Assembly: GCA_040881665.1 (NCBI GenBank)
Contig: JBBECT010000007.1
Location: 186,001-250,000, forward strand
DNA: 64,000 nucleotides
From: Actinomycetota bacterium
GTDB lineage: Bacteria > Actinomycetota > UBA4738 > HRBIN12
Reading direction: 5' to 3'
In this document: in pieces, positions 1 to 64,000 of the stretch
How positions within the stretch are numbered: position 1 is the stretch's first letter
How the letters are laid out: each line of letters opens with the position of its first letter
Position numbers and translations under genes: made by a program
The notes under the pieces: generated by a model
What the model saw: the letters and a program-made list of their open reading frames with translations, nothing else
The model's database searches: none
What the model was told of the DNA's origin: nothing

Positions 1-24
1 CCAGGTCGAAGCCAGTACACCCCC
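1..24 (-). ncRNA. ssrA: tmRNA (ssrA), 5' end only, cut by window edge
   Basis: Read on the minus strand, the last 24 bases begin GGGGGTGTACTGGCTTCGAC, which matches the conserved 5' end of tmRNA (GGGG-TGA-CTGG-TTCGAC type). The rest of the molecule lies outside the window, so the tag reading frame and 3' end cannot be checked. It lies directly downstream of smpB on the same strand, the usual arrangement for the two partners of trans-translation. A TATACT box at 43-48 on the same strand could be its promoter if a short leader is trimmed by RNase P. Confidence 0.68.
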
Positions 25-42
25 ATATTCAGTTGTCTGGGC

Positions 43-48
43 AGTATA
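43..48 (-). promoter_or_regulatory. candidate -10 box for tmRNA
   Basis: TATACT on the minus strand, about 18 nt upstream of the apparent mature tmRNA 5' end. It is a near-consensus -10 in very GC-rich DNA. No convincing -35 is visible. Confidence 0.35.
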
Positions 49-172
49 CGACTACCCGCCCCACCCCCCTGAGCGGTCAGCCGCGTGCGAACTCACAGGA
101 GTGCCTTGAACCGTCGGCATCTGGCTCGTGCAGCGCGAATCCAAGCAATAGCATGGTGGTCGATCCCCAGAA

Positions 173-188
173 CCAAGGGATACCTTGG
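173..188 (-). terminator. weak hairpin downstream of smpB
   Basis: CCAAGG-GATA-CCTTGG forms a 6-bp stem with a 4-nt loop, starting 18 nt after the smpB stop. There is no run of T after it, so it may be a weak terminator or processing site rather than a classical intrinsic terminator. Confidence 0.3.
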
Positions 189-206
189 GTATCTGTCCCC
201 GGGGGG

Positions 207-683
207 TCAGCGGCGACGGCCGAGCTCCTGCTGCATCTCGCGGTCGTGCTCGCGCTTCGCGATCGCCTCGCGTTTCTCGAAAGCTCGCCGCCCCTTGCCG
301 AGCCCCAGCTCGAGCTTCGCGATCCCGTGCGTGAAGTAGACCCGCATCGGGACCAGCGAGAGGCCCTTCTCGGCCTGTTTGCCGATCAGCCGCTCGATCT
401 CGCCGCGATGGATCAGCAGCTTGCGCGGCCGTACAGGATCGTAGGCGCGCTTGTCCCCCTGTTCGTAGGGGGGGATGTGCATGCCCTCGAGCCACAGCTC
501 CCCATCACGGACCCGGGCGTAGGCCTCGGTGAGCGAGCCGTGGCCTCCCCGCAGCGACTTGACCTCTTGCCCGGTGAGCTGCATGCCGGCCTCGAGGCGC
601 TCGAGGATCTCGTAGTCGTGGCCGGCCTTGCGGTTGGAGACGACGGTCTTCTCCCCCGCGGCGGCAGTCTTGCCCCGCGACAC
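207..683 (-). CDS. smpB: SsrA-binding protein SmpB
   Basis: SmpB (158 aa, normal family length) binds tmRNA and delivers it to stalled ribosomes in trans-translation. The N-terminal barrel is recognisable from VVSNRKAGHDYEI, the middle contains GHGSLTEAYARV, and the C-terminus is a basic tail (HDREMQQELGRRR) of the kind that enters the decoding centre. The GTG start at 681-683 is chosen because AGGGGG lies 7 nt upstream and because homology begins there; the open frame extends further upstream without family similarity. It follows ftsX by 11 nt on the same strand and precedes the tmRNA gene, so ftsE-ftsX-smpB is probably one transcript. Confidence 0.96.
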   Translation of the reverse strand: MSRGKTAAAGEKTVVSNRKAGHDYEILERLEAGMQLTGQEVKSLRGGHGSLTEAYARVRDGELWLEGMHIPPYEQGDKRAYDPVRPRKLLIHRGEIERLIGKQAEKGLSLVPMRVYFTHGIAKLELGLGKGRRAFEKREAIAKREHDREMQQELGRRR

Positions 684-694
684 GAGGCAACCCC

Positions 695-1570
695 CTAGAC
701 GTCGAGGAACCGGCGCATCGCGAGCACGCTCGCGGCCAGCGACACCACGACGCCCGCGATAAGCATCAGCGGGATCGTCGCGAGCACGTCCGAGGTTTGG
801 ATCCACTTCACGAACTGGATGCTGTCGTAGAGGGGATCGATGAAGATCGTCTTGGCGACGAAGAGCACCCCGATCGCCAGGGCGGCCCCCACCAGCCCTT
901 CGATCACTCCCTCGATCAGGAACGGCACCCTGATCCGCCAGTTCGTGGCCCCGACGAGCTTCATGATCCCGATCTCCCGCCGCCGCGCGAACAGCCCCAT
1001 GCGGACGGTGTTCGCGATCAGGATCGCCGAGGCGATCAGCATCACGAACGCCAGGATCAGCACGCCGTCGCGGAACAGACTGGTGACCGCCAACAACCGG
1101 TCGACCACCTCCTGCTGCGCGGAGACACGGAGGATCCCCGGCTGCCCGTCGACCGCGGCGACCACGACCTTGTAGTCCTCGGGTTCGGTGAGCTTGACCC
1201 GGAACGACGCGGGGAACGCATCTTCCGAGACGTTGGCGATGATCGCTGACTCCTGGCCGAACAGCGCGACGGCCCGCTCGTACGCGTCCTCCTTCGATTC
1301 GTACGCCACCTCGGAAACCACCGAGAGGCCGGTCAGCAGCTCGTTCAGCCGCTGTTGGGCGTCCTGTCCGAGATCGTCCTGCAGGTAGACGACCACCTCG
1401 ACCCGGCCCGTGGTGTCCGCGATGATGAGGTCGACCTCTTGGCGGATCAGCAGCGCCATGCCGAGCAGCAGCAGGGCGATGAAGGCCGTGGAGATCGCGG
1501 CGAATACGACGAGACCGTTGCGGCGCAGGCCGGTAACGGTCTCCCGGAAATAGTAGTCGAGGCGCGCCAT
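695..1570 (-). CDS. ftsX: cell division protein FtsX
   Basis: FtsX (291 aa) is the permease-like half of the FtsEX complex, which transmits ATP hydrolysis by FtsE to peptidoglycan hydrolases at the septum. The protein has an N-terminal cytoplasmic segment, a first membrane span at about residues 20-43, an extracellular domain (about 50-165), and three further spans in the C-terminal half with the FtsX-typical ARRREIGIMKLVGAT loop. The ATG directly abuts the ftsE stop codon with no spacer, indicating translational coupling. Length and topology are normal for actinobacterial FtsX. Confidence 0.95.
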   Translation of the reverse strand: MARLDYYFRETVTGLRRNGLVVFAAISTAFIALLLLGMALLIRQEVDLIIADTTGRVEVVVYLQDDLGQDAQQRLNELLTGLSVVSEVAYESKEDAYERAVALFGQESAIIANVSEDAFPASFRVKLTEPEDYKVVVAAVDGQPGILRVSAQQEVVDRLLAVTSLFRDGVLILAFVMLIASAILIANTVRMGLFARRREIGIMKLVGATNWRIRVPFLIEGVIEGLVGAALAIGVLFVAKTIFIDPLYDSIQFVKWIQTSDVLATIPLMLIAGVVVSLAASVLAMRRFLDV

Positions 1571-2248
1571 CTAGCTGTAGACCCCGCGCGCCTGGTCGCG
1601 GACGACATGGCCGTCCTCGAGCTCGATCACCCGGCGTCGCATCGCGTCGACGATCGCCTGGTCGTGGGTGGCCATCACGACGGTGGTGCCGATCCGGTTG
1701 ACCTTGTCGAGCAGCCGCATGATGTCCACGGAGGTCTGGGGATCGAGGTTCCCCGTGGGCTCGTCGGCCAGCAGCACGAGCGGCCGGTTGACGCAGGCGC
1801 GCGCGATCGACACGCGCTGCTGCTCGCCGCCGGACAGCTCGTCGGGGTAGTTGTTCAGCTTGTCCCCCAGCCCCACGTAGTCGAGGATCTCGGGAACGCG
1901 CTGGTCGATCACGGTCTTCTGCTTGCCGATCACATCGAGTGCGAACGAGACGTTCTCGAACACCGTCTTGTCCTGCAGCAGCTTGAAGTCCTGGAACACC
2001 GTACCGATGTTGCGGCGCAGGTACGGGACCCGCCAGGGTGTCAGCTTGTCGAGGTTCTTGCCCGCGACGTAGATCGCGCCGTTCGACGGATGCTCTTCTT
2101 TGAGCAGCAACCGCATCATCGTCGACTTGCCCGAACCGGACGGCCCGACGACGAAGACGAACTCACCCTTGTCGATGTCGACGGTGACGTCGTCCAACGC
2201 GAGGATATTGCCCTTATAGACCTTCGTGACGTGCTGAAGACTGATCAT
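1571..2248 (-). CDS. ftsE: cell division ATP-binding protein FtsE
   Basis: FtsE (225 aa) is the ABC ATPase partner of FtsX at the division site. Walker A GPSGSGKS is at about residues 35-42, the Q-loop follows FQDF, the signature LSGGEQ is at about 138-143, and Walker B with its catalytic glutamate is LLADEP at about 159-164, followed by the switch histidine in ATHD. All ATPase motifs are intact. It is first in ftsE-ftsX-smpB. A TAGACT box at 2300-2305 would give a leader of about 45 nt. Confidence 0.96.
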
Positions 2249-2299
2249 GTCGTGGAAGAAGTCCCTGAGTGTGTCGACGGCGGGGGCGTGCGGGAACCG

Positions 2300-2305
2300 A
2301 GTCTA
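2300..2305 (-). promoter_or_regulatory. candidate -10 box for ftsE-ftsX-smpB
   Basis: TAGACT on the minus strand fits the actinobacterial TAnnnT -10 and lies about 50 nt before the ftsE ATG. It is the best candidate in the 157-nt divergent gap between ftsE and the YfhO-like gene. Confidence 0.45.
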
Positions 2306-2391
2306 CCAGCGGTCCTGCGGGCATCGGGGAGGCTCCACAGCTTCGTCACGAGGCCATCGCCGCAGGCCAGAACCGTCGAGACGGTGTCGCG

Positions 2392-2397
2392 TAGGCT
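2392..2397 (+). promoter_or_regulatory. candidate leaderless -10 for the YfhO-like gene
   Basis: TAGGCT, then 8 nt, then GTG at 2406. This spacing puts transcription initiation at or next to the start codon, and it supports the GTG over an in-frame ATG at 2247. Confidence 0.5.
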
Positions 2398-2405
2398 GGT
2401 GGACC

Positions 2406-4841
2406 GTGCGCGCAACCGCCGATCCCGTCGAGCGTCCCGCGCAGGCTCCCGTGGCGCCCGAGGCCCGCGATCGCCTGCGCCGCGTCGCCCTCGCCGCCGC
2501 CGGGCCGGCACTGATCGTCGTCCTGACGGTGTTCGCGATGCGCGCGTTCGTCTTCGACACGGCGCTGACGAACCAGCACTCCGACATCTTGTCGTTCATC
2601 CTGCCCCGCCTGTCGTTCCTGGGCCGGTCTCTCGCCGAGGGTCACGTGCCGCTGTGGAACCCCTTCCACTTCGCGGGCGCTCCGTACGTCGCCGATCCAC
2701 AGTCGGGCTGGCTCTACCTGCCGCCGATGCTGCTGTTCTCCATGCTCTCCCCCGGGGCGGCGATGCGCGCCTACATCGTGTGGAACCCGTTGCTCGCCGG
2801 GCTCGGCATGTTCGCGTTCCTTCGACTCGAGCGCCTCGGGCGGCCGGCGGCCACCGTGGGCGGGGCCTCGATCGCGATCGCCCTCGCGGCCTCGGCCGTC
2901 GCGATCTCGCTGCCGTTCGCCGGTGCGATCGCGTGGACGACCGTCGTCCTGGTCGGCGCGGCCGGATACATGCGCACCGACCGGCTCTCGCGTCGTGTCG
3001 CCTGGCTGGGTCTCGCGGCGTTCGGATGGGGCCAGGTCGCGAACGCCCACATGAGCCACGGCCTCGCGGTCTGCACCCTCCTCGTGACCGCCTACCTCAT
3101 CGCACACGCGGTGAAGGACGCGCGGGCCGACGATCGCACCGGCTGGCGAGCGGCCGGGGTCGTGGTCGCGTTCCTCGTCGTTCTGCCGCTCGCGAACCTC
3201 GCGATCTTCCTTCCTCGCCTGGACTACATCGCGCGCTCGAGCCTCGGGGACGGGTACAACGCACTGGCCGAACCGCTGGGACGCGACCGCCTCGGCGGAC
3301 GGCCGATCATGACGAACGGCGTGTGGAGCGGATGGCCGTTCGCCCTCGGCGCATCGCCGGGCGCCTACGTCGGAGCACTCGTCCTGCTGTGCGTGCCGGC
3401 CGCCCTGCGGACACGGCGTCACCGCGCGCTCGTCTGGGGTCTCGGCGTCGCCGGCGCGGTCGCGTACGTCGCGACGCTCAACGTCCTCGTGACCGCGGAC
3501 GCGTTCCGCAGCTTCGTTCTCCAGCTGCCGTTCGGCGACGTATACCTGCACAACCCGGGGCGGCTGCGATACCTCGCCTATCTCGTGATCCCCGCCCTCG
3601 GCGCCGTCGGGCTCCAGGCGCTGATCGACCGGCCCCTCCCGTGGCGCATCGCGGCCCGGTGGCTGGCCGCGGGCGTCCTCCTCTGGCTCGCCGTTCCCCT
3701 GCTGGCCCACGCGGAGCCGGTACGGTTCGGATCGCTCGCGGTCGGGATCGCGATCGCGGTTCCCGTGCTGCTGGCGGTCGGTCAGCGCAAGCGCTGGGCG
3801 GTCGTGGCGGTTCCGCTCGTCCTCGCGGTCGAGCTGATCGGCAGCGCCACCTATTCGCAGGTCTACGAGGGTGGAACGATCTACCTCGGCTTGGAGGGCC
3901 CCGACCGCCCGAACCTCGTCCCGGGCCCACTGCGCGCACCGGAGGTCCCGGAGCGGGACTTCCTGGACCCGGGCGAGATCGGCGCCGTCCTTGCCGACTC
4001 GCCCGACCGCTACCTGACCTGGGTCCGGCCCGCCGCCTACTACGTGAAGGGCTATCTCTGGGCGCAGGAACCGCGCGATTGGCCGTCGATGGCGAACGAA
4101 CGGGGCACCCTGTTCGGCGCGCGCGACGTGCTGGGCTACAACCCGGTCCAACCCGCCGGCTACTGGACCTACATCCGTGCGACGAACCCGCTGACGACCT
4201 TCTACAACGCGTCGGTCCTCAACGAGCCGACGATCGAGGACCTTCGGTTGCTCGGTGCGCGCTACCTGATCGTCGCCGAGGGTCAGGGACCGAGCGTCCC
4301 GGCGCGGCTCGTGCGCCGCGACGACGGCTACGACCTCTACGAGATCGAAGGGTGGCAGCCGCTGGTCTCGGTCGTCACCGACGTGCAGGTCGTCGACGGG
4401 AGCGGCGCATCCCTGGACGCCGTGCTCACCGGCGGCTTCGATCCCGCCCTGGAGGCGGTCGTCGAGACCGATCCCGGGTTCGAGCCCGAGCCGGGCGAGG
4501 GTTCCGCGGGGGGGGCCGTCACCTCGATCGACGAGCGGACACCCGAGGACGTTCGGATCGCCGTCGATACGGGAGCCGACGCGCTCGTCGTGGTCCGCAC
4601 GAACTGGGACGAGGGATGGAGCGCGACCGTCGACGGAGCGGCGGCGGCGGTGCTCCGGACCGATCACTTCCTGATGGGCGTGCCGGTTCCGCCCGGCCGG
4701 CATGAGATCCGGCTCACCTATCGCGACCCGGCGGTCGGTCGCGGCATCGTGACTTCCGGCCTCGTCTGGCTCGCGCTGCTCGCCGCAGGGCTCGGAGCCG
4801 TCGTGGCGGAACGCCGTCGCCGGGCGACGCTCGAGGTCTAG
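2406..4841 (+). CDS. YfhO-like polytopic membrane protein
   Basis: An 811-aa membrane protein resembling the YfhO family, large proteins with a GT-C-like fold implicated in bacteria in lipid-linked sugar transfer. The N-terminal two-thirds has about a dozen hydrophobic segments. Early in the protein is the family-typical stretch HVPLWNPFHFAGAPYVADPQ. The C-terminal third is a soluble beta-rich domain ending in NWDEGWSATVDG and a last membrane helix, the usual YfhO ending. The GTG start is supported by TAGGCT 8 nt upstream. It converges on the next gene, the two stops sharing CTAG at 4838-4841. The substrate is unknown. Confidence 0.78.
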   Translation: MRATADPVERPAQAPVAPEARDRLRRVALAAAGPALIVVLTVFAMRAFVFDTALTNQHSDILSFILPRLSFLGRSLAEGHVPLWNPFHFAGAPYVADPQSGWLYLPPMLLFSMLSPGAAMRAYIVWNPLLAGLGMFAFLRLERLGRPAATVGGASIAIALAASAVAISLPFAGAIAWTTVVLVGAAGYMRTDRLSRRVAWLGLAAFGWGQVANAHMSHGLAVCTLLVTAYLIAHAVKDARADDRTGWRAAGVVVAFLVVLPLANLAIFLPRLDYIARSSLGDGYNALAEPLGRDRLGGRPIMTNGVWSGWPFALGASPGAYVGALVLLCVPAALRTRRHRALVWGLGVAGAVAYVATLNVLVTADAFRSFVLQLPFGDVYLHNPGRLRYLAYLVIPALGAVGLQALIDRPLPWRIAARWLAAGVLLWLAVPLLAHAEPVRFGSLAVGIAIAVPVLLAVGQRKRWAVVAVPLVLAVELIGSATYSQVYEGGTIYLGLEGPDRPNLVPGPLRAPEVPERDFLDPGEIGAVLADSPDRYLTWVRPAAYYVKGYLWAQEPRDWPSMANERGTLFGARDVLGYNPVQPAGYWTYIRATNPLTTFYNASVLNEPTIEDLRLLGARYLIVAEGQGPSVPARLVRRDDGYDLYEIEGWQPLVSVVTDVQVVDGSGASLDAVLTGGFDPALEAVVETDPGFEPEPGEGSAGGAVTSIDERTPEDVRIAVDTGADALVVVRTNWDEGWSATVDGAAAAVLRTDHFLMGVPVPPGRHEIRLTYRDPAVGRGIVTSGLVWLALLAAGLGAVVAERRRRATLEV

Positions 4842-6895
4842 CGGCGACCGGTCGCGTCCGCGCGCACGTGCTCGCCCGGCGGTTCCGGCGCGAGATGGCG
4901 CTCGCCCAGGTGACGACGCCCGAACACGAACGCCAGTCCGTACAGCGCCGCGACGACGAACAGCAGGTTGCGGTAGCCGAGGATGATCGAGGCGTACTCG
5001 AGCACGCCGCCGGCCATCGCCCCGAGCAGGTTGGCGCCGAACGCGACGGTCGAGGCCCCGACGTTGCGGAACCGCTGGGAGAAGATCAGGTTCGCCACGA
5101 ACACCGGTGCGAACGCGAGCGCCGAGGCCGCGAGGAACCGCGGCACCCCAGACAGCTCGAGCAGCGCGTCGGGCCGTACCGTCCACGCGACGGCGAGGCA
5201 GACGAGCAGCACCGCGTACAGCACCCCGGGCGGCGGGAGCTTCGAGCGCCGTGCGAGCTCTATCGCCAGGTAGACCGAGAGCAGGATGCCGGCGAACACG
5301 AGCGAGTTCACGAACCATGTCGTTCCGAACAGCAGCGCGAACTGGACGACGTTCTTCGTTTCCAGCAGCAGGAACGCGACGCCCATGAAGAACAGGTCGA
5401 GGTAGCTGCGCATCGGCCCGAGCTGTGCGCCGGCGCCGAACCGAACGACGAGGACCGAGCCGACGAGGATCGCCAGCAGCGAGATCACGTAGAAGGACGG
5501 GATCGAGCGACCCTGGACGTACGGGAACGGGTGATCATCGGTCGCCGGCTCGGGGACGACGCCGGACGCCGCCCATCGGGTCGTGCACGCGAGGTCCGCC
5601 GGATCGACCGTCGAGGTGAGGACGGCCTGCCGGCGGACACCGAGGCTGTCCTCGCCGGCGTCGAAGCACGGTTCGTGCCCGAACACCTTCGCCATCGTGC
5701 CGGCGAACCGCTCGAACACGAACGGGCGGTAGTAGTTGTACATCGTGAACGCGCCGCCAGGCTCCAGGTGCTCACGGGCGGTCGCGATCGCCTCCTCGGT
5801 GAACAGGTAGCTCTCGAGCCGCAGCGATCCCTGGCCCGAGACGAGCGTGAGGGAGTCGGGCAGGGCGAGCACGATCAGGTCGTAGCGGGAGTCCGTGCGC
5901 TCGAGGAACGCGCGACCGTCGTTCACGTGCGGGGTGACGCGCGGGTCCTGGTAGGGATGGTTCGGGTGGTGTTCGCGCCCGATGTCCTGCAGGACCGGAT
6001 CGATCTCGACGGCATCGACGTGACCGGCTCCCTGCTCCAGGGCCACGGCGACGTCATTGCCGTTCCCCGCACCGATCACGAGGACGTCCTCGAGTGGGTT
6101 GCCCTCGAGGTGCTCGTACGCGTGGAAGTAGAACGGCTGATCGCGTTCGATCCGTTCCAGGGACAGGCTGGATTGATGCGGCAGGCCGTTGACCTCGATC
6201 CCGACACCGCCGTCCGCGGCCCGGCTGCTCGTGGTCACGCGGTAGTACGGAGACCAGGTTCCGAACGCGGGGAGCGACCCGATCCCGAACACCACGACCA
6301 CGACCGCGAGCGAGATCCACTGGGCGCGGCCGAGCCGACCGCGCAACAACCACGCGAACAGCGCGGCGATCAACACGCCCCAGACGAGCGGCGGCGCGTG
6401 CAGGAACGACAGGACCGAGAACCCCGCGATCCCGCATAGGCTCCCGAGGATGTCGAACCGGTAGGCCTCGAGCGGCTCGAACCGCGCGAACAGGCGGGCG
6501 ACACCCTCGGCGACGCACGCAAGCACCACGGTCACGCCGATGAAGATCAGGGGCAGGGTGATCCAGATCGGGAGGGCGAACATCCCGAACAACCCCTCGA
6601 AGACGCGTTCCCCGCTCTCGTCCCGCCCGACCTGAGCGGGAAGCAGGAGCAGGAACGACACGAGCACCGCGAGCGCGACGGGGGCCGCACGGAACCCGTC
6701 CCGATCCTCGCGCGCTCGCAGGAACCCGACGCCGATCCCGAGGAAGCTCGCGAGCAGCACGAAGTTCGTGAAGTACGCGAGGTAGACGACGTTCGCCGAC
6801 GACCACCGGATCAGGGCGAGCTCGACGAACAGCATAAGGAAGCTGGCCCCGATGAGGGCGTTGCGGTCCGCGGATCGATCCGTCGCCCCGGGCAC
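4838..6895 (-). CDS. membrane-embedded spermidine-synthase-like protein
   Basis: A 685-aa protein with a methyltransferase/aminopropyltransferase fold between two membrane regions. Residues about 10-235 contain seven or so hydrophobic segments. Residues about 270-430 form the Rossmann domain with VLVIGAGNGNDVAVAL, the acidic cofactor-ribose contact DAVEIDP and DLIVLALPD in the position of the active-site loop. The C-terminal 220 residues are again polytopic. Such fusions are annotated as spermidine-synthase-like membrane proteins, but their reaction has not been established, so a true polyamine synthase role should not be assumed. GTG start. It stands alone, facing away from prfB and converging on the YfhO-like gene. 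Confidence 0.75.
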   Translation of the reverse strand: MPGATDRSADRNALIGASFLMLFVELALIRWSSANVVYLAYFTNFVLLASFLGIGVGFLRAREDRDGFRAAPVALAVLVSFLLLLPAQVGRDESGERVFEGLFGMFALPIWITLPLIFIGVTVVLACVAEGVARLFARFEPLEAYRFDILGSLCGIAGFSVLSFLHAPPLVWGVLIAALFAWLLRGRLGRAQWISLAVVVVVFGIGSLPAFGTWSPYYRVTTSSRAADGGVGIEVNGLPHQSSLSLERIERDQPFYFHAYEHLEGNPLEDVLVIGAGNGNDVAVALEQGAGHVDAVEIDPVLQDIGREHHPNHPYQDPRVTPHVNDGRAFLERTDSRYDLIVLALPDSLTLVSGQGSLRLESYLFTEEAIATAREHLEPGGAFTMYNYYRPFVFERFAGTMAKVFGHEPCFDAGEDSLGVRRQAVLTSTVDPADLACTTRWAASGVVPEPATDDHPFPYVQGRSIPSFYVISLLAILVGSVLVVRFGAGAQLGPMRSYLDLFFMGVAFLLLETKNVVQFALLFGTTWFVNSLVFAGILLSVYLAIELARRSKLPPPGVLYAVLLVCLAVAWTVRPDALLELSGVPRFLAASALAFAPVFVANLIFSQRFRNVGASTVAFGANLLGAMAGGVLEYASIILGYRNLLFVVAALYGLAFVFGRRHLGERHLAPEPPGEHVRADATGRR

Positions 6896-6946
6896 GGAGG
6901 GAGTATCTCCGGAGCAACCCCCGCCGACAATGCTTGCGATCGGCCG

Positions 6947-8060
6947 CTACGAGGTGTGCTCGCCGGCTCGCCGGCGCAGCTCGGCCTCGATGAAGCCGTC
7001 GATGTCCCCGTCGAGGACCCGTTGAGGATCTCCGACCTCGAACTCGGTGCGGTGATCCTTGACCATCTGGTACGGGGCCAATACGTACGAGCGGATCTGC
7101 GAACCGAAGTCGACGTCGCGTCGCTCGCCGCGGAGCTCGTCGAGCTTGTCCGCCTGCTCCTGACGCATCAGGTCGGCCAGCCGCGCCTTCAGGATCTGCA
7201 TCGCCACCGCGCGGTTCTGGAGCTGGGAACGCTCGTTCTGGCACGCTGCGACGATCCCGGTCGGAAGGTGGGTGATCCGAACGGCCGAGTCCGTCGTGTT
7301 CACCGACTGGCCGCCCGGTCCGCTCGAGCGATAGACGTCGATCCGGAGGTCCTTCGGATCGATCTCGATGTCGTCGAGGTCGCCGGCCTCCAGCGCCGGG
7401 ATCACGTCGAGGCTCGCGAAGCTCGTATGGCGCCGTTTCTGCGCGTCGAACGGTGAGATCCGGACGAGGCGGTGCACCCCGCGCTCGGCGGAGAGCAGCC
7501 CGTAGGCGTTCGTGCCCTTCACGGTCAACGTCGCGGACTTCACGCCGGCTTCCTCGCCGTAGTTCTGCTCGTCGATCTCGGCGGTGAACCCGTTGCGCTC
7601 GGCCCACCGCAGGTACATCCGCAGCAGCATCTCCGCCCAGTCCTGGGACTCGGTTCCGCCGGCGCCCGCGTGGATCGTCGCGATCGCGTCATGACCGTCG
7701 TATTCGCCGCCGAGCAGGGCCGCGAGCTCGAGCTTGTCGAGATCGGCCTCGAGCTTTCGGAGTCCCGAGGCGAGCTCCGCCGCGAGGTCGGCGTCGGATT
7801 CGTCATCGAGCAGCTCGGCCATCGCGTTCGCGTCGTCGATCCGTGCGGTCAGCTCGTCCGAGCGCGTGACGATCTGCTTGAGCCGCGCGAGGCGGGAGGT
7901 CAGCTCCTGGCCGCGCGCGGGGTCGCTCCACAGCGAAGGATCGGCTGCCTCGGACTCGAGCCCCGCGGCCTGGGCGCGCTTGCCCTCGACGTCAAAGGAA
8001 CTCCTTCGCGGCCGTGGCACGTTCGCGCAGCTTCGCGATGCGTTCGGTCGACTCGCTCAT
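6947..8060 (-). CDS. prfB: peptide chain release factor 2, made by programmed +1 frameshift
   Basis: RF2 releases peptides at UGA and UAA. The protein carries the RF2 tripeptide in RISPFDAQK and the catalytic SSGPGGQSVNTTDSAV loop. The gene starts at ATG 8058-8060 and reads 22 codons to CTT, followed by an in-frame TGA at 7992-7994. A +1 slip places GAC next and continues in the long frame, giving about 370 aa in total. An SD-like AAGGAG lies 3 nt upstream of the CTT, the classic autoregulatory RF2 site. Starting within the downstream frame alone would lose the natural N-terminus. TAGGAT lies 9 nt before the ATG. secA is 43 nt upstream on the same strand. Confidence 0.95.
7992..8006 (-). promoter_or_regulatory. 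prfB programmed +1 frameshift site
   Basis: On the minus strand AAGGAG-TTC-CTT-TGA-C: an internal Shine-Dalgarno-like hexamer (8001-8006), 3 nt, the slippery CTT (7995-7997), then TGA (7992-7994) followed by C, a poor termination context. Low RF2 favours slipping past the UGA, so RF2 regulates its own synthesis. All elements are present. Confidence 0.93.
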
Positions 8061-8069
8061 GGAGTGAGC

Positions 8070-8075
8070 ATCCTA
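8070..8075 (-). promoter_or_regulatory. candidate near-leaderless -10 for prfB
   Basis: TAGGAT on the minus strand, 9 nt before the prfB ATG, within the 43-nt gap after secA. It would give a leader of only a few nucleotides. No SD precedes the ATG. Confidence 0.45.
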
Positions 8076-8103
8076 TACGTCGGGGGCAGCGTCCTCGCGA
8101 TGG

Positions 8104-10803
<2,700 letters not shown>

Positions 10804-10859
10804 CTATCGCTCCTGGTCGGATAGCCGCACGCGGGAGATGTCCCACGGAGCACCCACCC

Positions 10860-10865
10860 ATCCTA
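10860..10865 (-). promoter_or_regulatory. candidate -10 box for secA
   Basis: TAGGAT on the minus strand about 57 nt before the secA GTG, leaving room for the leader that contains the secA Shine-Dalgarno sequence. Confidence 0.4.
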
Positions 10866-10903
10866 CCCGCGGTCGCCGATCTCCCCGAAGATCCGAAGCG
10901 GGG

Positions 10904-11656
10904 CTACCGGGGCGCTCGAACGCGGCGAATGCTCGTCCGCAGCCGCAGGACCTGGGCGTCCGAACGCTCGAACCCGTACACCGTGGCGGCAACGGCCTCG
11001 TCGTTCGCCCCGTCGCACCGACGTTCGGGCAGCCCGGCACAGCTCTCGCCGACGGAGAGGTCGACCCAGCCAGCGGGGAAGTGGAGGCCGATCGCCGAGC
11101 CTCCTCCCTCGCCCGACTCGTCCGACAGCCGGAAGGGTCCGCCCAGATGCACGCGCGGGAACCCTCGTGGCGTCGTCCAGACACCGAGGTGCCGGGCCAC
11201 ACGGGCCCCCTCGTTTCCCGGCCGGACCTGAACCTCCACCGTCCAGCCACGGGTCCGGACCAGCAGGGCGAACGCGACGTCCCACGCGTCGCCCGGATCG
11301 TCGTCGACGTCCCAGACGGTCGCGAGGTGCCCGTTGCGGGTTCGGAGGCGATCCACGACCTCATCACGGGAACGGCGGACGATCCGTGGTCGGTGGGGGG
11401 TGAATCCGATCACGTACCGCGGCGAGCGATCCCTCTTGTACAGGTACGAGACGGTCGGTTCCGCGAGGGTTCCGACCGTCTCGGCTGCGGGAAGCACGGC
11501 GACCGCATGGGTTCCGTTGGGGAACGTCAGCGGCACGAGACGTCGCGCCCCTCGCTGGTGAGACGCTGGGGAGAAGCCGGCCGCGGCCGCGCTCGCCAGG
11601 GGGACCCCCCAGACGAGGACCGATACGAGAGCAACGCGGAGAACCCAGGGGAACAC
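10904..11656 (-). CDS. secreted protein of unknown function
   Basis: A 250-aa protein with a likely signal peptide: a hydrophobic stretch (WVLRVALVSVLVWGVPL) ending ASAAAA-GF near residue 25. The mature part has no recognised domain. It is rich in beta-forming segments and has a single cysteine pair (ESCAGLPERRC) near the end that could form a disulfide after export. The GTG at 11654-11656 is chosen because it immediately precedes the signal peptide; no strong SD is visible, so the start is uncertain. It lies between secA and an MFS transporter gene on the same strand, 43 nt after the latter's stop. Confidence 0.6.
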   Translation of the reverse strand: MFPWVLRVALVSVLVWGVPLASAAAAGFSPASHQRGARRLVPLTFPNGTHAVAVLPAAETVGTLAEPTVSYLYKRDRSPRYVIGFTPHRPRIVRRSRDEVVDRLRTRNGHLATVWDVDDDPGDAWDVAFALLVRTRGWTVEVQVRPGNEGARVARHLGVWTTPRGFPRVHLGGPFRLSDESGEGGGSAIGLHFPAGWVDLSVGESCAGLPERRCDGANDEAVAATVYGFERSDAQVLRLRTSIRRVRAPR

Positions 11657-11699
11657 GATCGAAGGACGCCTCGCGGACGCCGATCGGTTCCCCCCGCGC

Positions 11700-12950
11700 T
11701 CAGCCGGATCCGGCGGGAGCGAACTCTCCTGGAGCGCTTTCCCGCAGGGGAGCGACGACGAGCAAGACCGGAACGAGCGCGACGGCGACGACGATCGTGA
11801 GCGAGCGGAAGCTGGCGATATCCAGGAGAACGCCACCGCCGAGCCCGCCGACGGCCGACGCCGCGGACACGAGCAGATCGGTGAACCCGAGTGCCCCGCC
11901 GCGCTCGGCGGGTGAGGTGATGTCGCTGACGACCGTGGTCGCCCCGAGATAGGCGAACGCCCAGCCCAGGCCCACCAGGAACAGCCCGACGGCGACGACC
12001 CAGGGTTCGGGGGCGAGCGAGCCGACGGGCGCGCCGACGATCGAGAGCGCCGCACCGACGAGGAGACCGCGACGCCGACCCCAGCGGTCCAGCGCGAGCC
12101 CGACGAGCGGCATGAACGCGAACATCCCGACGAAGTGCAGGCTGAGCGTCCCGGAGATCGCGAACCCTCCGCCGCCGTGGTCGTGCACGACGAGAGCCGC
12201 GACACTCATCACCGCGATCATCGCGGCTTGGCCGATCGAGCCCGCGACCACCGCGGCCCGGAACGGCCGCAGCCGGAGCAGCGTACGGGGACCTCGCCGC
12301 GGTCCGTCGGCGGGCCCGCCACCGACCGCGAGCTCGCGTGGATCGGGTCGCACCGCGAACACACAGACCATCCCGCCGAGAGCGAACAGCGGAACCAGCC
12401 CCCACGGGGTCACGAGCGGATCGAACCCGAAGGCGTCCTCGCCGACGCGTTGTACGAGGGCGATCAAGGGCGGCGATCCGACGGCTCCGACCGTGCTCGC
12501 GGCGAGCAGCAGGCCCACCGCTCGCCCCCGCCGCTCGGGAGGGTAGATGTCGGCGACGGCCAGGCGGCCCAGCAGGGCCGCGCCGGCGCCGATCCCGAAC
12601 GGGATCGCGGAGACCTCGAGAGCAGCGAACGAACCGGCGGCGGATCCGGCGATCGCGACCACGCCTCCGACCGCCACGAGCGCATAGCCGAGCATCAAGC
12701 CGCGGCGGCGGCCGGCCCGGTCCATCCAGCGACCGATCACGAAGGCACCCACGGCCGCCGACGCGAAGTAGGTGGCCGCCAACACACCCGCCGCGGTCGC
12801 TCGGCCCGTGAAGTCCTCCGCCGCGAGGGACCCGACGGCGAGCAGGATCGGGAGCGTCGCGTACAGCAGACCCTGCGCGACGGCCAACAGCACGGTGGTG
12901 CGACGGACAAGTCGCGCCCGATCTCCGCTCGATCTCTGCTCGGCTCGCAT
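11700..12950 (-). CDS. MFS transporter
   Basis: A 416-aa major facilitator superfamily transporter with about 12 predicted spans. Two copies of the loop 2-3 signature are visible, IGRWMDRAGRRRG in the N-terminal half and LALDRWGRRRG in the C-terminal half. A central cytoplasmic loop (about residues 205-235) is rich in G, P and R. The best general match is to drug/proton antiporter-type MFS proteins, but the substrate cannot be inferred. It diverges from the GNAT gene with a 60-nt gap. Confidence 0.85.
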   Translation of the reverse strand: MRAEQRSSGDRARLVRRTTVLLAVAQGLLYATLPILLAVGSLAAEDFTGRATAAGVLAATYFASAAVGAFVIGRWMDRAGRRRGLMLGYALVAVGGVVAIAGSAAGSFAALEVSAIPFGIGAGAALLGRLAVADIYPPERRGRAVGLLLAASTVGAVGSPPLIALVQRVGEDAFGFDPLVTPWGLVPLFALGGMVCVFAVRPDPRELAVGGGPADGPRRGPRTLLRLRPFRAAVVAGSIGQAAMIAVMSVAALVVHDHGGGGFAISGTLSLHFVGMFAFMPLVGLALDRWGRRRGLLVGAALSIVGAPVGSLAPEPWVVAVGLFLVGLGWAFAYLGATTVVSDITSPAERGGALGFTDLLVSAASAVGGLGGGVLLDIASFRSLTIVVAVALVPVLLVVAPLRESAPGEFAPAGSG

Positions 12951-12996
12951 CGAGCGCGAGGTTATCCGGCCGGGTCGCCCGCCGCACCCACCCCGC

Positions 12997-13002
12997 TAGG
13001 AT
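12997..13002 (+). promoter_or_regulatory. candidate leaderless -10 for the GNAT gene
   Basis: TAGGAT followed by 8 nt and the ATG at 13011, with no SD in between. This matches the leaderless pattern seen repeatedly in this window. Confidence 0.5.
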
Positions 13003-13010
13003 GCGGCGTC

Positions 13011-13634
13011 ATGACGACCGTGCGACCGGCGAGCGTCTCCGACCGGGTGCGAGCCGTGGAGACGCTCACGCGTGCGTTCGCCGCGGATCCGGTCGTGCGG
13101 TGGTTCTTCCCCGACGACACCACGTATCCGGATCGGAGCCGGGCGTTCTTCGGCTTCCTGATCGACGTGCGCCTCGAGGGGGGCCTCGTCCTGATCACCG
13201 AGGACCTCTCGGCGGTGTCGTCGTGGGATCCGCCCGGCGGGAACCGGCTCGGTGACGCATGGGTTGACGGCCGATGGGAGGCCGCCACGTCGAACTTCAC
13301 CCCCGAGGAGCTCGCCCGGCTCGACAGCTTCGAGGAGCGCGCGGCGCCGATGCATCCACCGGACCGACATTGGTACCTCGGGATCGTGGGCGTGGATCCG
13401 GACCGATGGGGAACGGGGTTGGGCCGAGCGGTGATCGAACCGGGACTCGCGGCGGCGGATCGGGACGGCACGGCGACGTACCTGGAGACGGGAACCGCGG
13501 AGAACCTTCCGATCTACGCCCGTCTCGGGCTCACGACCTCGGGCGAGGTGAGCGTTCCCGACGGACCGACCCTGTGGGGGATGTGGCGTCCCGCGGATCG
13601 GGCGGACCCGCGGCGGGGCGGCGATCTCAGTTGA
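13011..13634 (+). CDS. GNAT family N-acetyltransferase
   Basis: A 207-aa acyl-CoA-dependent N-acetyltransferase. The acetyl-CoA-binding motif A is visible as LGIVGVDPDRWGTGLGRA, followed by motif B-like ATYLETGTAENLPIYARLG. The N-terminal half begins with the common VRPASVSDRVRAVETLTRAF. The acceptor substrate is unknown. The ATG at 13011 has TAGGAT 8 nt upstream. It overlaps the stop end of the response-regulator gene by 8 nt in convergent orientation. Confidence 0.85.
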   Translation: MTTVRPASVSDRVRAVETLTRAFAADPVVRWFFPDDTTYPDRSRAFFGFLIDVRLEGGLVLITEDLSAVSSWDPPGGNRLGDAWVDGRWEAATSNFTPEELARLDSFEERAAPMHPPDRHWYLGIVGVDPDRWGTGLGRAVIEPGLAAADRDGTATYLETGTAENLPIYARLGLTTSGEVSVPDGPTLWGMWRPADRADPRRGGDLS

Positions 13635-14322
13635 TCTCGATCATCTTCTCCCGGACGGCATAGACGACCGCCTCCATCCGGGAGTGCAGGTGGAGCTTCT
13701 CGAGGATGTTGCGGATGTGGTTCTTCACGGTGTTCTCCGAGATGAACAGTTCCTTGGCGATGTCGCGGTTGTTCATCCCCTTCGCGACGAGCTTCAGGAC
13801 CTCCATCTCGCGATCGGTGAGCTTGGGCGTCGGCATCGCGGGGCGCTCGTCGGCCGCCTTGCTCATCGCCGCGAACTCGTTGAGGAGCTTGCTCGCCATC
13901 GACGGTGAGATGCGGGACTGACCCGCCCAGACGGAACGGATCGCCTCGGCGACCTCCTCGATCGGGATCTCCTTCAGCAGGTAGCCCGCGGCGCCGGCCT
14001 TGATCGCTTCGTACAGGTCGGCCTCGTCGTCGGAGATCGTGAGCATCAGGATCTTCGCGTGCGGCAGCGCATCACGGATCTGGCTCGTCGCCTCGATCCC
14101 GGAACGCTTCGGCATCCGGACGTCCATCAGGATCACGTCGGGCATCAGCTCTTGTGCGCGCTGGACGGCCTCTTGCCCGTCGGAGGCTTCACCGACGAGA
14201 TCGAGGTCCGGTTCGGCGCCGAGGACCATCTCCAGACCCCGCCGGAACAGCGCGTGATCGTCGACGACCATGACGCGCAACGCCTCGGACGACTTGCCTG
14301 ATCCCTGTTGCTTCGACGCCAC
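13627..14322 (-). CDS. NarL/FixJ-type response regulator
   Basis: A 231-aa response regulator with an N-terminal receiver domain (VMVVDDHALFRRG, phospho-acceptor Asp in VILMDVRMP, conserved Lys in GYLLKEI) and a C-terminal LuxR-type helix-turn-helix (LTDREMEVLKLVAKGMNN, then ELFISENTVKNH). The chosen GTG start at 14320-14322 has GAGGGGG 5 nt upstream; another GTG 21 nt further upstream is possible. No cognate histidine kinase is adjacent. It lies 36 nt after hpf on the same strand, with a TAGAAT box at 14391-14396. Confidence 0.9.
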   Translation of the reverse strand: MASKQQGSGKSSEALRVMVVDDHALFRRGLEMVLGAEPDLDLVGEASDGQEAVQRAQELMPDVILMDVRMPKRSGIEATSQIRDALPHAKILMLTISDDEADLYEAIKAGAAGYLLKEIPIEEVAEAIRSVWAGQSRISPSMASKLLNEFAAMSKAADERPAMPTPKLTDREMEVLKLVAKGMNNRDIAKELFISENTVKNHIRNILEKLHLHSRMEAVVYAVREKMIEIN

Positions 14323-14358
14323 GCGAGCCCCCTCGTCGCCCACCTGCTCGGGGTCGCC

Positions 14359-14718
14359 CTACTCCGGCGTCGAGCGGGTGTTGCCTGCGGATTCTAGACG
14401 ATTGGCGGTCCGGGACATACGAGCCCGGCGTTTCGTGTGATGGTCGCGGATCTGCCGTTCGAGCTTGCTCTCAGCACGGCTGAGGGCGGTCTGCACGTCG
14501 GGCCCATCGGCATGTGCCCGGAAGGTCTTGCGCGGGATCACCAAGCTGGCCTCCGCTCGCTTCGTCCCGTCCAGGCGCGGATTCTTCTCCGCGATGATCT
14601 CGACCTCGAGCCGAACGGCGCGAGGCTCTAGCCGCTCGAGGCGCTCACGCTTGCGATCGACGGCCCGGCGGTGCTGGTCGGTGAGCCGGAGACCCCGGCC
14701 CTTCAGCTGGAGATCCAT
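14359..14718 (-). CDS. hpf: short ribosome hibernation factor (HPF/RaiA family)
   Basis: A 119-aa protein of the S30AE family, which binds the 30S decoding region in stationary phase to inactivate or dimerise ribosomes. Recognisable parts are MDLQLKGRGLRLTDQHRRAV at the start, the beta strand VRLEVEIIAEKNPR, and the helix QTALSRAESKLERQIRDH. It lacks the C-terminal dimerisation domain of long HPF, although actinobacterial proteins are often of the long type. A strong SD (GAGGAGG) precedes the ATG. It lies in the secA-hpf-comF neighbourhood also seen in mycobacteria. Confidence 0.85.
   Translation of the reverse strand: MDLQLKGRGLRLTDQHRRAVDRKRERLERLEPRAVRLEVEIIAEKNPRLDGTKRAEASLVIPRKTFRAHADGPDVQTALSRAESKLERQIRDHHTKRRARMSRTANRLESAGNTRSTPE
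14391..14396 (-). promoter_or_regulatory. candidate -10 box for the response regulator
   Basis: TAGAAT on the minus strand, inside the last codons of hpf and about 70 nt before the response-regulator start. It could allow expression independent of hpf. Confidence 0.35.
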
Positions 14719-14918
14719 CGCGCGCCTCCTCGAGGATCGTGCTCGGCCGGGATCGGAAGCGGCGCTCGTCCGGCTGACCTGGTCTTTGACCCCACACTCG
14801 CCTGCCGGGGGGATCGGTGTCGGTCGGACACCTTCGCCGCCCTCTCCCGAGCGACACGAGGCCGCTCGGGGCAGGACTTACTTCTAAACCGCGCCATGCT
14901 CAGCGACCAATCGTCACC

Positions 14919-15686
14919 TTACGTGGGTCGTTTCGCCCGCGGCTGGCATCGACTACCGGGGATCTGTTCCCCGGGCAACCACAGACCCGGACGAGCGCCA
15001 TCTCGCCGAGTATAGCGAGCGGGTAGCCGTCCGGGGATCGCCCGAACGGCGGTGATAAGCACGATCTCGCGTACGCCGGATGCGGCGAGGACCTCCGCAC
15101 ACGCCCCCGCCGTCGCCCCGGTCGTGAGCACGTCATCGACGAGCAATACGCGGTCGGGCGTGCTTCCGACGACCGCGAACGCCCCCCGCATCGCCGCGCG
15201 ACGTTCGGCTCCCCCACGCCGGGCTTGCGGGCCAGGATCGGCGACCCGCCGGATCGCCGGACACGTCGGCATCTCGAGCAACCGGGCGAGTCGATCGGCG
15301 AGCGCACCGGCCTGGTCGTAGCCACGCCGGGCTCTCCGGGCGCGGGAGGACGGAACCCAGCAGACGGCGTCGTGCTCGCCGTCGACCATCGTCCGCATCG
15401 CGGCGGCCAGCGCCTCGGCCACCGTTCGCCATCCGGCAAACTTCAGCTTGTGGATCGCGGTGCGAGCCGGCCCGCGGAACAACAGCGGAGCGCGGGCGCG
15501 ATCGACCGGCGGCGGCGGACACAGGGCGCAGGCCTGCAGGGGGCGTTCGGTCGGGCGGCCGCAGCGCGCGCACCAGGGCGGCGCGATCGGGCGGAGCCGT
15601 GCCCGGCAGGAGTCGCAGAACGGCCAGGATCCGCGACCGCATCCCGCACAGCGGGGCGGGAACAGAGCATCGAGCACCGCGACCAT
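14919..15686 (-). CDS. comF: ComF family phosphoribosyltransferase-like protein
   Basis: A 255-aa ComF-like protein, a family linked to DNA uptake in competent bacteria but widespread without known competence. The N-terminus has a double zinc ribbon (CAGCGRGSWPFCDSC, then CARCG and CALC). The C-terminal half is a PRTase fold with the PRPP loop VLLVDDVLTTGATAGA. The ATG at 15684-15686 is preferred over a GTG 24 nt upstream because TAGGGT lies 7 nt before it. The C-terminus runs about 30 residues past the fold. The neighbouring hpf is 200 nt away. Confidence 0.87.
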   Translation of the reverse strand: MVAVLDALFPPRCAGCGRGSWPFCDSCRARLRPIAPPWCARCGRPTERPLQACALCPPPPVDRARAPLLFRGPARTAIHKLKFAGWRTVAEALAAAMRTMVDGEHDAVCWVPSSRARRARRGYDQAGALADRLARLLEMPTCPAIRRVADPGPQARRGGAERRAAMRGAFAVVGSTPDRVLLVDDVLTTGATAGACAEVLAASGVREIVLITAVRAIPGRLPARYTRRDGARPGLWLPGEQIPGSRCQPRAKRPT

Positions 15687-15693
15687 CGCCCCT

Positions 15694-15699
15694 ACCCTA
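15694..15699 (-). promoter_or_regulatory. candidate leaderless -10 for comF
   Basis: TAGGGT on the minus strand, 7 nt before the comF ATG at 15686. The intervening AGGGGCG could alternatively serve as a Shine-Dalgarno sequence. Confidence 0.45.
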
Positions 15700-15736
15700 G
15701 GACCCGCCACCGACGCGGAGGGGTCGACCGTCCGCG

Positions 15737-15786
15737 CTGGGGTCTACGTTCGCTCGCTGACGCTCGCTCACTGCTTGAGACCCCAG
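15737..15786. repeat. dispersed palindromic repeat, copy 1
   Basis: A 50-bp element bounded by inverted arms CTGGGGTCT and AGACCCCAG. The interior holds a direct repeat of CGCTCGCT. It recurs at 51308-51356 with one internal deletion (GA reduced by one base) and, truncated, from 51369. The conserved block also extends to ACCCCG just outside the right arm. It lies between the stop of the 210-aa gene and comF. Confidence 0.85.
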
Positions 15787-15794
15787 ACCCCGGG

Positions 15795-16427
15795 TCAGGG
15801 CAGGCGGATGTCGATCCCGTCGCCGCCGGGAACCTCGATGCGCATCGCGGCCTGCGTCCGCAGGACGGGATAGACGGTGAGGGCCCCGCGGCCGGTCTCT
15901 TCGTCGATCGTCGTGTCGAGCACGGGTAGGGGGGCCCCGTCGACTCGCACGGTGAGGCGCGGGGGCTCCGGCGGATCGACCGCGGCATGCACGGTGGAGT
16001 GATCGCCGGCGAGTTCGACACGCTCGACCGTGATCTTGCCCCCGGAGGCGGCCAGCACCGTTCCGAGCTCGACGGCTCCGCGCCGGGTTGCCGCCCGCGG
16101 CCACGCCACGCAGAACCGCTTGCCGCCCGGGAACGTCGCGGTCACCCCGTCGACGGCGGCCTCGCACTCCAGGCCGTACCACCCCGGTGGGAGGTCGGCG
16201 ATCTGGAACTCGAACGGAACGAATACATCGAGCCCGGGAGCGACATCGACGATCGCGGGCGCGAGGTCGATCGAGCTTCCACGGCCGCCGACGGGCGCGA
16301 GCCGCGCCTCGGCGATCGAGACCTGGTGAGGGTCACCGTCGACCCCGCCGAGCACGAACGCCCCCTTGATGGTGGCCGGGAACCGGTCGAAGTGCGAGCG
16401 GATCGAGATGGCAGACAGGGGATCCAT
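15795..16427 (-). CDS. conserved-looking protein of unknown function
   Basis: A 210-aa soluble protein with no signal peptide and no recognised family. The sequence is beta-rich and looks like two repeated sandwich-type halves (about residues 1-110 and 111-210); the first includes LPPGWYGLECEAAVDG and the second VRVDGAPLPVLDTTIDEE. There are two cysteines and no catalytic motif is evident. A TATGCT box at 16472-16477 could be its promoter. Codon use matches its neighbours, so it is probably a real gene. It lies between ahcY and comF on the same strand. Confidence 0.6.
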   Translation of the reverse strand: MDPLSAISIRSHFDRFPATIKGAFVLGGVDGDPHQVSIAEARLAPVGGRGSSIDLAPAIVDVAPGLDVFVPFEFQIADLPPGWYGLECEAAVDGVTATFPGGKRFCVAWPRAATRRGAVELGTVLAASGGKITVERVELAGDHSTVHAAVDPPEPPRLTVRVDGAPLPVLDTTIDEETGRGALTVYPVLRTQAAMRIEVPGGDGIDIRLP

Positions 16428-16548
16428 CAGTCCCGTCCCCGTCCGATGCTCCGTCCCGTTCGCACGCCCGGAGCATAGCCCGGTCGCCGAAACTGCACCG
16501 ACGAGATCGCTCGGAGCGAACCGACCAGCGCCTCGCCGCGCCTCCGGC

Positions 16549-17872
<1,324 letters not shown>

Positions 17873-17876
17873 GTGC

Positions 17877-18725
17877 TCACCCCCCGAGCTGCGGGAGCAC
17901 GTCGGCGAGGATCTCGGCGATCGTGTGCCCGGTTGCCTCCGACACCCGTACCACATCCGCGTGGTCCACGGCTGTCCCGGCCGCGTTCGTCACGCACGCG
18001 AGTCCGAGGACCCGCATCCCCAAGGCATGCGCCGGAACCGACTCCGGGACCACCGACATCCCCACGACGTCGGCTCCCGCACCCCGAAGGAACATGCCCT
18101 CCGCGGGCGTCTCGTAGCTCGGGCCATGGACGGCAGCGTAGACGCCGTAGCTGACGGCGACCGCCCGCGAGGTCGCATGTTCGAGGGCGGAGGCTCCGAG
18201 CTCGGGGTCGTAGACGCCCGCGAGCTCGACGAACGCCGGGCCTCCCTCGGGCGAGCGCCATCCTGCGAGGGGATCGACACCGAGGAAGTTGAGGTGATCG
18301 CGCAGCACGACCACCGACCCGGGCGCGAGCCCCTCGGACACGGCGCCCACCGCCGCCGTCAAGACGAGCACATCGGCTCCGAGCGCGTGGGCGACACGCG
18401 GCAACAGCGCCGGCACCGCCGGAGGATGCCCTTCGTAAAGGTGGAACCGACCGACGAACGCGACGACCTCGACCCCCGCGAAGGAGCCGGCGACGACCCG
18501 CCCGTCGTGGCCGGGAACGGTCGGCTCGGGGAACCCGGGCAGGTCCGCGTACGCGACCTCCGCGGCAGGCTCGACCCTCGCGAGCACCGACGCGAGTCCG
18601 GACCCCGTCACGATCGCCACCCGGGGAGAGAACGCGGCGCCGAGTCCGACCCGCTCGCGGAGCGCGGCTGCGGCCTGCTCCGCGAGCCGGTCACCGGGTC
18701 CCGGCAGCGCCTCGCGGGTCGTCAC
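17877..18725 (-). CDS. purine nucleoside phosphorylase
   Basis: A 282-aa trimeric-type PNP that phosphorolyses (deoxy)inosine and guanosine to base plus sugar-1-phosphate. Family motifs are the phosphate loop VTGSGLASVL, VPGHDGRVVAG, the substrate region VYAAVHGPSYETPAE, ADVVGMSVVPE, and the base-contacting Asn in CVTNAAG. The GTG start at 18723-18725 lies 7 nt after the upstream isomerase stop, so translation is probably coupled. Together with ahcY downstream it forms a nucleoside salvage pair. Confidence 0.92.
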   Translation of the reverse strand: MTTREALPGPGDRLAEQAAAALRERVGLGAAFSPRVAIVTGSGLASVLARVEPAAEVAYADLPGFPEPTVPGHDGRVVAGSFAGVEVVAFVGRFHLYEGHPPAVPALLPRVAHALGADVLVLTAAVGAVSEGLAPGSVVVLRDHLNFLGVDPLAGWRSPEGGPAFVELAGVYDPELGASALEHATSRAVAVSYGVYAAVHGPSYETPAEGMFLRGAGADVVGMSVVPESVPAHALGMRVLGLACVTNAAGTAVDHADVVRVSEATGHTIAEILADVLPQLGG

Positions 18726-18732
18726 GGGCCGC

Positions 18733-19827
18733 TCACGCGCCCGTGAGGGAGGCCTTGAGCCGATCGATCACCTCGACCGGGGTCGGATCGAACCCCCGAA
18801 GGATGCCGAGGTACACGCTCGCGAAGTCGCCCGTGAGGATCAACGAACACAGCTGCGAGAGCGCCGTCGCGCCGGTCGCAACGATCTCCTCGGTGACCAG
18901 GCCCGCACCTTCGGCGATGTCGATCGACAAGGGGAACCGCGGCGCGACCTCGGGATGTTCGTCCGCGACGCGCAACCCGATCAGGAAGAACCCGTCACCC
19001 GTCCCCGCCGTCCACCCGACGACCTCGTTGTGGTCCAGTTCGGGCAACGCCGAAGAGAACGCGGGGGTCTTGCCGTTCTCGTTCATCTGGGTCTTCCACC
19101 GCATCGCGGCGACCGACCCGATGTCCTCCGCTCCCCAGATCACCGGCGTCCGCCGGCCGATCCGCCGGGCGAGGTCCTTCGCGAGGTTCGTCTCCCCGGT
19201 GGCGGTCGGGCCGAGACGCGCGGCCAGGCCCTCGAGCACCCGCGCGGTCTCCTCCACGTCCGCCTCGAGCGTCGACGGGAGCCACCCGGCCTCCTCGAGC
19301 ATCCCGAGCAGGCCGAACGCCAGCTGGCCGAGCGCCGCGCGAGGTTGGTAGCCGGGAGGCAGGGCCGTGGTCGCCACGCCGAGGTTGCCCGCAGCCGCTC
19401 CGAGCCGTCCTCCGCTGGTGATCGCGAGGACCCGCGCCCCCCGTTCCTGGGCCTCGGAGAAGCACGACAGCGTCTCCGCGGTGTTCCCCGAGTACGAGGA
19501 ACACACCACGAGGCTGTGGTGTCCGACGTAGGCGGGGAGCTGCGGGCCCCGCACGACCTCGAACGGAACCGTGAGCCGGTCACGGAAGACCGATCGCACC
19601 AGATCGCCCGCCACGGCGGATCCCCCCATGCCGCAGACCACGATCGACGACACGTCGTCGATCATCGGCAACCCCTCGACGGCCCGGCCGGCCGCGTACC
19701 CGGCGCGCGCGTCGGCGGGCAGTTGCGTGACGCGGTCGAGCATGCCCGAGGGATCCGCGGCGCGGAGCGCCTCGAGATCGTCGAGGTCGCCGACCGGCTC
19801 CCCGGGGGCGGGGACCGGAGCCGTCAC
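18733..19827 (-). CDS. SIS-domain phosphoglucose/phosphomannose isomerase-like protein
   Basis: A 364-aa protein resembling bifunctional glucose-6-phosphate/mannose-6-phosphate isomerases. The first SIS domain has CGMGGSAVAGDLV and the phosphosugar-binding SSYSGNTAETL; the C-terminal part contains NENGKTPAFSSALPELDHNE, typical of this family. The GTG start at 19825-19827 overlaps the upstream stop as GTGA, so the two genes are coupled. In mycobacteria the corresponding gene (Rv3256c) lies between manB and manA. It probably feeds mannose/glucose phosphates to the polysaccharide pathways nearby; actual isomerase activity is unproven. Confidence 0.83.
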   Translation of the reverse strand: MTAPVPAPGEPVGDLDDLEALRAADPSGMLDRVTQLPADARAGYAAGRAVEGLPMIDDVSSIVVCGMGGSAVAGDLVRSVFRDRLTVPFEVVRGPQLPAYVGHHSLVVCSSYSGNTAETLSCFSEAQERGARVLAITSGGRLGAAAGNLGVATTALPPGYQPRAALGQLAFGLLGMLEEAGWLPSTLEADVEETARVLEGLAARLGPTATGETNLAKDLARRIGRRTPVIWGAEDIGSVAAMRWKTQMNENGKTPAFSSALPELDHNEVVGWTAGTGDGFFLIGLRVADEHPEVAPRFPLSIDIAEGAGLVTEEIVATGATALSQLCSLILTGDFASVYLGILRGFDPTPVEVIDRLKASLTGA

Positions 19828-20009
19828 TTCTTGCGACCCTCGGGCGGCTTTTCGGCCTCGTCGATCAGCATCACCGGGATCTGATCGCGGATCGGGTATC
19901 GGTACCCGCACGACAGGCAGACGATCACCTGCTCGGCGTCGCGTTCCTCCACCTCGCCGTGGCAGTTGGGGCAGGCGAGGATCTCCATCAGCTTGGGGTC
20001 GAGCGCCAT
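19824..20009 (-). CDS. Trm112-like small zinc-ribbon protein
   Basis: A 61-aa protein of the Trm112/YcaR (UPF0434) family. It begins MALDPKLMEILACPNC and has two CxxC knuckles (CPNC at about 13-16 and CLSC at about 32-35), followed by GYRYPIRDQIPVML. In other organisms Trm112 activates methyltransferases; the bacterial short forms have no assigned role. The ATG start has AAGGAG upstream. The gene is sandwiched between manB and the isomerase, a conserved actinobacterial arrangement. Confidence 0.87.
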   Translation of the reverse strand: MALDPKLMEILACPNCHGEVEERDAEQVIVCLSCGYRYPIRDQIPVMLIDEAEKPPEGRKK

Positions 20010-20081
20010 CGATTGCTCCTTTCCGCCGCGGTCAAACGCGATCGGGGACCGGCGAGCGGTCTCTCGCAAACGGTCGCGACG

Positions 20082-21422
20082 TCAGCCGCGGATCACGCCG
20101 AGGACCTCGGCCGTCTTCTGCTCGAGAAGTGGCTCCGTCCTCGCTTCGACGTTCAACCGCAGTAGCGGTTCGGTGTTCGACGGCCGCACGTTGCACCACC
20201 AGTCCTCGAACTCTACCGTCAGGCCGTCGAGTCGGTCCTGCCGCCCGTCCGACAATCTCGTGGCGATCTCGGTGATCTTGCCCTGCTGATCGGTCACCTC
20301 GGAGTTGATCTCGCCCGAGTCGTGGTAGCGGCGGAGCGGCAGCAGGAGTTCGGAGAGCGGGGCCTCGGTCGCCGACAGCCGCGCGAGTACGACCACCGCG
20401 GCGATCAGCCCCGAATCGGCCCGGTAGTTGTCGCGGAAGTAGTAGTGACCGGAATGCTCGCCCCCGAAGATCGCTCCCGTCTCGGCCATCACCGCCTTGA
20501 TGTAGGAATGGCCCACGCGCGTACGGACCGGCTTCCCCCCGTGCTCGCGGATCACCTCCGGCACGGTCCAGCTGCAGATCAGGTTGTAGACGACCTCCGC
20601 TCCGGGTTCCTGCTCCAGCATCGCTCCGGCCACGAGCGCGGTGACCAGCGAGCCCGACACGTCCCCGGCCGCCTCGTCGATCAGGAACACGCGATCCGCG
20701 TCGCCGTCGAACGCCAACCCGATATCGGCACCGTGCTCGAGCACCGCCGCCTTCAGATCCTTCTGGTTCTCGGGGTTGATCGGATCGGCGGGGTGGTTCG
20801 GGAACGTCCCGTCGAGTTCGGGGAACAGGTGCACGAGCTCGACCGGGATCCGCTCGAGGACGGCGGGTACGACGAGCCCACCCATCCCGTTGGCCGTGTC
20901 GGCCACGATGCGCAGTGGGCGGATCGCGGCCGGATCGATGAACGACACCACGTGATCCACGTACCGGCCGAGCATGTCCATCTCCTGTACCGATCCGGGC
21001 GCAGGGACCGATGCGGGCTGGGGGTCGCGCTCGGCGAGGGCACGGACCTGCTCCAGCCCGGTGTCCGCCGAGACCGGCTTCGCGCCGGCGAGGCAGAACT
21101 TGATGCCGTTGTACCGGGGCGGGTTGTGGCTGGCGGTGAGCATCAGCCCCGGGACATCGAGTGCTCCCGAGGCGAAGTAGAGGAGGTCCGTCGAGGCGAG
21201 GCCGAGATCGACGACATCGGCTCCGCGGGAGGTCGCGCCCTCCGCGAGCGCCGCACCGAGCGACGCGGAGGAGATCCGGCAGTCGCGGCCGATCGCGATC
21301 CGCGGCGCTTCGCTCCACGCTGCGAAGGCCGCACCGATCCGGCGAGCGACGTCCTCATCGAGCTCGTCGGGGACGACGCCGCGGACGTCGTAGGCCTTGA
21401 AGATGCTGGTCAGATCCGGCAC
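20082..21422 (-). CDS. manB: phosphomannomutase/phosphoglucomutase
   Basis: A 446-aa alpha-D-phosphohexomutase that interconverts mannose-6-phosphate and mannose-1-phosphate (or the glucose equivalents), feeding GDP-mannose and other sugar nucleotides. Motifs: the phosphoserine loop TASHNPPRYNGIKF, the metal site FDGDADRVFLIDE, the sugar-specificity loop GEHSGHYYF, and the phosphate-binding RPSNTEPLLRLN. The GTG at 21420-21422 is chosen because TAGGAT lies 7 nt before it; the ATG 9 nt further upstream falls inside that box. A Trm112-like gene follows after 72 nt. Confidence 0.94.
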   Translation of the reverse strand: MPDLTSIFKAYDVRGVVPDELDEDVARRIGAAFAAWSEAPRIAIGRDCRISSASLGAALAEGATSRGADVVDLGLASTDLLYFASGALDVPGLMLTASHNPPRYNGIKFCLAGAKPVSADTGLEQVRALAERDPQPASVPAPGSVQEMDMLGRYVDHVVSFIDPAAIRPLRIVADTANGMGGLVVPAVLERIPVELVHLFPELDGTFPNHPADPINPENQKDLKAAVLEHGADIGLAFDGDADRVFLIDEAAGDVSGSLVTALVAGAMLEQEPGAEVVYNLICSWTVPEVIREHGGKPVRTRVGHSYIKAVMAETGAIFGGEHSGHYYFRDNYRADSGLIAAVVVLARLSATEAPLSELLLPLRRYHDSGEINSEVTDQQGKITEIATRLSDGRQDRLDGLTVEFEDWWCNVRPSNTEPLLRLNVEARTEPLLEQKTAEVLGVIRG

Positions 21423-21429
21423 GCGCCGC

Positions 21430-21435
21430 ATCCTA
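21430..21435 (-). promoter_or_regulatory. candidate leaderless -10 for manB
   Basis: TAGGAT on the minus strand, 7 nt before the manB GTG. An alternative ATG start overlaps the box, which argues against that ATG. Confidence 0.55.
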
Positions 21436-21480
21436 CTCGACGGGCGCAGACCGACCGGATCGGGTCGGGACGACGAACGA

Positions 21481-21499
21481 CCCGCGCGCAACGCGCGGG
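21481..21499 (-). terminator. strong GC hairpin between zinc-ribbon gene and manB
   Basis: CCCGCGCG-CAA-CGCGCGGG forms a perfect 8-bp stem with a 3-nt loop. It is flanked on both sides by the direct repeat CGACGAACGA (21471-21480 and 21501-21510). It lies 55 nt after the stop of the zinc-ribbon gene. There is no T-tract, common for GC-rich actinobacterial terminators. Confidence 0.5.
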
Positions 21500-21554
21500 C
21501 CGACGAACGATCGAGAGGGCGACGACGCGAGGGTGGTGAGCGGGAACCGTGAGC

Positions 21555-21755
21555 TCAGGCTGAGCGGGTTCCGACCACGGTGCCGATCACCTGTTGGAGA
21601 GATGCATCCTCCCCGTCCTTGTGCCACCACTTCGCTTCGCAGAAGTGGCAGGTGGTGAACGACAGGTCCCGGTCGCCGACCGCCATCTCGATCGTGATCA
21701 GCTCGCCCTGTTCACACTGGGGGCAGAGCCGCTCGGGGGCGATCGCTTCTTCCAT
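21555..21755 (-). CDS. small zinc-ribbon protein of unknown function
   Basis: A 66-aa protein with two CxxC knuckles, CPQC (about residues 11-14) and CHFC (about 36-39), forming a probable zinc ribbon. The stretch between them (ELITIEMAVGDRDLSF) is beta-forming, and FCEAKWWHKDG follows. This resembles small zinc-ribbon proteins of actinobacteria, but no function can be assigned. The ATG has GGAAGGA about 10 nt upstream. It lies between the DUF3499 gene and manB, on the same strand and separated from each by a strong hairpin. Confidence 0.72.
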   Translation of the reverse strand: MEEAIAPERLCPQCEQGELITIEMAVGDRDLSFTTCHFCEAKWWHKDGEDASLQQVIGTVVGTRSA

Positions 21756-21813
21756 GCGGGCAATCCTTCCGTGCCGTGGCGTCGACGGCCATAGCTCAGC
21801 AGCCCCATTTCTC

Positions 21814-21832
21814 GGGGGCCCCGCGGGCCCCC
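21814..21832 (-). terminator. strong GC hairpin downstream of the DUF3499 gene
   Basis: GGGGGCCC-CGC-GGGCCCCC, an 8-bp perfect stem with a 3-nt loop, about 100 nt after the DUF3499 stop. On the minus strand GAGAAATG follows rather than a T-run. It is probably a terminator or mRNA-stabilising end. Confidence 0.45.
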
Positions 21833-21932
21833 TCTCCGATGGGCCGCACCCATGGCGCGCGGCCCCGGTCGGGGGACCGAGTCATCGGCCGTGGCGCTCC
21901 TGGCGTCTCCCCCGGTGGGCCGTCTCCGCTGG

Positions 21933-22229
21933 TCAGGCGCTCTCGACGGCGGAAGGCGCGGTTCCGACGTCGGGGGAGGGAGCCGCGGGCTCGGGGTCGG
22001 ATCCGGCCTCGGACGCGGCCACGTCGGGAAGGATTAGGACGTTCCGGTCGTCGCGGATCCGCCAGCCCAGCGGGGGCTTGAGCGTGCGGATGTGCTCCTC
22101 GCACAGATCGAGGAGGTTCCGATCGGGCTGGGGGGTCAGGTCGGCGACCAGCACCTCCCGTTCCCCGTAGCGCAGGGCGACGGTCGCGATCGCGCCCGCT
22201 TCGCAACGCATCTTCGCGCAGGTACGCAT
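21933..22229 (-). CDS. DUF3499 family protein
   Basis: A 98-aa protein of the actinobacteria-specific DUF3499 family. It starts MRTCAKMRCEAGAIATVALRY, with paired cysteines, and contains the family core LLDLCEEHIRTLKPPLGW. The last 30 residues are a low-complexity acidic/proline tail. Function unknown, but it is genetically linked to manB and whiB in many actinobacteria. No SD is visible. TAGCCT lies 6 nt before the ATG, consistent with a leaderless mRNA, and a palindrome shared with whiB adjoins the box. Confidence 0.85.
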   Translation of the reverse strand: MRTCAKMRCEAGAIATVALRYGEREVLVADLTPQPDRNLLDLCEEHIRTLKPPLGWRIRDDRNVLILPDVAASEAGSDPEPAAPSPDVGTAPSAVESA

Positions 22230-22235
22230 GCGGGA

Positions 22236-22241
22236 AGGCTA
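22236..22241 (-). promoter_or_regulatory. candidate leaderless -10 for the DUF3499 gene
   Basis: TAGCCT on the minus strand with 6 nt to the ATG at 22229. The palindrome at 22243-22258 starts one base upstream of this box. Confidence 0.5.
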
Positions 22242-22242
22242 G

Positions 22243-22258
22243 ATCACAGGCATGTGAT
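22243..22258. promoter_or_regulatory. operator-like palindrome ATCACA-N4-TGTGAT (DUF3499 promoter)
   Basis: ATCACAGGCATGTGAT: perfect 6-bp inverted arms around 4 nt, lying in the -10/-35 spacer region of the DUF3499 promoter. The same arms and spacing recur inside the longer palindrome at the whiB promoter. The binding protein is unknown. Confidence 0.55.
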
Positions 22259-22317
22259 TTCCAAGCATGTGCGAGAGAAGTCGGGATCCGCCGGGATGCG
22301 ACGGGCCGGGCAGGAGA

Positions 22318-23382
22318 TCAGTAGACGTAGACCGGCGTGCCGATCGGGATGATCTCGTAGAGCTGCTCGGACTCGGCGATCCGCATCCGGATGCACCCGT
22401 GGGACGCCGCGGTGCCGATCGAACTCTCCGAGTAGGTCCCGTGGATCCGGATCCCCGGCGCGTTGAGGTAGAGCGCGCGCGTGCCGAGCGGATTGCCCGG
22501 TCCCGGACCGATCGAGGCGGGCAAGCCGGAACCCCAGCCGTCCGGCGCGGGATTGACCCACGTCGGGTTCGCGACCTTGTTGATGACCTCGAACGCCCCG
22601 GAGGGAGTGGGGAACTCCGCCGTGCCGGTGGCGACACCGTAGGTCTTCACCACGTCGAAACCCTTGTAGGCGAACAGCTTGTTCTGCGCCTTGCTCACCA
22701 GGAGCGTGTAGCCGAGGTTGTCCTCGGTGACCTCGGGTGCCACCTTCTCGACCGGCAGGCGAACGCCGCGCTCTCGATCGAGCAGGGCACGCCGCACCTG
22801 TGCGACGGCCTGCTTGGCATCGACTGTCCGGCCCGCGACCGCCTTCTGGAAGACGACGTCGTCGCCCTCCATCGTGACCGCCGCGTCGGTCGCGTCCTCG
22901 GTGACCTCGCCGACGACCTCGTCGACGAACACCTCGATCGATTGCCTGCGCGAACGGAACCCGAGGTCGACCTCACGCTCGACGGGTTCGTCCGTCACCC
23001 GATGGTAGACCCGTGAGAACAGTCCCATCGAGCTGTTCGCGCGCATCGCACGATCCACCGCGCCGGAGATGTTGGCCTTGAGCCCCAGATCCGACGCCGT
23101 GACGACCCATGACTCACCGCCGGCCTCGACCGTCAGTTCACCCTCGAGGGTTCGCCTGGCCTCGCGCTTGACGGCCTTGACAGCCTCGGAGCGGGTCATC
23201 TCGCCCACATCGATGCCCGCAACCGTCACACCCGGCATCAGGCGGCTCGCGTTGCTGTTGTCGTAGCGGACGGCTGCGAACGCGGTCCCGCCCGCAACGA
23301 GCCCCGCGACACCGATCACCGCGAGCACGACGAGCAGCCGGCGGTGACGAGCGGAGGAACGGGCGTGCTTGCCCTTGCTCAC
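22318..23382 (-). CDS. L,D-transpeptidase with PG-binding-4-type domain
   Basis: A 354-aa membrane-anchored L,D-transpeptidase (YkuD fold), which forms 3-3 peptidoglycan cross-links. A single N-terminal membrane anchor spans about residues 15-37. Next comes a VanW-associated/PG_binding_4-like region (about 55-230, containing ASRLMPGVTVAGIDVGEMT). The catalytic domain has the His in RIHGTYS and the Cys in ASHGCIRM. All catalytic residues are present. GTG start with AAAGG upstream; a TATCCT box lies at 23429-23434. It lies in an envelope-oriented cluster with DUF5719 and a giant glycosyltransferase. Confidence 0.92.
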   Translation of the reverse strand: MSKGKHARSSARHRRLLVVLAVIGVAGLVAGGTAFAAVRYDNSNASRLMPGVTVAGIDVGEMTRSEAVKAVKREARRTLEGELTVEAGGESWVVTASDLGLKANISGAVDRAMRANSSMGLFSRVYHRVTDEPVEREVDLGFRSRRQSIEVFVDEVVGEVTEDATDAAVTMEGDDVVFQKAVAGRTVDAKQAVAQVRRALLDRERGVRLPVEKVAPEVTEDNLGYTLLVSKAQNKLFAYKGFDVVKTYGVATGTAEFPTPSGAFEVINKVANPTWVNPAPDGWGSGLPASIGPGPGNPLGTRALYLNAPGIRIHGTYSESSIGTAASHGCIRMRIAESEQLYEIIPIGTPVYVY

Positions 23383-23428
23383 GATGCGGCCTTTCGGACG
23401 AAGGGGGTCGGGGCGGGGCGACCGGACC

Positions 23429-23434
23429 AGGATA
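23429..23434 (-). promoter_or_regulatory. candidate -10 box for the L,D-transpeptidase gene
   Basis: TATCCT on the minus strand, about 47 nt before the GTG start, in the 124-nt gap after the DUF5719 gene. Confidence 0.4.
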
Positions 23435-23506
23435 CCGGGCGATCTTCACTCTCGCCCATGGTTCCTGGTGCCCATCTCGTGGTTCCTCGATCACCGCTCG
23501 GTGTGC

Positions 23507-24949
23507 TCACGGCGGGTCGGCCACCCACGCCGGATCGATCGGGGCCCCGGCCGACACGGCGTAGGCCGCGACACCGTCCTTGCCCTGCGAATAGGACGCC
23601 GTCGCCGTGACGACCGCGCCGTCGGAGACCCGGACGAGCACCGGTGCTCGGGGTGAGGGCCCGAAGAGGGCCGTGGGCGCCTCAACGGTCCGTCCCGGCC
23701 GCACCTGCAGCTGTCTGGTTACCCGATCGCCCTCGCGCGGCAGGGTCGTGAGCGTGACCTCGGCGGCGTCGGCACCCGGGTTCGTGACGACGAGCACCGG
23801 CTGCTGAGGAGCCTCCCCCACCGAGGGGAACACGATCCATTGGGCGCCGGGAGCCGGCGCTCCGGCCGTCGCGCCGAGATCCTGGGTTCGGCCGGAGGTG
23901 CGCCGCGTCGCGAAGACGCCCGGACGATCGCGACCGCCGCGCAGCCAGATCGTCGAGGGGTCCGGAGCAGCGATGTCGAGCCGCTGGGCCGTCTCGCCGC
24001 GTTGCAGCTGCTCCTTCCCCTTGGCGAAGACCTGCGATCCGTGGGAGCCGAGCATCGATGCCGCGTACGCGGTCGAGCGGTCCTCCGGCGCGATGACCGT
24101 GACGACGGAGTCGCCGTCCTGTCCCGCTCCCGGCAGGTACGCACCACTCGGCGTCGGGCCCTGCCAGCCGATAACCCCGCGAACCCCGCGATCCTTCGAG
24201 ATCCCGAGGGTCGACGCCGCGACCCGCCCGAGCGATGACGTGATCGTCGCCCCGAGCACCCGGTCGCCCTCCGCGAACTCGTCCAGCTCGAACGCGACGC
24301 TGCGGCCCGCCGGCAGGACGTAGTCGTCCCACTCCGAGACGTTGCCGGGCGGATCTGACGCGCGGAGCACCTCGAGTGTGAACACGGCGTCTCCCGAGAA
24401 CGGATTCATCACCACCACGAAGGTCTGCTCCTCCTTCGCTTCGGCGGTGCCGTCCCCGAGGGTCCAGACGGGACCTGCCTCGGACAGACAGGGTTCCGCG
24501 CTGATCCCCACATCGTCACCCCCGGTGCGCGCGACCCAACCGGCCGCGACATGGCCGCCGAAGTACTCGACCACCGTGGCGCTCCCCCGGTCGGTCGCCG
24601 GCGCGACGAGCTCGACGGAGCCTCCCGGCGGCACCCTGACGCGCTCACTCCCCGGCCCGCGTTCGGGACCCAGTCGCCGCGCGCGGACCTCGACGGGTTC
24701 GGACCCCGGATTCGCAACCGAGATCACCGCCTCCCAGTCCTTGCCGCCACCATGCGGGCAGTACCACGCGCCCGACGCGACGATACCTACGGCGCCGGTT
24801 CCCCGGTCGCGTTCTCCGAGGACGCCTTGGGTCAGCAGCGCACCGGCGACGAGGATCCCGACCAGGACGAGCGCAACGAGGGTCTGGCCACGCGGGCGGA
24901 GCTGTTCCCGCGTGCGAGCACGGCGTCCGGGCGTCACGGGGTCGCTCAT
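23507..24949 (-). CDS. DUF5719 family membrane-anchored protein
   Basis: A 480-aa protein with one N-terminal membrane helix (about residues 25-46, TLVALVLVGILVAGALL) after a basic tail, and a large extracytoplasmic beta-rich part. It resembles the actinobacterial DUF5719 family, which is found next to giant GT2/membrane proteins. Two cysteines (GAWYCPHGGG and SAEPCLSEAG) could form a disulfide outside the cell. The ATG overlaps the preceding gene's stop as ATGA, so it is coupled to the glycosyltransferase and probably acts with it at the envelope. No enzymatic motif is seen. Confidence 0.75.
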   Translation of the reverse strand: MSDPVTPGRRARTREQLRPRGQTLVALVLVGILVAGALLTQGVLGERDRGTGAVGIVASGAWYCPHGGGKDWEAVISVANPGSEPVEVRARRLGPERGPGSERVRVPPGGSVELVAPATDRGSATVVEYFGGHVAAGWVARTGGDDVGISAEPCLSEAGPVWTLGDGTAEAKEEQTFVVVMNPFSGDAVFTLEVLRASDPPGNVSEWDDYVLPAGRSVAFELDEFAEGDRVLGATITSSLGRVAASTLGISKDRGVRGVIGWQGPTPSGAYLPGAGQDGDSVVTVIAPEDRSTAYAASMLGSHGSQVFAKGKEQLQRGETAQRLDIAAPDPSTIWLRGGRDRPGVFATRRTSGRTQDLGATAGAPAPGAQWIVFPSVGEAPQQPVLVVTNPGADAAEVTLTTLPREGDRVTRQLQVRPGRTVEAPTALFGPSPRAPVLVRVSDGAVVTATASYSQGKDGVAAYAVSAGAPIDPAWVADPP

Positions 24950-27900
24950 CTCGACGACACCGGCTTCCTCGTCACCCAGAGGGCCGCGAGCCACAGCACC
25001 GCCAGCAGGAGTATCTGGAGGGTTCGGACCCATTGGTCCGTGTACCGGATGCTCACGCGATCCGCGCCCTCCGGAACCTCGAACCCGAACGCCCACGCGA
25101 ACGCGCGCTCCGCCTCAACCTCATCCGGACCGTCCGAAAGCCGCCATCCCGTCGCGAACTGCTCGCCGACGAAGGCATATGCGGGCTGCTGCTGCGGCGC
25201 CGGTCCCTGCCAGCCGCCGGGAGCCGCGTGCAGTTGCTCGGACCCCCGCGGCCCGGGGAGCGCAGCGACGTCCCGCGGGTCCGCGCTCCGCGCGGCCTCG
25301 AGGAAGCGATCATCGGCCGGCACGACCGAGGCCTCGGGGAACGTCCGGGCGTTCCGATACACGGTGAGCTCGCCCTCGGTGACCTTGTCCAGGTCGAGCT
25401 GGGACTCGAGGCGGACCAGCGTCTCGGCCGGCAGGTCGCCCTCGGCGGCAACGACGAAACGGATCCCGTAGGGAGCCAGCAGGGCGCCCGTGTGCCGGTT
25501 CTCCCCCGACACGAGTTCGACGAGGGAGCTCTCGAGCTCGTCGTAGCCCGGCCCCCGATCCGCCCGCCCGGTGTCGAGGGCGACGATGCCGCGACGCCCG
25601 GTCAGCCCGTAACGCACCGACGCCGGACCCGCCTCGACGACGCCGATCGGTTCGCCGCCGGGCGCGAGGAACTGACCGCCGCCGGCACCCCCGAGCCACA
25701 GGACTCGGAACTCCGCGCTGCCGCGTTGCTCGGAGACGACCGACCACGCGGGAGGCAGGCCGTCGTCGCGGATCCGCCAGTCGCCGACCGACGCGGCCAC
25801 CACCTGCAGGGTCAGTCCGAGGGTCAAGACGAAGGTGAGCACGGCGGACAGGACCTGCCGCGGTCCGAAGGTCTCGCGGCCGATGCCGCCCGAGACCAGG
25901 GATGCTCCCCCGAACCCGATCAGCATGGCCTCGCATGCCGCAACCAGGATCGTGTACGCGGGAGCGTTCGCGAGCGGCGTGGGCAGCCACCCCGCGGCCG
26001 ACAGCCATGAAAGGAGGATGCCGGCGACCGCGATGATCGCGACCCGATTCGCGGTGGCCCGGTGCTCTCGGGCGACGACGACGAGCGAACAGATCGCCGC
26101 GACGGGAAGGAACCACGCGATCGCCCAGTCCCCGGGAGCCGGTCCGATCACGACCCGGATGATCGCTGCGAAGTCGGTCGTACCGACCAGGGAGGAGAAG
26201 GACGCATCCGGTGCACTCAGGAGGGTCGGGACGATCGGGAACACGAGCGCCGCACCGATCACGATACCGGCGAGCGAGGTCCTCAGACCGCGGGCGATCG
26301 TCGTTCCGGCGGTGATCGCGACGACCGCCAGGACGACCGCGAAGGGGAGCAGCACGGCCGGTTGGAACGCCACGCCGATCGCGAGCGCGATCCCGAGGCC
26401 GGCGGCGATCCGCTGCCAGCGCTGGGGTGGTTCGGCCGCGAAGGCGGCGGCGATCCGTTCGATCAGGACGGGCACGACAGCCAGCATCACGAGCAGATCG
26501 ATCCGACCCTCGGACAGGGCCCACATCGTCGCGGCGCACACCCCGTAGCAGCCGGCGGCGAGCGTGGCCGATGTGCGCTCTCCCGTCAGGCGCACCAACG
26601 CCCGGTACGCGGTGGCGGCGGCGAGCACGGGGAGGAGGACCAGCAGCAGCCGCTGGGCGAGAGAGGGATCGCCGAAGGTGAGCCACGAGGCGGACCCGAG
26701 CGCCGCGAGGGACGGACTCGCTGCGTCCGTCCCGCCCAATCCGGTCGTGCGGACCCCCGAAACGAGCTCTGCGAAGAAGCCCCCCGCGGACGCGGGGAAC
26801 GCGGCCAGGGCTCCGCCTCCCAGATCGTCCGCCCCCAGGATCCGTCCGCCCGCCAGGAACACCACGACTGCCGCGACGGCCACACCCACGAGCGCCGGGT
26901 GGCGCCGGATCAGCGATGCCGCATGCTCTCGGACCCGGAAGCTCTCCTCGCCCTCGTCGATCTGCTGCTGTTCGGCCAGGATCTTGTTCGCCTCGTCCAC
27001 CCAGCGCGGGATCCGGAACGTGGCCGACTCCATGAAGCGACGGATCTCGCGATCGGGGACCGTGCGCACGCGCTGGGTACGGCGGCGGCGTGCGAGCGTT
27101 CCCGGCAGGTGGACGACGTTCCAGCCCCAGCCTGAGAGCAGCTCCCACGCGTCCTCGAATCGACGCGTCACCGTGAGCAGGAGGGTGCGACCCAGCCCGA
27201 TCAGAGCGAAGAACGGCAGGAGCACCAGGAGCGAGCCGATCGAGTAGTTCTTCAACATGGCCGTGAGCGATGCCCGCTCGGCGTAGTAGCGCTCGGATCG
27301 GTGCTTACCGATATCCTCGCGAGCACCACGCGAGGTGGCCGAAGCGTGCCGAACCCGAGCCAGTGGCGTCATCACGACCTTGAACCCGGCGAGCCGGGCA
27401 CGCCAGCACAGATCCAGGTCCTCATGGTGGGAGGTCAGACGCTCGTCCAGCGCGCCGACCGTCTGCCACACCTCGCGCGAGACGAGCATCGCGCACGAGG
27501 AGACGAAGAGGACTTCGATCACGCGGTCGTACTGCCCGTGATCGATCTCGCCGTCCTGGAGCGGCTGGGTCGGATGACCGAACCGATCGGTGGACCGGCC
27601 GACCTCTCGCAGGATCCGTGGATCGTCCCAGTCCACGACCTTGGGACCGACCACGCCGGCCCGCTCGACCGATCCGGCGGTCTCGACGAGCCCGGCGACG
27701 GTGTCCGGCTCGAGGACGGTGTCGTCGTGGAGCACGAGCAGGTAGTCCGACTCCGAGGCGACCGGCAGCTCGAGGGCCCGGTCGACCGAGGCGGCGAGCC
27801 CCGCGTCCCGACCGAGCTCCAGGACGCGACCCGGGCCGAGCGCCCGCTCGAGCAGCTCGCGGGACCCGTCGGTCGATCCGTTGTCGACCGCGACGACACC

Positions 27901-28056
27901 CAGCCGGGGATAGGACTGGCCGGAAAGTCCCTGGAGGCACTCGCGGAGCCAGGGCGCGCCGTCGCCCGCCACCAGCACCGCGAGAACGGTGGGGGTGCGC
28001 ACCTGGCCGTCGACGGGGCGATCGGCGGGTGCACGGTCGGCGTCTGCGCGGATCAT
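24946..28056 (-). CDS. giant GT2 glycosyltransferase with polytopic membrane domain
   Basis: A 1036-aa fusion. Residues about 20-260 are a family-2 glycosyltransferase with VAVDNGSTDGS, the metal-binding LLVLHDDT (HDD in place of the usual DxD) and LTSHHEDLDLCWRARLAG. A membrane helix at about 275-297 is followed by a cytoplasmic linker, then from about 385 a long region with 12 or more hydrophobic segments and a large soluble loop before a final helix. It resembles the actinobacterial giant glycosyltransferase/membrane proteins linked to whiB2 and DUF5719; the product is an envelope glycan or glycoprotein, not further defined. A TAGGCT box lies at 28103-28108. Confidence 0.85.
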   Translation of the reverse strand: MIRADADRAPADRPVDGQVRTPTVLAVLVAGDGAPWLRECLQGLSGQSYPRLGVVAVDNGSTDGSRELLERALGPGRVLELGRDAGLAASVDRALELPVASESDYLLVLHDDTVLEPDTVAGLVETAGSVERAGVVGPKVVDWDDPRILREVGRSTDRFGHPTQPLQDGEIDHGQYDRVIEVLFVSSCAMLVSREVWQTVGALDERLTSHHEDLDLCWRARLAGFKVVMTPLARVRHASATSRGAREDIGKHRSERYYAERASLTAMLKNYSIGSLLVLLPFFALIGLGRTLLLTVTRRFEDAWELLSGWGWNVVHLPGTLARRRRTQRVRTVPDREIRRFMESATFRIPRWVDEANKILAEQQQIDEGEESFRVREHAASLIRRHPALVGVAVAAVVVFLAGGRILGADDLGGGALAAFPASAGGFFAELVSGVRTTGLGGTDAASPSLAALGSASWLTFGDPSLAQRLLLVLLPVLAAATAYRALVRLTGERTSATLAAGCYGVCAATMWALSEGRIDLLVMLAVVPVLIERIAAAFAAEPPQRWQRIAAGLGIALAIGVAFQPAVLLPFAVVLAVVAITAGTTIARGLRTSLAGIVIGAALVFPIVPTLLSAPDASFSSLVGTTDFAAIIRVVIGPAPGDWAIAWFLPVAAICSLVVVAREHRATANRVAIIAVAGILLSWLSAAGWLPTPLANAPAYTILVAACEAMLIGFGGASLVSGGIGRETFGPRQVLSAVLTFVLTLGLTLQVVAASVGDWRIRDDGLPPAWSVVSEQRGSAEFRVLWLGGAGGGQFLAPGGEPIGVVEAGPASVRYGLTGRRGIVALDTGRADRGPGYDELESSLVELVSGENRHTGALLAPYGIRFVVAAEGDLPAETLVRLESQLDLDKVTEGELTVYRNARTFPEASVVPADDRFLEAARSADPRDVAALPGPRGSEQLHAAPGGWQGPAPQQQPAYAFVGEQFATGWRLSDGPDEVEAERAFAWAFGFEVPEGADRVSIRYTDQWVRTLQILLLAVLWLAALWVTRKPVSSR

Positions 28057-28102
28057 GCGGGGTCAGGTTCGCTCGAGGGGGGCCGCGCGAGGAACGGCGC
28101 GG

Positions 28103-28108
28103 AGCCTA
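28103..28108 (-). promoter_or_regulatory. candidate -10 box for the GT2/DUF5719 operon
   Basis: TAGGCT on the minus strand, about 46 nt before the ATG of the giant glycosyltransferase gene and beyond the hairpin that ends the H1-like gene. Confidence 0.4.
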
Positions 28109-28133
28109 GCACGCGACCGGACGCCGAACGCGC

Positions 28134-28160
28134 CGAAGGGGGGCCGGTGGCCCCCCTTCG
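28134..28160 (-). terminator. very strong hairpin after the H1-like gene
   Basis: A perfect 12-bp stem, CGAAGGGGGGCC with its complement, around the 3-nt loop GGT, starting 20 nt after the stop of the H1-like gene. No T-tract follows, but the stability is exceptional. It separates the H1-like gene from the glycosyltransferase operon. Confidence 0.65.
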
Positions 28161-28180
28161 AGATCGCATGACGATGCCGA

Positions 28181-28615
28181 TCAGCGGCGCTTCGTGCGGC
28201 GTGCGGAGCTCTTGCGCCGCGTCGCCTTCTTCCGCGCCGGCTTGCGCCCGGCCGTCTTGCGCTTGGCGGTCGACTTCTTGCGACGCCCAGGCTTGCGCTT
28301 CGCAGCGGTCTTCCGCTTGGCGGTCGACTTCTTGCGACGTGCCGGCTTGCGCTTCGCAGCGGTCTTCCGCTTGGCGCTCGACTTGCGCTTGGCGGTCGAC
28401 TTCTTGCGACGCCCAGGCTTGCGCTTCGCAGCGGTCTTCCGCTTGGCGGTCGACTTCTTGCGACGCGCCGGCTTCCGTGCGGCAGTCTTCCGCTTCGCGG
28501 TGGACCTCCGCTTCGCGGTGGACTTCCGGGCGGGCTTGCGCTTCGCAGCGGTCTTCCGTTTCGCAGTCGACTTCCTACGAGCCGGCTTCCTGGCTGTGCG
28601 CTTCTTGGCAGCCAT
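28181..28615 (-). CDS. histone-H1-like Lys/Ala/Arg-rich repeat protein
   Basis: A 144-aa, almost wholly basic, low-complexity protein built from variants of KKSTAKRKTAAKRKPGR, with nearly no acidic or hydrophobic residues. This resembles the histone-H1-like C-terminal tails of eukaryotes and the HC2/AlgP and actinobacterial HupB-tail type of nucleoid proteins. It has no globular DNA-binding domain. It probably binds DNA or RNA non-specifically. A 54-bp DNA unit is repeated nearly identically four times (from 28261, 28315, 28387 and 28441), so copy number may vary between strains. The ATG has a good SD (AAGGGGG). It lies 61 nt downstream of whiB. Confidence 0.85.
   Translation of the reverse strand: MAAKKRTARKPARRKSTAKRKTAAKRKPARKSTAKRRSTAKRKTAARKPARRKKSTAKRKTAAKRKPGRRKKSTAKRKSSAKRKTAAKRKPARRKKSTAKRKTAAKRKPGRRKKSTAKRKTAGRKPARKKATRRKSSARRTKRR
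28261..28478. repeat. 54-bp tandem repeats inside the H1-like gene
   Basis: Near-identical 54-bp units start at 28261, 28315, 28387 and 28441 (the last partial). The 18-bp fragment GCTTGGCGCTCGACTTGC separates units two and three. The first and third units are identical. The unit encodes one 18-residue KKSTAKRKTAAKRKPGRR-type repeat, so gains or losses keep the frame. Confidence 0.88.
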
Positions 28616-28676
28616 CCCGTTCCCCCTTCCGTTCTTCCCGGTCGATCTCCTGCGGCGCCTCGAGTCGGTGGCGCCT

Positions 28677-28904
28677 CTACGACGCCATCCGCTTCAGGCG
28701 CCGTCGCTCCCGTTCGCTCATCCCGCCCCAGACGCCGTACCGCTCATCTCGGCGCAACGCGTAGTTCAGGCATTCGATCCGAACGGGGCACTCAGCACAG
28801 ATCCGCTTGGCCTCCCTCGATGAGCCTCCCTTCTCGGGGAAGAAGACCTCGGGGTCGTAATCGCGACACCGTGCGCGCTCTTGCCATGGGATGTAGTGAT
28901 GCAC
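28677..28904 (-). CDS. whiB: WhiB-family iron-sulfur transcription factor (WhiB2/WhmD-like)
   Basis: A 75-aa Wbl protein. Four cysteines (about C13, C36, C39 and C45, in the C-x2-C-x5-C arrangement of CAECPVRIEC) bind a 4Fe-4S cluster; the GVWGG turn and the basic ERERRRLKRM tail for DNA contact follow. WhiB proteins of this class bind the primary sigma factor and control septation genes (WhiB in Streptomyces, WhiB2 in mycobacteria). The synteny with manB, DUF3499 and fbiAB supports the WhiB2 assignment. The GTG start has GGGGGGAG upstream. A 24-bp palindrome overlaps its likely promoter, suggesting repression by an unknown factor. Confidence 0.93.
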   Translation of the reverse strand: MHHYIPWQERARCRDYDPEVFFPEKGGSSREAKRICAECPVRIECLNYALRRDERYGVWGGMSERERRRLKRMAS

Positions 28905-28917
28905 TTCTCTCTCCCCC

Positions 28918-28941
28918 CAGAATCACACGCGTGTGATTCTG
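28918..28941. promoter_or_regulatory. 24-bp perfect palindrome on the whiB promoter
   Basis: Half-site CAGAATCACACG followed directly by its exact complement. It contains ATCACA-N4-TGTGAT, the same core as at the DUF3499 promoter. It lies 14 nt before the whiB start and overlaps the best -10 (CAGAAT, 28936-28941), so a bound protein would block initiation. Confidence 0.75.
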
Positions 28942-28965
28942 AGCGAATTCCCACCTTCCTGACAA
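28936..28965 (-). promoter_or_regulatory. candidate whiB promoter
   Basis: On the minus strand, TTGTCA (28960-28965), an 18-nt spacer, and CAGAAT (28936-28941). The surrounding 200 bp is less GC-rich than the rest of the window, as expected for a regulated promoter region. Confidence 0.4.
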
Positions 28966-29053
28966 GTGCTGAGACGACTTTTTTCCATCCACGATCTGCG
29001 CTCCCCAAAGCATCGTGGACAGCGGTTCCGGCCGTTGCAAGGGCTTCCGGGCG

Positions 29054-29073
29054 AAAAATGCGTCAGGAACGCA
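29054..29073 (-). terminator. intrinsic terminator after fbiC
   Basis: On the minus strand TGCGT-TCCTG-ACGCA followed by TTTTT, a 5-bp stem (6 with a G-U pair) plus U-tract, about 44 nt after the fbiC stop. It is the only hairpin with a proper T-run found in the window. Confidence 0.6.
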
Positions 29074-29116
29074 CAGTAAATGTGGTTGACCGTATCTGTC
29101 AGCTAGCTTGACGGAC

Positions 29117-31615
29117 TCACGCGATCGACGCGTCAGATCGGTGCACACGGCCGTACGTCGTGGTCCGTTCGACGGGAGATCGGCCGATCGAACGGATCGC
29201 GTCGTGGAAGGCGCGCACCTCCATCTCGATCCCCCACTCCGCCCCCGCCATGCGGCTGATCGTCTCCTCCATCAACGTGCCACCGAAGTCGTTCGCGCCC
29301 CCTCGCAATAGCGCGCAGCACGCGTCGATGCCGAGCTTGACCCACGACACCTGCACGTTGTCGATCCGACCCGCGAGCAGGACGCGCGCGATCGCGTGCA
29401 ACCGACGATCCTCGTCGAACGTGGAGCCCGGTTTCGCCTTCCCCGCAAGGTAGATCGGAGCGTTCTGGTGAACGAACGGGAGTGGGACGAACTCGGTGAA
29501 TCCGCCCGTGTCGTCCTGGATCCGCGCGAGTCTTCGGATGTGTGCGACCCAATGCGGCGGTGCGTCGACATGTCCGTACATGATCGTGGACGAGGACCGC
29601 AGGCCGACACGATGCGCGGTCCGCACGATCTCCTCCCACGTGTCGGCCGGAAGCTTCCCTTTCGTGAGCACCCATCGCACGTCGTCGTCGAGGATCTCCG
29701 CCGCCGTTCCGGGGATCGACCCCAATCCGCGTGATCGACACTCGGTCAGGAACTCCTCGAAGGACACGCCGAGTTTCGTCGCACCGTTCAAGATCTCCAT
29801 CGGCGAGAACGCGTGCACGTGGATGTCGGGCACGCGTGACGTCACCGCGTCGAGGAGGTCGAAATAGAACGTCGCCGGCAGATCCGGGTGGATCCCGCCT
29901 TGCATGCAGACCTCAGTCGCGCCGGATTCCCATGCTTCCTGTGCACGGCCGGCGACCTCGTCCAGGGTCAGGGTGTAGGACTCGGGATCGTTCTCCCGCT
30001 GGGCGAATGCACAGAAGCGACACCCCACGTAGCAGACGTTGGTGAAGTTGATGTTCCGGTTGACCACGTAGGTGATCTCGTCCCCGACAGCCTGTTTCCG
30101 CAGCTCATCGGCCACATCTGCGAGCGCGTCGAGGGCGGGACCCTCGCTCCGGAACAGCGCGAGCGCCTGATCGTCGCTCAGCTCGGATCCCGACTCGGCG
30201 GCACGGAGCGCTTCCTTGATCTGGCGGTCAAGCCGTTCGGGAGCGGGCGCCGACCCCTCCCAGGCACGGGTGAGCGCCAGCCGTTCCGATCCGTCGGCCT
30301 CCATGTCCCCGTAGACCACCTCGGCGTCCTCCCGGAGGCCGGCACCGGGTCCCTTGGAGAAGGTGAGATCGATCGTGCGGGGCTTCCACTGGATCTGGGG
30401 GTCCTGCCACGGGATCGGCGCCGGCGCCTGTCCCTCCCGGGCGAGTCCGTCCTCCGCCAGGAGAGCGGTGACCGGACCACGCATCGTGCCTGCGAGGAAG
30501 GGATCGGGCCGTGCCGCGAACCCCGGGTAGATCGTGAGTCGCTCCCGCAGCTCCAGACCCCGTTCGGCGGTGGTCGCCGCGAGGGTATCGGTCGCCGGCC
30601 ACGGACGCTCGGGGTTGACGTGGTCGGGTGTGAGGGGAGAGACCCCGCCCCAGTCGTCGATCCCGGCGTCGAGGAGCCGCCCCTGCTGCTCGCCGTCGGA
30701 CAGGTTCGGCGGTGCCTGCACGTGCATCCGGGGCCCGAAGACCACCCGGGCGGCGGCCACGACGGCCAGGAACTCCTCGTCGCCCGGCTCGGCCGCGGCA
30801 TGCATCGCGGTGGCGGGCTTCGCCCGGAAGTTCTGGACGATCACCTCTTGCAGGTGGCCGTATCGGCGATGGAGCTCGCGGATCGCAAGCAGCGAGGCCG
30901 CCCGCTCGGAGGCCGTCTCGCCGATCCCGACGAGGATGCCCGTCGTGAAGGGGATCGCAAGCCGCCCGGCGTCCTCGATCGTTCGCAACCGGACGGCCGG
31001 CACCTTGTCGGGCGAGCGGTGGTGAGGACCGCCCTCCTGCGACAAGCGGTCCGAGGAGGTCTCCAGCATCAGTCCCATCGATGCGCTGACGTGCTTGAGA
31101 CGGGCGAGCTCCTCGTAGGCCATCACACCGGGGTTCAGGTGCGGGAGAAGCCCTGTCGCCTCGATCACCCGGATCGCGACGGCCCGAACGTAGTCCAGTG
31201 TCGACGCGTACCCGCGCTCGGCGAGCCAGTCGCGCGCCTCGGGGTACCGATCCTCGGGCCGGTCGCCGAGGGTGAACAGCGCCTCCTTGCATCCCGCCGT
31301 CCTGCCCGCTTCCGCGATCGCCACGACCTCCTCCGGCGTCAGGAACGGCGCGTCGATCCGGGCCGGAGGCTTGGCGAAGGTGCAGTAGTGGCATCGGTCC
31401 CGGCAGAGCATCGTGAGCGGCACGAATACCTTGCGGGAGTAGGTGACCGTCGTTCCGTGCCCCAGCTCGCGGAGCCGGGACGCTAGCTGCAGGAGCCGCT
31501 CGAGTCCCGCCCCTCGCGCCTCGATCAGGGCTTGCACCTCGGGCGGGGACAGCGAACGGCCGGCCTCGGCGCGGGCGAGTGCCCGGCGCAGCTGGTGTTC
31601 GTTCCCTCCGGACAT
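29117..31615 (-). CDS. fbiC: 7,8-didemethyl-8-hydroxy-5-deazariboflavin (Fo) synthase FbiC
   Basis: An 832-aa fusion of the radical-SAM enzymes CofG and CofH, which make Fo, the deazaflavin core of coenzyme F420, from tyrosine and a riboflavin precursor. The CofG half has the CxxxCxxC cluster at C71/C75/C78 (CRDRCHYC); the CofH half has a second at C528/C532/C535 (CYVGCRFC). The fused form is typical of actinobacteria. The ATG at 31613-31615 is where similarity starts. TAGGCT lies 7 nt upstream, so the mRNA may be leaderless. It diverges from fbiA with only 27 nt between start codons. Confidence 0.96.
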   Translation of the reverse strand: MSGGNEHQLRRALARAEAGRSLSPPEVQALIEARGAGLERLLQLASRLRELGHGTTVTYSRKVFVPLTMLCRDRCHYCTFAKPPARIDAPFLTPEEVVAIAEAGRTAGCKEALFTLGDRPEDRYPEARDWLAERGYASTLDYVRAVAIRVIEATGLLPHLNPGVMAYEELARLKHVSASMGLMLETSSDRLSQEGGPHHRSPDKVPAVRLRTIEDAGRLAIPFTTGILVGIGETASERAASLLAIRELHRRYGHLQEVIVQNFRAKPATAMHAAAEPGDEEFLAVVAAARVVFGPRMHVQAPPNLSDGEQQGRLLDAGIDDWGGVSPLTPDHVNPERPWPATDTLAATTAERGLELRERLTIYPGFAARPDPFLAGTMRGPVTALLAEDGLAREGQAPAPIPWQDPQIQWKPRTIDLTFSKGPGAGLREDAEVVYGDMEADGSERLALTRAWEGSAPAPERLDRQIKEALRAAESGSELSDDQALALFRSEGPALDALADVADELRKQAVGDEITYVVNRNINFTNVCYVGCRFCAFAQRENDPESYTLTLDEVAGRAQEAWESGATEVCMQGGIHPDLPATFYFDLLDAVTSRVPDIHVHAFSPMEILNGATKLGVSFEEFLTECRSRGLGSIPGTAAEILDDDVRWVLTKGKLPADTWEEIVRTAHRVGLRSSSTIMYGHVDAPPHWVAHIRRLARIQDDTGGFTEFVPLPFVHQNAPIYLAGKAKPGSTFDEDRRLHAIARVLLAGRIDNVQVSWVKLGIDACCALLRGGANDFGGTLMEETISRMAGAEWGIEMEVRAFHDAIRSIGRSPVERTTTYGRVHRSDASIA

Positions 31616-31622
31616 CGCGGCG

Positions 31623-31628
31623 AGCCTA
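31623..31628 (-). promoter_or_regulatory. candidate leaderless -10 for fbiC
   Basis: TAGGCT on the minus strand, 7 nt before the fbiC ATG. It is one base away from the oppositely oriented fbiA box. Confidence 0.55.
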
Positions 31629-31629
31629 C

Positions 31630-31635
31630 TACCCT
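31630..31635 (+). promoter_or_regulatory. candidate leaderless -10 for fbiA
   Basis: TACCCT followed by 7 nt and the fbiA ATG at 31643. It is the mirror arrangement of the fbiC box, so RNA polymerase can probably occupy only one direction at a time. Confidence 0.55.
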
Positions 31636-31642
31636 TGCGTGT

Positions 31643-32650
31643 ATGTCCTCGCCCGAGCCGGCCCCTCCCCCGACCTCCCGCTCGCCGGAGATCGTCGCGC
31701 TCGCCGGCGGGGTCGGCGCCGGGAAGTTCCTCCGCGGACTCGACCGCGTCGCGCGCGCCGACGGGTTGCGCATCACCGTCGTGGTCAACACCGGTGACGA
31801 TCTCCGGATCCACGGGCTGCGCGTGTGTCCCGACCTGGACTCGGTCTGCTACTGGCTCGCGGGACTGATGGACCGCGATCGGGGATGGGGCCGGGCCGAC
31901 GAGACCTTCCACGCGATCGAGGCGATGCGCGACGCCGGTGTCGACGCATGGTTCGCGCTCGGTGATCGCGACCTCGGTACCCACCTGCGACGCACCGAGC
32001 TGCTCCGCGGGGGCGCGACGCTGAGCGAGGCGACCGACATGATCGCGACGGCGTTCGGCGTCGTCCCGCGGGTGCTGCCGATGACCGACGACGAGGTCAC
32101 GACGCGGATCGACGTCCTGGACCCGGAGGCGGATGGCGGCGCGCGGGACCTGCACTTCCAGGAGTACTGGGTCCGGCGCCGGGCAGCGGACCCCGTGAAG
32201 CAGGTCCGCTACACGGGAGCGGCGCGCGCGGTCGCGCAGCCCGCCGCGATCGAGGCGCTCGAACGCGCCGAGGCCATCGTCGTGTGCCCCTCGAACCCGG
32301 TCGCGTCGATCGCTCCGATCCTCGCCGTGCCCGGCTACCGGAAGGCTCTGGCCGCACGACGGGAGGTCGTCGTCGGGATCTCCCCGATCGTGGCGGGCGC
32401 CCCGCTCGCGGGCATGGCCGATCGGCTGATGCCGGTCGCCGGGCTCGAGGTTTCCGCCCTCGGTGCGGCCCAGGCCTACGAGGGCCTGCTCGGGAGCTGG
32501 ATCCTCGACGAGCGCGACCGCGGGCTCGCCGGACGGATCGAGCATGAGCTCGGTCTGCGCACGGCGGCCACCGACACGATCATGGTCGACGACGCCCGCG
32601 CCGGGGCGCTCGCGCGCATCGCGCTCTCGCTCGCCCGGGAGCAGGGATGA
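31643..32650 (+). CDS. fbiA: 2-phospho-L-lactate (or phosphoenolpyruvate-derived) transferase FbiA/CofD
   Basis: A 335-aa CofD-family transferase that joins Fo to the activated three-carbon acid, giving F420-0 or its dehydro form. Family motifs: VALAGGVGAGKFLRGL near residue 20, VVVNTGDDLRIHGLRVCPDLD, FALGDRDLGTHLRRTELL, VVCPSNPVASIAPIL, and PLAGMADRLM. The ATG is preferred over upstream frame extensions because the conserved core begins soon after it and TACCCT lies 7 nt upstream. Its stop overlaps the fbiB start (ATGA). The nucleotidyltransferase supplying its substrate (FbiD/CofC) is not in the window. Confidence 0.95.
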   Translation: MSSPEPAPPPTSRSPEIVALAGGVGAGKFLRGLDRVARADGLRITVVVNTGDDLRIHGLRVCPDLDSVCYWLAGLMDRDRGWGRADETFHAIEAMRDAGVDAWFALGDRDLGTHLRRTELLRGGATLSEATDMIATAFGVVPRVLPMTDDEVTTRIDVLDPEADGGARDLHFQEYWVRRRAADPVKQVRYTGAARAVAQPAAIEALERAEAIVVCPSNPVASIAPILAVPGYRKALAARREVVVGISPIVAGAPLAGMADRLMPVAGLEVSALGAAQAYEGLLGSWILDERDRGLAGRIEHELGLRTAATDTIMVDDARAGALARIALSLAREQG

Positions 32651-33939
32651 CGGTCGAGATCCTGCCGGTCGAGGGGATCGGCGAGATCGAGGAGGGCGAC
32701 GATCTGGCCACGATCCTCGGCGGAGCGCTCGAGCCACTGGCGCCGAGGGTGGGCGACGTCGTGGCCGTCACCCAGAAGGTCGTCTCCAAGGCGGAGGGAC
32801 GCGTCGTGCCCGCGGGACCCGAGGGCGTTCGAGGGTGGGTGGAACGCGAAACCGCGGCCCTGGTCGCGAGGCGCGACGATCTGCTGATCGCGCGGACCCA
32901 CCACGGGTTCGTCTGCGCGAACGCGGGCGTCGACGCCTCGAACGTCCCACCGGGGTTCCTCTCCCTGTTGCCGCAGGACCCGGACAGGTCGGCGCAACGG
33001 CTGCGCGCGACGCTCGAGGAGCGGTTCGGAGGGCCGCTCGGGGTGGTGATCACCGACACGTTCGGGCGTCCCTGGCGAACGGGCGTCGTGAACGTCGCGA
33101 TCGGCTGCTCCGGGATCCCCGCCGTGATCGATCTCCGCGGGTCCGACGACCGGCACGGCCGCACGCTCGACGCGACCGTCGTCGCACACGCTGACGAGGT
33201 GGCGGCCGCGAGCGGGCTGGTCATGCCGAAGGCGGCCGGGATCCCGGCGGCCCTCGTCCGTGGCCTCGAGCCGTCGGACGCGCCGGCGGGGGCCGCCGCC
33301 GACCTCGTCCGGCCCGCGGACGAAGACCTGTTCCGCGCGTCGCCCCTCACCTCGATCGGTGGTCGCCGGACGATCCGCGCGTTCGGGACGGGTGCGCCCG
33401 CCCGGTCGGCGATCGAGGAGGCGGTCCGTGCGGCCTGTACGGCTCCCGCGCCCCATCACACGAAACCGTGGTTGTTCGTGGCGCTGTGGTCGGAGGCGGC
33501 CAAGCACCGGTACCTCGCGGCGATGGCCGAGGCGTGGAGGACCGACCTCGCCCGAGACCGAACCCCACCCGCCACGATCGAGCGCCGGATCGGCGCGAGC
33601 GACGCGGTGCTCGGGGCGGCCCCCGTCCTGATCGTGCCCGCGATCCGCCTGCGCGGCGCACACGACTACGCCGACGACGAGCGGGCGGGCGCCGAGCGCG
33701 ACATGTTCCTGCTCGCCGGCGGGGCGGCGATCGAGAACCTGGTGCTCGCGCTGCACGCACAAGGGGTGGCGTCGTCGTGGATCTCCTCCTCGATCTTCTG
33801 CCGGGAGGAGGCGCGCGCCGCACTCGACCTCGACGAGGAGTGGCTGCCCCTGGGCACCGTGGCGGCAGGTCCGTTCCCGGACGCGATGCCGCCTCCACGA
33901 CCCGATCTCACGGCGGAGGAGTTCCTGCAGCACCGTTGA
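32647..33939 (+). CDS. fbiB: F420-0:gamma-glutamyl ligase/FMN-reductase FbiB
   Basis: A 430-aa bifunctional enzyme. Residues about 1-235 are CofE, which adds glutamates to F420-0 (VGDVVAVTQKVVSKAEGR; VVITDTFGRPWRTGVVNVAIG). Residues about 240-430 are a nitroreductase-like FMN domain (RRTIRAFGTG; APHHTKPWLFVAL) that in mycobacteria reduces dehydro-F420-0 and extends the tail. The fused form is the actinobacterial type. ATGA overlap with fbiA implies one transcript. With fbiC divergent, all but the CofC/FbiD step of F420 synthesis from Fo precursors is encoded here. Confidence 0.95.
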   Translation: MTVEILPVEGIGEIEEGDDLATILGGALEPLAPRVGDVVAVTQKVVSKAEGRVVPAGPEGVRGWVERETAALVARRDDLLIARTHHGFVCANAGVDASNVPPGFLSLLPQDPDRSAQRLRATLEERFGGPLGVVITDTFGRPWRTGVVNVAIGCSGIPAVIDLRGSDDRHGRTLDATVVAHADEVAAASGLVMPKAAGIPAALVRGLEPSDAPAGAAADLVRPADEDLFRASPLTSIGGRRTIRAFGTGAPARSAIEEAVRAACTAPAPHHTKPWLFVALWSEAAKHRYLAAMAEAWRTDLARDRTPPATIERRIGASDAVLGAAPVLIVPAIRLRGAHDYADDERAGAERDMFLLAGGAAIENLVLALHAQGVASSWISSSIFCREEARAALDLDEEWLPLGTVAAGPFPDAMPPPRPDLTAEEFLQHR

Positions 33940-34001
33940 GTCGCGTCGGGGACGACGCGGGCTGCGACCGGCCCAGGGGGTGCCTCCCGCTTCGCGCCCG
34001 C

Positions 34002-34007
34002 TATCCT
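34002..34007 (+). promoter_or_regulatory. candidate -10 for the DUF3105 gene
   Basis: TATCCT in the 145-nt gap after fbiB. It would give about a 70-nt leader to the GTG at 34085, or about 14 nt to an in-frame ATG at 34028. Confidence 0.4.
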
Positions 34008-34084
34008 TGGCCGAACCGCGAGCGGCGATGCCTCGTGGGAAACGACCGGCGGTGACGACGAACGACGGACAGGAAGGGCGGCAC

Positions 34085-34843
34085 GTGAGCGACGCGAAGG
34101 GCCCGGAGGGGCGCAAGCCGACCAAGGCCGAGCGCAAGGAGCAGGCGCGGATCGAGCGCGAAGAGCTCCAGCGCAAAGAGGCGCGACGCAGCCGGATGCG
34201 CGTGCTCGGCATCGGACTCGTCGCCGCCGCCCTGGCGATCGCCGTGGGACTCGCCGTCCTGCTCCAGCCGGACTCCGTGGATCTGCCCTCCTCGGAGGAG
34301 TTGCTCGCCCAGTCCGACGCGGCGATCGAGCAGGCGGGGTGCACCCCTGCCGAGAACGTGGGCGAGTATCAGGGACCTTGGCCGGATGGCGCGCACATCG
34401 GAACCCCAAGCGGGCCACCGGAGATGCCTCCCCTGTCGACCTACGCCTCGGTCCCTCCCACCTCGGGGCCGCACGCCCCGGTCACCCAGGGTGCCGGCGT
34501 GTACGACAGCTCGCCCCCGATCGACCAGGTGCTCCACTCGCAAGAGCACGGCGCGGTCGTGATCTGGTACGACCCGGCCGCCAGCGGTCCGGAACTGCAG
34601 AAGATCAAGGACTTCTACGCGGATGAGGAGTTCGTGATCGTCGCCCCCTACGACTACTCCGAACAGGGGGAGGCGGGACGCCTTCCGGCCGGGGGCGAGA
34701 TGGCGGTCACCGCGTGGCACTTCACCCAGGAGTGTGCGGACCTGAGCCTCGCCGCGTCGTACGCCTTCGTCGACGACTATCGCGCGATCGCGAGCAACGA
34801 CGACTACCAGGGTGAGGCCCCGGAGCCGGGCGCCGCGATCTGA
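34085..34843 (+). CDS. DUF3105 family membrane-anchored protein
   Basis: A 252-aa protein with a charged coiled-coil N-terminus (KPTKAERKEQARIEREELQ), one membrane helix at about residues 40-60, and an extracytoplasmic DUF3105 domain with the family's YASVPPTSGPHAP and LHSQEHGAVVIWYDP. The histidines and acidic residues there may bind metal, but no activity is known. The GTG at 34085 is chosen for its SD (AGGAAGGG); an upstream ATG at 34028 would add 19 residues. It converges on the nucleotidyltransferase gene with a 10-nt gap. Confidence 0.83.
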   Translation: MSDAKGPEGRKPTKAERKEQARIEREELQRKEARRSRMRVLGIGLVAAALAIAVGLAVLLQPDSVDLPSSEELLAQSDAAIEQAGCTPAENVGEYQGPWPDGAHIGTPSGPPEMPPLSTYASVPPTSGPHAPVTQGAGVYDSSPPIDQVLHSQEHGAVVIWYDPAASGPELQKIKDFYADEEFVIVAPYDYSEQGEAGRLPAGGEMAVTAWHFTQECADLSLAASYAFVDDYRAIASNDDYQGEAPEPGAAI

Positions 34844-34853
34844 TCGCGAGCGC

Positions 34854-35882
34854 TCAGTCCTCGTCCTCGGCGGCTATCTGTCCGGGCGGGATGCGCGCGC
34901 CCTCGATCTCCATGTCGTCGGGAACCTCGGCTCCTTCGGCGAGCACGCCGTCGGTCACGATCGCTCCCTCGCCGACGCGCGCCCCGGGCCCGAGGATCGT
35001 CCCGGTCACGTGCGCCCGTGCCTCGACGATCGCGCCTGGCAGCAGCACCGAGTCGTCGACGGCGGCCTCGGCCGCGATCGACGCGTGCGCGCCGACGGCG
35101 ACCCAGCGACCGAGATGGGACCGCAGGTCGACGTCGGCGGTGTCGGCGATCCACGGCGCGGGGTAGGACAGTCCCTCGACCTCGCCCTCGAGGATGTCCG
35201 CGTGGGCCTGCAGGTACTTCTCCGGGGTCCCGAGATCGAGCCAGTACGCCTCGGATAGGTAGCCGTAGAGCGGACGCCCGTCGGCGATCAGGGCGGGGAA
35301 GATCTCGCGCTCGATCGAGACGTTCTCCCCCGCCGGCCACGCCGTGAGCGAGGAGGGATCCAGCAGGTAGGTGCCCGCGTTCACGTCACCGGGAACCCGC
35401 TCGAGGGGCTTCTCCCGGAACTCGATCACCCGCCCGTCGTCGGCGATCGGCACGAGCCCGAAGGGCCGGGCGTCGTCCACGTGGGTCAGCCCTATCGTGG
35501 CGGTCGCGCCTCGCTCGCGGTGGAACGCACGCATCGCCGTCAGATCGAGATCGGTGAGGATGTCGCCGTTCAGCGCGAGGAACGGCTCGTCGCCGAGGTG
35601 CTCGAGCGCGTTCACGATCGCACCACCGGTGCCCAGGGGCGCCTCCTCGGTGATCCACCGGACCGAGGGCGGCAGATCACCGCGCGCGGCGATGAAGGGA
35701 TGGAAGGTCTGCTCCAGGTACGGGCTCGACAGGACGACCTCGTCGACCCCGTGCCGGGCAAGCAGATCGAGCACGTGGTCGAGCTGGGGCCGGTCCACGA
35801 TGTTGATCAGTGGCTTAGGGATCGTCTCGGTGAGCGGCCGCAAACGGGTCCCCTCTCCCCCGACGAGAACGACCGCCTTCAT
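34854..35882 (-). CDS. sugar-1-phosphate nucleotidyltransferase (ManC-like)
   Basis: A 342-aa NDP-sugar pyrophosphorylase. The N-terminal nucleotidyltransferase has VVLVGGEGTRLRPLTETIPK, the metal site LNGDILTD and the sugar-binding EAPLGTGGAI; the C-terminal about 100 residues are a left-handed beta-helix with hexapeptide repeats. By position next to wbbL and fbiB it corresponds to mycobacterial Rv3264c (mannose-1-phosphate guanylyltransferase), but the sequence alone does not separate GDP-mannose from dTDP- or UDP-glucose synthesis. Its ATG overlaps the upstream stop (ATGA). It is last in the surface-polysaccharide operon. Confidence 0.87.
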   Translation of the reverse strand: MKAVVLVGGEGTRLRPLTETIPKPLINIVDRPQLDHVLDLLARHGVDEVVLSSPYLEQTFHPFIAARGDLPPSVRWITEEAPLGTGGAIVNALEHLGDEPFLALNGDILTDLDLTAMRAFHRERGATATIGLTHVDDARPFGLVPIADDGRVIEFREKPLERVPGDVNAGTYLLDPSSLTAWPAGENVSIEREIFPALIADGRPLYGYLSEAYWLDLGTPEKYLQAHADILEGEVEGLSYPAPWIADTADVDLRSHLGRWVAVGAHASIAAEAAVDDSVLLPGAIVEARAHVTGTILGPGARVGEGAIVTDGVLAEGAEVPDDMEIEGARIPPGQIAAEDED

Positions 35883-36787
35883 CGATCCACCAGCCGATCG
35901 CGCAGGGCGACGAGTTCGGCGCGAGCTCGGAGCGCGGCCCAGGCGATCGGCAGCGTCGCGCGTCGCCACCCCGCCGCCCGGTGCTTCGCGTAGTAGCGAT
36001 AGATGCTGTCGGAGTGCATCAGGTGGGTCTGTCTCGATCGCCCGATCGATACGGCGCCGACGTGGAGCACCTCGACCGTGGGGGTGAACACCACCTTCCA
36101 TCCTGCTCGCCGAAGCCGTGTCGTGAGATCGAGTTCCTCGGCGTAGAGGAAGAACGATTCGTCGAAGAGACCGACCTCCTCGAGTGCGGAGCGGCGCACG
36201 AGCATGCAGCTGCCGGAGACCCAGTCGACCTCGCGCGAGCCGCCCCGGTCCCACGCCACCATCCGGTAGGCGCGCGAGAATCGGTTGTCCGGGAGGAACG
36301 GACCGAGGAACGCGTGGCCGACCGCCTCGGTCACGGTCGGGATCTTCCGCCCGCTCGCGTACACCGTGCCGTCCGGGTCCCGCACGAGCGGACCGACGAC
36401 GGCGACGTCCTCGTCCTCCTCACCCGCCGCCACGAGCGCCGCGACCGACCCCTCCCACAGCTCGATGTCGGGATTCGGGAGGAAGATCCAGGGCGCGTCG
36501 GTCTCCCGGATCCCCTGGTTCCACGCGACCGACAGCCCCCGGTTGTCCGGGTTCTCTACGAGTCGAACCTGCGGGAAAGCATCCGCCGCGCGGCGGGCGC
36601 TCCCGTCTTGGGATGCGTTGTCGATCACGAGCACGTCCAGCCGGGCTCCGCCCGCGTTCGCGAGCAGGCTCTCGATGCACGCGAGCAGGTAGTCCCCCGC
36701 GTTGTAGTTGACGATCGCGACGGCGACGTCGGCGGGCGCGGTCGACCCTTCGTTGCTCAGAGTCGTTCGTTCGGACGCGATCGTCAT
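35879..36787 (-). CDS. wbbL: GT2 rhamnosyltransferase-like (WbbL-like)
   Basis: A 302-aa family-2 glycosyltransferase. VAIVNYNAGDYLLACIESL opens the fold, LVIDNASQDGS and LPNPDIEL provide nucleotide and metal contacts, and FDESFFLYAEELDLTTRLR is the acceptor-side ED motif. It resembles WbbL, which in mycobacteria adds the linker rhamnose to decaprenyl-diphospho-GlcNAc, and its place between a ManC-like gene and rml genes matches that locus. Start: ATG with GAGGGAG 7 nt upstream. The specificity is an inference from synteny. Confidence 0.8.
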   Translation of the reverse strand: MTIASERTTLSNEGSTAPADVAVAIVNYNAGDYLLACIESLLANAGGARLDVLVIDNASQDGSARRAADAFPQVRLVENPDNRGLSVAWNQGIRETDAPWIFLPNPDIELWEGSVAALVAAGEEDEDVAVVGPLVRDPDGTVYASGRKIPTVTEAVGHAFLGPFLPDNRFSRAYRMVAWDRGGSREVDWVSGSCMLVRRSALEEVGLFDESFFLYAEELDLTTRLRRAGWKVVFTPTVEVLHVGAVSIGRSRQTHLMHSDSIYRYYAKHRAAGWRRATLPIAWAALRARAELVALRDRLVDR

Positions 36788-36799
36788 CGGAAAACTCCC

Positions 36800-37258
36800 T
36801 CACTCGTGCGGGGTCTGGGCGACCAGGAAGATGCCGAGCGCGATCGCGGCCACGCCGGCCCATCGCAACGCCGCCACGTCCTGCGCGAGCACGAACCGGT
36901 CGAACAGGAGGATCAGAACGTAGGTGAGCGCGGCGAACGGGTAGGCGAACGAGAGCGACGCGCGGGACAGGACGGCGAGCCAGACCACCGCGGAGATCCC
37001 GAACAGGAACAGCCCGATCCAGACCGCGGGGGTCGTGACGACCTGCTTGGCGTGTCCGGCGTCGAACCTCAACGCGCCGGTCGCCTCGGTCACCTGGTCC
37101 ATCCCATGCTTGAGCGTCAGCTGCGCCACCGCCGCGAGGGTGACGGAGAGTAGGATCATCGCGATCAACATCAGGCGGTTCCCCTCTTTCGGCTCGTTCG
37201 CCTCCGGCGTCGTGACGACGCGCGGAAGCTCGGTGTCGTGATGGTTGGTGCGCGCCAC
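36800..37258 (-). CDS. EmrE/EamA-like small membrane transporter
   Basis: A 152-aa protein whose last 120 residues form four membrane helices of the EmrE/ArnE type (MILLSVTLAAVAQLTLKHGM; FAYPFAALTYVLILLFDRF). In polysaccharide clusters such proteins often act as flippases or partners for polyprenyl-phosphate sugars; this is inferred, not shown. The GTG at 37256-37258 lies 3 nt after the wzt stop. An internal ATG at 37169-37171, with AGAGGGG about 9 nt upstream, begins right at the first helix and may be the true start. Confidence 0.75.
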   Translation of the reverse strand: MARTNHHDTELPRVVTTPEANEPKEGNRLMLIAMILLSVTLAAVAQLTLKHGMDQVTEATGALRFDAGHAKQVVTTPAVWIGLFLFGISAVVWLAVLSRASLSFAYPFAALTYVLILLFDRFVLAQDVAALRWAGVAAIALGIFLVAQTPHE

Positions 37259-37261
37259 GGG

Positions 37262-38440
37262 CTACAGTTCCTCGGCCTCGATCTCGACCCGTGCGGACAT
37301 CTCCTCACGCCGCTGCTGCGGCTCGACCACCTCGAACCAGTACCGCTGCGTCTGCACGTGATACGCCTGTCTCGTCGCCGCTGACTCGAGTCCGACCGTG
37401 ACCCAGTACCGACCCGCCTCGAACGGCAGGTCGGGCACGCGGAAGCGGAGCCGTCGTTTGCCGTCGATCCGGCCGAGATCGATACCGGCCTCGGAGGTGC
37501 GACCGATCGCCCGCATCAGGTTCGTTCCGTCGTGGATCGCGATCGACGCGTCGACGTCGTCCACCGCCCCGTTCGCCCGGATCTCGACCTCGACGAGCAG
37601 GTCCTCCTCCGGAGCGAACGCACCCTCGGTGGTGCCGTCCTGCCGGACCAGCGCGACCGAGGACACCTCGACCTCGCGCGATCCGTGTTCGGGGATGAAG
37701 TTCGGATCACGCGAGAGCAGCACGTATCGCATCTCATGGACGACCTCGTCGGGCGTGCCGATCGCGTGCACGTTGCCGTGATCGAGCATGACCGCTCGAT
37801 CACAGATCGCGCGCACCGTGTCGAGCGCGTGGGTGACGAGGATGATCGTGCGGCCGTCCTGCTGGAATCGACGGACCCGATCGAGACACCGCTGCTGGAA
37901 CGCCTCGTCCCCGACCGCGAGGACCTCGTCGATCAGCAGCACCTCGGGGTCGACGTGGACCGCGACCGCGAACCCGAGCCGCACGAGCATCCCCGAGGAG
38001 TAGAACTTCACCTGCGTCTCCATGAAGTCCGGCAGCTCGGCGAATTCCACGATGTCGCGATACACGCGATCGGTGTCCTTGCGGGTGAGTCCGAGGAACG
38101 AGGCGTTCAGGTAGACGTTGTCCTTGCCGGTCAGCTCCGGGTGGAAGCCGGCTCCGAGCTCGAGCAGGGCGGCGAGCCGGCCACGCTGGCGCACGATCCC
38201 CGACGAGGGCCGCAGGATCCCGGCGATCACCTTCAACAGCGTCGTCTTGCCCGACCCGTTGTGACCGATCAGGCCGAGGGACTCCCCCTCGTGGATCTCG
38301 AACGATACGTCGCGCAACGCCCAGAACTCCTCGGCTCGGGAGTGGGACGACAACACGCGCGCCTTCAGCGAGGACGGCTTCTCCTTGTAGAGACGGAAGC
38401 GCTTGCTGACGTCTTCGACCTGGATCGCGGGCGCGGTCAC
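37262..38440 (-). CDS. wzt: polysaccharide ABC exporter ATPase with C-terminal binding domain (Wzt)
   Basis: A 392-aa ATPase of O-antigen/teichoic-acid-type exporters. Walker A is LIGHNGSGKTT (about residues 58-67), the degenerate signature is KFYSSGMLVRLGFAVA, Walker B is VLLIDEVLAVGDEAF and the switch His is in LVTHAL. After about residue 245 there is a beta-sandwich Wzt-C domain that in E. coli O9a recognises the modified glycan end. The GTG start at 38438-38440 lies 4 nt after the wzm stop. With Wzm it exports a completed lipid-linked polysaccharide. Confidence 0.93.
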   Translation of the reverse strand: MTAPAIQVEDVSKRFRLYKEKPSSLKARVLSSHSRAEEFWALRDVSFEIHEGESLGLIGHNGSGKTTLLKVIAGILRPSSGIVRQRGRLAALLELGAGFHPELTGKDNVYLNASFLGLTRKDTDRVYRDIVEFAELPDFMETQVKFYSSGMLVRLGFAVAVHVDPEVLLIDEVLAVGDEAFQQRCLDRVRRFQQDGRTIILVTHALDTVRAICDRAVMLDHGNVHAIGTPDEVVHEMRYVLLSRDPNFIPEHGSREVEVSSVALVRQDGTTEGAFAPEEDLLVEVEIRANGAVDDVDASIAIHDGTNLMRAIGRTSEAGIDLGRIDGKRRLRFRVPDLPFEAGRYWVTVGLESAATRQAYHVQTQRYWFEVVEPQQRREEMSARVEIEAEEL

Positions 38441-38444
38441 CGGA

Positions 38445-39290
38445 TCACAGCTCCTCGGCGAAGTCGCCCGACATCCGGAAGAACAGCCGCCAGGTCGCCC
38501 ACAGCAGGGCGAGCGAGGCCGCGAGGACGATCCCCAGCCCGAGCGCGACCTCACCGACGCTCCAGTCGAACAGCACCTGCTGCGCCACTCCGTCGACGAC
38601 CGGCGCGGGGTCGCCGTAGAGCGCCCGCTGGAAGCCCTGGATCACCGTGGCCAGCGGGTTGAGCAGATAGGCGCCGAAGGCCCGGCCCCCGAGCACCTCG
38701 GAGCCCTGCAGCTTCTCCTGGACGAACCCGCTCGAATACACGATCGGCGTGAGCCAGAACCACACGAGCAGTCCGATCCCGATCAGGTGCTGGACGTCGC
38801 GATACCGCACGTTCAACGCGGAGGCCCAGAAGGTGATCGCGGTGGTGAACACCACCAACGTGACGATCGCCAACGGCAGCAGCGTGATCTCGGGCCACGA
38901 GAAGCCGGTCCCCGACACGAGCATGAACAGCACCAGCACGACCGTCTGCAGCACGTAGTCGACGAGGGCGACCCCGATCGCGGACAGGGGAAGGATCTCT
39001 CGAGGGAAGTAGACCTTCTTCACGAGGTTCGCGTTGTCGATCACCGAGGTCGAGCCGGTCGACAGCGAGTTCGACAGGACGTTCCACGCGAGCAGACCCG
39101 AGAGCAGGTACACGGGGAAGTTCGGCATCGTGGTGCCGAGCATCACGGCGACGAACGAGAACACCGCGAGGAACACGACGGGGTTCAGCAACGACCAGAC
39201 GGCACCGAGGACCGACGCCGTGTACTTGACCTTGAGTTCCTTGCGGATCAGGTTCAGGAGGATCTCGCGGTAGCCCGCAAGCTCCCGCAC
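38445..39290 (-). CDS. wzm: polysaccharide ABC exporter permease (Wzm)
   Basis: A 281-aa ABC-2 type permease with six membrane helices and the family N-terminus RELAGYREILLNLIRKEL and KVKYTASVLGAVWSLLNP, matching O-antigen and teichoic acid exporters. The first usual start in frame is the GTG at 39288-39290, which has no Shine-Dalgarno sequence. A perfect SD (GGAGGAGGG, 39359-39367) lies 8 nt before an in-frame ATC at 39348-39350 that would add 20 plausible residues. A TAGACT box at 39431-39436 is a likely promoter for wzm-wzt and the genes after them. Confidence 0.92.
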   Translation of the reverse strand: MRELAGYREILLNLIRKELKVKYTASVLGAVWSLLNPVVFLAVFSFVAVMLGTTMPNFPVYLLSGLLAWNVLSNSLSTGSTSVIDNANLVKKVYFPREILPLSAIGVALVDYVLQTVVLVLFMLVSGTGFSWPEITLLPLAIVTLVVFTTAITFWASALNVRYRDVQHLIGIGLLVWFWLTPIVYSSGFVQEKLQGSEVLGGRAFGAYLLNPLATVIQGFQRALYGDPAPVVDGVAQQVLFDWSVGEVALGLGIVLAASLALLWATWRLFFRMSGDFAEEL

Positions 39291-39430
39291 GCGGCCGAGC
39301 CGCAGGTGGGGCGATTCCGAGGTCCGTTCGACCAGATCCGCGCTGCCGATGGCAGGTGCCCTCCTCCGCCGGTGACCCCCGCCGGTGCGTGTGTCCAGGG
39401 GGAACCCGCTGGTGAGCGGGCGTGGGGGCG

Positions 39431-39436
39431 AGTCTA
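39431..39436 (-). promoter_or_regulatory. candidate -10 for the wzm-wzt operon
   Basis: TAGACT on the minus strand in the 178-nt gap between a GT4 gene and wzm, giving a leader of about 75 nt to the ATC start candidate. Confidence 0.4.
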
Positions 39437-39468
39437 GCAACCGGGGTCGGGCGCCCGGTCGACCGGCG

Positions 39469-40824
39469 TCATGGCGTTCGCGTGAATTCCTCGAAGGCTT
39501 CGGCGTAGGAGAGGCCGTAGCCCTCCCGCACGACCAGCTCGTCGTCGACACCCACGTCGGCCAAGGCTCCGGCCCACCGGGCCATCGAGGTACGGACGGG
39601 ATCTCCCACGAGGTCCAGCGTCGCCTCGATCGCCGACGCGTACCCGCGGGCGGTGACGTCCCCCTCGGCGAGGGCGCGCATGTGAGCTGCCGCGGCGCCG
39701 CCCATCCGGACGCGCCGCTCGTCGTCGGCCGCGAGGGAGCCGAGGACCGAGGCCAGCTCGTCCACGTCGGGAACCCCGGGCGCGACGCGGACGACGAACC
39801 GGTCGGGCACATCGAGGTAGGTTCCGGTCCCGCTGACCACGGTCGGGCGGCCCGCCTGCATCGCCCGCGCGAGCGTTCCGCTGACCTCACCGCGGTGCGG
39901 GTGGCGCAGATCGACCACCACGTCACTGGCCTTGAGCCACCCACGGAAGTCGTCGTCGCTCACATCCGAGTGCACCTCGATCCGCTCCGCGATACCGCTG
40001 CGCTCGACGAGCGCATCGACGTCGAACCCGGTGATGCGTCTGCCCACGAGCGCCAGGTGGACCTCCGGTCCGAGGGTCGCGACCGCCGCCACGACCTCGC
40101 CGATCCGCTTCGCCTCGTTCAGATCCCCGAGCGCGCCGATCACGACGCGTGCGCCCGCGGCCTCGAGCGGTGCCCGCAGAACCTTCCCGCGAGACTCGGC
40201 GCGCACCATGTCGCGGTCGGACTCGACGACCGGGTGCGGAACGACGAACACCGGCGTGCGACAACCGAGTTCGCGCAGGTACCGCTCGCAGAACGCTGAG
40301 TGGACGATCACGCCCCGTGCCCGCCGCACCACGTGACCGCACCACGGATCGCGAAGCGATTCGTTGCGGAGCACGTCGGGCGAGGTCAGGCGTGAGCGCA
40401 ACAACGCCGCCTCACGCTCGGCGACGAAGCCGAGCGGGTCGCCGGCGACGACCATCCCGCGGACGAAGTCATCGAGTGCGAGGTCGTGGAGGACGACCAG
40501 ACCCGGTGCCTGACAGGCGAACCGGTAGATATCGCGATGGAACTCGACGTTGTTGCCGAGCTGATAGATCCCGAGTCGGTACCAGGGAACGATCCCCTCG
40601 TGCTTGGGTTCCAACGGCCACGGGACCTGCAGGTCGTGCCGATCGGTGAAGCCGATCCGTCGCAGACCGTCGAGCACGGCGGCTGAGTAGGTGGCGATCC
40701 CCGTGGGAGCCGGCGGCAGAGGTGACAGGAATCCGAGCTTCGGGTGCATCTGGGCGTCCCACACGCGCCGCTGCCGGTACCGCCTCCGCACACGAGCCGC
40801 GGCCGCCCGGGCTCGCCGCACCAT
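39469..40824 (-). CDS. GT4 family glycosyltransferase
   Basis: A 451-aa GT-B fold glycosyltransferase. The N-terminal acceptor half includes LGFLSPLPPAPTGIATYSA; the C-terminal donor half has VIGALGDLNEAKRIGEVV and RHPHRGEVSGTLARAMQAGRP, equivalent to the E-x7-E region of GT4 enzymes but with the first Glu replaced in context. A short basic N-terminal tail precedes the fold, so a later start (MHPKLGFLSP) is possible. The ATG overlaps the previous gene's stop by one base (TGATG). The sugar is unknown. Confidence 0.85.
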   Translation of the reverse strand: MVRRARAAAARVRRRYRQRRVWDAQMHPKLGFLSPLPPAPTGIATYSAAVLDGLRRIGFTDRHDLQVPWPLEPKHEGIVPWYRLGIYQLGNNVEFHRDIYRFACQAPGLVVLHDLALDDFVRGMVVAGDPLGFVAEREAALLRSRLTSPDVLRNESLRDPWCGHVVRRARGVIVHSAFCERYLRELGCRTPVFVVPHPVVESDRDMVRAESRGKVLRAPLEAAGARVVIGALGDLNEAKRIGEVVAAVATLGPEVHLALVGRRITGFDVDALVERSGIAERIEVHSDVSDDDFRGWLKASDVVVDLRHPHRGEVSGTLARAMQAGRPTVVSGTGTYLDVPDRFVVRVAPGVPDVDELASVLGSLAADDERRVRMGGAAAAHMRALAEGDVTARGYASAIEATLDLVGDPVRTSMARWAGALADVGVDDELVVREGYGLSYAEAFEEFTRTP

Positions 40825-41873
40825 CAGTCCAGGAGCCGGGTGACGACCTCCGGCCAGGTCGGGACCTTCTCGCGGATCAAGGCGTTCCCGGCGGCTCCGA
40901 GCCGCGGAGCGAGGTCCCGGTCGTTGGCGAGCCGGTCGATCGCCGCACCTATCGCCTTCGGATCGGGCTCGGCGACGATCCCGGTCTCGCCGTCCGTGAC
41001 GAACTCGAGCGGGCCGCCGGCATCGGTGAGCGTGATCACGGGGCGCTCCGCGGCAAAGCCCTCGATCGTCACGTAGCCGTAGTCCTCGTCGAACGGACCG
41101 AAGTACACGCCCAGCGCTCCGGCGAACAGCTCATGCAGCCGCTCGTCCGGTGGTCCGACCTCGAACCGCACGCGATCGGCGACGCCGAGCTCGTCCGCCT
41201 GGGCCCGCAGCGCCTGCTCGTCCGGACCGCGGCCGACGAGGACGAGCTTGACGCCGCTCGTGGAGTGACGCATCGCCTCGATCACGAGCGACTGGCGCTT
41301 GAGAGGCTCGAATCGGCTCGGGAACAGCAGGTAGTCCCCGTAGCCCCCCGGCGTCATCGCGAGGAGCACCTCGGCGATCGGCGACGGGTGGTAGAGCGCC
41401 TCGGATCCCATCCGGAGCGAGTTCCACAGCCGGTCAGCGGTGTTCTGCGCGTTCGTGAAGACGCGCTTGGCCTCACCCAGCGCGATCCGATCGGCGTGCT
41501 GGATCATGTCGCGTACCTTCGCACCCTCCGCCTGCCGAGACAGGTCGGCGAACTCGGGATGGTCCCAGAGCTCGTAGGCGGATCGGTGCTGGTGGATCAA
41601 CCACGCGATCTTGCGCTCGTGCTTCACGAGGTAGGCGGGAAACTTCAGCGCGATCACCGCATCGACCTTCAGCCCGTTGGACTCGGACAGGTCCAGCGAT
41701 CGCCACACGGCCATGTGATGGGCGAGCTCGCTCGCCGGATACCACTTGCCCGCGACCGTGACCTGTTCCGCCTCGTGTCCGGCTTCGATCAGCGCCCGGA
41801 CGAGGGCCTCGGTGTGCGTCTCGGCTCCCCCGCGAACGAAGGCGGTCTGAGGATGCACAACGGCGACGCGCAT
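40824..41873 (-). CDS. GT4 family glycosyltransferase
   Basis: A 349-aa retaining glycosyltransferase. It starts MRVAVVHPQTAFVRGGAE, and the donor half has LLFPSRFEPLKRQSLVIEAM, KLVLVGRGPDEQALR and FGPFDEDYGYVTIEGFAAERP, the last holding the two conserved glutamates of the E-x7-E motif region. The start is set at the ATG 41871-41873 where the fold begins; it overlaps the upstream stop by one base. It is part of the rmlB-rmlD-GT operon and probably adds one sugar of the exported repeat. Confidence 0.88.
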   Translation of the reverse strand: MRVAVVHPQTAFVRGGAETHTEALVRALIEAGHEAEQVTVAGKWYPASELAHHMAVWRSLDLSESNGLKVDAVIALKFPAYLVKHERKIAWLIHQHRSAYELWDHPEFADLSRQAEGAKVRDMIQHADRIALGEAKRVFTNAQNTADRLWNSLRMGSEALYHPSPIAEVLLAMTPGGYGDYLLFPSRFEPLKRQSLVIEAMRHSTSGVKLVLVGRGPDEQALRAQADELGVADRVRFEVGPPDERLHELFAGALGVYFGPFDEDYGYVTIEGFAAERPVITLTDAGGPLEFVTDGETGIVAEPDPKAIGAAIDRLANDRDLAPRLGAAGNALIREKVPTWPEVVTRLLD

Positions 41874-42262
41874 CAGGTCCGCTCCCGCTGATCGCGTTCC
41901 GCGCGCAGGCGTGCGATCTCGGCCTCTGCGGCCTGCAGACGCTCGGCGAGCTGGGTCGTGAGCTCCGCGTGATCGGCGAGCAGCCGGTCGTAGCGCCACG
42001 TGACCGGGCGCAGGAAGCGGAACACGCGGAGCTTGAGTTGGCGCCGCCACCTCGAGATCGAGGCGAGGTTCGGTTCGCCGCGCGGGATCACCTCCCGCTC
42101 GTCCGCGCGCATCAGCGCGGCGAAATCGTGCAGGCCGTCGCGCACCTGCTGGGTCTCGAGGCGTCCGAGCGGGGTGGCCTCTTCGGCCCAGTAGAGCTCG
42201 CGGAGCAGCGCCGCACGGGCGTCCTCGGTCGCATCGGTGGGGGGCGGGTCGTCGCTGCGCAT
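41873..42262 (-). CDS. small coiled-coil protein in the polysaccharide cluster
   Basis: A 129-aa protein not matched to a known family. The N-terminus is acidic and Pro/Asp-rich, the middle has a basic amphipathic stretch (ISRWRRQLKLRVFRFLRP) that could lie on a membrane, and the last 40 residues form a heptad-patterned coiled coil (LADHAELTTQLAERLQAAEA). Such proteins occur next to glycosyltransferases and may anchor or measure chain length, as WbdD-type coiled coils do, but that is speculative. TGATG overlap with the following glycosyltransferase supports a real, co-translated gene. Confidence 0.7.
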   Translation of the reverse strand: MRSDDPPPTDATEDARAALLRELYWAEEATPLGRLETQQVRDGLHDFAALMRADEREVIPRGEPNLASISRWRRQLKLRVFRFLRPVTWRYDRLLADHAELTTQLAERLQAAEAEIARLRAERDQRERT

Positions 42263-42272
42263 CGGCGTCAGG

Positions 42273-42278
42273 AGCGTA
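42273..42278 (-). promoter_or_regulatory. candidate near-leaderless -10 before the coiled-coil gene
   Basis: TACGCT on the minus strand, 10 nt before the ATG at 42262, in the 19-nt gap after rmlD. It would be a weak internal promoter. Confidence 0.3.
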
Positions 42279-42281
42279 GCA

Positions 42282-43157
42282 TCACCGCAGGTCGCTCCCG
42301 GTGTTCCGGCTCGGGGGAGGTGTCTGCAGCCGTCCGAGCAGGTCCGCGAGCGCATCGTCGAGCGGCCGCATCGGCTCGATCCCGAGCGCGCCGACGAACA
42401 CGCTCATGAGCGAGGAATCCCGCGGCCGCGGAGCGGGCAACGCGAGCTCCTCCGCGGTCTGCGCGACGACCTCGCCCGGCAACTCCCCGATCGCGACCGC
42501 GCGAGACAGCACGTCGAACCACGTCGTCGGCTCGGGACCGCCGAGGTGATAGGTCCCGAACCGTCCGGTCAGCACCAGCGGGAGGAGGCGCGCCGCGAGT
42601 TCGTGCACCGAGGTCGGGCTGCCGATCCTGTCGGCGAGACCGCCCGCGGCCTCCCCCGCCCGCAACGCGCGGAGCCGACCCGTGAGGAAGTCGTCCCCAC
42701 CGCCGAATACGAACCCGGTTCGCACGATGAAGTGTTCGGCGAGGCCCTGGCGCACGAACCGTTCCCCGGCCAGCTTGCTCCGCGCGTAGACCGAGGCCGG
42801 CGCGGGCGTGTCGACCTCGTCGTAGGGGGCGCCCTTCGTTCCGTCGAAGACGTAGTCGGTCGACACGTGCAGCAGCACGGCACCCACGTCGCGTGCAGCC
42901 TGCGCCAGCGCCTGGGGGCCCAGGGCGTTGTCGCGGAACGCGCGGTCGGGGTCGGACTCGCACGCGTCGACCTTCGTGAACGCGGCGAGATTGAGGATCA
43001 GGTCGGGAGCGACCTCGGCGACGGCGGCGCGCACGGCGACGTGATCGCCGACATCGAGCTGGTCCCGGGTCGCGGCGTGGGCCCGGTGGTGAGCGGGAAC
43101 CTGATCGAGGAACGCCCGCCCGAGTCCACCGCCCGCGCCGGTGACGAGCAGCCTCAT
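42282..43157 (-). CDS. rmlD: dTDP-4-dehydrorhamnose reductase
   Basis: A 291-aa SDR-fold enzyme that reduces dTDP-4-keto-L-rhamnose to dTDP-L-rhamnose in the last step of the pathway. NAD(P)H motif [11 protein letters not shown] near residue 6, [14 protein letters not shown], the catalytic STDYVFDG and Y-x3-K in [11 protein letters not shown], and [10 protein letters not shown]. The ATG at 43155-43157 overlaps the rmlB stop (ATGA). The partner 3,5-epimerase gene rmlC is not in the window. Confidence 0.94.
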
Positions 43158-44137
43158 CGGGTCGCCGCGACCCGCATCTCGTCCGCCCACGACCGGTGTT
43201 CCCGGTACCACTCCACGGTGCGCGCCAAGCCCTCGTCGAACGCGACCCGCGGCGACCATCCGAGGGCTCGGAGCAGATCCGAACGGACCCCATAGCGGAA
43301 ATCGTGTCCCGGACGATCGTCCACGAACCCGATCGACGCCGGATCGGCACCCGTCCCGGCGCACACCGCTCGCGCGAGATCCAGGTTCGACAACTCGTGG
43401 CCCGCCCCGATGTTGTAGACCGCGCCGGGCTCGCCCCGATCCATCGCGGCCAGGCACCCAGCCGCCCAGTCGGTGACGAACAGCCACTCGCGACGCTGCC
43501 GGCCCCGGTCGTAGACCGGAAGCGGCCGCCCATCGAGCGCCGCCGTGACGTAGGTCGGGATCGCCTTCTCGGGGTTCTGACGCGGCCCGAACGCGTTCGT
43601 CCCCCGCACGACGGTCACCGGCATCCCGTAGGTGACGTGGTACGCGGCGCACAGCAGATCGGCCGCGGCCTTGCTCGCCGCGTAGGGGCTCCGCGGCCGC
43701 AGGGGCGCGTCCTCGGCGAACAGGCTGTCGTCGTCGGCGTTCGCCCCGTAGACCTCGTCGGTCGAGACCATGAGCAGGGGCCGTCCGTGCGCCCGACACG
43801 CGTCGAGGAGCACCTGCGTTCCGGTCACATTGGTCCGCACGAACGCGGCGGGGCCGGTGATGCTGCGATCGACGTGACTCTCCGCGGCCGCATGCAGCAC
43901 ACGATCGACACCGGCGACGAGTCGGTCGGCAACGCCGGTGTCGGCCACGTCACCTTCGACGAACACGAACCGCTCGTCACCTTCGTGCGCGGACAGGTTC
44001 GCGCGCGAACCGGCGTAGGTCAGAGCGTCGAGCACGGTGACCCGGACCGCCGGACGATCGAGCAGCGCATCGACGAGGTGCGAGCCGATGAAGCCGGCCC
44101 CGCCGGTGACGAGCACGTGTTCGGCCCGTTCGCTCAT
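43154..44137 (-). CDS. rmlB: dTDP-glucose 4,6-dehydratase
   Basis: A 327-aa extended SDR enzyme that converts dTDP-glucose to dTDP-4-keto-6-deoxyglucose. The NAD loop is TGGAGFIGS at residues 11-19, the catalytic triad region is STDEVYG, and the Y-x3-K is [23 protein letters not shown] and [16 protein letters not shown] are also diagnostic. The ATG at 44135-44137 lies 4 nt after the upstream GT4 stop. It forms an operon with rmlD and the glycosyltransferases. Confidence 0.95.
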
Positions 44138-44141
44138 CGCC

Positions 44142-45299
44142 TCAGACCCCCGCCGTCCGGGCCGCCCGCCGGAACGTCTCCGCCGTCTGCTTGGCCGTGC
44201 GCATCCATGTGAACTCCGCAGCTCGAACGAGCCCCGAGGCCGAAAGCCGCTCGGCGAGGTCGGCGTCGTCGAGCAACTGGCGCATCGCCGCCGCCAGACC
44301 TTCGACGTCGTCGGGATCGACGAGCAAGGCCGCATCGCCTGCGACCTCCGGCAAGGAGGAAACCTCGGAGGTGAGCACCGGGATGCCGCACGCCATCGCC
44401 TCGAGCACCGGCATCCCGAACCCTTCGTACCGCGACGGGTAGGCGAAGACGGTCGCGCCGGTGAGCAGGGCGAGACGGTCCGCGTCGCTCACGTAGCCCG
44501 TGCGCACGATCCTCTCGCGCACGGCCGGAGGCAGCGCGGCGATCTCGGCCTCGAGGTCGGCCGCCGCCTTCGGGAACCACCGCACCGGCCCGCCCGCGAT
44601 CACCAGGGAGGGACCCTCCCCGAGCCCGGCGAACGAACGCACCAGGGTCGTGAGGTTCTTGCGCGGCTCGATACCGCCGACGAAGAACAGGTAGGGACCG
44701 TCGATCCCGTAGCGGCGACGGACCTCGGCGACCGCCCGGTCGGGGGCGGGGCGGAACGCATCCGCATCGACCCCGTGATGCACCGTGTCGACCCGCTCGG
44801 GATCCACGTCGTACAAGGCGATCAGATCGCGACGTGTCGCCTCGGAGGGAACGAGGATCCGCGCGGCGTCGTCGAGCCACCGTCGGAACCGGCGTCGCCA
44901 TCGCCCGTCGGTGTGCGGTGCGGTCTCGGGGAACAGGCGGAACGCGAGGTCGTGCACCATGAGCACGACGCCGCGGCTCGCGGTCGCCGGCGGGACGAAG
45001 TTGGTCGCCAAGAGCACGTCGAAATCGCAGAACCACTCGAGCTTCGGCACGCCGGTGCGCGAGGCGAGCGGCTCGAACAGGCGGGCGGGGAACGGGGTGC
45101 TCTTCTCCGCGAAGTTCGGCGCGCCGACCTCGCCGAAGAAGCTGCGCGGGCGGAGCACACCCTTCGCATGCAGGTACCAGGCCAGGTACCGGCCCTCGGG
45201 ATCGGCGTGCGGCAGGGCGTGGATCAGGTGCTGCGCGTAGTAGCCCACGCCGGTCTTGCGCGCGTCCAGTGCCGGTCGTGCATCGATCGCCACTCGCAT
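44142..45299 (-). CDS. GT4 family glycosyltransferase
   Basis: A 385-aa glycosyltransferase similar to mannosyl/rhamnosyl transferases of lipopolysaccharide and mycolyl-arabinogalactan loci. MRVAIDARPALDARKTGVGYY opens the acceptor domain; the donor domain has YLFFVGGIEPRKNLTTLVRSF and VFAYPSRYEGFGMPVLEAMA with both GT4 glutamates intact. TAGGCT ends 9 nt before the ATG at 45299, so this gene probably begins a separate transcript (GT4-rmlB-rmlD and beyond). The sugar transferred is not predictable. Confidence 0.9.
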   Translation of the reverse strand: MRVAIDARPALDARKTGVGYYAQHLIHALPHADPEGRYLAWYLHAKGVLRPRSFFGEVGAPNFAEKSTPFPARLFEPLASRTGVPKLEWFCDFDVLLATNFVPPATASRGVVLMVHDLAFRLFPETAPHTDGRWRRRFRRWLDDAARILVPSEATRRDLIALYDVDPERVDTVHHGVDADAFRPAPDRAVAEVRRRYGIDGPYLFFVGGIEPRKNLTTLVRSFAGLGEGPSLVIAGGPVRWFPKAAADLEAEIAALPPAVRERIVRTGYVSDADRLALLTGATVFAYPSRYEGFGMPVLEAMACGIPVLTSEVSSLPEVAGDAALLVDPDDVEGLAAAMRQLLDDADLAERLSASGLVRAAEFTWMRTAKQTAETFRRAARTAGV

Positions 45300-45308
45300 C
45301 GGAGGAGC

Positions 45309-45314
45309 AGCCTA
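45309..45314 (-). promoter_or_regulatory. candidate near-leaderless -10 for the GT4-rmlB-rmlD operon
   Basis: TAGGCT on the minus strand, 9 nt before the ATG at 45299, in the 76-nt gap after rmlA. The intervening GCTCCTCCG is not an SD. Confidence 0.45.
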
Positions 45315-45375
45315 CCGTGGGCCGAGGCACCGCCGTCCATCGTCGGGACCGGGCCCTGGGCGGCGACATCGGAGC

Positions 45376-46434
45376 TCAGTCGACCTCGACGCGGCTCTGG
45401 TCGCCGACGATCAATCGATGCATCCCCGTTCCGCCCGTGTGGACGACCTCGACCCCCTTGCCGAGGATCGACCCGGTCAGGCCGCGAACGTCACGGATCG
45501 AACAACCCTGGAGCACGATCGAATCTTCGACGTGCGATCCCGAGATCCGGCACGCATCGCCGACCGACGTGTTCGGACCGAGCACCGATCCCTCGACGAC
45601 GGAGCCCTCGCCGATCACGACGGGTCCGCGGAGCGTCGATCGATGCACCTTCGCTCCCGCGGCCACGATCACGTTGCCCTCGAGGGTGGATGCATCGTCG
45701 ACCGTTCCCGCCACGTCCGGCTGCTGTACCTCGAGCATGATGCGGTTCGCCTCGAGCAGATCCTCGGGTTTGCCGGTGTCCTTCCACCACCCGGAGACCA
45801 TCGACGCGCGGACGGTCTTGCCCGTGTCGATCAGCTGCTGGATCGCGTCGGTGATCTCGAGCTCGCCACGGCCGCTCGGACGGATCGCCTTGGCGGCCTG
45901 GAGGATCGAGTCGTCGAACAGGTATACGCCGACGAGAGCGAGGTCGGAGATGTGCTGCGCCGGCTTCTCGACGAGCCGCGTGACCCGGTCGCCGTCGAGC
46001 ACCGCAACACCGAAGCGCTCGGGCTCGCGAACGCGCGCGAGGAAGATCTGCGCGTCGGGCCGATGCCGATCGAACTCCTGGACGAATCCCGCCAGACCTT
46101 CCAGCAGCACGTTGTCCCCCAGGTACATCAGGAACGGTTCACCGCGGACGAAGTCCTCGGCCGTGAGCACCGCGTGCGCGAGGCCGAGCGGCGCGGTCTG
46201 CGGGATGTAGGTCACCGACACGCCCCATCGGGCACCGTCCCCCACCGCGGCACGGACCTCCTCCGCGGTCGAGCCCACGATGATCCCGACCTCGGTGATG
46301 CCCGCGTCGCGGATCGCCTCGAGCGCGCAGAACAGGATCGGTCGGTTCGCGATCGGGATCAGCTGTTTGGCTTGCGTGTGGGTGATCGGGCGCAGGCGCG
46401 ACCCTTCGCCGCCGGCGAGGACCAGCGCCCGCAT
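45376..46434 (-). CDS. rmlA: glucose-1-phosphate thymidylyltransferase, long form
   Basis: A 352-aa enzyme making dTDP-glucose, the first step towards dTDP-rhamnose. Nucleotidyltransferase motifs: LVLAGGEGSRLRPITHTQAK near the N-terminus, the metal site YLGDNVL and ARVREPERFGVAVLDG, then GWWKDTGKPEDL. After residue about 245 there is a left-handed beta-helix with hexapeptide repeats, characteristic of the long form rather than classical 290-aa RmlA. The ATG at 46432-46434 shares one base with the LCP gene's stop; a GTG two codons upstream is less likely. Confidence 0.92.
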   Translation of the reverse strand: MRALVLAGGEGSRLRPITHTQAKQLIPIANRPILFCALEAIRDAGITEVGIIVGSTAEEVRAAVGDGARWGVSVTYIPQTAPLGLAHAVLTAEDFVRGEPFLMYLGDNVLLEGLAGFVQEFDRHRPDAQIFLARVREPERFGVAVLDGDRVTRLVEKPAQHISDLALVGVYLFDDSILQAAKAIRPSGRGELEITDAIQQLIDTGKTVRASMVSGWWKDTGKPEDLLEANRIMLEVQQPDVAGTVDDASTLEGNVIVAAGAKVHRSTLRGPVVIGEGSVVEGSVLGPNTSVGDACRISGSHVEDSIVLQGCSIRDVRGLTGSILGKGVEVVHTGGTGMHRLIVGDQSRVEVD

Positions 46435-47840
46435 CAGCACTCCGGCTCTGACGCCGGCGGCTCGTCGCCCTCGCCGGGCTCCACGGGTTCGTAGCCGTCG
46501 GTGACCACGAGCGCCACGTCGAGCGCGCCGAGAGAGCCCTTCGGGACCTCGACCGTCTTCATGCCGCCCACGTAGCTCTCGACGACGTCACGCGCCTGCT
46601 CGGATCCCTTCTCGTACACGATCGCGGAGCCGGTGACGTCGACGTCGAGCTCCGCGGCGTCCCGCACGAGCAGGTCGACGTCGAACCCACCCTGCGTCAC
46701 GACCTCGAGCACCGACGCCGCCTTCCCCTCCGACCGGTCGTCGTAGACACCGGTCACGACGTTCGCGGGTGACAGGGGGGTCGACTCGAGCTCTTTGCCG
46801 ATGTCGCCGAGGGAGCGTCCTTCGCGCAGCGCGAGGAACATGTCCTCCGCCACCGGGTCGAGGCGAACGATGCTGACACCGTTGGGGAACTTCGGCGTGT
46901 AGTCGATGTAGTCCACCGATCCCGGAACCGCGCGGAAGTCCGCCTGGCCCGTGGAGATCCCCCGGAGCTGGCTCGCGAGGTAGCCGAGATCCGCGGGTGT
47001 GAGCCCCGGATCGATCCACAGGTTGAGCGCCGCCGACGAGACGAGATCGGGCAGGCTCCCGATCGCGGCGGGCGAGAGCAGCTCCGACATCAGGGCACGG
47101 AAGAACTGCTGCTGTCGCGTGATCCGCGCGAAGTCGGGGATGCAGTCCCCTTCGAGGTTCCTCGTGCGCACGACGGCGAGGGCGGTCTTGCCGTCGAGAT
47201 GATGACAACCTGCCTGCAGATCGAGGCCGGCCAGCGGATCCACCATGTCGGTCGGGAAACACATGTCCACGCCGTCCACCGCGTCGACGACGTCCTGGAA
47301 CCCCGCGAGGTTCACATACATCATGTGGTGGATCTCCAGTCCGGTCAGGTCCGTGATCGTCTGCGCGACGCGGTGCGCACCGCCCTCCCGGATCCCCCCG
47401 ACGAACGCGGAGTTGATCTTGCCCAGACCCTCGCCGGGAACCCGGACCCACAGGTCCCTGGGGAAGCTCAGGATCGTCGCGCGTTCCTGGTCCGGTTCGG
47501 TGTGAACGACGATGATCGTGTCGGATCGTTCCTCCCCGCCGATGTCGCTGTTGGTCCCGAACGCCTCGCGATCCTCGGCATCGAGTCCCGCGCGATCGTC
47601 GCTGCCGAGCAGGAGGTAGTTGCACGACTCCTCGTCGCAGTTCCCCTTGATCGCCCTGCCGAGATCCCGGCCGCCGGGCTCCGTAGGAGGAGGTGGCGGG
47701 ACGTTCAACTCGCCTGCGGCCCAGACGTAGGTGCCGATCCCGACGCCGCCTCCCATCGCAACGAGGATCGCGGCGAACGCGGTGAGGACCAGCACGGTTC
47801 GAGTGAAGCGCCCACCGGGCGTGAGCTTGCGGGTTGCCAT
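46434..47840 (-). CDS. LytR-CpsA-Psr (LCP) glycopolymer ligase with LytR_C domain
   Basis: A 468-aa membrane protein that attaches lipid-linked glycopolymers to peptidoglycan. An N-terminal membrane helix (about residues 17-43) is followed by a proline-rich linker and the LCP domain (LLLGSDDRAG; RSDTIIVVHTEP; SFPRDLWVRVPGEG; RTRNLEGDCIPDFARITRQQ) with the conserved Asp and Arg residues. A C-terminal LytR_C domain occupies about 370-455. TACCCT lies 7 nt before the ATG. It heads the polysaccharide block and fits the last step, transfer of the exported chain to the wall; it corresponds to Rv3267 in mycobacteria. Confidence 0.94.
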   Translation of the reverse strand: MATRKLTPGGRFTRTVLVLTAFAAILVAMGGGVGIGTYVWAAGELNVPPPPPTEPGGRDLGRAIKGNCDEESCNYLLLGSDDRAGLDAEDREAFGTNSDIGGEERSDTIIVVHTEPDQERATILSFPRDLWVRVPGEGLGKINSAFVGGIREGGAHRVAQTITDLTGLEIHHMMYVNLAGFQDVVDAVDGVDMCFPTDMVDPLAGLDLQAGCHHLDGKTALAVVRTRNLEGDCIPDFARITRQQQFFRALMSELLSPAAIGSLPDLVSSAALNLWIDPGLTPADLGYLASQLRGISTGQADFRAVPGSVDYIDYTPKFPNGVSIVRLDPVAEDMFLALREGRSLGDIGKELESTPLSPANVVTGVYDDRSEGKAASVLEVVTQGGFDVDLLVRDAAELDVDVTGSAIVYEKGSEQARDVVESYVGGMKTVEVPKGSLGALDVALVVTDGYEPVEPGEGDEPPASEPEC

Positions 47841-47847
47841 GCGCCAC

Positions 47848-47853
47848 AGGGTA
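47848..47853 (-). promoter_or_regulatory. candidate leaderless -10 for the LCP gene
   Basis: TACCCT on the minus strand with 7 nt to the LCP ATG at 47840. Confidence 0.55.
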
Positions 47854-48014
47854 CCGGGAGGGTACGGGCACCCCTAGGCCGGGACGGTGGCGATCGTGTG
47901 GCGACCCCGTGACGCTTGCGGGGCAGTCCGGACCACTGGACAATCCGGGCGACGGAGACGTCGGGGGCCGACCGGCGGAGTTCGGCAGCGGGCCCGACGG
48001 CGCAGGGAGCAGGG

Positions 48015-48917
48015 ATGAGCACACCAGAGATCGAGATCCTCGTGATCGAACACGACGACGCCGCGGCCGCGGTCGTGCAACATGCGCTCGACACCCTCGA
48101 GACCCCACCGGTGCATGCGCGGCGCGTCGAGGCATTCGCGCAGGCCCCGGAGGCGCTGGCGTCCGAACCGATCGACCTGGTGATCGCGGACCTGTCCGTT
48201 CCGAGTGACGAGGGGTCCGCCGACGCGAACGATGTCCTCCGATCGCTCGACGTCCCCGTCATCGTCATGGTCGCCGAGCGCGACCGCGGGATCGGTATCG
48301 AGGCGATCCGCGACGGCGCCCAGGACTACTTCGTGAAGGAACGGACCGACCCCGACGGTCTCGGACGCGCGATCCGGTACGCCCTGGACCGGCACCGGCT
48401 GCAACGTGAGCTCGCCCAGCTCGCGACGACCGACGAGCTGACGGGCCTCCGCAACCGGCGCGGGTTCACTCCGCTCGCCGAACACCACCTCAAACTCGCC
48501 GACCGAGCCGGCGTTCCGATCGTCCTCCTGTTCCTCACCCTCGACGGTCGGCAGGAGATCAACGAGGCGTACGGACATGAGGCGGGTTCCCAACTCCTGG
48601 TCGAGACCGCGGAGGTCCTCCGCAACGCGACACGCGATTCCGATCTCGCGGCGCGCCTGTCCGGGGACGCGTTCTGTATGCTGCTCACCGGCGACGCGGC
48701 CGGTGCCGAAGCCGCGGTGCTGTCCCGGGTCGTCGAGGGGCTGGCAGTGCGCAACGCGGCGGCGCGGCGTCCTTACGACCTTTCGGTCTCGATCGGGAGC
48801 GCGAGATACCAGCCCACGAGTGGGCGGAGCCTCGACGAGCTGATCGACAAAGCGGCGGCGAGGATGGCCGAGCAGCGGCCCGGCGATCCCGATCCCTCGC
48901 CCCAGGACCAGGCGTGA
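48015..48917 (+). CDS. receiver-GGDEF protein with degenerate active site
   Basis: A 300-aa protein with an N-terminal receiver-like domain (ILVIEHDDAAAAVV; phospho-acceptor candidate D59 in LVIADLSVP; K108 in DYFVKER) and a GGDEF-like domain from about residue 137 (TTDELTGLRNRRGFTPL). The signature GGDEF is SGDAF (about 216-220), so diguanylate cyclase activity is doubtful; it may bind nucleotide or act as a scaffold. The ATG has GGGAG 5 nt upstream. It precedes the ECF sigma factor gene by 48 nt on the same strand and diverges from the LCP gene. Confidence 0.83.
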   Translation: MSTPEIEILVIEHDDAAAAVVQHALDTLETPPVHARRVEAFAQAPEALASEPIDLVIADLSVPSDEGSADANDVLRSLDVPVIVMVAERDRGIGIEAIRDGAQDYFVKERTDPDGLGRAIRYALDRHRLQRELAQLATTDELTGLRNRRGFTPLAEHHLKLADRAGVPIVLLFLTLDGRQEINEAYGHEAGSQLLVETAEVLRNATRDSDLAARLSGDAFCMLLTGDAAGAEAAVLSRVVEGLAVRNAAARRPYDLSVSIGSARYQPTSGRSLDELIDKAAARMAEQRPGDPDPSPQDQA

Positions 48918-48965
48918 TCCGCATGGGCTTCCAGCGCGAACACACGGTGAGCGGAGGGACCGCAC

Positions 48966-49601
48966 GTGACGGGAGCGACGCAGGTGCTGCAGCGGCCGGC
49001 CGCCGGACCGGATCCGACGGGGCCGGGCATGCCTGATCCTCCCCAGATCCACGACGCGGACCTGATGGCCGCGATCCGGGGCGGGGACGAGGATGCGTTC
49101 CGGCGCCTGTTCCGTCGGTATGCCCCGACCGCGCAGTCGCTGGCGCACCGGATCCTCCGACAGCCGTTCCTCGCGGAGGAGATCGTGCAGGAGGTGTTCC
49201 TCGCCGTGTGGCGCGATCCTTTCGCGCACGACCCGAACCGTGGGTCGGTCAAGAGCTGGGTGATGGGGATGGTCCATCACCGTTCGGTCGACGCCGTCCG
49301 GCGCGAGGAGGCACAGCGGCGGCGCGCCCGCGAGGCGATCCCCGACATCGTGGATGTCTCCGACGACCCGGGGGTGACGGTTCCGGAGGAGATCGGTCTG
49401 CCCGAGGAACGCACGATCGTGCGGAGCGCACTCGCCGAGCTGCCCGCGGAGCAGCGCCGGGTGCTCGAGTTGATGTATTTCGGCGGGCGATCGCAGTCGC
49501 AGATCGCCGAGGACCTGTCGCTGCCGCTCGGAACCGTGAAGTCCCGCACCCTGTTGGGGATGCGGCGGATGCGCACCGCGCTGGTGGGGATCGAACGATG
49601 A
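48966..49601 (+). CDS. ECF-type RNA polymerase sigma factor (SigK-like)
   Basis: A 211-aa ECF sigma factor. Region 2 is IRGGDEDAFRRLFRRY through EIVQEVFLAVWRD, and region 4 is ALAELPAEQRRVLELMYFGG with the helix-turn-helix SQSQIAEDLSLPLGTVKSR. It is co-transcribed with an RskA-type anti-sigma factor (ATGA overlap), the arrangement of SigK/RskA, which responds to envelope or redox signals in mycobacteria. The GTG start has GGAGGG 7 nt upstream. An internal ATG at residue 22 (MPDPPQIHDADL) is an alternative. Confidence 0.92.
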   Translation: MTGATQVLQRPAAGPDPTGPGMPDPPQIHDADLMAAIRGGDEDAFRRLFRRYAPTAQSLAHRILRQPFLAEEIVQEVFLAVWRDPFAHDPNRGSVKSWVMGMVHHRSVDAVRREEAQRRRAREAIPDIVDVSDDPGVTVPEEIGLPEERTIVRSALAELPAEQRRVLELMYFGGRSQSQIAEDLSLPLGTVKSRTLLGMRRMRTALVGIER

Positions 49602-50335
49602 ACGGCCACGACCGGATCGAAGAACTGCTCGCGGCCCGAGCCCTGGATGGGCTGGATCCCGCCGACGAGGACGCGCTCGAACGCGAGCTGGGGACGCACG
49701 GTCCCGCATGCGCGGACTGTCACCGACTGCGTCTCGAGTTCGACGAGGTGGCCGGCCGCATGGCCTTCGCGCTCCCCCCATCGCCGGTCCGCGCCGGCGT
49801 GGAGGACGAGATCCTTGCGAGGGCACGTATCGACGGTCGCCCCGATCCCGATGAGGGAACTGCCCGGGTCCGGGCGTTGGAGCGTCCGCGGGCCGCGCGG
49901 GAGGAAGACCGCCCAGGCACCTGGTTGCGGACGGCCGTCGCGCTGGCCGCGGCGTTCGCGCTGTTCGCGGGAGGATGGATCGCGGGCAGTGCGCTGCGCG
50001 AAGACTCGCCGATCGATCTGCGGTCGGCGCGCGTCGTGGACTTCGACGCCCAGGCGGGGACCCTCTCGATGGCCTACGAGCCGGGGAAGCCGGGCGTCCT
50101 GATCCTCGGCTCGGATCTGCCCTCCCCCGGCGTGGACAAGGTCTACGGCCTGTGGATGATCGAGGACGACACACCGACCTCGGGCGGGTGCCTCGTGCCG
50201 GGTCCGGATGGATCGATCGCCGAACTCGTCGATGCCGAGATGGCCTCGACCGAGGTCATGGCGGTGACCGTGGAGCCGTCGTCCTGCCCGGCCGCGCCGA
50301 CGACCGATCCGATCGCGACGGCGTCGCTGCTCTGA
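49598..50335 (+). CDS. RskA-type membrane anti-sigma factor
   Basis: A 245-aa anti-sigma factor. The N-terminal cytoplasmic domain has the zinc-binding H34-x3-C38-x2-C41 (THGPACADC), which grips the sigma factor. A membrane helix spans about residues 110-131, and the periplasm-facing C-terminal RskA domain contains KPGVLILGSDLPSPGVDKVYGLWMIED. Release normally needs regulated proteolysis in the membrane. The start is fixed by the ATGA overlap with the sigma gene. Confidence 0.92.
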   Translation: MNGHDRIEELLAARALDGLDPADEDALERELGTHGPACADCHRLRLEFDEVAGRMAFALPPSPVRAGVEDEILARARIDGRPDPDEGTARVRALERPRAAREEDRPGTWLRTAVALAAAFALFAGGWIAGSALREDSPIDLRSARVVDFDAQAGTLSMAYEPGKPGVLILGSDLPSPGVDKVYGLWMIEDDTPTSGGCLVPGPDGSIAELVDAEMASTEVMAVTVEPSSCPAAPTTDPIATASLL

Positions 50336-50387
50336 CCGCGAGCGGGAGCGGATCCGTCGTGGCCGTGCCGACCCCGGGCGGGGGCTC

Positions 50388-51254
50388 CTACCAATCCGGG
50401 TCGTCGCCGTCGATCGTCCCGGCGTCCGGGGGACGGACGACGAGCACCGAGCACGCGGCGTGCGAGGTCACGTGTTCGCTCACGCTGCCCAGGAGGAGGC
50501 GCGCCATACCGGAGATCCCCCGGTGGCCGATCACGAGCAGGTCGGCGCCGTCGCGTTCGGCCACCTTCACGATCGCACTCTCGGGCCGGCCCATCGCCAT
50601 CTCGAGCAAGGGTTCGACCCCCTGGGCGCGCGCAGTCTCGTAGGCGGGGGCGAGCTCCTCGGAGATCTCGTCGGTCGTTGGGTCGATCGTCCACTCCTCG
50701 CCCCTGCCACGGAAGACCGGGATCACGTGCATGATGCGAAGTTCCGCCTCCGCGAGGCCGGCGATCTGGGCCGCGATCCCCGCCGTGTGCGCCGAGGCTT
50801 CAGACCCGTCGACGCCGCAGACGATCCGGGCGGGGAACCCATCCGGGCCGGGCCGGGCGACGAGGACCGAGCTGTTCGACTCCTGGACGACGTGAGAGGT
50901 GACCCGCCCGATCTTGTGCGGCCGCTCGAGCAGCCCGGCGTCCGCCCCGACGCAGATCAACTCCACCTGGTGGTCGGAGGCCTCCTGAACCAGCGCCCGC
51001 GCCGGCTCGCCGGCGATCACCGACGGCGTTCCCTCGGCCCCGAACGCGCGGGCGAGATCCACCGCTTCGTCGAGGACGCTCAGGGCCTCCGCCTCGAGCT
51101 CGCCGTCGTGGGGCCGTCCCACGTCCAGGACGAAGACCAGGTCGAGCTGGGCCCCCGTGAGGGCGGCGATCCTCGCCCCCTGCGCGACCGCGACGGCGGC
51201 ACGATCGGACCCGTCGCTGCCGACGAGGACCCTGCCTTCGCCCAGTCCCTTCAT
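50388..51254 (-). CDS. tandem universal stress protein (UspA x2)
   Basis: A 288-aa protein with two Usp domains. The first runs about 1-135 (VLVGSDGSDRAAVAVA; ICVGADAGLLERPHKIGRV) and the second about 140-280 (IVCGVDGSEASAHTAGIA; LLVIGHRGISGMARLLLGSV). The second domain keeps the ATP-binding G-x2-G-x9-G-S/T motif; the first has a less perfect version. Tandem Usp proteins in actinobacteria respond to hypoxia and stationary phase. The ATG has GAGGAG upstream and a TATCCT box lies at 51293-51298. It converges on the anti-sigma gene. Confidence 0.92.
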   Translation of the reverse strand: MKGLGEGRVLVGSDGSDRAAVAVAQGARIAALTGAQLDLVFVLDVGRPHDGELEAEALSVLDEAVDLARAFGAEGTPSVIAGEPARALVQEASDHQVELICVGADAGLLERPHKIGRVTSHVVQESNSSVLVARPGPDGFPARIVCGVDGSEASAHTAGIAAQIAGLAEAELRIMHVIPVFRGRGEEWTIDPTTDEISEELAPAYETARAQGVEPLLEMAMGRPESAIVKVAERDGADLLVIGHRGISGMARLLLGSVSEHVTSHAACSVLVVRPPDAGTIDGDDPDW

Positions 51255-51292
51255 CGTCGTCTCCTCGCCCGGTTCGGACCTCGGACCGCCCG

Positions 51293-51298
51293 AGGATA
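51293..51298 (-). promoter_or_regulatory. candidate -10 for the universal stress protein gene
   Basis: TATCCT on the minus strand, about 39 nt before the ATG and just before the repeat copy at 51308. Confidence 0.4.
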
Positions 51299-51307
51299 CT
51301 TGTACTG

Positions 51308-51356
51308 CTGGGGTCTACGTTCGCTCGCTGCGCTCGCTCACTGCTTGAGACCCCAG
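51308..51356. repeat. dispersed palindromic repeat, copy 2
   Basis: A 49-bp copy of the element at 15737-15786, with arms CTGGGGTCT and AGACCCCAG and the same interior less one base. It is followed by the same ACCCCG. It lies between aconitase and the universal stress protein gene. Confidence 0.85.
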
Positions 51357-51368
51357 ACCCCGTTCCTG

Positions 51369-51400
51369 CTGGGGTCTACGTTCGCTCGCTGCGCTCGCTC
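51369..51400. repeat. dispersed palindromic repeat, copy 3 (truncated)
   Basis: The left arm CTGGGGTCT and the CGCTCGCT interior are repeated exactly, but the right arm is missing. The copy runs into the 3' end region of the aconitase gene (stop at 51412). Tandem placement with copy 2 suggests local duplication. Confidence 0.8.
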
Positions 51401-51411
51401 CGCGCCGGGCC

Positions 51412-54129
51412 TCAGGGGAGAAGGCCGCGCACGACCGTTCGGAGGACGCCGCCGTTGCGGTAGTACTCCAGCTCTGCGGGCTGGTCGATCCGCACGGTCG
51501 CGGGGAACGACACGACCGAGCCGTCTGCGCGCGTCGCGTCGACGGTTACCTGGAGCCCCGGCTGCAGTGCGCCCGCGATCCCGCGCACGCCATAGGTCTC
51601 GGTGCCGTCGAGGCCGAGCGAGGAGGCGGAGGAGCCGGCCTCGTACTGGAGCGGCAGGATGCCCATCCCGACGAGGTTGCTGCGGTGGATCCGCTCGTAG
51701 CTCTCCGCAATCACGACGCGGACCCCGAGCAGCGAGGGACCCTTGGCCGCCCAGTCGCGCGACGATCCGGACCCGTACTCCTTGCCGGCGAGGACCACGA
51801 GCGGAACGCCTTCGTCCCGGTAGCGCGTCGCGGCGTCGTAGATCGTCGTGACCTCGCCGCCGGGGAGGTGCGTGGTCCACGGACCCTCGGTGTCGGGCGC
51901 CAGCTCGTTGCGGAGCCGGACGTTCGCGAAGGTCCCGCGCAGCATCACTTCGTGGTTCCCACGACGCGACCCGTAGGAGTTGAAGTCGGGCTGGCCGACT
52001 CCGCGCTCGAGGAGGTACCGCCCGGCCGGCGAGTCGGGCTTGATCGCCCCGGCCGGTGAGATGTGGTCGGTCGTGACCGAATCACCGACCTTCACGAGCA
52101 CCCGGGCGCCGATCACGTCTGTCGGTTCCGCATCGGCCTGGTCGAGGCCGGCGAAGAACGGGGGTTCCTGTACGTAGGTCGAGTCCGGGTCCCACGCGTA
52201 CATCGCTCCCGTCGGGGAATCGAGGGCGTTCCACCGCTCGTCGCCGTCGAAGATCCGCGCGTACTGGGCTCGGAACTGCTCTGCGGTGACGGCCTGGGTG
52301 ACGGCCTCGGTGATTTCGTCCGGAGAGGGCCACACATCGCGCAGGAACACCGGTGTGCCGTCGGCGTGTCCGATCGGCTCCGTGGTCAGATCGACGTCCA
52401 CCCGGCCCGCGAGCGCATACGCGACGACGAGTGGTGGGGACGCGAGGTAGCTGCCGCGAACGAGGGCGTGGATCCGTCCCTCGAAGTTGCGGTTCCCCGA
52501 CAGAACGGCGGCCACCGTCAGGTCGCGTTCCTCGATCTGCTCGGCGACCTCATCCGGCAGCGGACCCGAGTTGCCGATGCAGGTGGTGCACCCGTACCCG
52601 ACGAGACCGAATCCGAGCTTGTCGAGGTAGGGGGTGAGCCCTGCCGCGTCCAGGTAGTCCGTCACGACGCGTGAGCCGGGTGCGAGACTCGTCTTCACCC
52701 ATGGCTTGGCCGACAGGCCGGCCTCGACGGCTCGCTTCGCGAGCAGCCCGGCCGCGAGCATCACCGAGGGGTTCGACGTGTTCGTGCAGCTCGTGATCGC
52801 GGCGATCACGACCGAGCCGTCACCGATCGTCGCCTCGCCCGCGGTCTGGGCCGGGTCCACCTCGCCGCCCGGTAGTGCCTCCTCCGGCTCGGGCTGACCG
52901 CCCTCGCCGACGAATCGCCCGATCTCGGAGGGCTTCGGCCCGGGCTCGAGGTGATCCCGGTACGCCTCGACGAACGAGCTCCATACGTTCGAGAGCGCGA
53001 CGCGGTCCTGGGGCCGCCGTGGCCCGGCGAGCGAGGGCTCGATCGACGCCAGGTCGAGATCGAGCACCTCGGAGAACACGGGCTCGGGATCGCCGTCGCG
53101 ACGGAAGAGCTGCTGCTCCTTCGTGTAGCGCTCGGTGAGGTCGGCGGCATCGCCGCGGCCGGTGAACCGCAGGTAGGTCAACGTGACGTCATCGACCGGG
53201 AAGAATGCCGCGGTGGCTCCGTACTCGGGGCACATGTTCGACAGCGTGGCCCGGTCGGCGAGCTCCAGGCTCGAGAGTCCGTCGCCGAAGAACTCGACGA
53301 ACGAGCCGACCACTCCGTGCGCGCGGAGCTTCTCGGTCAGGGTGAGGACGAGATCGGTCGCGGTCGTTCCGGCCGGCAATGCACCGGAGGCTCGAACGCC
53401 CACGACCACGGGCTGGGGAAGGAACATCGGCTGGCCCAGCATCGCGGCCTCAGCCTCGATCCCCCCCACCCCCCAACCGAGCACGCCGAGTCCGTTGATC
53501 ATCGTCGTGTGCGAGTCGGTGCCGACGAGGGTGTCGGGGATCGCGACACCCTCACGGACCTGGACGACCCTGCCGAGATGCTCGAGGTTCACCTGGTGGC
53601 AGATCCCCGCCCCCGGCGGCACCACGCGCAGATCGTCGAACGCCTGTTGCGCCCACCGCAGCAACGTGTACCGCTCGCCGTTGCGGCGGTACTCCCAGTC
53701 GATGTTCGCTTGGTACGCGTCCTCGGTGCGGAATCGATCGACCTGCACCGAGTGATCGATCACGAGGTCGACCGGCACGAGCGGGTTCACCTGGTGCGGG
53801 TCGCCCCCGGATCGGGCGACCGCCGACCGGATCGCCGCGAGATCGACGACGGCGGGGACGCCGGTGAAGTCTTGCATCAGCACCCGCGCCGGCATGAACG
53901 CGATGTCGGTGGCGGGCCCGGGCCACCCGGCGAGCGCACGCACGTCGTGGTCACGGACGTCGCGCGATCCGGCGCGGCGGAGCAGGTTCTCCAGGAGGAT
54001 CTTCACGGTGTGCGGCAGGCCGGAGACGTCGGCGCCGACCGCGTCGGCGAGCCACGGGAGCGAATACAACTCGAGGGAGCCGGCGGCGGCGTCGAGCCGC
54101 GACCGGGCGCCGGTCAGGTCACTGGGCAT
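51412..54129 (-). CDS. acnA: aconitate hydratase
   Basis: A 905-aa AcnA-type aconitase that interconverts citrate and isocitrate in the TCA cycle and glyoxylate shunt. The 4Fe-4S ligands are visible: Cys in ITSCTNTSNPS and two in GYGCTTCIGNSG. Other family motifs: TDSHTTMINGLGVLGWGVGG, NMCPEYGATAAFF, LSGNRNFEGRIH and, in the C-terminal swivel domain, GKEYGSGSSRDWAAKG. The ATG at 54127-54129 is where similarity begins; the SD is weak. A palindromic repeat follows it downstream, and it diverges from nurA with a 207-nt gap. Confidence 0.96.
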   Translation of the reverse strand: MPSDLTGARSRLDAAAGSLELYSLPWLADAVGADVSGLPHTVKILLENLLRRAGSRDVRDHDVRALAGWPGPATDIAFMPARVLMQDFTGVPAVVDLAAIRSAVARSGGDPHQVNPLVPVDLVIDHSVQVDRFRTEDAYQANIDWEYRRNGERYTLLRWAQQAFDDLRVVPPGAGICHQVNLEHLGRVVQVREGVAIPDTLVGTDSHTTMINGLGVLGWGVGGIEAEAAMLGQPMFLPQPVVVGVRASGALPAGTTATDLVLTLTEKLRAHGVVGSFVEFFGDGLSSLELADRATLSNMCPEYGATAAFFPVDDVTLTYLRFTGRGDAADLTERYTKEQQLFRRDGDPEPVFSEVLDLDLASIEPSLAGPRRPQDRVALSNVWSSFVEAYRDHLEPGPKPSEIGRFVGEGGQPEPEEALPGGEVDPAQTAGEATIGDGSVVIAAITSCTNTSNPSVMLAAGLLAKRAVEAGLSAKPWVKTSLAPGSRVVTDYLDAAGLTPYLDKLGFGLVGYGCTTCIGNSGPLPDEVAEQIEERDLTVAAVLSGNRNFEGRIHALVRGSYLASPPLVVAYALAGRVDVDLTTEPIGHADGTPVFLRDVWPSPDEITEAVTQAVTAEQFRAQYARIFDGDERWNALDSPTGAMYAWDPDSTYVQEPPFFAGLDQADAEPTDVIGARVLVKVGDSVTTDHISPAGAIKPDSPAGRYLLERGVGQPDFNSYGSRRGNHEVMLRGTFANVRLRNELAPDTEGPWTTHLPGGEVTTIYDAATRYRDEGVPLVVLAGKEYGSGSSRDWAAKGPSLLGVRVVIAESYERIHRSNLVGMGILPLQYEAGSSASSLGLDGTETYGVRGIAGALQPGLQVTVDATRADGSVVSFPATVRIDQPAELEYYRNGGVLRTVVRGLLP

Positions 54130-54323
54130 GGGGGTCGAGATCCTCGCTCTCGTCGTCCAACGATCGAACGGGCGGCGTGCTCGTGCGTGCTCGCTTCGCT
54201 CCAATCCTCGCAGACGACGGACCGGAGGCGTCAACTGCAACCACGGTCACGCACGGGGTCGCCCTGGATTCCGAACGCGATCCCCTCACCTGGACCCGAG
54301 CGCCGGGTGTCCGGAGGGACGCA

Positions 54324-54329
54324 TAGGAT
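54324..54329 (+). promoter_or_regulatory. candidate leaderless -10 for the nurA-herA-sbcDC operon
   Basis: TAGGAT followed by 7 nt and the nurA GTG at 54337. It is the same box and spacing as at manB. It supports the GTG as the true start. Confidence 0.55.
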
Positions 54330-54336
54330 ACGGCGC

Positions 54337-55265
54337 GTGGCAGACATCTTCGTCGAGAGCTGGGCCCCCGAGTACGGCTCCCCTCTCGACAACGACGAGC
54401 AGCTCCGCCCGGCCGAGGGGTCCGTGGACCACACGGTCGAGGGCGTTGCCTGGTCGCCGATCGACGGACGCGACGACGGCGAGGCGGTGATCGCCTTCGT
54501 CGACGGCGTGCAACGCGTCGACGCTCGTCTCACGATCGACGACCCCGAGCAGGGACCGGTCCCCGGGCTGTGCGGCACGATCGCCGCCGGCGCGACGGTC
54601 TGGGAACGCGGCGTTCCCGTCTCGACGATCCAGGCGGCCGAGGTGGAACGCTGGGCCATCGTGGGCTCGGGTCGGTCCGAGTCGTTGCCGGTGATCGACC
54701 TGCACCCGGGCTATCGCACGACGCGCTCCTCGTCCGACGATCCGGCCCAGCTGATGCAGGCCCTCGGCGACCTGCGCCAGGCAGCCGAGCGGCGGATCGC
54801 GGCCCGGCTCGCCGAGTCCTGCTCGGTGATCGTCGACGGACCGGTGCACGAGCGTTCACCCGTCACCGTCGGATGCATCAAGCGCCACCATGTGACCTAC
54901 CTCGAACCCGCCGAGAACCGGGTCGTCGGCCGCCTCGGGTCGGGTCAGCGGACGCCGCTGTTCACGATCTCGAACCACCGCCGGTACGCGTGGTACGTGC
55001 GGTTGGCGACGCTGCGCGGTGGACATTCCTGGACCGGGATCGTGCGCTGCGAAACTCCCGCGCACGTTCCCCTCCCCGAAGCGGTCGCCGCCGCCGACCG
55101 CACGGCCGCCCTGTTGCCGGCCGTCGCCTCCGAGCCCCATCTCGATCCTCGCGCGCCGCAGAACCTCGTCCCGATCGCCGCGCTTGAACGCGAGCTGCGG
55201 CACCTGATGGGCGACCCCGGACTGGTGTTCCGCGCGCTGCGGGCTGCCGTGCACGCGGAGGCGTC

Positions 55266-55269
<4 letters not shown>
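54337..55269 (+). CDS. nurA: NurA-domain nuclease
   Basis: A 310-aa protein resembling NurA, the 5'-3' nuclease that works with the HerA translocase in DNA-end resection. Metal-binding candidates: the Asp in VIAFVDGVQRVDARL (motif I, about residue 53) and in CSVIVDGPVHERSP (later motif), with conserved His/Tyr in the C-terminal part (YAWYVRLA). The start is the GTG at 54337, supported by TAGGAT 7 nt upstream. Its stop overlaps the herA start as GTGA. The order nurA-herA-sbcD-sbcC points to one repair complex. Confidence 0.85.
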
Positions 55270-56999
<1,730 letters not shown>

Positions 57000-57002
57000 C
57001 CC

Positions 57003-58169
57003 GTGCGGATCCTCCACACCTCGGACTGGCACATCGGCAAACGGCTCGACCGATTCGACCGGACCGAGGAGTTCGAACAGGCTCTCGACGAGGTCGAGAC
57101 GATCGCCGACGAACGCGAGGTCGACCTCGTGCTCGTCTCCGGGGACGTGTTCGACCGTCCGATCCCCCCGATCGAGGCGCTGCGCCTGGGGCTCGATCGG
57201 CTCGTACGGCTGGCTGCGTCGCGTCCGGTCGTCGCCGTGGCGGGCAACCACGACTCACCTGAGCTGTTCGAGACCCTGGCGCCGCTGCTCGCGCCCCGGG
57301 GGGTACACCTCGTCGGAAGGATCAAGCGGCCCGAGGCCGGCGGACTCCTCGGCCCCGACGTGCTCGGCGTGCCGGCCGTCGTGGCGTGCTTCCCGTTCCT
57401 GCGCGAGGGACGTGTCGTCGACTTCATGGCCGAGACGGGCAGCTGGTACAGGGCCTACGCCGACCGCGTGCGCGCGCTGTGCGGGCGGTACAGCGAGGCG
57501 CTCGTCGCCGCCGCCGGGAGCGACCTGGTCCCGCTGCTGACCGCGCACTTCCTCGTCGGCGGCGTCCGCGTGGATCGTTCGGCTCCGCGCGGCGAGCGCG
57601 AGTTGCACATGGGCGATGCGTACGCGGCGACCTCTCAGGCGATCCCGGCCGGTCCCCAGTACGTCGCCATGGGTCACATCCACGCGCCCCAACCGGTTCC
57701 GGGGGCCGCGGTGCCCGCCGAGTATGCGGGGTCGCTCCTCCCACTCGACTTCGGGGAGGCGGGCGAGGCCAAGCGGGTCGTCGTGGTCGAGGCCGAGCCC
57801 GGCCGACTCGCCGTCGCCGAATCCGTTCCGCTCTCGGCGGGACGGCCGCTCGTGCGCATCACCGACACGTGGGAGGCGATCGAACGACGACGCGACGAGC
57901 TGGCCGAGAGCTATCTGGATCTGACCGTACGAGCCGCGGGGATCGACACGAGTCTGGCCGACCGCGCCCACGAGGCGTTCGGGTTCCTCGTCCGGGTGCG
58001 CGCACAGCGTCCCGAGCGGGATGTCGGGGCCCGGCTCGCGAAGCAGCACCGGTCGTGGGATGTCCTCTACGCGGAGTTCCTCCGGCGCGAGACCGACGAC
58101 GAAGCGCCCGAGGATCTGCTCGCCGAGTTCCGCTCGGTCCTCGAGGAGGCCGGCGATGCGTCCGCTTGA
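57003..58169 (+). CDS. sbcD: SbcD/Mre11-type exonuclease
   Basis: A 388-aa calcineurin-like nuclease subunit of the SbcCD (Mre11-Rad50) complex. All phosphoesterase motifs are present: LHTSDWHIGK, VLVSGDVFDR, VAVAGNHDSPE, LTAHFLVGG and YVAMGHIHAPQ. A capping domain and a C-terminal helical segment that binds SbcC follow. The GTG start lies 3 nt after herA; the end overlaps sbcC by 14 nt. It opens DNA ends and hairpins with SbcC. Confidence 0.95.
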   Translation: MRILHTSDWHIGKRLDRFDRTEEFEQALDEVETIADEREVDLVLVSGDVFDRPIPPIEALRLGLDRLVRLAASRPVVAVAGNHDSPELFETLAPLLAPRGVHLVGRIKRPEAGGLLGPDVLGVPAVVACFPFLREGRVVDFMAETGSWYRAYADRVRALCGRYSEALVAAAGSDLVPLLTAHFLVGGVRVDRSAPRGERELHMGDAYAATSQAIPAGPQYVAMGHIHAPQPVPGAAVPAEYAGSLLPLDFGEAGEAKRVVVVEAEPGRLAVAESVPLSAGRPLVRITDTWEAIERRRDELAESYLDLTVRAAGIDTSLADRAHEAFGFLVRVRAQRPERDVGARLAKQHRSWDVLYAEFLRRETDDEAPEDLLAEFRSVLEEAGDASA

Positions 58170-60699
58170 GCTGACGCTCGACGGGTTCCGCTCGTACCGG
58201 ACCGCGCAGACCTTCGAGTTCCGTGATCGGAGGCTGGTCGGCATCGTCGGCGAGATCGGATCCGGCAAGTCCTCGGTCCTCGACGCGATCGCATTCGCGT
58301 TGTTCGGCAAGACGCCGACGATCGCGAGCAACACGAAGTCGCTGATCCACCAGTTGCGGGACGACTGCCACGTCGAACTGCGGTTCGCCGTCGGCGAGGA
58401 CGTGTGGCAGATCCAGCGCGCGCTGCGCCGCAGAGGGCAAGCCGGGCACAAGCTCGTGCGGCTGGCCGACGACACATCGGATGCGGCGGAACTGGACCCG
58501 ATCACGGGCGACGACGCGACCAAACGCAGGGTCGAGGAACTGCTCGGGATGGACTTCGAGACCTTCTGCCGGTCCGTGCTGCTCGCGCAGAACCGCTTCT
58601 CGGAGTTCCTTCGCGCCTCGGCCGGTGAACGCGACAAGGTGCTCAAGGGCGTGTTCGGGTTCGAGCGGCTCGATCAGGCCCACGGGGTCGCCAAGCGCCG
58701 GCTCGAGGCCGTCACCGATCGGTTGTCGAACCTCGCCGCCGATCGAACCCGCCTCGAGCAGGTGATCGCGGAACTGGCGACGGCGCGGCCGGCTGCCGTC
58801 GCCGCCGCCGAGCGCGCCGACCTGCTCTCCGGACACGCCGAGGAGGTCGCCTCCCTGCGCGCCGATCGCGAGGAAGCTCGCCGCGCGCTCGAGCAGGCAC
58901 GAGCGGCGACCGACGAGCTGGCGTCGATCGCAGGCCAGGCGCCGGCAGACGATGCCGTTCTCGACACGGTGCAGCGAGCGGGTGCGGCGAGGGCTCAGGT
59001 GGACGAAGCACGCGCAGCGGTCGACGAGGCCGCGCGACGGCGCTCGGAACGGGAGCGAGCGCGCACCGAGCTCGTCGAGCGGCTCGGTGACCCCCAGCAG
59101 CTCGGATCGTTCGGCGCGCTCGTCGAGCGGCGCGAGGCGGCCGTCCGAGGCCTGGAGGCGAGCGAGCGACAGGCCGAGGTCGCCGCGCGCGCCGCCGAGC
59201 AGGCCGAGCGGCACGCCGAGAAAGCGCAGGCGCAGGCGGACGCCGCTGCGGCCGCACACGACCAGACCGAGGCGGCCGTCGCGACGGCGCAAGCCGATCT
59301 CGAGCGGGTCGAAGACGAGCGGCGCGCGGCGCATCGCGCCGAGATGGCACACGAGCTCCGCGCGCATCTCGCCGTGGGCGATCCCTGCCCGGTGTGCGAA
59401 CGCGCCGTCGATTCCACCCCGCGCCGCAGGGCCGCGCCGAAGACCACCGCGGCCGAGAAGGCGGTGAAGAGCGCGAAAGCTGCGCTCGAGAAGGCACGCA
59501 AGGCGGAGCTGCGCGCCCGCCAACAGCACACGCGGGCCGAGAACGACCTCGCGGCCGCCCGGACCCAGCTCGAGACGAGCACCGCCGGTGCTGCCACGGC
59601 CGCCGGCCAGGCGACCGCGGCGCAGGAAGAGCTCGCCCGGGTCTCCGAAGAGCTCGTGGAACGGCTGGGCGAGGGCGACCCGCGTGCCCTCCTCGACGAA
59701 CGCATGCGCCTGCTCGAGACGGCCGAGCGCGACCTCGACGAGGCACGAGCCGAGCTCGAGCGCGCCGAGGCCGACGCGATCAGCGTCACCGACGGCGCGA
59801 CGACGGCGCTCGAGGCGACCGGCGCCCTCGCGGCACGGATCGTCGGCTGCTGGGGACGGCTCGGTGAGATCCGGGAGCCGGTCGCCGATCCCGGATCGCT
59901 CGGCGAGGAGCGCGCCGAGCTGCTACGGGCGATCGACGACCGGCGCAGCGAGGTCGGCGGACTCGTGTCGGACGTCACCGCCCGAGAACACGCCGGCCGA
60001 AAACGGCTCGATGAGATCGCCGCTGAGCTCGACATCTCCGATCTCGAGATGTTCGGTGATGCGCTCGCGCACGCGAGCGCGGAGCGCGGGTCGACGCAGC
60101 AGCGGGTCGTCGACCTCGAGGCCGAGGTGGAACGCGGAGCCGATCTCGAGCAGCGCGTGAGCAGTGACGAGGCGCGACGCACCCTGCTCCTGCGGCTGGA
60201 GAAAGACCTGCGTCCGTCCCGGTTCCTCGGCTTCCTGCTCGAGGAGGAGCGCGCCGAGCTCGCGGAGCTCGGGAGCGAGCATTTCGAACAGCTGACTGCC
60301 GGGGGGTATCGGTTCAGCGAGGACGATCGGTTCGACGTCCGCGACATGAACGCGGCCGGACGCCCCCGCAAGGCCGACAGCCTCTCCGGCGGCGAGACGT
60401 TCCTGGCCTCGCTCGCGCTGGCATTGGCCCTGGCCGAGATGGTCGCGCGGGGCGGCGGACGCCTCGACTCGTTCTTCCTGGATGAGGGCTTCGGCGGGCT
60501 CGACCCCGAGCATCTGGCCCTGGCGATGGAGGGGATCGGCCGGCTGGTCGCCGAGGACCCCGACCGGCTCGTCGTGCTCGTGAGCCACGTGCGGGAGATG
60601 CAGGACTCGATCGAGGACCTGATCGAGCTCGCGAAAGACGCGGTCACCGGCGATACGCGCGTGGTGCGTGGTGCCCGGGCCATCTCGGCGGGCGTGTAG
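58156..60699 (+). CDS. sbcC: SbcC/Rad50-type ATPase
   Basis: An 847-aa SMC-like ATPase. Walker A GEIGSGKSSVLDAIAFALFG is near residue 33, a first coiled coil runs to about 390, the zinc hook CPVC is at C411/C414, a second coiled coil follows to about 690, then the signature DSLSGGETFLASLALAL and Walker B SFFLDEGFGGLD. It is shorter than E. coli SbcC (1048 aa), the coiled-coil arms being short. The ATG at 58156 overlaps sbcD by 14 nt. It closes the nurA-herA-sbcD-sbcC operon. Confidence 0.95.
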   Translation: MRPLELTLDGFRSYRTAQTFEFRDRRLVGIVGEIGSGKSSVLDAIAFALFGKTPTIASNTKSLIHQLRDDCHVELRFAVGEDVWQIQRALRRRGQAGHKLVRLADDTSDAAELDPITGDDATKRRVEELLGMDFETFCRSVLLAQNRFSEFLRASAGERDKVLKGVFGFERLDQAHGVAKRRLEAVTDRLSNLAADRTRLEQVIAELATARPAAVAAAERADLLSGHAEEVASLRADREEARRALEQARAATDELASIAGQAPADDAVLDTVQRAGAARAQVDEARAAVDEAARRRSERERARTELVERLGDPQQLGSFGALVERREAAVRGLEASERQAEVAARAAEQAERHAEKAQAQADAAAAAHDQTEAAVATAQADLERVEDERRAAHRAEMAHELRAHLAVGDPCPVCERAVDSTPRRRAAPKTTAAEKAVKSAKAALEKARKAELRARQQHTRAENDLAAARTQLETSTAGAATAAGQATAAQEELARVSEELVERLGEGDPRALLDERMRLLETAERDLDEARAELERAEADAISVTDGATTALEATGALAARIVGCWGRLGEIREPVADPGSLGEERAELLRAIDDRRSEVGGLVSDVTAREHAGRKRLDEIAAELDISDLEMFGDALAHASAERGSTQQRVVDLEAEVERGADLEQRVSSDEARRTLLLRLEKDLRPSRFLGFLLEEERAELAELGSEHFEQLTAGGYRFSEDDRFDVRDMNAAGRPRKADSLSGGETFLASLALALALAEMVARGGGRLDSFFLDEGFGGLDPEHLALAMEGIGRLVAEDPDRLVVLVSHVREMQDSIEDLIELAKDAVTGDTRVVRGARAISAGV

Positions 60700-60724
60700 C
60701 CCCGACGGCGTAGTCAACTCGGGC

Positions 60725-60771
60725 TATCGGCCGTACGTCCGACTCAAGCTCATGCCCTCCTCCGGCCGATA
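60725..60771. repeat. inverted repeat between sbcC and the kinase-like gene
   Basis: TATCGGCCG (60725-60733) and its exact complement CGGCCGATA (60763-60771) are separated by 29 nt, in the 107-nt gap. It could be a terminator for the repair operon or an operator for the next gene. Confidence 0.5.
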
Positions 60772-60806
60772 CCGAGAGAGAAGTCTCGAGTCCGGAGGGG
60801 GGAACG

Positions 60807-62948
60807 ATGGTCGGGATCGAGGTCCGTCGCAGCCAGCGACCCTTGTGGGCCGCCGTCTCCGCCCTTCTGGCCACGGGCATGCTCCTCTCGCTCGTGCTCG
60901 CGAGCTCTGCCCGGCAGAGCGCGGAGGCCTCCGCCGCCGCCTCGGCGCAACGCGCCGTTCAGGAGGTCCTCGCGCCCGCGCTGTCGTCGTCCGACGTCGC
61001 CCAGCCGGTCACCGCCCGTCGCGCCGCGGAACTCGGCGCGCTGGTGACCGAGCGGCTCCTCTCCGCGGGGCCGTCGGACGCGCTGGCGATCTATCGCCGG
61101 GACGGAACCGTCGTGTTCGACACCGACCGTGCGAACATCGGCAGCCGCGAGCCCAACGAGCGAGGTCGGATCGCCCGCGTCGCCGAGCAGGGACGGGAAA
61201 GCGTGGTGGATCACTCCGCGTTCCGTGTCTTCGTCCCCCTCCGGCTCGAGGCCGACGGCCCCATCCTCGGGGTCGTGGAGGTCACCCGACCCTACGAACC
61301 GTTGTGGGCCGGAGCGAGCCGTCCGTGGAGGATCGGCACGATCGTTCTCGCCGCCCTGTTGCTGGCTTCGCTCGCGCTGCTCGCTCTGACCTTCCGGGAC
61401 GGGTTCGGTCGCGGTCGACGCCGCGTGCTGCGACCGAACCCGTCCGCATCCACACCCGAACCCGCGCCTGCACCCGAGCCGGGTCTCGTACGGATCGCGG
61501 AGCCCGCCGCGCCCGGCGCGAAACAGGGACCGGAGGAGACCCGCCAGGATCCGGCCTACCTGCACCCCGACTTCCGACAGGCCGTCGAAGCCCGCCGTCT
61601 CGCCGACGAGCGGGCCGCGCGAGCCGAGCGGCTGGCCGAGGAAACGAACCGACGGCTCGCCGTCGCCCAGTCCGAGCTCGAACGCATCCGGGCCGGCTCG
61701 ATCAGCGTCCGCGACAACGAAGCGTCCGGGCAGCTCGAGGCACTCGACGAGCTCGGTGACCGCGTTCGGCTCCTCGAAGCCGAGCGCGACCACCTCACCG
61801 GGCAGCTTCAGCGGGCCGAACAGATCCGAACCGAGCTCGCGCAGCGTGCGGCGACACCGGTCGCCGACCCCAACACGACCCAGCGACTCGCTGCCGCCGA
61901 GGAGCGCGCCGAGCGGACCGAGGCAGCGCGGGCAGAGCTCGAGAGCCGCACGATCGAGCTCGAACGATCCTTGACCGACGCCAACGACACCCGCGCGGAG
62001 CTGCAACGCGCGCTCGCGCGCGCGACCGAACCCTCCGACGGCGACAGTGTCGCCGACCGGCTGCAACTCGAGCTCGATCGCACGAAGGACGAGCTCGGTA
62101 TCGCGCGTGCGGAGGCGGCCGATCTCGCCGAGCGACTGGAGGCGGCCGAACGACGGGAGAAACTCCAAGATGCCCTCCGCCACCTGCACGCGGGAGCGGA
62201 TGACACCGCGAACGGCGACAGCCCTGCGCCCGCTGCGGCTGAGGTCGGCGCGGGCGCGAACGAGCCCATCGAGGACCGTCGAGCATCGGCGCCCTTCGTG
62301 CAGCAGCTGTCGACGGATGCGCGCGCGTCGGTCGCGGCGATCCAGGGCACGCTGATCGCGATGCAACACCGGCGCCCCGAGCCCGAGGACACCACCCTCG
62401 TCGAGAAGCTGCGGACGCACGCCGGCAAGCTCGACCACCTCGTACAGGACCTGCTCCACGCCGACGACCTCGCACGCGGCGACGTCGAGCTCGCCTACCG
62501 ACGCACCGAGCTGGCCGAGCTGGTCGGCCGGGTCGTCGAGGATGCCCCGTTCGACCGGGACCAGCACCCGATCGAGGTTCGTACGCAGCCGGTGGAACTC
62601 GGGGTCGACCCGCTCCGGGTCGAGGAGATCGTGTCCGCGCTCGTCGCGAACGCGGTGGCCCGCTCCCGACCCGGCGCCGAGATCCTCGTGCGCCTGGAAC
62701 GATCCGACGGCGGAGCGCTCCTCAGCGTCGAGGACGACGAGCCCTCCTCGGATGCCAGCATGAGCCCGGTGGTCGCCCGCTTCGCCGACGTGCACGGCGG
62801 GTGGGCCATCGTCGAGGGGCGCCAGGGTGGCGGCTCCGCGTTCCGCGTGTTCCTCCCCGACCATGCCGCGGACGCAGCTCCGGACGGCGGTGACGACGTC
62901 ACGATCATGCTCCCCGAGACGTCACCGCACGGTCTCACCGCCCCCTGA
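60807..62948 (+). CDS. membrane coiled-coil protein related to histidine kinases, phospho-histidine missing
   Basis: A 713-aa protein. Membrane helices at about 13-33 and 176-196 flank an extracytoplasmic sensor (about 40-170). A long coiled coil follows (about 255-470). Residues about 495-560 resemble a HisKA dimerisation helix pair (APFVQQLSTDARASVAAIQG), but the H-box histidine is absent. The end resembles an ATPase domain with an N-box-like EEIVSALVANAVARS and GGWAIVEGRQGGGSAFRVFLP, but no clear DxGxG. It is probably a pseudokinase or a signalling scaffold. Strong SD (GGAGGGGGG). No partner regulator is adjacent. Confidence 0.75.
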   Translation: MVGIEVRRSQRPLWAAVSALLATGMLLSLVLASSARQSAEASAAASAQRAVQEVLAPALSSSDVAQPVTARRAAELGALVTERLLSAGPSDALAIYRRDGTVVFDTDRANIGSREPNERGRIARVAEQGRESVVDHSAFRVFVPLRLEADGPILGVVEVTRPYEPLWAGASRPWRIGTIVLAALLLASLALLALTFRDGFGRGRRRVLRPNPSASTPEPAPAPEPGLVRIAEPAAPGAKQGPEETRQDPAYLHPDFRQAVEARRLADERAARAERLAEETNRRLAVAQSELERIRAGSISVRDNEASGQLEALDELGDRVRLLEAERDHLTGQLQRAEQIRTELAQRAATPVADPNTTQRLAAAEERAERTEAARAELESRTIELERSLTDANDTRAELQRALARATEPSDGDSVADRLQLELDRTKDELGIARAEAADLAERLEAAERREKLQDALRHLHAGADDTANGDSPAPAAAEVGAGANEPIEDRRASAPFVQQLSTDARASVAAIQGTLIAMQHRRPEPEDTTLVEKLRTHAGKLDHLVQDLLHADDLARGDVELAYRRTELAELVGRVVEDAPFDRDQHPIEVRTQPVELGVDPLRVEEIVSALVANAVARSRPGAEILVRLERSDGGALLSVEDDEPSSDASMSPVVARFADVHGGWAIVEGRQGGGSAFRVFLPDHAADAAPDGGDDVTIMLPETSPHGLTAP

Positions 62949-63013
62949 TCGCGATCGCCCGGCCGGGGCAGTCGCACGGTGATCGGCCGACGGCCCGCCG
63001 GCCGGGTCGCGGA

Positions 63014-64000
63014 CTAGGGACGCCGGAGCAGGAGCGCGTCGCCCTGGCCGCCCCCGCCGCAGATCGCCGCGCCGCCGAGGCTCGCACCGCGCCTGCGGAG
63101 TTCGTGAGCGAGGGTCAGGACGAGCCGGGCGCCGCTCGCTCCGATCGGGTGCCCCATCGCGACCGCTCCCCCATTCGGGTTCACGATCTCGGAGTCGACC
63201 CCGAGCATCTTCGTCGAGTGCACCGCGACGGCGGCGAACGCCTCGTTGATCTCGATCACCTCGAGGTCGCTCGGATCGCGCCCGGCCCGCTTCAACGCCC
63301 GTTGCAGCGAGAGAGCGGGAACCGTGTGCAGGTACGGGAACCGTTCCGCCGCCATGCCGTACGCGACGATCTCGGCGAGCGGCTCGAGACCGAGCTCGGC
63401 TGCCTTCTCCGAGGACATCACGACGACCGCCGCGGCACCGTCGGATATCTGCGACGCGTTGCCCGCGGTCACCGTTCCTGATCCGCCGAAGGCGGAGCGG
63501 AGCCCTCCGAGCACCTCGGTCGTGGTCTCCGGGCGGATCCCCTCGTCGCGGGAGAGCCGGATCGGATCGCCGCGCCGCTGAACGACCTCGATCTCGAGTA
63601 CCTCGTCCTCCAGCACACGGCTCTCCCAGCCGGCATGCGCACGTTGATGGCTGCGCGCGGCCCACGCGTCCTGGTCCACGCGCGAGATCCCGAGCTCCAC
63701 GTTCACCCCATCGGTGTCCTCGCCCATCGACAGGCGGGAGAACGGCGACGTGAGCCCGTCGAGCTGCATCGTGTCGATCAGCTCGGCGTGCCCGAGGCGG
63801 TTCCCGTCGCGCGCCTTCGGCAGCGCGTAGGGAGCGTTCGTCATCGACTCCATCCCACCGGCGACGGCGATCTCGATGTCGCCGGCCCGGATCGCCTGAT
63901 CGGCCATCGCGATCGCCGTCATCCCCGACGGGCACACCTTGTTGATCGTGACGGCGGGCACCTCCTTCGGGACACCGGCCTCGATCGCGGCCTGCCGTGC
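63014..64000 (-). CDS. acetyl-CoA acyltransferase (thiolase), N-terminus beyond the window
   Basis: The C-terminal 328 or so residues of a thiolase, which condenses or cleaves acyl-CoAs. The nucleophilic Cys lies in INKVCPSGMTA, followed by GGMESMTNAPYAL, the His in INEAFAAVAVH, NPNGGAVAMGHPIGASGAR and the final catalytic Cys in AAICGGGGQGDA. The frame is open to the right edge (the start codon is outside). It resembles AtoB/FadA-type thiolases; which direction it works in cells is not evident. It converges on the kinase-like gene with a 65-nt gap. Confidence 0.93.
   Translation of the reverse strand, partial: ARQAAIEAGVPKEVPAVTINKVCPSGMTAIAMADQAIRAGDIEIAVAGGMESMTNAPYALPKARDGNRLGHAELIDTMQLDGLTSPFSRLSMGEDTDGVNVELGISRVDQDAWAARSHQRAHAGWESRVLEDEVLEIEVVQRRGDPIRLSRDEGIRPETTTEVLGGLRSAFGGSGTVTAGNASQISDGAAAVVVMSSEKAAELGLEPLAEIVAYGMAAERFPYLHTVPALSLQRALKRAGRDPSDLEVIEINEAFAAVAVHSTKMLGVDSEIVNPNGGAVAMGHPIGASGARLVLTLAHELRRRGASLGGAAICGGGGQGDALLLRRP

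Follow-up and report, generated by a model that had tools for sequence, protein, structure and literature searches.

The 16-nt palindrome that precedes the DUF3499 gene is very probably an operator. In all likelihood it is the box of the organism's own orthologue of McdR (ResR), which would repress both whiB and DUF3499 within a wider regulon; we infer binding and repression from sequence comparison. The operator is not a new one, judging from its match to the McdR/ResR box. The window analyzed is a stretch of 64,000 nt from the organism's own genome (G000; 2,458,355 bases, about 70% G+C).

The probable DUF3499 and whiB operators

The DUF3499 gene (98 aa; PF12005, E 5.8e-10) is located at 21933..22229 on the minus strand, with its ATG start codon at 22227-22229. 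The palindrome core ATCACAGGCATGTGAT lies before it at 22243-22258, within the McdR-type operator AATCACATGCCTGTGATC (22242..22259, minus strand). A putative -35, TTGGAA (22259..22264, minus strand), and a putative -10, TAGCCT (22236..22241, minus strand), are separated by a 17-nt gap, which the operator fills. The transcript is probably leaderless, since the -10 sits 6 nt upstream of the ATG. The promoter is read from a layout conserved in relatives, a generic promoter pattern scan having called no sigma-70 promoter and no terminator in 21400-22400. TAnnnT directly follows the box in nine listed same-family DUF3499 promoters and in one promoter of family f2 (read by eye), with the position of the box kept. 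No RNA family reached its gathering score within 19000-29500. The 4-nt center of the DUF3499 palindrome is, unlike the whiB palindrome, not palindromic throughout. A direct repeat, CAGGCATGTG / CAAGCATGTG (22247-22256 and 22262-22271, 15 nt apart), overlaps the DUF3499 operator.

The whiB (WhiB2-like) gene (28677..28904, minus strand; PF02467, E 7.8e-29) has a GTG start and is preceded by the core ATCACACGCGTGTGAT at 28922-28937. Its McdR-type operator, AATCACACGCGTGTGATT (28921..28938, minus strand), lies inside a perfect 24-bp palindrome (28918-28941). The putative -10, CAGAAT (28936..28941, minus strand), overlaps the operator, and the putative -35, TTGTCA (28960..28965, minus strand), lies 18 nt before the -10. 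Among the 15 same-family whiB promoters listed, which were chosen for holding the exact core, all 15 have CAGAAT and all 15 have TTGTCA or TTGCCA. A Lys/Arg-rich, repetitive, histone-H1-like open frame (28181-28615, minus strand) is found directly downstream of whiB.

The palindrome shared by DUF3499 and whiB is not a product of chance. The exact pattern ATCACA-N4-TGTGAT has two copies in the window, and the same two are the only ones in the genome, where a base-composition model leads one to expect 0.0002 for the window and 0.009 for the whole genome. The 16-bp core at ≤ 2 mismatches gave 30 genome sites (3 for the reversed control), and the 18-bp box gave 10 sites at ≤ 1 mismatch (0.107 expected) and 16 at ≤ 2 (0 for the reversed control). 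By class, 1 exact, 9 one-mismatch and 6 two-mismatch boxes were observed, where 0.002, 0.105 and 2.9 were expected; the two-mismatch sites need careful reading because 2.9 of the 6 are expected. The initial annotation had placed the palindrome at 22243-22258, with arms and 4-nt spacer as at whiB, against the -10 of DUF3499 and with no further copy in the window, all of which is borne out. It had also proposed a small regulon, and the 10 to 16 sites of the genome-wide motif scan do not agree with that size.

Identity of the box and probable mode of action

In mycobacteria, the MerR-type protein McdR (Rv1830, = ResR) was reported to bind AATnACAnnnnTGTnATT at the whiB2 promoter and to repress whiB2; mutation of the arms or an altered spacer length abolishes the effect, an altered spacer sequence does not (PMC9040748). 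An identical 18-bp box, with mismatches tolerated, was described for ResR/McdR of M. tuberculosis Erdman (PMC10336103). The regulator has been described as essential and as linked to the drug resilience of M. tuberculosis (PMC9040748, PMC10336103), and its overproduction in mycobacteria lowers the expression of division genes and raises that of DNA replication and repair genes (PMC9040748). The arms AATnACA / TGTnATT of AATnACAnnnnTGTnATT are matched here at 12/12 fixed bases at whiB and at 11/12 at DUF3499. The likeness to the mycobacterial whiB2 site extends to the 4-nt spacer, the place around the whiB start point and the orthologous regulator (PMC9040748). In the listed family promoters the spacer is always 4 nt and its sequence is variable, which counts for an McdR box, whose spacer behaves likewise in PMC9040748. 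A box is present at the start region of the WhiB2-like gene in the 15 core-chosen same-family promoters and at most of the whiB genes seen in other families (see below).

McdR would most likely repress whiB, where the box covers the -10 and the start point, and DUF3499, where a protein in the 17-nt spacer would keep RNA polymerase off. An activating DUF3499 box, in the manner of MerR spacer sites, is conceivable but rather doubtful; whiB and DUF3499 would then answer McdR oppositely. MerR proteins activate by DNA distortion at spacers of 19-20 nt, and a spacer of 16-17 nt is near the sigma-70 optimum. The DUF3499 spacer is 16-17 nt, so no distortion is needed, and activation by distortion is less likely than repression at a 17-nt spacer. 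The placement of the DUF3499 box directly before the -10 in family promoters, where the whiB box covers it, is compatible with activation, as is the rise of recA, dnaB and dnaE2 on McdR overproduction in M. smegmatis, reported in passages that give no direct sites for these genes; the three direct McdR targets of the same paper are, however, all repressed (PMC9040748). The site of FtsR (Rv1828) in M. tuberculosis, which also lies between -35 and -10, is comparable in position to the DUF3499 box; FtsR is a MerR protein encoded near mcdR that acts on division, with its box at ftsZ (PMC6683498). The FtsR site itself (AACCCTAAAGTAAAGGTTGAGGGTA, AACCCTAAAG...GGTTGAGGGTA) is unrelated to the DUF3499/whiB box (PMC6683498).

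The McdR orthologue

The organism's own McdR orthologue (G000:C5:42592-43023) agrees with the orthologues of three genomes of family f28 (presumably the Mycobacteriaceae, as f22 is presumably Streptomyces) at 75-78 of 121 aligned residues. Upstream of mcdR are an opposite-strand CAP gene and then a DUF151 gene with a BFN domain. At a distance of about 4 kb are an FHA-domain (GarA-like) gene and then a MerR (FtsR-like) gene. Rv1827-Rv1830 is presumably the M. tuberculosis counterpart of this mcdR/DUF151/FHA/FtsR-like gene order. Among 396 genomes of the phylum, a strong McdR match (E ≤ 1e-18, a threshold that also admits a MerR paralogue) was present in 111/128 genomes with an exact box and in 88/268 without one, related genomes not being independent. 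The exceptions are the 17/128 box genomes without a strong McdR match and the 88/199 McdR genomes without an exact box. The reversed control pattern occurred in 12 genomes of the phylum table (read by eye).

The paralogue, of the MEGFTAHQACKFTGC type, offers a quite improbable alternative, in which it reads the box instead of McdR or together with it. Each of nine f1 genomes has two strong McdR matches, and of 76 HTH-region residues the organism's own McdR has 38-39 in common with the paralogue, against 49-52 with the f28 orthologues. The paralogue (six rows) forms one side of a tree branch with a support of 100/100. However, f28, f38, f59 and f61 have a single strong match and yet keep the whiB box, and for the mycobacterial box the binding of McdR has been demonstrated (PMC9040748).

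A two-mismatch box, AATTACGGAGTTGTCATG (L365; G000:C5:42568-42585), contains the start codon of mcdR; similar sequences are found at mcdR in G004 and G020, and a one-mismatch box lies upstream of it in G003. These boxes hint at a possible autoregulation. The WhiB2 feedback motif cGACACGc was searched for in five mcdR upstream regions, the organism's own included, and CGACACG was found on neither strand in any of the five; the 6-base core GACACG is present in one of them (L255), not the organism's own.

The DUF3499 gene and its neighborhood

In the DUF3499 protein, C4, C9, C43 and H46 are invariant (alignments of 7 and 10 sequences), and the set looks like a metal site. The predicted structure is a confident small compact domain of about residues 1-60. 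Foldseek gave no match against the PDB at E ≤ 0.001, and a second structure comparison reached a best Z of 2.9; because the fold searches gave no significant PDB match, no function can be inferred for DUF3499 from them. DUF3499 may have a role in division or envelope supply. We take Rv3258c to be the DUF3499 gene of M. tuberculosis. It was reported among the genes whose expression differs about 2-fold in a perM mutant of that species, in a study concerned with a division defect (PMC4450064). In C. glutamicum, cg0853 (the DUF3499 gene) was called the first gene of a Man6P operon and named among envelope candidates (PMC7775120).

Downstream of DUF3499, in gene order on the minus strand, are a gene for a small CxxC protein (21555-21755) and a phosphomannomutase gene (20082-21431), both possible targets of readthrough from the DUF3499 promoter. 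A perfect 8-bp GC hairpin, GGGGGCCC-CGC-GGGCCCCC, without a T run, is located at 21814-21832 between DUF3499 and the next gene. Control of the mannose genes is only a possibility, since this GC-rich hairpin may limit readthrough out of DUF3499.

Conservation of the two sites

The exact core was found in 16/17 same-family genomes (the organism's own included) among 61 searched, with all controls at zero; G005, of the same family, has no exact core. This count selects on the motif, and a second selection was therefore made by the DUF3499 protein, with an alignment built from motif-bearing loci. It found nine loci, all of close relatives, and in 9/9 the 18-bp box is present at ≤ 1 mismatch and stops 12-14 nt short of the start. 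Since eight of the nine contigs had apparently already been met by the motif search and are not new genomes, the 9/9 says that no DUF3499 gene was found there without a box, rather than that the box is present in new genomes. Six of the nine loci also contain whiB, and there the whiB and DUF3499 boxes are the only ones at ≤ 1 mismatch in 7.6-20 kb. A PF12005 match was obtained in 5/9 same-family genomes searched, and all five have the box. The operator common to whiB and DUF3499, suggested by the initial annotation, is upheld as very probable, with the pairing conserved at these nine loci and in these five genomes.

DUF3499 is present in 157/396 genomes searched in the phylum, from which 60 regions spread over 28 other families were taken, with loci placed by match coordinates. 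A DUF3499 box (≤ 3 mismatches, ≤ 200 nt upstream of the match) was found in 13/60, all in f12, f13, f31, f41, f45 and f68, and was absent in the other 47. Random 210-bp windows of the same DNA held a box in 25/1200, true boxes included (Fisher 4e-9 against 13/60, the rows being related). At whiB, a box (≤ 3 mismatches, ≤ 400 nt) was found for 18/21 other-family whiB domain matches, compared with 51/1200 random 405-bp windows; most of the 60 regions have no whiB match. The three misses are L300, which has none, L308, which is cut by a contig end, and L351, in whose genome an exact box is located some 1.3 kb upstream of DUF3499, reckoned to be just outside the 400-nt whiB window. In the 30 best-scoring DUF3499 loci, a box at ≤ 2 mismatches was found at the DUF3499 start in 0/30 and at a whiB-like distance in four. 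The whiB box is common where whiB is visible; only some lineages have the DUF3499 site. The case that had been named as speaking against a shared regulon, absence of the motif at DUF3499 in relatives that keep it at whiB, does occur in other families (f22, f28, f29, f38, f39, f47, f59, f61 and f72, among them the presumed Mycobacteriaceae and Streptomyces), while the site is kept in f1, f2, f3 and six further families.

Proposed regulon in the genome and in relatives

Targets in the organism's own genome were taken from codon-scored gene calls. At ≤ 1 mismatch, the sequence scan places boxes at whiB, DUF3499, nrdJ, recA and pilT, between the divergent genes for dnaE and a RecB-like nuclease, at an HTH_17 gene before pilM, near a C5 DNA methylase gene, and as a pair between two small convergent genes (L164; G000:C4:371881 and 371926). 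Another box, with two mismatches, lies 20 nt upstream of the methylase start (L353; G000:C4:42774, 42849). Further two-mismatch sites are found at dnaB, in the divergent region between HNH-mraZ and MoxR, at mcdR, at C2:6241, which adjoins an integrase-like gene, and at C5:208571. The regulon would also include nrdJ, recA, dnaE with the divergent nuclease gene, pilT, the HTH_17 gene and the DNA methylase, with dnaB, the HNH-mraZ region and mcdR itself as candidate members with weaker boxes. Assignment of the HTH_17 gene as BldC was rejected (30.7 bits against an NCBIfam cut-off of 77). At ≤ 1 mismatch of the 16-bp core, the HNH/MoxR site is found again in eight genomes. Further boxes in relatives lie upstream of SepX-like genes (six genomes; one protein tested, with a weak NCBIfam match, E 1.3e-4), of sbcD (three genomes; SbcD_C in two, the third being a 110-aa metallophosphatase fragment) and of ruvC (two genomes).

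In three genomes (L164, L165, L166) two boxes lie 45-48 bp apart between the 3' ends of small convergent genes, one encoding a CSECGTEF zinc-ribbon-like protein and the other a membrane protein, and there is no evident promoter target. Such paired boxes may belong to an untranslated RNA or have a function other than at a promoter. DNA methyltransferase genes with upstream McdR-type boxes are of the C5 type in the organism's own genome and in G003, and of the N6/N4 type in G297 (L353, L032, L374; Pfam); some of them may have been acquired horizontally. Near recA, an exact LexA box lies about 40 nt from the McdR-type box.

Beyond the family, 40 exact sites were taken from among those listed, with preference for genomes with several; open reading frames were unscored and named targets were checked with Pfam. 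Targets among these 40 are whiB (6), dnaE-like (6; PHP domain only in Pfam), smc (5), a ribbon-helix-helix-type gene (3), DUF3499 (2), DUF3263 (2), and once each HU, pilM, HTH_17, a zinc-ribbon protein and an N6/N4 DNA methylase; for 11 of the 40 no target could be named. The homologue of the McdR target MSMEG_0833 is presumably a DUF3263 protein, of the family that occurs at two of these sites. In three f31 genomes (L370, L371, L378) an exact box lies just before the start of a small protein beginning MYELA(D/G)WG, which is ribbon-helix-helix by Pfam in two of the three and without a Pfam match in L371.

Boxes before recA, ruvC, sbcD, nrdJ and RecB-like genes would suit an unusual SOS (LexA) box, a reading that is highly improbable. 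Canonical LexA boxes of the type CGAACNNNNGTTCG exist separately, with two exact and one single-mismatch box at the organism's own lexA and one exact at its own recA (L085, L111), and McdR-type boxes in lexA loci are separated from the start region of lexA by about 1 kb or more; the arms of GAAC-N4-GTTC also differ. BldM and BldO, both of which act on whiB in Streptomyces (PMC4125116, PMC5485038), and whiB regulators of that type are scarcely credible readers of the site, as TCAC and GTGA are 8 nt apart in the BldM group I site TCACcCgnncGgGTGA (PMC4125116) compared with 6 nt here, and the BldO site TGxAATTxCA does not match the DUF3499/whiB box (PMC5485038).

Relation to known McdR systems and significance

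The operator and its regulator are already known, and DUF3499 would be a new target of a known box. The likeness to mycobacterial McdR includes recA, dnaB and dcw genes, which respond to its overproduction (PMC9040748). Its direct DIP-seq targets were given as whiB2, MSMEG_0833 and MSMEG_5468, whereas here DUF3499, nrdJ, recA, dnaE, pilT and a DNA methylase gene carry boxes and the WhiB2 feedback motif described there was not seen at mcdR (PMC9040748). The ResR/McdR regulon of M. tuberculosis Erdman was, in contrast, described around ribosomal genes (PMC10336103). The main text of PMC9040748 does not name Rv3258, and that of PMC10336103 does not name Rv3258c, smc, dnaE, nrd or recA; the search covered the main texts, further motif hits being given in the supplementary tables of both. 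Among titles found in the literature on DUF3499, Rv3258c, MSMEG_1833 and SCO3040, none names McdR, and a literature search on McdR/ResR together with its box and candidate targets led to these two McdR papers only.

A broader proposal, which is neither favored nor disfavored here, is that McdR would be an ancestral, phylum-wide regulator of the actinobacterial chromosome cycle, with direct action on genes of replication (dnaE, dnaB and nrdJ), of segregation (smc), of repair (recA, ruvC and sbcD) and of division (whiB, the mraZ region and SepX-like genes), and on DUF3499; the mycobacterial McdR, with its few direct targets, would then be what remains of a larger system, and DUF3499 an overlooked gene of the cell cycle. 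The McdR reading gives an anonymous palindrome of an uncultured lineage a named regulator and operator, and it places DUF3499 in one regulatory setting with whiB and the chromosome cycle. Mapping the conserved McdR targets would show which part of the regulon is ancient; smc, dnaE and DUF3499 are targets open to direct tests.
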